NCBI GenBank assembly: GCA_021821705.1
Contig: JAKACE010000089.1
Location: 1 to 7,241 of the forward strand
DNA: 7,241 bases
Direction of reading: 5' to 3'
From: Actinomycetes bacterium
GTDB lineage: Bacteria; Actinomycetota; Acidimicrobiia; Acidimicrobiales; Palsa-688
Shown here one piece after another: positions 1-7,241 of this stretch (within the stretch, counting starts at the first letter, position 1; each line of letters begins with the position of its first letter). The notes under the pieces were generated by a model. The model was given only the letters and a program-made list of their open reading frames with translations. It was not told the DNA's origin and did no database searches. The position numbers and the translations under genes were made by a program.

Positions 1-2
1 GG

Positions 3-413
3 GTGCCCGAGCGCTTGGAGGACGACGAGAGCAAGGAGCAGGACGTGGCCGAGCTGCGGGCCGCCGCCGAGCGGGCCAGCTATGCCGGGCTCTCGGTGGC
101 CGACTTCCTGGCCCAGCTCCAAGCTGACGACCCGGCCACCTCCGGGGAGGAGGCCATGGCGCTTTCGACCGTGCACGCGGCCAAGGGGCTCGAATGGCCC
201 TACGTGTTCCTGGTCGGGCTCGACAAGCACGTCTGGCCGGACAAGCGCTCGCAGGCTGGGGAGAGCTTGGCCGAGGAGCGCCGCCTCCTCCACGTCGCCA
301 TCACCCGGACGGCCTGGCAGCTCTACGTGGCCGGGACCACAGACGGCCAAGCTTCCCCCTGGCTCTTCCAGGTGGCGAAGGAAGCTCAGGCCTACCGAGG
401 AGAGGAGCGCTGA
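3..413 (+). CDS. UvrD/Rep-family (SF1A) DNA helicase, C-terminal fragment
   Basis: This is the 3' end of a superfamily 1A helicase gene; the reading frame is open to the window edge, so the GTG at 3 is probably not the true start. Two family motifs are visible. Motif V reads LSTVHAAKGLEWPYVFLVG (about 162-220), and motif VI reads EERRLLHVAITRT (273-311), which holds the arginine finger arginines. Proteins of this family use ATP to move 3'-5' along single-stranded DNA and unwind duplex in repair, plasmid or phage replication. The protein ends only about 30 residues after motif VI, so it lacks the long C-terminal tail seen in cellular UvrD/PcrA. The next gene starts one base after its stop, so it heads a coupled gene chain. 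I cannot tell from this fragment whether an upstream nuclease domain (AddA/RecB type) exists. Confidence 0.92.
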   Translation: MPERLEDDESKEQDVAELRAAAERASYAGLSVADFLAQLQADDPATSGEEAMALSTVHAAKGLEWPYVFLVGLDKHVWPDKRSQAGESLAEERRLLHVAITRTAWQLYVAGTTDGQASPWLFQVAKEAQAYRGEER

Positions 414-414
414 A

Positions 415-810
415 ATGCCGAGGACTGCGGCCGAACTGCTGGTATGGCTCCAGCAGTTCGAGGACGAGCAGGGGGACGAGCAACCCGGAGGCGCCGGGGA
501 AGGCGCCCACGCTGGCCCGGGGGCTGGCAGCGTCGAGGTGCCACCCGAGGTCCCGCCTGGCATGTGGTGGTGCAGCTATTGCCACGCCGTCATCGAGTGG
601 GCGTGGGGCCCCGAGGTCACCCCCGACTTTCGTTGCAGCGCCTACGTCATCGACCTGTGGGAGGGGAGAGCCCGCTGCACGGGCACCTTGTACCAGGCGC
701 CGAAGTTACCTTCGGCCCGCCTGTCGAAGCCTGGCGCCAGGAAGGCGAAGGGCAACGACGACGCTACGGAAGGCCTTTTCACTCGACCAACCAAGGAGAT
801 TGCACGATGA
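415..810 (+). CDS. Small Cys-rich putative zinc-binding protein
   Basis: 131 residues, not recognised as a named family. The ATG lies one base after the helicase stop, and AGAGGAG at 401-407 gives a good ribosome binding site 7 nt upstream; this start is preferred over in-frame starts inside the helicase gene. The first 15-20 residues look helical, followed by a Gly/Glu/Pro-rich linker. The core holds four cysteines, Cys53-x2-Cys56, Cys74 and Cys88, with several Trp/Tyr around them, consistent with one structural zinc site. The C-terminus is basic. Possible roles are nucleic-acid or protein binding beside the helicase, but nothing in the sequence fixes this. The stop overlaps the next start (ATGA). 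Confidence 0.75.
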   Translation: MPRTAAELLVWLQQFEDEQGDEQPGGAGEGAHAGPGAGSVEVPPEVPPGMWWCSYCHAVIEWAWGPEVTPDFRCSAYVIDLWEGRARCTGTLYQAPKLPSARLSKPGARKAKGNDDATEGLFTRPTKEIAR

Positions 811-1292
811 AACGCATCACACTTGCCATCTTCGCCGCCGTTGCAGCGCTTTTCGGGACGGCTGCCCCCGCCAGTGCCGCACCGACGGGCCTGGCCAGGT
901 TGAACGGGAGCCCTGTGGTGCGCCCGAACTTCATCGGCCACAGGGGCTACTTTTCCGACGGCGCTTGGGCCGTGCACGATATCCGCTGGGTGAGCTGGGG
1001 TTGGACGCTCGCTGTCGGCCTGGGCGAGGACGAGGTCGGCATCACGTACTGCCCCGGGGCCTTCGTGGGGCCGACGTGCCTGAACGGCACCTCTCACAGG
1101 CTCGACATGCCTGCCGTGGTCGTGCTCGACCACCTCTCGGGTGCCCCCGGAGTGTTCACCCGTATAACGGTCGACGTGCCCGGCCTGCCAACGATGCCTT
1201 CGTTTGCTGCCTTCCAAGGGGGCCTCACCGGCGGGTGGTACGTGTTCACCTTCCCCGACAGGTGGCCCGTTTCCCTAGGCGGGACCACGTGA
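807..1292 (+). CDS. Small exported protein with signal peptide, unknown function
   Basis: 161 residues. The N-terminus is a textbook Sec signal: MKR, then a hydrophobic stretch at residues 4-20, then an A-S-A motif predicting cleavage after Ala24. The mature part (about 137 residues) is rich in Gly, aromatic residues and Val in an alternating pattern that suggests beta structure. It has just two cysteines (in YCPGAFVGPTC), which could form a disulfide outside the cell. No lipobox and no membrane anchor are visible. The start is supported by AAGGAG at 793-798, 8 nt upstream, and by the ATGA overlap with the preceding stop. I do not recognise a family. It is the only secreted product in a chain of otherwise cytoplasmic or single-pass small proteins, so a role at the cell surface (exclusion, immunity, host interaction) is possible but unproven. 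Confidence 0.8.
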   Translation: MKRITLAIFAAVAALFGTAAPASAAPTGLARLNGSPVVRPNFIGHRGYFSDGAWAVHDIRWVSWGWTLAVGLGEDEVGITYCPGAFVGPTCLNGTSHRLDMPAVVVLDHLSGAPGVFTRITVDVPGLPTMPSFAAFQGGLTGGWYVFTFPDRWPVSLGGTT

Positions 1293-1432
1293 GGCTCGAC
1301 CCGCCTCGTTGCCCGCACTGCGGCTCGCTCCACCTACTCTCGCCTAGCAGTTTCGACCCGTCCCGTACGTGGGCCTGTCTCGACTGCGGGCACCGTTGGG
1401 CTGAGCAACCAGCGCCGAAGGAGCACGGCTGA
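1289..1432 (+). CDS. 47-residue zinc-ribbon protein
   Basis: A very short protein that starts at a GTG overlapping the previous stop (GTGA, 1289-1292). It contains a clear zinc ribbon: Cys8-Pro-His-Cys11-Gly, an 18-residue loop, then Cys30-Leu-Asp-Cys33-Gly-His-Arg-Trp. The CxxCG...CxxCG spacing is that of ribbons found in transcription factors, transposases and many phage proteins, so nucleic-acid binding is plausible. The predicted ribosome binding site is weak (GGCGGGA), so translation is probably coupled to the upstream gene. Only the end of a much longer open frame here is genuine coding sequence; the upstream part lies out of frame over other genes. Confidence 0.65.
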   Translation: MRLDPPRCPHCGSLHLLSPSSFDPSRTWACLDCGHRWAEQPAPKEHG

Positions 1433-1433
1433 G

Positions 1434-1628
1434 ATGGTGAAGATCGAGCCGAAGACGCTCCATGTCGCCAGCTGGCGAGAAGGCGACCTTGCCGTGGACG
1501 CATGGTGCACCGACCCGGCCGAAGCGGCCGGGCTGGCGAGAGAGCACGCCGGGACGGTCGAGCACCGCCGGGTGCCCTGGCCCGTCCTCGTCCCCGAGGC
1601 GCCGGCCGGTGTGGAGACGCCGTGGTGA
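1434..1628 (+). CDS. Hypothetical small protein
   Basis: 64 residues, family not recognised. The ATG lies one base after the preceding stop, with AAGGAG at 1418-1423, 10 nt upstream. The N-terminal half (KTLHVASWREGDLAVDAWCTDP) has alternating hydrophobics consistent with two or three beta strands, then a helix with Ala/Glu (AEAAGLAREH) and a Pro-rich tail. I checked it as a possible HicB antitoxin for the HicA-like gene downstream because of the strand-helix layout. It lacks the usual HicB motifs, and two genes lie between them. No membrane segment or signal peptide is present. Confidence 0.65.
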   Translation: MVKIEPKTLHVASWREGDLAVDAWCTDPAEAAGLAREHAGTVEHRRVPWPVLVPEAPAGVETPW

Positions 1629-1807
1629 CCCTGGAGGCTGGAGCGAAGGTGCGCACGGCCAGCACCGTACGGCCGCCCCGGTACGCCGATAAGACCGGCA
1701 AGGTCGTGGAGGTGCGCCACCTCGAAGGTGGCGCCGTTGAGGTCGGTGTGAAGATCGGGGCTGGCATCTCCTGGTTCACGCCCGCCGAGCTGGAGGCCCT
1801 GCGATGA
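1625..1807 (+). CDS. Small SH3/KOW-like barrel protein
   Basis: About 60 residues. The sequence has the layout of a small SH3-like or KOW-type barrel: a strand with a K-V-R-T pattern, then PPRYADKTGKVVEV with the Gly-Lys turn, EGGAVEVGVKIG, and a final aromatic strand and acidic helix (WFTPAELEAL). Short proteins of this pattern are common in actinobacterial phages and mobile elements, from memory of the family style; their function is unknown, with RNA, DNA or protein binding proposed for the fold. GGAG at 1613-1616 fits either of two adjacent GTG codons (1622 or 1625). I chose 1625 because it gives the GTGA overlap seen elsewhere in this chain. The stop overlaps the next start (ATGA). Confidence 0.7.
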   Translation: MTLEAGAKVRTASTVRPPRYADKTGKVVEVRHLEGGAVEVGVKIGAGISWFTPAELEALR

Positions 1808-1935
1808 GCGCCGTCGAGCTGGTGGTCGTCGGCCTCACTGCCGTAGCCGTCGGGTTTTTCGGCGTGCTGCTGGCCTTTTGGAGCTGGGGCGATAAAGACG
1901 ACAAGCCAGAGGAAGAAAAAGAGGACGTGAGTTGA
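1804..1935 (+). CDS. 43-residue single-pass membrane protein
   Basis: A very short membrane protein. Residues 5-29 form one hydrophobic helix (Val/Leu/Ala/Phe with two Trp at its end), followed by a strongly charged tail of Asp, Lys and Glu (residues 30-43). By the positive-inside rule the orientation is ambiguous. The ATG overlaps the preceding stop (ATGA), with GGAGG at 1792-1796 giving 7 nt spacing, which is strong support that this tiny gene is translated. It sits directly before the HicA-like gene with a 4-nt TTGA overlap. Possible roles include a small phage membrane protein or a regulator of a membrane complex; there is no recognised family. Confidence 0.65.
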   Translation: MSAVELVVVGLTAVAVGFFGVLLAFWSWGDKDDKPEEEKEDVS

Positions 1936-2141
1936 GCGCCGGCAAAGACCTCAGAGAGCTGGCCCGCCGGCTCGAACGCCAGGGCTGGCGCCGGGAGCAG
2001 CGTCACGGCGGCCACGTCAAGCTCTGGCCACCCCATGGTGGCCGCCCGCTGGTGCTGAGCAACTCTCCCAGCCGGCCCAAGGCGTTGCTGTTGGCCAAAA
2101 GGGACGTGCGCCGGCTCACGGGGCGGGGACAGCCGAGGTGA
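1932..2141 (+). CDS. HicA-like mRNA interferase toxin, orphan
   Basis: 69 residues, the usual length for HicA (about 60-80). HicA proteins have a double-stranded-RNA-binding-like fold and cleave mRNA using a histidine after a G-S/G-x motif. Here an N-terminal helix (KDLRELARRLERQGW) is followed by the signature HGGHVKLW, with His28 as the likely catalytic residue, then PPHGGRPLVL and a C-terminal helix ending in RRLTG. The start is TTG, overlapping the upstream stop, with AGAGGA about 6 nt before it. The GHVKLWPP-x-GGRP-x-VL version is a style I associate with actinobacterial phages. No HicB antitoxin lies on either side: a 43-residue membrane protein precedes it and the Cas1 gene follows. 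It may have been recruited for another RNA-related role. Confidence 0.75.
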   Translation: MSAGKDLRELARRLERQGWRREQRHGGHVKLWPPHGGRPLVLSNSPSRPKALLLAKRDVRRLTGRGQPR

Positions 2142-2230
2142 GGGCGCCAAGGTTTACACTGGCCCCCGGAGACAAGGTGCCCCCGGCGTGCGATGAACAC
2201 CCGAGGGCTGGCCCAGGAAGTGAGGCTTCC
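2142..2230 (+). promoter_or_regulatory. Intergenic leader with possible promoter before cas1
   Basis: This stretch between the HicA-like stop and the chosen Cas1 start could be read in frame from a GTG at 2138, but its third codon positions are clearly poorer in GC (about two thirds) than those right after 2231 (near nine tenths), which suggests it is not coding. It contains TACACT at 2155-2160, which fits an actinobacterial -10 (TAnnnT) and would start transcription near 2167, leaving a leader of about 60 nt. No convincing -35 is seen. GAGG at 2222-2225 is placed 5 nt before the ATG at 2231. Confidence 0.4.
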
Positions 2231-3961
2231 ATGGACGTGATCGAAGTTAGCGCCGTCGCCGGCATGCCCGACGAGGACGTGGCCGCCATCGTTGCCGACC
2301 AGGACGCCGCCTTCGCCGAGCGAGGCCTGTCCGGTGGCGTGGCCGTGGTGGACGGCATGGGGGCCTCGGTGCTCGTGCGCCTGGGCCACCTCTCGGTCAC
2401 CGACGGCCTGGGCGAGACGAGGCGGGAGCGGCGCTTCCCCCGGGCGGCGCCCCGGGGCGACCGGTTGCGTACCCTCGTGGTGCTCTCGCAGCACGGCATG
2501 GTGAGCCTCGACGCCCTGGCCTGGTGCCGGGCCACCGGGACCGAGGTCGTGGGCATCGACGACCGGGAGGGGGAACCCCTGTGGGCAACCCTCCCGACCG
2601 GCCCACGAGACGGCCGTATTACCCGTGCGCTCGCCCTGGCCGGTGCCACCGGGGCCCATCCTCTCGGGCTCGCCATCGGCGCCTACGTCCTCGGCTCCAA
2701 GGTCCGGGGACAAGCGGGCCTGCTGCGACGTCGCCTTACCCCCGGACGGGAGGGGCCAGGCGCCAGCATGCCCACGTGGGAGCTGCTGGAGGAGCTGGCC
2801 GGCGCCATCGAGGGGGCACGGGGCATCGACGACATGAGGTTGCTCGAAGCCCAGGCCGCGGCCCTCTACTTCGGGGCGTGGACGAAGGCGCCGGGCACCG
2901 CCCCACGGTTCGCCCCCCGGGAGCGGGAGAGGGTGCCGGCGTCCTGGCTCACCTTCGACGGCAGGCGGTCGGCCATCGGTGCGGGGCGCTCCAACCGCCG
3001 GGCCACCCACCCGGCCAATGCCGTCCTCAACTACCTGAACGCCCTCGTCCGGGCACGGGCGACCATGGTGTGCCACGCCCTCGGGCTTGCCCCCGAGCTG
3101 GCCGTCGTGCACGCCGACATGGCCCGCCGTGACAGTCTCGCCTGCGACCTCCAAGAGCCCGTGCGGCCCGCCGTCGAGGAGCACGTGCTCGACCTGTTCG
3201 AGGCCCGGACGTTCCGGCGCCCCGACTTCCTGGAAGGCCCCGACGGCGAGGTGCGGCTCGGCATGGGCCTTCGCCAAGAGCTGGCCGCCACGAGCCCGAG
3301 GTGGGGAGCCTTGGTGGCCCCTGTCGCCGAGCACGTCCGGGGCATGCTCGCCCAGGCCGTCCGGGAAGGTGGTACGTCCCGCCTCGTCACCCTGGGTGCG
3401 GCCCCCATATCGGGTGCCAGGCGCAAGAAGGCGGCCGGCGAGGTCGTGGCCCGCAAGCGGCTCATGGCGGACCTGAGGGGACGCAAGGCGCCACCCGGAC
3501 GGCAACCCTCCCTGTGGAGCTGCCCAAGTTGTGGGGGCGAGGTCACCAACCCCCGGCGAGTGCGCTGCGATGCCTGCATGTCCGCCGACCCTCGCCAGAG
3601 GCCCGGGCTTCGCCGGTCCAGGGCACAAGCCATATCTGCCCGGCGCCAAGCCGAAGCGGGCTGGTCGAGGAAGCACCACCCCGGCATCGTCGTGGACCGC
3701 AGATGGGCCGTGGAGGAGCTGCGGCCGGCACTGGCCGAAGTGAAGCTCTCCGCCATCATCGAGGCGACCGGCGTCGCCAAGTCCACCGCCTCGGGCTGGC
3801 GCTCGGGGCGCCACCTCCCGCACCCGATGCATTGGCAAGCCCTCACCGAGCTGGCCGGTGTCCCACTGCCTGCCGGCGTGACCCTGGTCGAGGGCACCGT
3901 GGTGAGCACGGCCGACCATGCCGAAGATGAAGACCGGGGGGAGGTGACAGTCGATGCGTGA
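2231..3961 (+). CDS. cas1: Solitary Cas1 integrase with C-terminal zinc ribbon and helix-turn-helix
   Basis: 576 residues against about 300-340 for ordinary Cas1. Cas1 is a metal-dependent DNA integrase; in CRISPR systems it works with Cas2 to insert spacers, and in casposons a Cas1 homologue inserts the whole element. Domains: a 38-residue leader; the N-terminal beta domain from VVDGMG (39-44); then the alpha-helical catalytic domain with Glu206 (LLEAQAAALYF), NAVLNYLNALV, His294 (VVHADMARRD) and Asp306 (SLACDLQEPVRP). So the Glu/His/Asp set is intact. The tail has a zinc ribbon (Cys431/434 and Cys446/449), a basic stretch, and a helix-turn-helix around 503-545 (LSAIIEATGVAKSTASGW), likely for DNA binding. 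No cas2, effector gene or array lies nearby. ATG 2231 is chosen over GTG 2138 because of GC3 and the GAGG site. The 3' end overlaps the next gene by 8 nt. Solo Cas1 and casposase are the alternatives; the Cas1 family call itself is firm. Confidence 0.92.
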   Translation: MDVIEVSAVAGMPDEDVAAIVADQDAAFAERGLSGGVAVVDGMGASVLVRLGHLSVTDGLGETRRERRFPRAAPRGDRLRTLVVLSQHGMVSLDALAWCRATGTEVVGIDDREGEPLWATLPTGPRDGRITRALALAGATGAHPLGLAIGAYVLGSKVRGQAGLLRRRLTPGREGPGASMPTWELLEELAGAIEGARGIDDMRLLEAQAAALYFGAWTKAPGTAPRFAPRERERVPASWLTFDGRRSAIGAGRSNRRATHPANAVLNYLNALVRARATMVCHALGLAPELAVVHADMARRDSLACDLQEPVRPAVEEHVLDLFEARTFRRPDFLEGPDGEVRLGMGLRQELAATSPRWGALVAPVAEHVRGMLAQAVREGGTSRLVTLGAAPISGARRKKAAGEVVARKRLMADLRGRKAPPGRQPSLWSCPSCGGEVTNPRRVRCDACMSADPRQRPGLRRSRAQAISARRQAEAGWSRKHHPGIVVDRRWAVEELRPALAEVKLSAIIEATGVAKSTASGWRSGRHLPHPMHWQALTELAGVPLPAGVTLVEGTVVSTADHAEDEDRGEVTVDA

Positions 3962-4190
3962 CCGCCGTTGGGCCGGGGCAGGCGCCCTGGGACTGCTCGT
4001 CGGGCTCATCCTGGGCGAGCGCCGGGGACGTCGGCACCCCCACCGCCTGCTCCTGGGCGTCGCCTACGCCGCCCTCGGGGCCGCCCTGGGATTGCTCCTC
4101 CTGGTGGCCGTCTGGCCCTGGGTGCTCGCCGCCGTGGGGGTCGTGGCCGTCGCCCTGGTGGTACGCCACGCCCGGCGGCGCAAGACCTGA
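3954..4190 (+). CDS. Small multi-pass membrane protein
   Basis: 78 residues. The ATG lies inside the last codons of the Cas1 gene (8-nt overlap) and has an excellent ribosome binding site, GGAGGTGA at 3940-3947, 6 nt upstream, so the two are translated together. After an Arg-rich start it has a short Gly/Leu-rich hydrophobic segment (about 7-21), an Arg/His-rich loop, and a long hydrophobic region (about 32-70) that can hold two helices, then a basic tail (RHARRRKT). Basic ends and loop suggest cytoplasmic termini. I do not recognise a family. Close coupling to an integrase gene is unusual for a membrane protein and may mean membrane tethering of a complex, or simply gene packing in the element. 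Confidence 0.75.
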   Translation: MRDRRWAGAGALGLLVGLILGERRGRRHPHRLLLGVAYAALGAALGLLLLVAVWPWVLAAVGVVAVALVVRHARRRKT

Positions 4191-4197
4191 GGAGGGG

Positions 4198-4242
4198 GGT
4201 TGCCCACGGTTGCTCATGGTTGCTCACCAAGGGGTTGCTCAT
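4198..4242 (+). repeat. Cluster of four GGTTGCYCAY repeats
   Basis: Four copies of a 10-bp unit lie in the same orientation just after the membrane gene downstream of cas1. GGTTGCCCAC is at 4198, GGTTGCTCAT at 4208, GGTTGCTCAC at 4218 and, after a 5-bp gap, GGTTGCTCAT at 4233. Start-to-start spacing is 10, 10 and 15 bp, so the first three fall on the same face of the helix. Units are adjacent with no spacers, so this is not a CRISPR array. Iterons, repressor operators or an integrase/element-end binding site are possible. Further GGTTGC copies occur at 4348, 4468 and 4668. Confidence 0.7.
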
Positions 4243-4279
4243 CGTCGAGGCCTGCTCTTTTTACCGGTAGGGGGCCAGG

Positions 4280-4285
4280 CAGAAT
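4280..4285 (+). promoter_or_regulatory. Possible -10 box of a leaderless promoter
   Basis: CAGAAT matches the -10 consensus at four of six positions, including the important second A and last T, and lies 6 nt before the GTG at 4292. GGAGG at 4286-4290 is only 1 nt from that GTG, too close for a normal ribosome binding site. A leaderless transcript beginning at the start codon is therefore a reasonable reading. The -35 region (T-tract at 4258-4262) is poor. Confidence 0.3.
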
Positions 4286-4291
4286 GGAGGT

Positions 4292-4744
4292 GTGCACCTG
4301 GCGACCTTCCGGCCTGTTCCCGACGCTGGTAGTTGCCCCACTTACGGGGTTGCCCCCTCGACCGCCTACGTGAAACTGGGGTGCCGTTGCGCCTCCTGCT
4401 CGACCTGGCAGAAGGACCGTCTCGCCAGGCAACGGGGGAGCACCCCCCTGGCGGTTGTCCCCCGGGCGGTTGCCTCCCTGCCGGCCCCAACCTCGCCCAC
4501 CTACGCCCCCCGTCCGGGCGCACCACCTCCGGGGCGCCCCCCGTCACCTGTCCCGGCGCTCCCGGTCCCCCCTATGGCGGTGCCGGTCATGGTCGGTGGG
4601 TGGGGGAGGTGGAGGTGCGGCCACGAGGGGGAGATCGGCTGGGCGGTCACCAGCACCACACCAGGGCGGTTGCCCTGTCCCGTGTGCGGGAAGCCCGGGC
4701 TCCTCCTGCAACGACACCTGGGGGAGTGGCACCCGTTGGGCTAA
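4292..4744 (+). CDS. Cys-rich protein with GCRCxxC module, Pro-rich linker and C-terminal zinc finger
   Basis: 150 residues from a GTG, the first possible start after an in-frame stop at 4268. The N-terminal part holds Cys15 and the module TAYVKLGCRCASC (Cys31, Cys33, Cys36) followed by a basic helix (WQKDRLARQR). A very Pro-rich linker spans about 50-98. The C-terminal part has Cys109-x-His111 and Cys129-Pro-Val-Cys132, a second likely zinc site (WRCGHEGEIGW...CPVCGKPGLL). The GCRCxxC module with a following basic helix is a recurrent small motif in actinobacterial phage and host proteins, function not established. The gene downstream of the minus-strand neighbour (from 5445) carries the same module. 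The stop overlaps the convergent minus-strand stop. GC-rich third positions support coding; the start is the least certain point. Confidence 0.6.
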   Translation: MHLATFRPVPDAGSCPTYGVAPSTAYVKLGCRCASCSTWQKDRLARQRGSTPLAVVPRAVASLPAPTSPTYAPRPGAPPPGRPPSPVPALPVPPMAVPVMVGGWGRWRCGHEGEIGWAVTSTTPGRLPCPVCGKPGLLLQRHLGEWHPLG

Positions 4745-5349
4745 AAAGCCTCGTCTGCCCCGTAGTCCCGGCTGTCGCGGCGGTTGGGCCAGGAGGCGTC
4801 CGCCCGACGGTAGCTGGCCCTGATCGGGTGCACCACGCCGTCCTCGGTGAAGTACTGCACGTGGGCATTGCGGTCTACCTCGTGGTAGACGGCCGGGTTG
4901 CGCCGGCTCGCGAATGCGTGCACCCGCGTGCCGTGGTCTTCGGGGCGCCCCCTCCTGAGGAACCCGAGCGGGTCACGGCCGCCGTAGCGGGCGGTTTGAG
5001 GGGCCCTGCCCCGCCGGACGGCCCTGGCGGCGTCGATGCCCCGGTTGAGCGCCAGCCATTCCGTCACCGGGAGGCCCATCGACTCCATCTCGTCGGGGCT
5101 GGCCCCGCCGGGACTGAACCAGTTTTCTCGTAGACGGGCCTGCTCGTCCTTGGAGAGCCCGTCGAACCAGTCGTACTCGCCACTGTGCGCCCGGCGGTGC
5201 TCGTGGGTGCCCCAACCGGTGCGGGCGCTCTTGGCCCGAGGGGGAGGGGCCAGCTTGCCCTTGAACGCCACCGCCGCCGCCTCCATCGCACCCTCGTAGG
5301 CTCGCTCGGCTTCGGCCGCCTCGGCTCGTTGCTCGGGTGTGTAGGCCAA
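4741..5349 (-). CDS. Hypothetical protein, only minus-strand gene in the window
   Basis: 202 residues, no recognised family. It starts at TTG (5349-5347) with a very strong Shine-Dalgarno AAAGGAGG (5360-5353 on the minus strand), although only 3 nt separate it from the TTG. Residues 1-32 form an Ala/Glu-rich helix (PEQRAEAAEAERAYEGAMEAAA), then a basic Pro-rich patch, then HEHRRAHSGEYDWFDGLSKD and LRENWFSPGGASPDEMESMG, and a basic helix around VRRGR. The C-terminal third is rich in His, Arg, Asp and aromatics (YHEVDRNAHVQYFTEDG) and ends acidic. No signal peptide or membrane segment is visible. The many His/Asp/Glu residues could allow metal binding, but I see no defined nuclease motif. It converges on the gene ending at 4744 and diverges from the operon starting at 5445, with which it probably shares a control region. 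Confidence 0.75.
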   Translation of the reverse strand: MAYTPEQRAEAAEAERAYEGAMEAAAVAFKGKLAPPPRAKSARTGWGTHEHRRAHSGEYDWFDGLSKDEQARLRENWFSPGGASPDEMESMGLPVTEWLALNRGIDAARAVRRGRAPQTARYGGRDPLGFLRRGRPEDHGTRVHAFASRRNPAVYHEVDRNAHVQYFTEDGVVHPIRASYRRADASWPNRRDSRDYGADEAF

Positions 5350-5361
5350 CGTCCTCCTTTG

Positions 5362-5376
5362 ATGTGACGCTCACAT
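5362..5376. promoter_or_regulatory. Palindromic operator candidate ATGTGA-CGC-TCACAT
   Basis: A perfect inverted repeat with 6-bp arms around a 3-bp centre, 13 nt upstream of the minus-strand start codon and just beyond its Shine-Dalgarno sequence. It shares the GTGAC half-site with the palindromes at 5407-5425. This is a good candidate site for a dimeric repressor acting on the minus-strand gene. Confidence 0.55.
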
Positions 5377-5406
5377 GTGCAATGACGCATCTTAGCTGGC
5401 CTATTA

Positions 5407-5425
5407 GTCACAAGTGACGCGTCAC
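5407..5425. promoter_or_regulatory. Overlapping palindromes GTCAC-AA-GTGACGCGTCAC
   Basis: Two inverted repeats share one arm: GTCAC-AA-GTGAC (5407-5418) and the perfect 12-bp palindrome GTGACGCGTCAC (5414-5425). They lie 20 nt before the ATG at 5445 and would overlap the -35 side of its promoter, as expected for a repressor site. TGACGC also occurs alone at 5383-5388, between this site and the one at 5362. Confidence 0.6.
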
Positions 5426-5431
5426 AGGTGG

Positions 5432-5437
5432 TAAGGT
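5432..5437 (+). promoter_or_regulatory. Candidate -10 box TAAGGT
   Basis: TAAGGT fits the actinobacterial TAnnnT -10 pattern and ends 7 nt before the ATG at 5445, so it could drive a leaderless transcript. The same bases contain AAGG, which could instead act as a ribosome binding site for that ATG. The adjacent palindrome at 5414-5425 lies where a repressor would block this promoter. Confidence 0.4.
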
Positions 5438-5444
5438 GGCGCCG

Positions 5445-6071
5445 ATGGAGCACGGCAAGCGCTCGACGTACGTAGCTGGCTGTCGCTGTGAGGCGTGCAG
5501 GGCGGCCGAAGCCGAGTACCAGCGCAAGCACCGCCTGGCCGGCCGGAAGACCGAGGACGAGGAGGTCGTCGCCGAGCCCGACCACACCCACGAGCTGCCG
5601 GACGGCACCACGGCTTCGCACACCCACGAGAGCGACGGCGAGGGCCACGACCACGGCTTGGTGGGCCTCCCGGGCGGCGGCGAGGTCGAGGTCACCTGCC
5701 CGGGCTGCGGTGCGGTCTTCGAGCCGGGCCAGCCGCTCGCCGACCCGCTGTTGCACGAGCACCGGGCCAAGGGCGAGCTGACCGGCTACCACTCGCACAA
5801 GGACGGCGACGAGCCCCACACCCACAGGACGGCCCCCAAGCCGACGGCCAAGGCCCCCGAGACGAAGGAGCCGGAGCGCAAAGAGGCGAAGGAGCCGGAG
5901 CGCAAGGAGCCCGAGCGTAAGCCCGCGGCGAAGGTCGAGCCGAAGAAGCCCGAGCCGCCCAAGGTGCCACCTCAGACAGATGAGCCCGAGCCGGTGCGCA
6001 AGAAGGCTCCGGTCTACGTGAGCGCCTTCCGGTCCCACCGCCTGGCGAGCAGAGAGGGAGGTAAGAAGTGA
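5445..6071 (+). CDS. His/Cys-rich putative zinc protein with charged repeat tail
   Basis: 208 residues from ATG 5445; an in-frame GTG at 5436 would add three residues, but ATG 5445 fits both the -10 box and the AAGG spacing, and gives the expected MEHGKRSTY beginning. The module STYVAGCRCEAC (Cys13, 15, 18) plus a basic helix (AAEAEYQRKHR) matches that of the gene at 4292. Residues about 46-71 are rich in HTH, HDH and Asp/Glu. Cys85-x2-Cys88 with His104-x-His106 could form a C2H2-type zinc site. Another His cluster follows (YHSHKDGDEPHTH). Residues about 125-190 are Lys/Glu/Pro-rich with KEPERK repeats, probably extended. There is no signal peptide. It heads an operon of small membrane proteins (GTGA overlap with the next), so it may be a metal-binding scaffold or chaperone for that apparatus. 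No family recognised. Confidence 0.8.
   Translation: MEHGKRSTYVAGCRCEACRAAEAEYQRKHRLAGRKTEDEEVVAEPDHTHELPDGTTASHTHESDGEGHDHGLVGLPGGGEVEVTCPGCGAVFEPGQPLADPLLHEHRAKGELTGYHSHKDGDEPHTHRTAPKPTAKAPETKEPERKEAKEPERKEPERKPAAKVEPKKPEPPKVPPQTDEPEPVRKKAPVYVSAFRSHRLASREGGKK
5864..5921 (+). repeat. Short in-frame repeats encoding KEPERK
   Basis: The 18-nt unit GAAGGAGCCGGAGCGCAA occurs exactly at 5864-5881 and again at 5888-5905 (period 24). A diverged third copy follows at once (AAGGAGCCCGAGCGTAAG, 5904-5921). In frame these give K-E-P-E-R-K blocks at residues 141-159. The near identity at DNA level suggests recent slippage or duplication, and copy number may vary between relatives. Confidence 0.75.
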
Positions 6072-6382
6072 GCGGGAAGAGCTCCCTGGCGGTGTTCGCC
6101 TTGCTGGCGTTGATCGTCGCCCATCTTTGGCAGCAGGAGACCTCGACCAAGGCGGGCGTGGTCGAGTACCTGGTGAAGAACTGGAAGGTCCTCGGGCTGG
6201 AACTGGTCGGGGTGGTGGCCGTCGCCTTCGTCGCCGAGGTGTCCGACGCCGCCGCCACCATCGTGCTCGTCCTCGCCGCCGGCCTGTGGCTGCTCTTCGC
6301 CGTCAACGTATGGGGCGCCCACAAGGCTGCACCCCAGAAGAGCCCGGCCAAGCCCCCCGCCTCTCACCCGAAGGCGGCTTGA
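6068..6382 (+). CDS. Membrane protein with three predicted helices
   Basis: 104 residues. The GTG start overlaps the preceding stop (GTGA) and has AGGGAGG at 6055-6061, 6 nt upstream. Hydrophobic segments lie at about residues 7-21, 41-58 and 62-83. Between the first two is a short polar loop with Glu/Lys, and the tail (84-104) is Lys/Pro/Ala-rich and basic, so probably cytoplasmic. The layout (one helix, a short amphipathic stretch, a helical hairpin) recalls small pore or channel-like subunits of secretion, conjugation or phage machines, including holins, but there is no family signature I can name. It is the first of four small membrane genes in the operon. Confidence 0.8.
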   Translation: MSGKSSLAVFALLALIVAHLWQQETSTKAGVVEYLVKNWKVLGLELVGVVAVAFVAEVSDAAATIVLVLAAGLWLLFAVNVWGAHKAAPQKSPAKPPASHPKAA

Positions 6383-6595
6383 GTGGGCGACTTCGAGAAG
6401 ATCGTGTTGTTCGTCATGGTGGGCGCCATCGTCGTGTTGCTCGTGACCAAGGCCAACTTCCTGTTCGGCGCTCTCGGCTCCGCCGGGGGCGGTGTGGACG
6501 CCTGGCTCAACTCCATGGCCGGCAACAGGCCGACGGCCCAGGCGCCGACGTTGCAGAGCAAGTATTTCCCCCCGGCACAGAAGAGGGCGGCCTAG
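6383..6595 (+). CDS. Small single-pass membrane protein
   Basis: 70 residues from GTG 6383, directly after the previous stop, with AAGG at 6371-6374. A short acidic start (GDFEK) precedes one strong hydrophobic helix at residues 7-22, then KANFLFGALGSAGGGVDAWLNSMAG, a Gly/Ala/aromatic segment that could be a second, weaker membrane-associated helix, and a basic tail. The size and layout (short N-terminus, one long helix, Gly-rich second part) resemble small coat or pilin-like membrane proteins, but also many unrelated small proteins; I do not assign a function. It sits between membrane genes on both sides with no intergenic space. Confidence 0.75.
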   Translation: MGDFEKIVLFVMVGAIVVLLVTKANFLFGALGSAGGGVDAWLNSMAGNRPTAQAPTLQSKYFPPAQKRAA

Positions 6596-6802
6596 GTGCG
6601 TGGTCTCGCCTTCGGGCTCTTCATCGTCGGCATCGTCCTCGTCGTGGCCGGCATCATCTGTTGGAGGCGCAGGAAGGCCCCGGAGGCCCAGGAAGACGGC
6701 GGCGCAGGGGGAGGCACCCCCCGGCCCCCCGGCCCCAGCCCGAGAAGCCCGCAGGAGGAGCCGGCAGAGCGCCAGCTCGTCTCGACAGGAGGTACACGTT
6801 GA
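6596..6802 (+). CDS. Small bitopic membrane protein with Pro-rich tail
   Basis: 68 residues from GTG 6596, immediately after the upstream stop. Residues 4-24 form a hydrophobic helix ending in CWRRRK, a basic stop-transfer patch that suggests an outside N-terminus and a cytoplasmic C-terminus. The rest is Gly, Pro and Glu-rich (GGGTPRPPGPSPRSPQEEP) and probably disordered. No family recognised. The stop overlaps the next start by 4 nt (TTGA). Together with its neighbours it forms a set of single-helix proteins with disordered tails, as would be expected of subunits assembling around a membrane complex. Confidence 0.7.
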   Translation: MRGLAFGLFIVGIVLVVAGIICWRRRKAPEAQEDGGAGGGTPRPPGPSPRSPQEEPAERQLVSTGGTR

Positions 6803-7110
6803 ACCCCTTCGGCCTGTTGGTCATCGCCCTGGGCGCCTTGGTCTTCTACATCGGCCTCGACGGCGAGAAGAAGACCAGCGCCGCCAAGAAGAAGGCCGCC
6901 TCCGTCCGTACCAAGGTCCCCGGCACCAGCCTGCCGAGCGGCGGCCCTCCCATGCCGGCCGTGAAAGGCAAGTACACCTCGCCGGCCCTCCCGGGCTTCC
7001 AGGTCTACGGGGGCGAGCCGGGCACCATCAACACCGGCATCCCCCCTGCCGGCTACACGGTCGTCGGCCCTCCTCCTCCTCCTGTCAAGAAGAGGCGGAA
7101 GCTCCCATGA
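6799..7110 (+). CDS. Small membrane-anchored protein with Pro/Lys-rich tail
   Basis: 103 residues from TTG 6799, supported by the perfect AGGAGGT at 6787-6793, 5 nt upstream, and by the 4-nt overlap with the preceding stop. The N-terminus is one hydrophobic helix (residues 4-19, FGLLVIALGALVFYIGL), followed by a Lys/Ala-rich basic stretch, then a Gly/Pro/Tyr-rich region (KYTSPALPGFQVYGGEPG), and an end with five prolines and the basic KKRRK. A longer open frame extends upstream, but that part lies over other genes. No family recognised. It directly precedes the probable lytic transglycosylase gene (ATGA overlap), so both likely act at the envelope. Confidence 0.75.
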   Translation: MNPFGLLVIALGALVFYIGLDGEKKTSAAKKKAASVRTKVPGTSLPSGGPPMPAVKGKYTSPALPGFQVYGGEPGTINTGIPPAGYTVVGPPPPPVKKRRKLP

Positions 7111-7241
7111 GCAACGGCGGTTTCCCCATCCCGCCGGAGCAGGCCGCCACCCTCCAGGCTCTCGCCACCAAGGGCGAGCTGTCCGGGGTGGACCCCTCGG
7201 TGCTGGCCGCCATCGAGACGGAGGAAATGGGGCACGGCCAG
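7107..7241 (+). CDS. Probable lysozyme-like lytic transglycosylase, N-terminal fragment
   Basis: Only the first 45 residues are in the window. After a short Pro-rich start (NGGFPIPPEQ) and a helix, it reads LSGVDPSVLAAIETEEMGHGQ. Gly-Val-Asp-Pro-x-hydrophobic2-x-Ala-Ile-x-x-(x)-Glu is the beginning of the lysozyme-like (SLT) domain of lytic transglycosylases, where a Glu of this helix is the catalytic acid that cuts peptidoglycan; here the AIETEE segment would supply it. No signal peptide is seen, so it would be an internal phage/virion protein or exported with the apparatus, as for tail- or conjugation-associated hydrolases. The ATG overlaps the upstream stop (ATGA). Family call is moderate because the rest of the protein is missing. 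Confidence 0.6.
   Translation, partial: MSNGGFPIPPEQAATLQALATKGELSGVDPSVLAAIETEEMGHGQ

Follow-up and report, generated by a model that had tools for sequence, protein, structure and literature searches.

The Cas1 protein encoded in the 7,241-bp stretch of DNA analysed here (the window) very likely belongs to the casposase lineage, and is predicted to be the integrase of a casposon-related element rather than an enzyme of CRISPR spacer acquisition. A sequence-only reading had proposed this role, and both the Cas1 tree and the casposon loci of relatives support it. Taken together, the tail of the protein, its tree position and structure match, and the polymerases, element ends and duplications of its relatives make it very probably a casposase, with the architecture known from family 3 casposons. 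The CRISPR spacer integrase is proposed to descend from casposases, of which, according to a passage of a 2023 review (PMC9939771), only three have biochemical data, those of A. boonei, M. mazei and N. koreensis. Contig G000:C66 of a 2.70-Mb MAG makes up the whole window, and its features are listed in Table 1.

Table 1. Features of the window, with the evidence for each (L136, L139 and L160 are loci of related Cas1 genes).
Feature	Positions	Strand	Evidence
UvrD-like helicase, C-terminal piece cut by the contig end	3..413	+	Pfam UvrD_C, 5.6e-20
Small ORF common to the L136 element	1434..1628	+	80% over 50 aa; DNA 81% over 1442-1631
Small ORF, membrane-like by eye, common to L139	1804..1935	+	55% over 40 aa
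Small HicA-like ORF directly before Cas1	1932..2141	+	Pfam HicA_toxin 3.9e-5, under cut-off
Cas1 gene (very probably casposase), 576 aa	2231..3961	+	ATG at 2231, stop ends 3961; Cas_Cas1, alignment, model, tree
Cas1 fold, about residues 33-383	2327..3379	+	E206, H294, D306, E309; profile aligned to 6opm residues 19-305
CxxC-x11-CxxC (C431, C434, C446, C449), probable zinc ribbon	3521..3577	+	Alignment
C-terminal helix-turn-helix, residues 490-542	3698..3856	+	Model helices; weak family matches; PH..HW motif
Small ORF overlapping the Cas1 end, membrane-like by eye	3954..4190	+	ORF call
Cysteine-containing ORF	4292..4744	+	L160, 36% over 133 aa; L139, 44% over 36 aa
202-aa ORF, middle matching part of the L139 tectivirus-type polymerase	4741..5349	-	41% over 123 aa
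Four small ORFs, membrane-like by eye, then a truncated ORF	6068..7110	+	ORF calls

The protein matches Cas_Cas1 of Pfam with E = 8.7e-28 and the top PADLOC Cas1 model with 5.9e-30. A GTG at 2138 is a possible alternative start that would lengthen the reading frame. The alignment comprised 33 rows, the window and 32 relatives, with identity of at least 31% among the aligned proteins. Glu206, His294 and Asp306, recognised earlier as an intact set within a Cas1 fold, were borne out by this alignment and are present together with Glu309 in every row; the fourth active-site residue is a glutamate, matching the 6opm alignment. The active site is complete, whereas an incomplete one is the criterion for Cas1-solo group 1.

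The tail was likewise as first read. In the CxxC-x11-CxxC motif, which has the spacing originally given, C431 and C434 occur in all 33 rows and C446 and C449 in 32 each, and a C..C pair followed after 8-20 residues by a second one is found in 31 of 33; the motif probably binds metal as a zinc ribbon. The helix-turn-helix (HTH) ascribed to the tail corresponds to helices at residues 490-542 of an AlphaFold2 model built with the 33-row alignment. This model has a confident Cas1 fold and a mean pLDDT of 85.9, with block means of 88-97 for residues 491-550 and 84-86 around cysteines 431-450. Family matches of the HTH are weak for the window protein (a PHROG transcriptional regulator at 0.0074; NCBIfam carphisopro at 0.0015, below that model's cut-off), and the relative P0008 is annotated with PF13560, which we take to be HTH_31. 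A PH..HW motif is conserved in the tail, and full-length Cas1 matches extend to residues 535-544 among the matches listed, which include loci of Acidobacteria, Acidimicrobiales, Thermomicrobiales and Eremiobacterota. Conservation of the tail is far beyond chance.

The closest structure is that of the M. mazei casposase. When the family profile was compared with PDB sequences, 6opm ranked first (E = 6.5e-38) and the Archaeoglobus Cas1 4n06 scored nearly as well (8e-37), so that sequence scores alone distinguish the two little. In a Foldseek search of the PDB, 6opm, the complex of the M. mazei casposase with DNA, supplied the top three matches as separate chains (E 2e-15 to 6e-14), with CRISPR Cas1s ranking behind it from 6e-13; the fold alignment of the window model with 6opm has 17-18% identity. 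A Cas1 tree, a check that the sequence-only reading had recommended, was computed quickly with IQ-TREE from 76 rows, of which 50 belong to the family, two are PDB stretches and 24 are Cas1s from loci with repeat arrays. The 50-row family, window included, forms one group (98, starred). Its sister is 6opm, the one casposase reference in the tree and a fragment with a long branch (support 88, not starred; branch 1.82). On the other side lie 23 of the 24 array-linked CRISPR Cas1s (99, starred), and the CRISPR row L108 pairs with 4n06, adjoining the casposase side.

Within the family, the window groups with P0002 (100, starred) and then with P0003 (100, starred) in a 10-row set (99, starred), which lies inside a 24-row set (87) together with the casposon L002 and with L135, L136, L137, L139 and L141. 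P0002-P0010 are nearer relatives than those from the order-level searches, which gave none nearer (best identity 43-45%), as did 32 genomes of the window's bacterial family, six of which, the window's own included, have a family Cas1. The hosts of the window's clade are Actinomycetota, Acidobacteriota and some others, among the matches listed. Since rows with casposon polymerases surround the 24-row set, the window's lineage would most simply derive from polymerase-bearing casposons; several forks of the tree are open, and the L139 branch is long.

These data disfavour the reading of the gene as an orphan Cas1 of CRISPR adaptation or a decayed, functionless Cas1-solo. The absence of a CRISPR partner, as observed earlier, held: no array of at least three repeats was found in the window, and no Cas2 was found in the MAG, although this MAG is only 61% complete, which makes the absence of Cas2 weak evidence and leaves some room for an orphan adaptation gene. 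The tree position, the intact active site, the conserved tail and the mobility signs in relatives make this reading very improbable. The Rfam scan of the window matched no family, and a Pfam scan of ten window ORFs showed no other recombinase or transposase.

The neighbours of homologues with the same tail, another of the recommended comparisons, are those of casposons. ORF clustering over the first 54 family loci revealed a divergent operon upstream of Cas1, encoding proteins of about 1,000 aa (32 loci), 190 aa (29 loci) and 165 aa (26 loci), and the distance from Cas1 up to its first gene is 0.8-1.5 kb in the family loci compared. The largest protein is a family B polymerase: the L004 copy matches Pfam DNA_pol_B_2 at 7e-5, under the cut-off (the L020 copy has no match to this model), and ten aligned divergent polymerases share invariant motif residues, including the motif A Asp, K-x3-N-x3-YG and DTD, with an altered exonuclease motif in L115. 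The protein of about 165 aa resembles an HNH nuclease in its His/Cys pattern, the first His being changed in L119, and no Pfam nuclease match was obtained among the copies scanned. The C-termini of the casposon PolB of L034 and L010 show weak similarity to the HTH segment of the profile of the Cas1 tail (24 and 23 bits). A passage of Krupovic et al. (PMC4046053) reports the same HTH-type feature at the polymerase C-terminus of family 2 casposons.

A survey covered 65 loci with 67 Cas1 ORFs of the family and counted a polymerase ORF of at least 300 aa anywhere in the locus. Of the 40 Cas1 ORFs preceded by 6 kb or more of sequence, 30 are accompanied by a casposon-type family B polymerase. The other ten include several broken Cas1s and the two window-like loci L136 and L139. 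A bacterial Cas1 that carries both domains C-terminally, AceAut-C1, is already known among family 3 casposons, as described in a section of Krupovic et al. (2014, PMC4046053). The window resembles this family in being bacterial, in its Cas1 with a C-terminal zinc-binding domain and HTH, and in having relatives with polymerase, HNH-like and HTH-like genes. It differs in that its contig lacks a polymerase and in the hosts of its clade, Actinomycetota, Acidobacteriota and some others. The likeness is one of architecture, and no named family 3 member stood among the matches listed. Over its 7.2 kb, the window has neither a polymerase nor an HNH-like gene and shows no terminal repeat.

The search for terminal repeats and target duplications, also suggested at the outset, was run on relatives. 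In 28 loci with enough flank, inverted repeats and a duplication directly outside them were sought, and 60 random cross-locus pairs served as control, whose scores went up to 24 with a single exception at 81. Scores above 24 were obtained in 17 loci, 14 of which have both repeat and duplication (L002, L007, L011, L015, L018, L021, L022, L027, L028, L032, L034, L112, L113 and L119); no such pair was found in the other 14 of the 28. The elements of these loci span 9.9-17.1 kb. Twelve of the 14 have a longest exact duplication of 14 bp, L119 has one of 15 bp and L021 one of 16 bp, and in many of them the terminus is like GGG(A/G)TAGGnGATAG. L113, of the window's class, has a perfect 32-bp inverted repeat, and L002, of its order, has a weak 13-nt repeat with one mismatch that starts like the other termini. 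In the window, a short contig, the terminus motif has two matches with three mismatches against about one expected. Three further repeats were set aside as lacking a duplication: the 227-bp and 30-bp inverted repeats of L025 and L118 were rejected as element ends, and a 36-bp repeat of L004 with the usual terminus was not counted. Outside the array itself, the spacers of the L007 array had no convincing match (the best was 14 nt).

The duplications suggest preferred targets. GTCAA stands at the edge of 10 of the 14, compared with 0.15% of random 14-mers; the motif was chosen post hoc, and L021 was trimmed to a 14-mer starting with GTCAA (9 of 13 without it). Five of the cases share one target, so that the cases are not independent; these five elements (L011, L018, L027, L028 and L032) sit just upstream of a valyl-tRNA synthetase gene (valS). 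The L022 duplication overlaps the 3' end of a tRNA-Ser gene. In the M. mazei casposons, according to a section of PMC6977970, the 14-bp duplication overlaps tRNA-Leu by 4 bp and the HTH tail is required for integration. The M. mazei casposase is thus akin to the window protein as its best profile and fold match, in its HTH tail and, among the relatives, in the 14-bp duplication and a target at a tRNA 3' end. It differs in being archaeal and distant in sequence, and the portion of PMC6977970 consulted does not mention zinc for it.

By analogy with the M. mazei enzyme, the window Cas1 would bind the terminal inverted repeats of its element and attach their 3' ends at staggered sites in the target, which would leave a 14-bp duplication; the zinc-ribbon/HTH tail probably helps to select the ends or the target. 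The window enzyme is presumably active, on an element with terminal repeats and a duplication of its own. With a large bacterial clade that has clear ends, 14-bp duplications, an apparent GTCAA motif and targeting upstream of valS, the roles of tail and target choice become testable in bacteria.

The genes around the window Cas1 are shared with three loci of the window's bacterial family, L139, L136 and L160, and because of these matches the window element probably belongs to their branch. DNA of the window matches L139 at 76-84% (1792-1901, 1921-2072 and 2144-2248); the order is conserved, L139 contains about 1.4 kb more, and the HicA-like ORF is 78% identical to the L139 copy over 63 aa (DNA 84% over 1921-2072). 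An ORF of similar look, with no significant alignment, stands in L139 in place of the one that overlaps the Cas1 end of the window. The usual casposon polymerase was not seen in L136 and L139; L139, a 16,430-bp contig, carries a tectivirus-type polymerase instead. This polymerase is 41% identical to those of Streptomyces tectiviruses (WheeHeim, E 2e-141) and more weakly similar to those of Toil and Bee17, and the 202-aa ORF of the window matches its residues 718-833 (E 3e-19). Apart from this match, a search of the MAG found no tectivirus-type polymerase. L139 also has an SSB like that of WheeHeim and one ORF with a 41-aa match to a casposon HTH-like gene. The two ends of its contig form an exact inverted repeat of 14 bp; among 21 other loci, slices included, none exceeded 7. 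The Saccharopolyspora loci L036 and L066, considered as further tectivirus-type loci, were rejected for want of a match.

Movement within this branch is directly indicated, from one end only, by three genomes. The L136 element stops at the 3' end of tRNA-Val(CAC); G984, of the same genus, has the same tRNA-Val locus with different DNA after it; and G1026 holds the first 145 bp of the L136 element (97%) next to different DNA. The other end of the L136 element was looked for and not found.

A tentative proposal is that a casposon branch in the Acidimicrobiales exchanged its polymerase for a tectivirus-type one, as in L139 and as would be expected for the window, giving tRNA-targeting linear replicons between transposon and virus that are moved by a zinc-ribbon/HTH casposase. 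Such window-like elements would show casposon integrases passing between transposons and virus-like replicons, and a casposon branch with exchanged replication genes is the likeliest novelty here. The lack of a polymerase in the window has a parallel in the proposed family 5 casposases of hot springs, which, in a passage of PMC9755687, are mostly without a nearby DNA polymerase; these are placed there near subtype I-A Cas1 and linked with Archaea.

It is possible to the same tentative degree that the window comes from a polymerase-bearing casposon of the canonical kind, with a divergent polymerase operon that was rearranged or that falls beyond the 7.2-kb contig, a narrower version of the casposase reading. 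Most relatives with enough sequence do carry the polymerase, and another contig of the same MAG, C177 (L146), is part of a canonical-looking casposon, with an ORF in the HTH place, an HNH-like ORF and a casposon polymerase gene that the contig end cuts off after its first part. However, the 2.2 kb upstream of the window Cas1 contain same-strand small genes common to L139 and L136, and C177 probably represents another element, since the gene that would precede Cas1 there, a divergent ORF, runs toward a contig end of its own. The idea that the window and C177 are halves of one element was rejected, as other genes precede the window Cas1.

The sequence-only reading had left open a mobile element or a phage. 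The element part of this claim stood, and the phage part is hinted at only by the tectivirus-type polymerase of L139, no capsid or packaging gene having been matched. Precedent for a virus, either a tectivirus-like provirus or a linear virus, that integrates by means of Cas1 comes from the Streptomyces noursei/albulus elements: a passage of Yutin et al. (PMC5894146) reports Cas1 in Toil-like proviruses of Streptomyces, and the Cas1 of StrAlb-C1 is described in part of PMC4046053 as having no extra domains. L139 resembles these elements in combining a casposon-type Cas1 with a tectivirus-type polymerase, and it shares several genes with the window as well as having the SSB and the 14-bp end repeat; the window itself has small membrane-like ORFs followed by what looks by eye like the start of a lytic transglycosylase. 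The Streptomyces elements, in contrast, have a recognised capsid protein, and none was matched in L139 or the window: in tblastn at 1e-3, neither L139 nor any other locus searched was matched by the capsid proteins and ATPases of three tectiviruses (WheeHeim, Toil and Bee17), a comparison at the sequence level only. The Cas1 had no match in the phage collection at 1e-5, neither it nor the neighbouring genes matched the viral contigs scanned, and a scan of these contigs with the L139 polymerase gave no useful match. A virus is therefore unlikely, and the casposon-related element is preferred.

With the domains of AceAut-C1 and the Cas1 of Streptomyces proviruses already known, the window protein is not a new kind of protein. 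In the parts of the literature searched, whose coverage excluded subscription journals and preprints, the clade was undescribed, and there was no account of its spread over Acidobacteriota and Actinomycetota, of its target rules, or of an L139-type polymerase exchange with no recognised capsid.

The small membrane-like ORFs of the window would also fit a secretion operon, the transglycosylase-like start after them included. On that reading the casposase would be carried by a plasmid-like or conjugative element, and a single weak match of the Cas1 to a plasmid points the same way. This is improbable, as Pfam identified no relaxase or secretion ATPase in the ten window ORFs or in the scanned ORFs of L139 and L136. 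The four small ORFs themselves have no family match, and the first of them weakly matches L160 (31% over 72 aa, E 0.008).

Truncated or split ORFs of the family Cas1, which carries a C-terminal zinc-ribbon/HTH tail, were observed in Edaphobacter and other acidobacteria (L035, L042, L044, L045, and L046), and the polymerase search of each of these loci gave no match; damaged Cas1 without a polymerase would be expected in decaying copies of the element. The family Cas1 of Saccharopolyspora spinosa lacked a match to the tail, and that of S. subtropica was divided between two ORFs; a polymerase was looked for in both loci, and no match was obtained. ORFs without a Cas1 domain, matching the zinc-ribbon/HTH part of the Cas1 profile only, were also detected (see table), and the one in L113, a casposon in the window's class, is located immediately beyond the left end of the element. 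These tail-only ORFs may be separate regulators or relics.

The MAG of the window contains a portion of a second, canonical-looking casposon, whose polymerase ORF has an SSB-like stretch close to its start. In the window itself, a 202-aa ORF has a stretch in common with residues 718-833 of the tectivirus-type polymerase of the window-like locus L139, where the polymerase of the Streptomyces tectivirus WheeHeim failed to align.

Coordinates of the features in the window and the compared loci
Locus	Position	Strand	Feature
Window	4741-5349	minus	202-aa ORF
L007	369-13784		casposon, Acidobacteriota MAG
L007	13106-13468		CRISPR mini-array
L146 (G000:C177)	1-4842		second casposon, portion
L113	186-674		tail-only ORF
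L003	3699-4205		tail-only ORF
L028	16934-18568		tail-only ORF
L041	7639-8124		tail-only ORF
L036	9890-11407		Cas1, S. spinosa
L066	9836-11405		Cas1, S. subtropica

A CRISPR mini-array lies within the L007 casposon, near the right inverted repeat, and consists of six 32-nt repeats (GTCGCGCCCTACGCGGGCGCGTGAATTGAAAC) separated by five spacers of 33-36 nt; among the compared loci, the spacers had no convincing match outside the array itself. As for the target sites, GTCAA was present at one edge in 10 of the 14 target duplications flanking family elements, and five elements (L011, L018, L027, L028, and L032) were located immediately upstream of a valyl-tRNA synthetase gene.
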